12,266 bases of DNA, taken from contig JAJZSS010000012.1 in the NCBI GenBank assembly GCA_021849525.1, positions 1-12,266 of the forward strand, in the 5' to 3' direction. Each line of letters starts with the position of its first letter. The first letter of the stretch is position 1. The DNA comes from Chloroflexota bacterium (GTDB taxonomy: Bacteria > Chloroflexota > Anaerolineae > Anaerolineales > UBA4823). The notes below the pieces were generated by a model that made no database searches, had not been told where the DNA came from, and worked only from the letters and a program-made list of their open reading frames with translations. Shown piece by piece: positions 1 to 12,266 of this stretch. Made by a program: the position numbers and the translations under genes.

Positions 1-92
1 ATGAAATGTCCACGTCGATGTGCCTGCGCGTCCCCCTGAGGGCAGCCAACCGATTCCAGACCGGGTGCTGAGACACCAACGATCTGAATGCC
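1..92 (+). ncRNA. ffs: Possible 3' end of SRP RNA (partial)
   Basis: This is a non-coding stretch cut by the window edge and followed immediately by a strong terminator, as expected for the tail of a small stable RNA. Compared from memory with the 3' half of large bacterial SRP RNAs such as Bacillus scRNA, it shows matching landmarks in the right order: a GAAA-containing run near position 3, ATGTGCC at 18-24, a C-rich run, then CTGAGGGCAGCCAAC at 36-50. A small hairpin, GGTG/CACC, sits at 64-77. The diagnostic apical loop (GGAAG..AGCAGC) would lie upstream of the window, so the call is tentative. Alternatives are an unrelated 3' UTR or a metG attenuator leader. No T-box GGTGGNACC element is visible. 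Confidence 0.35.
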
Positions 93-120
93 AGGGCTGT
101 CCGGATGGACAGCCCTTTTC
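93..120 (+). terminator. Strong intrinsic terminator
   Basis: A perfect 10-bp stem, AGGGCTGTCC pairing with GGACAGCCCT, encloses a GGAT loop and runs into TTTTCTTT. It ends whatever is transcribed from upstream, probably the structured RNA at the window start. It lies 76 bp before the metG start codon, so an attenuator role for metG is possible, but no competing antiterminator was recognised. Confidence 0.85.
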
Positions 121-146
121 TTTGCATAAAAACCACACGCCACGGC

Positions 147-166
147 CTGCACCCACTCGAGTGCAG
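147..166 (+). other. Stem-loop in the metG leader
   Basis: CTGCAC at 147-152 pairs with GTGCAG at 161-166 around an 8-nt loop. An alternative short palindrome, ACTCGAGT, overlaps the loop. The hairpin lies about 20 nt before the Shine-Dalgarno sequence of metG. It has no T-tract, so it is not a terminator. It could influence translation or RNA stability, or be fortuitous. Confidence 0.35.
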
Positions 167-196
167 TCCAGAAATTTGATGGTTCCGGAGGTTCCC

Positions 197-1981
197 ATGA
201 CCGAGAATATTTTAGTCAGCGCAGCCTGGCCCTATGCCAATTCTTTGATCCATGTCGGCAATATCACCGGCTCTTATTTACCGGCGGATATCTTTGCACG
301 CTACCACCGCCTGGCTGGCAACCGGGTGCTCATGGTATCTGGCTCGGACTCACATGGCACTCCGGTTACGGTGCGTGCAGATGCAGAAAACAGCACTCCT
401 GTGGCTGTCTATGAACGCTTCCATACTGGTTTCCTGGAGCTTTTCCAAAAACTGGGGCTGGCCTATGATCTGTTCACCAGTACCCATACGGAAAATCACA
501 TCCGAACCTCCCAGGCGATTTTCCTGGCCCTCCAGGAAAATGGCTTTCTTTACACCGAAAGCCAGCAGCAGTGGTTTGCTCCAAACCAGAACCGGTTCTT
601 ACCCGACCGTTACGTTGAGGGCACATGTTACCTGTGTGGGTATACCAGCGCCCGCGGCGACCAGTGCGATAACTGTGGCGAGCTGCTGGATGCGACCCAG
701 CTCATCGATCCCCGCTCCAAAATCGACGGCTCCACCCCTGAGCTGCGCGAGACAAAGCATTTTTATCTTGACCTCGCCCGGCTCGAGCCCGGGATTGTCG
801 AATTTCTCCGCCAGCGGGAGAGCTATCTACGCCCCAACGTGTTGCGCCAATCCCTGGGACAGATCCAGGCCAACTCCCTGCATGGAAGGGCGATTACCCG
901 CGACCTGGACTGGGGTGTCCCGGTGCCGGTAGAGGGCTGGGAAGGAAAATGCCTGTATGTCTGGTTCGAGGCGGTCATCGGCTACCTGTCTGCCTCCATC
1001 GAATGGTCGCGTCTGGAAGGCTCCCCGGACGCCTGGCATGACTGGTGGACCGAACCCAGAACGCGCTCGTATTACTTTATCGGCAAAGACAACATCCCCT
1101 TCCATGCAGTCATCTGGCCCGGGCAGCTGATTGGCGCCGGCGAAGCATTTTCTCAGATTTTTGAAGAACGCCCGCATGCCCCTCTGACCCTACCTTACGA
1201 TGTGCCCGCCAATGAATTTATGAACCTGGAAGGTAAGAAAATATCTGGCAGCCGGAACTGGGCGGTGTGGGGGCTGGATTTCCTGGCGCGCTATGATCCC
1301 GATCCTTTGCGCTACTACCTCACCGTCAATATGCCCGAGAGCAAAGACACAGACTGGGATTGGCTGGGCTTTGTGCATCGCAATAACGATGAGCTGGTTG
1401 CCACCTGGGGGAACCTGGCAAATCGTGTCCTTGCGTTCGCCTATAAAAACTGGGATGGCGTCGTTCCCGAACCGGGCGAGCTGCGCTCGGGGGATGAATC
1501 GATCCTGGCTGCGGTGGACGCAGGCTTCCAGGAAGTGGGCGAGCATTTGAAGGCTGTGCGCTTGCGCGCTGCTCTTAACGAAGCGATCCGCCTGGCTTCC
1601 GAAGTCAATAAATACCTGGATACATCTGCGCCCTGGTTCGAGATCAAGACCGATAAGCCAGCTGCAGCCACCACGGTATATACCGCATTGCGCTGCATCG
1701 ATTCGCTCAAGACGATGATGGCTCCCTTCCTGCCCTTCTCGAGCGAAAAGCTGAATACCTACCTGGGATATCAGCAGCCGTTATTCGGTGAGCAATTTAC
1801 CGAAACCGTCGCAGATAACCTGGGTGCCCATCAGGTGCTGCGCTATCGCCCCGGCGCGGCTGCCGGGCGCTGGGAACCCAGCTGCCTGGAACCGGGCCAG
1901 GCGCTTGTCCAGCCGGCTCCCCTGTTTCGAAAGCTTGAAGAGAGTATCGTCGAAGAAGAACGCGCCCGCCTGGGCCAGTAG
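197..1981 (+). CDS. metG: Methionyl-tRNA synthetase
   Basis: This is a class I aminoacyl-tRNA synthetase that charges tRNA-Met with methionine in the cytoplasm. The start at 197 is chosen because GGAGG (187-191) lies 5 nt upstream and translation then begins directly with the catalytic fold (MTENILVSAAWPYAN). An in-frame ATG at 179 and longer extensions lack such a site. The 594-aa protein has a Rossmann catalytic domain with the HIGH-type motif as HVGN (residues 19-22), the family GSDSHGTP stretch, and a zinc knuckle with C144, C147, C157 and C160. The KMSKS-type loop reads KISGS (348-352). A helical anticodon-binding domain follows (NNELVATWGNLANRV region). It ends at about the catalytic plus anticodon core, without the C-terminal OB-fold tRNA-binding domain of longer MetRS proteins. 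It appears to be transcribed alone, with a terminator on each side. Confidence 0.95.
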   Translation: MTENILVSAAWPYANSLIHVGNITGSYLPADIFARYHRLAGNRVLMVSGSDSHGTPVTVRADAENSTPVAVYERFHTGFLELFQKLGLAYDLFTSTHTENHIRTSQAIFLALQENGFLYTESQQQWFAPNQNRFLPDRYVEGTCYLCGYTSARGDQCDNCGELLDATQLIDPRSKIDGSTPELRETKHFYLDLARLEPGIVEFLRQRESYLRPNVLRQSLGQIQANSLHGRAITRDLDWGVPVPVEGWEGKCLYVWFEAVIGYLSASIEWSRLEGSPDAWHDWWTEPRTRSYYFIGKDNIPFHAVIWPGQLIGAGEAFSQIFEERPHAPLTLPYDVPANEFMNLEGKKISGSRNWAVWGLDFLARYDPDPLRYYLTVNMPESKDTDWDWLGFVHRNNDELVATWGNLANRVLAFAYKNWDGVVPEPGELRSGDESILAAVDAGFQEVGEHLKAVRLRAALNEAIRLASEVNKYLDTSAPWFEIKTDKPAAATTVYTALRCIDSLKTMMAPFLPFSSEKLNTYLGYQQPLFGEQFTETVADNLGAHQVLRYRPGAAAGRWEPSCLEPGQALVQPAPLFRKLEESIVEEERARLGQ

Positions 1982-2007
1982 ACCTGCTCGCTGATCATGA
2001 AAACGAA

Positions 2008-2044
2008 ATCGCCCCGCCTGAAACTTAATTTCAAGCGGGGCGAT
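2008..2044. terminator. Bidirectional terminator between convergent genes
   Basis: A near-perfect inverted repeat: ATCGCCCCGC at 2008-2017 pairs with GCGGGGCGAT at 2035-2044. One C/A mismatch follows, then five more pairs (TGAAA/TTTCA) around a 5-nt loop. It begins 27 nt after the metG stop and ends 16 nt after the stop of the minus-strand gene at 2061. Reading the minus strand, the stem is followed by ATTTCGTTTT. Reading plus, it is followed by the weaker GGGTTT. It probably ends both converging units, more efficiently on the minus strand. Confidence 0.75.
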
Positions 2045-2060
2045 GGGTTTCTGGACAAGA

Positions 2061-2294
2061 TTAAGCCACCGGTGGAAAATCAGGTTTACCAGCCAGCCAC
2101 CACTGCTCATGCTCGGCCTGATAGAGCAGCTCGTAGACCTGCTGACCAGCCTGCACCAGAATATGCAAGCCCTGGCCGTCTTTCCAGCGCCGGCCGATGG
2201 CATGTAAGAAGAAAGTTTGTCCCCGCCAGCGGAATTCGACCGGGTTCAGTTTGCCTGTCGGGTCATAGCGGACCTGTACTTCGACCTCGTCCAC
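2061..2294 (-). CDS. Small uncharacterised protein, DUF6504-like
   Basis: A 77-aa soluble protein of unknown function. Its GTG start (plus-strand 2292-2294) directly abuts the TAG stop of the upstream CinA-type gene with no intervening base, so translational coupling is likely. No independent Shine-Dalgarno was identified. The sequence is rich in aromatics and beta-strand pattern, with a central FRWRGQTFFL segment, a GRRW turn and a YELLYQAEHEQWWL C-terminal strand. This layout (basic FxWRG core, RW turn, final Trp-containing strand) resembles small DUF6504-type proteins as I recall them, but I cannot confirm membership. No signal peptide, membrane helix or catalytic motif is visible. The gene is the last of a two-gene unit that runs into the terminator at 2008-2044. 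Confidence 0.7.
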   Translation of the reverse strand: MDEVEVQVRYDPTGKLNPVEFRWRGQTFFLHAIGRRWKDGQGLHILVQAGQQVYELLYQAEHEQWWLAGKPDFPPVA

Positions 2295-2777
2295 CTAAAG
2301 GCTCTCCAGATACTCTTGTAGCAAGCGCAGCACCTGGCGGGCTGATTTTTCTTTTACCGCCAGCCGGTTGCCCTCCCACACATACTGGTAGGCTTCTTCG
2401 CCGCCTTCGGTGCTCAGACCAATCCAGGTCAGGCCAACCGGCTTGTCAGGCGTTCCACCGCCGGGTCCGGCAATACCGCTGACGGAAATGCCGATGTCGG
2501 CTGCCAGCGCTTTGCGTACGCCGGAGGCCATCTCGATCACCGTCTCCTGGCTGACTGCGCCGTATTTCTCCAGGGTTCGCCAGCTCACACCCAGCAGGCG
2601 GACTTTGGCTTCATAGGCATAGGCGGTGACGCCGCCCATGTAATACGTGGACGACCCGGGAACATTGGTGATCAGGTGGCTCACCAACCCACCGGTGCAT
2701 GATTCGGCAACCGCCAGACGCAGGCCGCGCTTGCGTAATAAATTACCCACGATGTTTTCTAATGGCGGAGCGGACAT
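2295..2777 (-). CDS. pncC: Nicotinamide-nucleotide amidase (stand-alone CinA C-terminal domain)
   Basis: A 160-aa protein consisting only of the CinA C-terminal (PncC) domain. The family deamidates nicotinamide mononucleotide to nicotinic acid mononucleotide, returning NMN to the NAD pool in the cytoplasm. Family signatures are intact: AESCTGG at residues 24-30, the YYMGGVTAYAYEAKVRLLGV region (46-64), and the glycine-rich SGIAGPGGGTPDKPVGL (100-116). The N-terminal MoCF-like domain of full-length CinA is absent and nothing of it remains upstream, so this is the short form and not a broken gene. The ATG at 2777 lies 6 nt after a perfect TATAAT, suggesting a leaderless message. The next gene begins at the base after its stop codon. 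It may be annotated as cinA or pncC; the amidase role is inferred from the family. Confidence 0.92.
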   Translation of the reverse strand: MSAPPLENIVGNLLRKRGLRLAVAESCTGGLVSHLITNVPGSSTYYMGGVTAYAYEAKVRLLGVSWRTLEKYGAVSQETVIEMASGVRKALAADIGISVSGIAGPGGGTPDKPVGLTWIGLSTEGGEEAYQYVWEGNRLAVKEKSARQVLRLLQEYLESL

Positions 2778-2783
2778 TCCCTA

Positions 2784-2789
2784 ATTATA
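2784..2789 (-). promoter_or_regulatory. -10 box of a leaderless promoter for the CinA/PncC gene
   Basis: The minus strand reads TATAAT, six bases (TAGGGA), then the ATG at 2777. Normal spacing from a -10 box puts transcription start on or beside the A of the start codon, implying a leaderless mRNA. The adjoining AGGGA is too close to ATG to act as an ordinary Shine-Dalgarno. A weak -35 candidate, TTGGGA, lies 19 bp upstream of the -10. Confidence 0.55.
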
Positions 2790-2875
2790 CAGGGGATTGC
2801 CTGCGCATTCCCAATTAATAGCCCAAGGGATTGGTTTCTTAGATAGTCATCATTTAATCATGCCCCGGAGCGTGT

Positions 2876-2881
2876 TAAAAT
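2876..2881 (+). promoter_or_regulatory. -10 box of a probable leaderless promoter for uvrC
   Basis: TAAAAT lies 7 bp before the uvrC ATG at 2889, again placing transcription start at the start codon. The bases just before the ATG (TTCAGCCA) contain no Shine-Dalgarno, which fits leaderless initiation. No convincing -35 hexamer is visible. It is arranged back to back with the promoter of the CinA/PncC gene about 90 bp away. Confidence 0.45.
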
Positions 2882-2888
2882 TCAGCCA

Positions 2889-4751
2889 ATGAAAATACCG
2901 GATCATGTTGAGAGGATTTTGGATAGCTTGCCGATCAAGCCGGGCTGTTACATCATGAAAGATGGCAACGGCAAGGTGATTTATGTCGGCAAGGCGATTA
3001 ATCTGCGCAACCGCGTACGATCGTACTTCCACAGCGCGGCACATGAGCATCCCAAAACCTACCAGCTGGTTCGCAAAATCCAGGATATCGAATGGATCGT
3101 GGTCGGCTCTGAGCTGGAAGCCCTGATCCTGGAGATGAACCTGATCAAAAAGCACCGCCCGCACTATAACGTGCGCCTGAAAGATGACAAACGCTACCCA
3201 TATATCAAAATTCACTGGGCCGATCCCTTCCCGAAAGTGACGGTAACCCGCCAGATGGTGGAAGATGGCTCGCGTTATTATGGCCCGTACACCAGCGTCT
3301 GGGCGGTTCACCAGACCCTGGATGTGTTGCGGCGGATCTTTCCGTATCTCACGTGCGACCGGCAGATCACGGGCCAGGACGAACGCGCCTGCCTGTATTT
3401 CGATATCAAGCTCTGCACTGCGCCCTGTATTGGAGCGATCACGCAGGCCAATTACCGCCAGATGATCGATGACCTGGGCAAATTCCTGGATGGGCGGACG
3501 GAGCCGGTCGTCTCGCGCCTGCAATTGGAGATGGAAAAGGCAGCCGAGGAGCTGCATTTCGAAAAAGCCGCCGCACTGCGCGACCAGCTGCGAGCAATTG
3601 AGAATGTTGTGGAGCGCCAGAAAGTCGTCTCACCCGACTATATTGATTCGGATGTGCTGGCGATGGCGCGCACCGATGGCGAAGCCTGCGTGCAGGTGTT
3701 CTTTATTCGCGGCGGCAAGCTGATCGGGCGGGATTATTTTCTCATGGAGGGCGCTGCCGACCTGCCGGACGCCAATGTGCTGGGTGAATTTATCAAACAG
3801 TTTTACGATCAAGCGCCCACCGTTCCACCTCAGCTTCTGCTCCCCCAGGAAGTCGAAGAGCTGCAGATAATTCGCCAGTGGCTGAGCCAGAAGCGGGGCG
3901 GTCAAAAAGTGGAGATTATGGTGCCTCACGAAGGCCCGACCCAGGAGCTGATTGCCATGGCGGCGGAGAATGCTGCCGATACCCTGCGCGCCCTGCAGGC
4001 GCAGTGGGAGGCAGATAGCCATCGCCAGGAGCAATCACTGGCAGAGCTTCAGCAGGCATTGAGCCTGGCTGCGCCTCCGAACCGGATCGAATGTTACGAT
4101 ATCTCCAATATACAGGGCACCTCGGCGGTGGGGAGCATGGTGGTATTTGAGCAGGGTGTGCCTTCGAAAAAGAACTACCGGCGCTTCAATATCCGCAGTG
4201 TGAGCGGACCGGATGATTTTGCCTCCATGGAAGAAGTCTTGACGCGGCGCTTCATGCGCTGGCAGGCTGGAACGGAAAGCGAAGAGACTCCGGGCAAGAA
4301 GCTGGATGAAGCCTTCGCCCGGCTCCCTGATCTTCTGCTGGTCGATGGCGGCAAAGGACAGCTTGGCCGGGCAGTGGCCGTGCTGGAAAAATATGATCTG
4401 CTGGATAAGATCCCGGTGGCGGGTCTGGCAAAACAAAATGAAGAATTATTTATTCCGGGGCGCAGCCAGCCGATCGTGCTGCCGCGCCACTCTCAAGGAC
4501 TGTATCTGATCCAGCGCGTGCGCGATGAAGCCCACCGGGTGGCGATCACGGCGCACCGTAATAAACGGACGCGCCTGGGATTGACTTCCCGCCTGGATTC
4601 CGTCCCGGGAATTGGTCCTGCCCGGCGGAAAGCGCTGCTGGCGTCCTTTGGCAGTATCGAGAATATCCTGGCAGCCAGCGACCAGGAGCTGCTGGCAATT
4701 CCAGGAATAACCCCGGCTCTGGCGAATGCACTGCGCGCCCACCTGGAATAA
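2889..4751 (+). CDS. uvrC: Excinuclease ABC subunit C
   Basis: UvrC makes both incisions around a DNA lesion after UvrA and UvrB have loaded, in nucleotide excision repair. The 620-aa protein shows all expected domains. The N-terminal GIY-YIG nuclease, which makes the 3' cut, reads GCY at residues 19-21 and YVG at 32-34. A UVR motif that binds UvrB lies around 206-241 (EMEKAAEELHFEKAAALRDQ). The UvrC RNase H-like nuclease, which makes the 5' cut, carries D404 in YDISN, D486 in LLLVDGGKGQL and H549 in RDEAHR. Two helix-hairpin-helix motifs at about 570-619 (VPGIGPARRKALL, IPGITPALANAL) bind DNA. Length is typical. The start is fixed by the domain boundary and a -10 box 7 bp upstream; there is no ribosome binding site. 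A 40-codon gene follows 23 nt downstream and is probably co-transcribed. Confidence 0.96.
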   Translation: MKIPDHVERILDSLPIKPGCYIMKDGNGKVIYVGKAINLRNRVRSYFHSAAHEHPKTYQLVRKIQDIEWIVVGSELEALILEMNLIKKHRPHYNVRLKDDKRYPYIKIHWADPFPKVTVTRQMVEDGSRYYGPYTSVWAVHQTLDVLRRIFPYLTCDRQITGQDERACLYFDIKLCTAPCIGAITQANYRQMIDDLGKFLDGRTEPVVSRLQLEMEKAAEELHFEKAAALRDQLRAIENVVERQKVVSPDYIDSDVLAMARTDGEACVQVFFIRGGKLIGRDYFLMEGAADLPDANVLGEFIKQFYDQAPTVPPQLLLPQEVEELQIIRQWLSQKRGGQKVEIMVPHEGPTQELIAMAAENAADTLRALQAQWEADSHRQEQSLAELQQALSLAAPPNRIECYDISNIQGTSAVGSMVVFEQGVPSKKNYRRFNIRSVSGPDDFASMEEVLTRRFMRWQAGTESEETPGKKLDEAFARLPDLLLVDGGKGQLGRAVAVLEKYDLLDKIPVAGLAKQNEELFIPGRSQPIVLPRHSQGLYLIQRVRDEAHRVAITAHRNKRTRLGLTSRLDSVPGIGPARRKALLASFGSIENILAASDQELLAIPGITPALANALRAHLE

Positions 4752-4774
4752 TATTATTTTTTTTGGAGTTAATT

Positions 4775-4897
4775 ATGGCAGCAAAGAAACAACTCAACAA
4801 ACGTGAGCAGCGTAACCTGCGTGTCCAGCAGCTCGCCTTTATTACAATGGGTGTGCTGGTGATCTTAAGCATGGTTATATCGTTGATTGCTAAATAA
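4775..4897 (+). CDS. 40-aa single-helix membrane peptide
   Basis: This short gene of 40 codons plus TAA begins at an ATG 6 nt after GGAG (4765-4768), 23 nt past the uvrC stop. The peptide starts MAAKKQLNKREQRNLRVQ: highly basic and without a hydrophobic stretch. It continues with about 20 apolar residues (LAFITMGVLVILSMVISLI, roughly 20-38) and ends AK. This predicts one transmembrane helix with the lysine/arginine-rich N-terminus in the cytoplasm. It has no cleavable signal or catalytic motif, and I do not recognise a family. Its good ribosome binding site, coding-like composition and position inside the uvrC transcription unit make it likely real. Its job could be anything from a small subunit of a membrane complex to a regulatory peptide. 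A hairpin follows 32 nt later. Confidence 0.7.
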   Translation: MAAKKQLNKREQRNLRVQQLAFITMGVLVILSMVISLIAK

Positions 4898-4928
4898 AAG
4901 AACTATCCCCCTGATCGTTTTCATTCAT

Positions 4929-4974
4929 ATCGGATGATGCACCGGCAGTAGCAGGAATGCCGGATGCATGCGAT
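4929..4974. terminator. Imperfect hairpin between convergent genes
   Basis: CCGGCA (4942-4947) pairs with TGCCGG (4958-4963) around a 10-nt loop. TGCA pairs with TGCA across a bulged A, and ATCG (4929-4932) can close with CGAT (4971-4974). The structure fills the 85-bp gap between the small membrane gene and the stop of the kinase gene, both of which run towards it. Neither side has a T-tract, so it may be a weak terminator, a Rho-related barrier or an mRNA-stabilising end. Confidence 0.45.
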
Positions 4975-4982
4975 TAAGCGAA

Positions 4983-7900
4983 TTATGCGGCTGGTTTTGA
5001 GCCTAAGAGATCCTGGACCGCCTGGTTAAACTCGCGCACAGAAAAAGGTTTCTGCAGCCAGTGAATGCTGCTGTGCTCCAGCTTGATCTGATCCTGTTCA
5101 TTCAGGGGGTGTCCGGTGATAAAAAGCATCTTTGTCTCAGGATGAAATTGGTGGGTCTGGGTGTACAGCTCGATACCACCCATCTCTGGCATCACAATAT
5201 CGCTGATCACCAGGCTGACCGGCTGCTTTGAATGCTGAAAGACGGTTAGGCCGTGGAGGCCATCGGGCGCCGTGAGCACATTGAACTGTTTGGCTTCCAG
5301 CAGTGCTTGCAATGCTTCACGGGTAGCCGGGTCGTCTTCCACAACCAGGACAGTCTCTCCAGCGCCCACCAGATCAGCAGCTGGTAAACCGGGCGTCAGG
5401 CTGGCAGTAGTTTTTTCCAATGCCGGCAGATAGATCCGCAGAGTAGTGCCGGCCCCCACCTTACTCTGGACATCGATATATCCATCGTGATGGCGGATGA
5501 TCCCATATACTTGAGCCAGACCCAACCCGGTGCCCTTGCCAACCGGCTTGGTGGTGAAGAATGGCTCGAAAATGTGCTGGCGGATTTCCGGTGGAATGCC
5601 ATGCCCGCTATCTTTCACAGCAATAGTGATCCACTTACCTTCTGGCATATCTGGCAGCGGCGCCGGATGGCGTTTGTCAAAATTCACCTGCCCCAGCTCA
5701 AATTGCAGCACCCCACCCTGTGGCATGGCATCGCGAGCGTTCAAGGCCAGATTCATGAATACCTGCTGCATCCGGGTCGGATCGACATTGACCATATACG
5801 ATCCCGGCAGGTAATTGAGCTCCAGGCGAATATTCTCAGGCAGCACGCGCCCCAGCATCTGGTCCAGCTCTTTAATGAATGGCAATAAATCAATATCTGT
5901 CTGTTCCATCACCGAGCGGCGGCTGAAATCCAGGATCTGGCGGATCAAGCTGGCGGCGCGCTGGATCTGGCGCTCGATGATATCCAGTTTCTCGCGGCTG
6001 GCAGCAGCCAGGTTCGGATCGGTACGCAGCAAATCGGCATACACCAGGATGGCTGCCATGATGTTGTTGAAATCATGGGCAATCCCGGCCGCCAGCTGGC
6101 CGACAGTTGCCAGCCGCTCCTGGCTCTGGATGCGCTCCTGGCTTTCACGCTCACGGGTGACTTCACGTAAAGTCAACACCCATTGGCGGATCTCTCCCTG
6201 TACCGGCCGGATCTGGGCTTCAAATACCCGGCGCGGCAGCCCATCCAGCTCGATCACCAGGGGCAGGGAATTATCCTGCCGTTCGATCAGCTCACTCACC
6301 GGCAGACGACCTGACTGCGTCAGGTTTGCGTTCGCAGTTTGGTCGGAGAGCACTGCCAGGATTTCCTGGCCCAGGGGGTTGGCGACCAGGATATTCAGGT
6401 TTTCATCCAGCAAGACGGTGCCAATCGGAATATTCTGAACCAGATGTTCCAGATGTTTCTGCTGGGCTGTGAGAATTGCTTCCAGGCGCTGCACTGCGGT
6501 ACGCGCCTGGTTGGCGAAGGTATTCAACAGGCGATATTGCTCGGTATCGAAAGGAGCTGCCTGCTCGCTACCCAGGATCAACATCCCTGCCAGGCGCTTG
6601 CCGGTGAAGATCGGGGCGGTGATCAGGGTGGTTAATTGCTCCACTTCCGAGCTTTCAAGGTCATCGTACTCGGACAGTTTGACCACCTGTAGATTCAGCT
6701 CGGGAGGTGGGCTGGTATCCTGGTCATTTTCCTGTAATACATCCCAGATGATTTTGCTAATCTGGCTCATCGCCTGAGTGGATACCGGGCGTGTGATTGT
6801 GACGGTCAGCGGGGCGATACTGCTTCCAGAGAGATAGCCGGCGACAACATCGTTGTGGAAGGCATTTTGCAAACGGCGCAGCAGTAGTTTCAGCAGCTCG
6901 TCGTAGGATAAGCTGAAGCCAATTTCCTGGCTTAATTCATATAACTCGGCCAGCTCCGTGGTTCGTTGGTGGACAGTCTCCTCTAATTCATCTGCATGGG
7001 CGCGGATTTGCTCATAGAGGCGCGTATTTTCCAGCGCCACTGACATCTGTCCAGCCAGCACTTCCAGGAGATCGAGATCATGCGAGGTGAGCTGTTCCGG
7101 CTGCTGGCTGGCGACACAGATGGCGCCGGTGACCGAAGCCTGGCGGAATACCGGCACACATGCCCAGGTGGTGGGTTTGGACAGGTTGTCCGGTTGGGCT
7201 ACTGTCTGGATGATAGTCTGACGGTCGGCGAGCACCTTCTGCAATAGGGCGTCTGGCGCGGGAGGATTGGATTGAGCAGCCGATCGCGATGACTGAGCCG
7301 CCAGAACCCCCCGGCCATTTTCCACCAGGTAGATCCTCACCAGCTCATAACCTGCCTGCACCACAAGCTGTTTGGCAGTCTCGCTCAGCATCTGGCGCGG
7401 TTCAAGGCGCTGGTTGAGGGCCTGAGTTAAATTCTGGATCAGGGTGAGCTCAGCCAGGCGGTCCTGGACTTCCTGGTATTGGTGGGCATTGCTGAGCGCC
7501 AGACCGACTTCCTGGCAGATCGCCATCATTAATTCCAGATGATCCTCAGAGAAAGCGCCAGGACGGTGGTGGGAAACCGACAAAATGCCCAGCAGTTCAT
7601 CTCCTGCCAGGATAGGAGCCGTAATAACGGCGTGAACATTCTCATCAACATCGGGTACATGCATCCAGCGCGGGTCATCGCGTACTTCGGCCAGGAAAAC
7701 CGGTTGGCGCATCTTGGCTACCCACCCGGTCAACCCTTCGCCGGGCTTCATCGGATAGAGGACATTTAACTCGTCCGGTCTTACGGCCGGGCGTCCATAG
7801 AGCGCCCGTAAACTCAGCCGGTCCTGGGCGGGTAGATAGAGAAAAGCCTGTCCGACGATGCCGCCCAAAACCTGGCAGGTCAGGGCGACGGCGCGTTCGA

Positions 7901-10451
7901 GGACTTCGTCCGGATCCAGGCTGGAGATCACATCGCGACTGATCTGATAGAGCAGGGAGAGATGGCGGCGCTCGGTAGCGGCTTGCTGGAATAAGCGTGC
8001 GTTCTCGATGGCGATTGCCGCCTGATCACCCAGCAGGCGGATCATGCGTACTTCCGTATCGCTAAACTGGCGAGGCTGCTTAAAAGCGATGTTCATCACG
8101 CCAACCACCCGGCTGCCAAATTTAAGCGGGACTCCAATGATAGCGCCAGTCCAATTTTCCGGGGTATTTTCGTACAGCGGGTGGCTCGCCATACTCGGAA
8201 TGAGGATGATCTCGCCTGTGCGGGCGACGGTTGCCGTCAGGCCGTTATCGCGCGGCGCGTTGAAGGGTTGGTGGATGGCGCCATCTGCCCAAAGCGCAGC
8301 GGCAAAAGTTAGCTTTCCCTGACCCTGAGATTCGAACAGAAAAATATGGCTGTTATTTGAGTCGGGCAGCAAGCCGATCGTATGTTTAAGGATAGAATCC
8401 AATACCGCGTGCAAATCCAGGCTGGATGTTACACTCAGACTGGCCCGTCGGATCGCTTCCAGCTCCACGGCTCGCTGACCCTGTTCTTCATACAGGCGAG
8501 CATTTTCGATGGCGGTGGCAGCATGGATGGCGAAAGCCTCGGTCAATGAGACTTCATCGGCTGTGTACAGCCCAGGGTGAATCCGGTCCAGGCTCAGCAA
8601 ACCGATCACCCGACCGCGTACTTTGAGCGGCGCGCCCAACCAGGAACGCACATGCCCGCTGATGGCATTCCGTGTCCAGGTGGGGTCTTCCTTCGTATCC
8701 GGGACGACAATCGATTTTCCATGTTCAATGATTTCGATGAAATGGGGAACCGCCCGGGTCGTAAAATTGATTTGGGGGACCAGGCCTGGATCGGTGAAAT
8801 TTTCATACCCGCGCCAGGCATGCATGTAAACTTTCTCACCTTCGACGAGCATGATATTCCCGGTGTCATAGCTTAATATCTGAGCCAGCTGCTCCAGGAT
8901 CGTAAAAAGTACTTCGTGAAGGGAGAGGCTCGAGCCGATCGCTTGCGAGGCATCCCGCAGGGATTCGGCGCGCAGACGCGCCTGGTGCTCGGCTTTAAAC
9001 AGCCGGGCGTTTTCGATGGCGATACTTGCCTGGGCGGCAAAAGACATGGCCAGCTGGGCTTCGTGCAGGGTATAGGCAGCAGGTTTCTGGCTGTCACAGG
9101 TGAGATAACCGATGACCTCGCCCCTCAAGATCATGGGGATTCCCATCCACCCCCTCACGTAGGTGGTGCCCGCCCACCGGTGAAATCGTGGATCAGCCAT
9201 GGCATCCTCTAAAATGACTGGCCCTTGAGCTTCTAAGATTTCCAAAAACAGTGGATCGCGCCCGTCGAAGCGCTGCCCGAGAAATGCATCCCGGTCAACT
9301 TTTCCGCGCAAGGCCATGCCCAGTAAATCACCCTGGTCATATAAAAATACCGCTGCGCTGTCGAGTGGGATAACTTGCTCGAGGTTGATCAGGATTTGCT
9401 CTAATACCTGATCCAATTCGAGGGATGAAGTCAGGGCGGTGGTCGCCTGGCGCACCATTTCTATTTCGTGGGCCCGGGCATTGACCGTTTCCTGCATCTC
9501 CTTAATATCCGTAATGTCATTAAAGATGATCTGCAGCAGGCGTCGGTTATTGGTCTCGAAATGGGTGATCGAGGCGTGGATAAACTGCTGTTTGCCATCC
9601 GGACGGACAAGGGGGAGGTTGAAGGCTATTTCTTGCCCGGTCGCTGCCAGATCAATTAAGTCCCTGCTCTTTTGATTAAACGCCGCAGGATGCAAGTCCG
9701 GTAGGAATTTGCCAACCAGCTCTTCACGGCTGACGCCGATCATTTCGACCATCCGCGGATTCACCGAGAGGACGCATATTGTCGCTGGATCGACAGTCAT
9801 GATCCCATGTACCGAGCTTTCATACAGGCTGCGATAGAGCGTCTCGGCATCTTGCAGGCCAGCGAACAGGCGGGCGTTATCTAATGCCGTTGAGATCTGA
9901 CTGGCAAAAGCTTCGATGGTGGGCTGGTCAATGGGCGTCAGGGCATCGCCGAAGATATGAAAGACACCGCTCAGTTTTTGCTGCAGGTACAGGGGGGTAA
10001 AGAAAGCCGGTTTTCCGCCATATTTATCCAATAGTGGTGCATGGGAGCTGGAAGGCAGGTTCTGGAAAAAACGCGCCACGATGGCTGTGGAATCGGGAGA
10101 AAATATGGTTGCGCCGCGTTGGGTCACCGGGCCTAATTCTGGCAGGGCTGATAAGGCAATTCTATATCCAAGGAAGGATTGTCCTGCCAGCTCGATGACA
10201 GACCGGATACCCGCAGGCGACTGGGTTGTCGCCACTACCTGGATCGTCTCTCCATCTTCTTCTAACAGGCTCAGAGTGCCGTGAAATCCTGCCAGACGCA
10301 CCTGTTGATTAAAGGCATTAAATACGTCTTGCTCGGAGCGCGCCGAGCGTTGGATCGAAGCTGCCGCAGCGTTTAATGCCTGCAGCAGGTTGATATTCAA
10401 TCTATCTCCGTCCCTCGCTGAATGGACAGGGGGATGGCTCAGTTTTGCCAT
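4983..10451 (-). CDS. Giant soluble multi-GAF hybrid sensor histidine kinase
   Basis: An 1822-aa hybrid histidine kinase without signal peptide or membrane helices, so probably cytoplasmic. Approximate order: GAF1 20-192 (divergent), PAS1 203-325, GAF2 345-480, GAF3 505-650, GAF4 670-816, GAF5 835-986, GAF6 1005-1141, a coiled-coil signalling helix (~1142-1180), GAF7 1165-1317, PAS2 1330-1435, HisKA, HATPase and receiver. Several GAFs end in the repeated (A)IENARL(F/Y) helix. The phosphorylatable H1459 lies in GIAHDFNN, typical of hybrid kinases. The ATPase N-box includes N1571, with later DSGHGIPP and GKGTGLGL motifs. The receiver has acidic E1705/D1706/D1707, phospho-acceptor D1751 and K1801. 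All catalytic residues are intact. The start at 10451 has AAGGTG 4 nt upstream. There is no partner regulator, Hpt protein or DNA-binding output in the window. The ligands are unknown. It is transcribed divergently from the radical SAM/AOR module, so a sensory link is possible but unproven. Confidence 0.93.
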
Positions 10452-10479
10452 GCTTCACCTTGAGAGCATCATCAATAAT

Positions 10480-10492
10480 CGTCCGGGGGACG
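10480..10492 (-). other. Small hairpin in the kinase 5' leader
   Basis: CGTCC and GGACG form a perfect 5-bp stem around a 3-nt loop, about 28 nt upstream of the kinase start codon and downstream of its putative -10 box. It could affect mRNA stability or translation. No T-tract follows, so it is not a terminator. Confidence 0.3.
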
Positions 10493-10505
10493 CACTCTGA
10501 TCTGG

Positions 10506-10511
10506 ATTATA
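10506..10511 (-). promoter_or_regulatory. Candidate -10 box for the kinase gene
   Basis: The minus strand carries a perfect TATAAT, itself inside the imperfect palindrome GGATATAATCC, 54 bp upstream of the kinase ATG. No good -35 hexamer at 16-18 bp was found; TTGTAA lies 22 bp upstream. An activator-dependent promoter would fit, but this is inferred from one hexamer. Confidence 0.4.
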
Positions 10512-10620
10512 TCCATCTTCTGAGGGCTAATCCTTACAAGGTTGTCGGTTATTTTTCCGGGCGTGACAATTTGCGAGCATACACCGGACTTTAGTCACTC
10601 GAATTCTACATAGAAACAGC

Positions 10621-10648
10621 TACAATAAATTGACGCATTATTGTCAAT
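10621..10648 (+). promoter_or_regulatory. Candidate -10 box and overlapping inverted-repeat operator for the radical SAM gene
   Basis: TACAAT at 10621-10626 is a plausible -10 box. It is followed at once by a perfect 6-bp inverted repeat, ATTGAC (10629-10634) N8 GTCAAT (10643-10648), which would cover the expected transcription start. A protein bound there would block initiation, so this is a candidate repressor operator. Alternatively the TTGACG in the left arm is itself a -35 element, although no good -10 follows at the usual distance. The site lies about 70 bp upstream of the radical SAM start codon. The binding protein is unknown; an autoregulatory role for the AbrB-like domain of that gene is conjecture. 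Confidence 0.4.
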
Positions 10649-10713
10649 CAACCCTTATTGGTTGGAGTTTATCGGTATTCAATGCTGGATGTGAAATTGA
10701 ACTCAGGTGGAGT

Positions 10714-11967
10714 ATGGATTTACAATCGAATCTCTGGGCAGAGGTGGACGACCAGGGCAGGCTGATCCTGCCAAAAGAAATCTCCGAATCCTATGGCGTG
10801 AAACCGGGGAACCGGGTGCGGATCGAGCCGAACGCCAATCACATCCGTTTGCATCGTTCGACATCCAACCTGCAAAAAGTGTATATCGAGCCAACCGATC
10901 TGTGTAACCTCAACTGCACGATTTGCATTCGCAATGGATGGGATGAAACCCTGGGCCGGATGTCTCAGGAGACTTTTGAGCATATTCTCAATGGATTAAA
11001 AAAACTGCCTTCCATGCCGACTGTCTTTTTCGGTGGGTTGGGGGAGCCCCTCTTTCATCCGCGCACCATGGATTGGATCGAGCAACTCAAGGCATGCGGT
11101 GCGCCGGTTGAGCTGATCACCAATGGAACCACGCTCACCGAAAAAAATTCACGCCGCCTGATTAAAGCCGGATTGGATGTGCTGTGGGTTTCCCTGGACG
11201 GCGCGACCGCGGAGAGTTATGCGGATGTGCGCCTGGGCGCAGAATTACCCAAAGTTCTGGCTAACCTGAATGTATTTCGCCAGCTGCGGCGCGGGGGTCA
11301 CAAGCCCACTCCTGAGATCGGGATCGCCTTTGTTGCCATGCGCAAGAATATCGGTGACCTGCCCGAGCTGTTAAAAATCGGTCGCCAGCTTGGCGCCAGC
11401 CGTTTCTCGGTGAGCAATGTAATGCCCTACACCCCAGATATGCAGGATCAGATGCTCTACCGGCGAACCTTGAGCGATATCGCCTATATGACCTCTCCCT
11501 GGTTGCCCAGGCTCAGCCTCCCCAAATTTGACTTCGATGACCATACGAAAGATGCCTTCTACAGCGCCCTGAACAGCGGCTACAACGTCAATTTTGCCGG
11601 CAACAGCCTGAGCGGCGCGAACGATGTGTGTAATTTTGTCGAGGGCGGCACCATGTCGATCAGCTGGGATGGCAGTGTCAGCCCTTGTTGGCCGTTGATG
11701 CACAACCATATCAGCTACTTGCATGGCAAGGAGCACCGTTCCTTCAAGCATGTAATCGGCAATGTCAATGAGCAAGAATTGGAAGCCCTGTGGTTGGAAC
11801 CAGGGTATGTGGCGTATCGCGAAAAGGTGCAGAGTTTTGGTTTTGCTCCCTGTACATTTTGCGGCGGCTGCGATCTCTCCGAGGCGAATGTCGAAGACTG
11901 CCTGGGAAATGAGTTTCCGGCTTGCGGAAGCTGCTTATGGTCTCAGGGTGTAATCCAGTGCCCATGA
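10714..11967 (+). CDS. AbrB-like/radical SAM/SPASM protein, probable maturase of a tungsten oxidoreductase
   Basis: A 417-aa three-part protein. Residues 8-47 resemble an AbrB/MazE-type swapped-hairpin domain (AEVDDQGRLILPKEI, then GVKPGNRVRIEP). The radical SAM core carries the CxxxCxxC cluster ligands C64, C68 and C71 in LCNLNCTIC, and a GGLGEP motif at 107-112. The C-terminal SPASM-type region has C306, C325, C380, C383, C386, C396, C404, C407 and C416, enough for auxiliary Fe-S clusters. Start 10714 is preceded by AGGTGG; the frame is open further upstream but lacks a supported start. This architecture beside an AOR-family gene matches the family described as tungsten-cofactor oxidoreductase radical SAM maturase (TIGR04317, by recall). 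Such proteins are thought to modify or assemble the partner oxidoreductase, although the reaction is unknown. The AOR gene begins 170 bp downstream on the same strand. Function is inferred from domains and neighbour. Confidence 0.88.
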   Translation: MDLQSNLWAEVDDQGRLILPKEISESYGVKPGNRVRIEPNANHIRLHRSTSNLQKVYIEPTDLCNLNCTICIRNGWDETLGRMSQETFEHILNGLKKLPSMPTVFFGGLGEPLFHPRTMDWIEQLKACGAPVELITNGTTLTEKNSRRLIKAGLDVLWVSLDGATAESYADVRLGAELPKVLANLNVFRQLRRGGHKPTPEIGIAFVAMRKNIGDLPELLKIGRQLGASRFSVSNVMPYTPDMQDQMLYRRTLSDIAYMTSPWLPRLSLPKFDFDDHTKDAFYSALNSGYNVNFAGNSLSGANDVCNFVEGGTMSISWDGSVSPCWPLMHNHISYLHGKEHRSFKHVIGNVNEQELEALWLEPGYVAYREKVQSFGFAPCTFCGGCDLSEANVEDCLGNEFPACGSCLWSQGVIQCP

Positions 11968-12002
11968 AAGAAAATCGTTGGTAGAATCTAATTAAACGCG
12001 GT

Positions 12003-12031
12003 GTAAACAAGGCCCATGGATGGTTTACCAT
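12003..12031 (+). other. Overlapping inverted repeats upstream of the AOR gene
   Basis: GTAAAC (12003-12008) pairs with GTTTAC (12023-12028) over 14 nt. An alternative, ATGG TTTA CCAT (12020-12031), uses part of the same bases, and the loop contains the palindrome CCATGG. Because the two pairings exclude each other, this could be a switching leader or a protein-binding site. No T-tract follows, so it is not an obvious terminator for the radical SAM gene. Confidence 0.35.
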
Positions 12032-12036
12032 AACGT

Positions 12037-12100
12037 AGGCGGAGGTGCAGATTTCAATATCCTCGAGAAAAATCCAAATATCTGCTTCTGGTTCCTGCCT
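12037..12100 (+). other. Potential structured leader of the AOR gene
   Basis: AGGCGG (12037-12042) can pair with CTGCCT (12095-12100, one G-T pair), enclosing a second perfect stem GCAGAT (12047-12052) / ATCTGC (12080-12085) around a 27-nt loop. The structure ends 26 nt before the AOR Shine-Dalgarno. A molybdenum/tungsten-cofactor riboswitch is conceivable because such elements precede genes of cofactor users, but I cannot match the Moco consensus by eye. Confidence 0.35.
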
Positions 12101-12137
12101 CAAACATAATACCAGGAAGTAAAAAAGGAGAAAAATC

Positions 12138-12266
12138 ATGCTCGGAGGTTATGCCAATCGGATGGCCCATGTGGACCTGTCCACTGGGAAGGTTGAATAC
12201 AAGGCCATTCCTGAGGAATGGGCTCGAAAATATATCGGGGCGCGCGGCCTGGGCGTCAAGTATGTT
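12138..12266 (+). CDS. Aldehyde ferredoxin oxidoreductase family protein, N-terminus (partial)
   Basis: The first 43 codons of a gene cut by the window edge. The ATG at 12138 follows GGAG (12127-12130) with 7-nt spacing. The peptide carries the family N-terminal pattern: GGYANRMAHVDLSTG (residues 3-17), IPEEW (25-29) and YIGARGLGVKYV (32-43). These residues begin the AOR domain that folds around the bis-pterin tungsten cofactor. AOR enzymes oxidise aldehydes or related substrates, usually with ferredoxin as electron acceptor, in anaerobes. The substrate and the Fe-S ligands lie outside the window. The preceding AbrB/radical SAM gene is the typical partner of one AOR subgroup, so this is probably its client, and the two may share a transcript across the 170-bp gap. 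Confidence 0.88.
   Translation, partial: MLGGYANRMAHVDLSTGKVEYKAIPEEWARKYIGARGLGVKYV

Follow-up and report, generated by a model that had tools for sequence, protein, structure and literature searches.

A radical SAM/SPASM protein with an AbrB-like N-terminus encoded next to a tungsten AOR gene in the Anaerolineae, a candidate accessory maturase

The way in which AOR-type enzymes acquire tungsten is poorly known, and radical SAM proteins that might assist in it have been little studied; we know of no reaction assigned to any of the radical SAM genes found beside AORs. In P. furiosus the cmo gene presumably adjoins aor. A comparable arrangement has been described for T. kodakarensis, where the accessible text of PMC11323500 gives the gene order TK1064 (radical SAM), TK1065 (MoaD type) and TK1066 (AOR), and where its authors propose that the radical SAM protein might act in the maturation of the tungsten cofactor. 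The accessible portion of PMC13328260 distinguishes 92 WOR clades and describes a ThiS-like WorX, setting aside the SAM-annotated WorS-like neighbors as most likely involved in pterin biosynthesis. MoaD-family genes with AOR are reported for archaea in the portion of PMC2948915 at hand, and such a radical SAM enzyme goes unmentioned in the corresponding portions of PMC12096430 and PMC10221389. A search of titles and abstracts in the open-licence literature, which leaves subscription journals mostly outside, returned nothing relevant on a fusion of AbrB and radical SAM domains.

The window, by which we mean the whole stretch of 12,266 nucleotides analyzed here, is the full contig G000:C526 of a genome that is 68% complete and distributed over 536 contigs. 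Toward its end, on the forward strand, a gene with an ATG start (10714..11967) encodes a protein of 417 amino acids, a length shared by 89 of the 120 listed relatives; the closest named relatives, among the matches listed, come from the Anaerolineae/Chloroflexota. The protein combines an AbrB-like domain of the swapped-hairpin type (10735..10857, residues about 8-48), a radical SAM core (10885..11286, residues 58-191) and a SPASM region with a C-terminal cysteine cluster (11629..11964). An intergenic gap of 170 nt (11968..12137) separates this gene from the start of an AOR (WOR) family gene on the same strand (12138..12266), confirming the original prediction that the radical SAM gene lies directly upstream of an AOR. 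An AGGAG sequence at 12126-12130 precedes the AOR start; the forward strand of the gap is free of terminator-like sites, and a search of the gap for inverted repeats of at least 8 (arms at most 60 apart) found none. The first 43 residues of the AOR match AFOR_N in Pfam at 34.5 bits (cut-off 29.8), and the gene stops at position 12266 because the assembly contig stops there. Its probable remainder is G000:C261:1-1596 (L151), which begins near residue 75 of the reference, is the only other piece of a cognate AOR found in this genome and is 74% identical to the AOR of locus L048; the two pieces are likely a single gene. Behind the AOR piece, C261 carries DUF1952 and MoaD-like genes in convergent orientation and, after these, MoaA.

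Both an intact radical SAM core and a cysteine-rich SPASM region had been read from the DNA alone, and both are recovered by Pfam above cut-off, with 52.7 bits for Radical_SAM (58-191) and 44.2 bits for SPASM (306-387). Twelve cysteines are invariant in all 101 aligned rows: the CxxxCxxC motif of the SAM cluster (C64, C68, C71) and C306, C325, C380, C383, C386, C396, C404, C407 and C416, the last being followed by a nearly invariant P417. A match to PF13186 at E<=0.01 is likewise found in 101 of 101 rows, and the full-length AF2 model has a pLDDT of 92.6 and a pTM of 0.91. A reading as an RRE-containing RiPP maturase gained no support from the domain search, which gave a PqqD-type Pfam match at E<=0.01 in 0 of 101 rows.

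The N-terminal domain is less conspicuous to standard models. The window protein scores 14.9 bits against MazE_antitoxin, under the Pfam gathering score of 24.7; of nine relatives scanned, six of them chosen for a MazE/AbrB domain already listed in databases, four are above the cut-off (P0066, P0073, P0102, P0115) and P0018 lies at it. Two fused N-termini in related genomes (G489:C250 and G301:C683) also exceed the MazE/AbrB model cut-off, and 33 of the 101 aligned rows have a MazE/AbrB match at E<=0.01, nine of the 101 belonging to the domain-less group C introduced below. A profile built from 31 N-termini and compared with the PDB sequences found 2glw as its top match (a "hypothetical protein", E 3.1e-6), then AbrB (1z0r, 2k1n and 1yfb, E 0.007-0.008) and SpoVT (2ro5, E 0.02). 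Ufd1 came level with AbrB (E 0.008-0.017; 1zc1 at 0.008 vs B. subtilis AbrB at 0.007), both being far weaker than 2glw. For residues 1-53, AF2 gave a model (pLDDT 78.9, pTM 0.50) with the order strand-strand-helix-strand-strand. In a Foldseek search with this model, ranks 1-9 were taken by SpoVT, AbrB and AbrB-like histone-like proteins, with probabilities of 0.82-1.00 and E-values from 0.027 to 0.48; no match reaches 0.001, as the small size of the domain keeps even the best at 0.027. On the strength of the sequence profile and this predicted single chain, we accept an AbrB-type swapped-hairpin fold for the N-terminus, in agreement with what had been proposed for residues 8-47.

To place the protein within its family, relatives were grouped by score, domain and tree. 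The window protein matches TIGR04317 (W_rSAM_matur) over the full length of the model (positions 2-349 of 349, residues 52-417), but with 290.3 bits it stays below the curated cut-off of 380. The same holds for all scored members of its group A (261-318 bits), in which the domain is present, and its subfamily forms a group separate from the TIGR04317 members in the tree. Membership in TIGR04317 is thus borne out by the full-length match and the AOR neighbor but not by the score, so that the window protein is, judged by sequence, a sister subfamily of TIGR04317. All four scored members of group B (L118, L117, L111, L152) pass the cut-off with 412-468 bits; their N-terminus, of about 46 residues ahead of the model start, is shorter and similar, and its profile gave exclusively AbrB-type, though weak, matches in the PDB (E 0.14-0.77). 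This type of N-terminus also occurs in P0184 and P0219, whose names point to Syntrophaceae and Deltaproteobacteria. That four of four TIGR04317 proteins above the cut-off carry the domain indicates that the fusion is a trait of the family; the TIGR04317 model starts just past the AbrB-like domain and thus omits it. The pairing of AOR and radical SAM genes is known in kind; the N-terminal fold occurs widely, though the curated model does not cover it.

The domain is present in most relatives examined. It is missing from the nine members of group C, which form a starred clade in the tree, and from L093 and L094 elsewhere in it. In this tree of 123 rows, calculated by a quick method and rooted at the midpoint only, group C is flanked by domain-bearing groups on either side, a pattern compatible with an early fusion that was later lost in group C, the root not being established. 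It should be noted that the domain labels in the tree follow a length and score rule and that domain presence was judged by eye; and that group limits were set by bit score or by identity, so that L080/G203 is counted as A1 in one of the co-occurrence and locus counts and as A2 in the other.

To describe the gene neighborhoods, 100 radical SAM places were fetched, leaving out the window's own and ten weaker group B places, and 38 (18 + 20) of the many places in a second listing. Neighboring AORs were counted over all open frames; this count supersedes the AOR labels of the tree, which derive from a greedy gene caller that missed some AORs beneath longer shadow frames (for example at L043 and L075, labeled as lacking one). 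Clustering of the neighbors gave many antisense shadow frames, which were ignored. Of the 53 decidable loci of subgroup A1, 25 have an AOR within 2.5 kb, with the window included and one weak 60-residue match (L051) among the 25; 28 are without, and 22 more are truncated. In the linked loci the AOR is convergent in 18 cases, downstream on the same strand, as in the window, in 6, and upstream in 1. Group B has an AOR at 21 loci, mostly directly upstream, none at 7, and 4 undecided, after correction for the A-type fragments L106 and L110, which first fell into this group; in group C, none of the 6 decidable loci has an AOR neighbor. The link to AOR thus stands, and homologs rarely adjoining AOR is not what we observe, although the notion that an AOR is always next door had to be rejected on the same 25 of 53.

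AOR-linked loci also tend to carry further genes. A MoaD-like gene occurs within 2.5 kb at 21 of the 25 AOR-linked A1 loci vs 4 of the 28 without AOR, and DUF1952 at 15 of 25 vs 1 of 28; seven matches of each kind are seeds of the respective profile, and without these seeds the linked counts are 14 of 18 and 8 of 18. The MoaD match of L179 is doubtful (26 bits in a frame of 301 amino acids), and the loci are not independent, L164 and L165 for example being near-identical; of the duplicates L004 and L039, the latter alone was retained.

The clustering of neighbors also led to a second gene context, found at eight of the 75 A1 loci, where DGC-domain genes lie within 4 kb (L153, L039, L005, L053, L054, L055, L074, L076), most of them also with GcvH-like, OsmC and small thioredoxin genes; the Pfam names of this cassette were checked for L076 and one protein of L054. 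The A-type fragment L110 is likewise within 4 kb of a DGC-domain gene. As a partner, AOR is thus supported by real linkage, but it is not the only neighbor, and the range of clients may extend beyond AOR. Both the 28 of 53 decidable loci without an AOR within 2.5 kb and the eight loci beside another cassette speak against a maturase reading.

The codistribution of the two proteins was assessed in 298 genomes drawn from the class, many of them incomplete, with the best 4-6 first-look candidates scored per genome. A cognate AOR is encoded in 35 of 40 genomes with an A1 protein vs 47 of 258 without (odds ratio 31, P = 9e-18), with two fragments (G120, G128) counted in the AOR set and the radical SAM fragments of G290, G207 and G025 left out. 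Stratification by family retained the association, with a Mantel-Haenszel odds ratio of 7.7 (P = 5e-4) in seven families, 8.9 (P = 8e-5) in ten, with f46, f48 and f52 added, and 6.0 (P = 0.007) in the ten less f2; the genome lists were compiled by hand, and genomes in neither 2x2 listing are absent from both stratified tests. Five A1 genomes lack a cognate-AOR match: G203, in which an AOR fragment adjoins the radical SAM gene (L080), G180, in which the radical SAM gene is itself a fragment, and G085, G098 and G234, which carry the second, DGC-type cassette. The deeper subgroup A2 has a cognate AOR in 0 of 5 genomes.

The reverse relationship does not hold: 37 of the 82 genomes with a cognate AOR lack a radical SAM protein of group A or C at E<=1e-40 (G048, outside the AOR set, is on the group C list although its copy has the N-terminus). 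None of 20 AOR loci from these 37 genomes has a radical SAM relative within 4 kb, so the enzyme is not needed for every such AOR. A MoaD-like gene is present at 11 of these 20 loci and at 16 of 20 AOR loci from genomes with an A or C protein elsewhere. The expected genome-wide co-occurrence was therefore found strongly from A1 to AOR but not from AOR to the enzyme, and the pairing appears to be one-directional: the enzyme goes with the AOR, whereas the AOR can do without the enzyme. An accessory step on the cofactor or in its delivery fits this better than a compulsory side-chain modification.

The AOR sequences themselves bear on the same choice. Mean identity is 0.71 among 39 AORs with the radical SAM protein at the locus or in the genome, 0.71 among 20 without, and 0.70 across the two sets, and no alignment column separates the 39 from the 20, the largest frequency difference being 0.49; at least one gene was entered twice in this comparison (L044 = L250), and L257-L260 were left out. 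As no AOR residue marks the presence of the enzyme, a cofactor is favored over a fixed AOR side chain as its target. The closest solved structure to the AOR of L048 is WOR83 of Haloferax volcanii (725 bits), followed by 9mqx (467) and P. furiosus AOR (444). A TIGR04317 match above the cut-off was not found in Haloferax volcanii, which is weak evidence against a maturase role because the window's subfamily also scores under that cut-off. That the enzyme modifies an AOR side chain, as anSMEs do in sulfatases, with the AbrB-like domain holding the client, would agree with the AOR linkage at A1 loci and with the peptide- or protein-modifying SPASM enzymes SuiB, anSME and ChlB among the 50 listed Foldseek matches of the full model. 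We nevertheless consider it unlikely, given the absence of a separating AOR column and given that the small-molecule enzymes BtrN, BlsE and MoaA are also among the best sequence and fold matches; to our knowledge, solved AORs show no such side-chain modification. Also improbable in our view is that AOR is not the client at all, and that a general thiol- or metal-related enzyme was recruited both to AOR and to the GcvH-like/DGC/OsmC/thioredoxin cassettes. The distribution of DGC genes, at 5 of 28 intact loci without AOR, 3 of 22 truncated and 0 of 25 AOR-linked ones, would suit such an enzyme, with the restriction that the DGC query proteins came from clustering of the same loci and the test is not independent, as would the cassette in three of the five A1 genomes without cognate AOR. 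Against it are the co-occurrence with AOR, overall and within families, the repeated co-localization with MoaD and DUF1952, and locus L076, which has both the cassette and, 6.7 kb away with an FmdE-domain gene between, an AOR, so that both contexts may be one pathway.

For the N-terminus, the fold invites a role in DNA binding, and the original prediction considered that the fused domain might bind DNA and sense the state of its own cluster. R8, R15, R23 and R24, which we take to be the DNA-contact arginines of B. subtilis AbrB, align with residues 9, 16, 24 and 25 of the window protein, which are A, R, S and E. Among 84 fused group A domains these places are basic in 0%, 80%, 2% and 18%, respectively; in six stand-alone AbrB domains of related genomes, scored by eye, the R23 place is basic in 6 of 6 and the R24 place in 4 of 6, this control being noisy (29 loci gave 13 segments and six real-looking ones: L192, L193, L194, L198, L200, L206). 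With two of the four contact arginines essentially absent and one uncommon, DNA binding in the AbrB manner is not supported for group A by these alignments, and neither is the suggested cluster sensing; R15 alone is kept. We regard it as very unlikely that the domain turns the protein into a regulator of the AOR operon that controls itself or senses its cluster; the predicted AbrB fold and the retained R15 equivalent would speak for this, whereas the low basic fractions at the other three places speak against it. A search upstream of the radical SAM gene for inverted repeats of at least 8 also found none, which is weak evidence because AbrB is not known to need a strict palindrome. The 28 group B domains, which include L089, L103 and L104, have an arginine pair two residues on, positions 26 and 27 being basic in 82% and 54%, and the DNA-binding question is therefore more open for group B. 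Net charge is -0.5 in group A, -0.5 in the noisy stand-alone set and -2.3 in group B, and fails to separate group A from stand-alone AbrB.

We thus favor, with a probability of about 0.5, an accessory maturase for the tungsten AOR that acts at the level of the cofactor and uses the AbrB-like domain for pairing or docking. The radical SAM/SPASM enzyme would serve AORs of a type whose closest solved relative is WOR83, and its target would be the tungsten-pyranopterin cofactor or the delivery of this cofactor rather than a fixed AOR side chain. The AbrB fold forms an interleaved dimer in AbrB; here the N-terminus probably pairs two enzyme molecules and/or docks the AOR or the MoaD-like sulfur carrier, and would not bind DNA in the AbrB manner. 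PqqD-like RRE domains serve other SPASM enzymes, and we tentatively raise the possibility, itself rather doubtful, that the AbrB-like domain is a former DNA grip converted to a protein-recognition and pairing module, which replaces them and reads either the apo-AOR or the ubiquitin-like MoaD carrier. Ufd1 handles ubiquitin, and the match to its barrel, comparable to that to AbrB, is a mere hint of MoaD/ubiquitin-like recognition.

A domain kept across subfamilies, with its DNA contacts shed in that of the window, offers a handle on dimerization, partner binding and AOR activation, and AORs with and without the enzyme, being about 70% identical, provide a natural comparison of cofactor chemistry.

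Compared with known systems, the locus shares with T. kodakarensis the three gene types found together in TK1064, TK1065 and TK1066, a comparison made by gene types as given in the accessible text of PMC11323500. The cassette DUF1952 gene matches the C-terminal half of the "MoaD related protein" of PDB entry 1v8c (E 2.9e-6), which we take to be from Thermus; 1v8c is one chain, whereas here two neighboring genes are found. With the AbrB/SpoVT/MazE superfamily the predicted domain has the fold and the key pattern D..GR.(I/V/L)P in common, but it is fused to an enzyme, has largely lost the DNA-contact arginines and, in the window protein itself, falls below the Pfam gathering score. With TIGR04317 the protein shares the core over its full length, the AOR neighborhood and the C-terminal CP, and the four scored group B proteins of that family likewise carry an AbrB-like N-terminus. 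The two differ in their partners, full-length AORs of A1 loci mostly scoring 750-1400 bits to the L048 AOR and those beside TIGR04317 proteins about 220-250 bits, and in arrangement, the AOR being convergent or downstream in 24 of 25 A1 loci and mostly directly upstream in group B.

Group C (loci L090–L102) comprises relatives of the radical SAM protein in which the AbrB-like N-terminus is absent, and none of its six decidable loci carries an AOR gene within 2.5 kb of the radical SAM gene. Despite this lack of an adjacent AOR, 13 genomes were assigned to group C and 10 of them have the cognate AOR (the type paired with subfamily A1, that of the window protein); the 13 take in one genome (G048) whose copy has the N-terminus.

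At L119 (G162:C103), a single open frame of 647 residues (positions 1293–3233) matches both a piece of AOR and the radical SAM protein: This is either a translational fusion of the two or a frameshifted AOR read into the radical SAM gene. At L104 (G149:C244), the radical SAM protein is found within an 885-residue open frame, with 521 residues ahead of the cysteine motif. An HTH gene sits between the radical SAM and AOR genes at L075 and L077; the L075 copy matches PF00126, and the label "ModE-like," as well as the L077 copy altogether, are by-eye calls.

An alternative gene cassette was observed beside the same radical SAM subfamily at eight loci (L153, L039, L005, L053, L054, L055, L074, and L076). 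It encodes DGC, accompanied at most of these loci by GcvH-like, OsmC, and Thioredoxin_3 proteins, with additional ArsR-type and ArsP_1 permease genes at L076.

In the window, a very long protein (1822 aa; 4983–10451, minus strand), a putative sensor kinase with multiple GAF/PAS domains and a receiver, is encoded divergently to the radical SAM gene. Three further neighbors are of common housekeeping types: a putative methionyl-tRNA synthetase (20–1981, plus strand), a putative CinA-like protein (2295–2777, minus strand), and a putative UvrC (2889–4751, plus strand), all of these window genes being judged by eye.

The AOR cassette includes a DUF1952 gene, for example at L151 (1758–2054, minus strand), the locus that holds the probable remainder of the window AOR gene, and at L060 (9691–9945). 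The encoded proteins frequently end in LRAGG or LRAGA, a ubiquitin-like tail, and most of the adjoining MoaD-like proteins end in GGG. The cassette DUF1952 proteins, which match the C-terminal half of 1v8c, may represent a second carrier.
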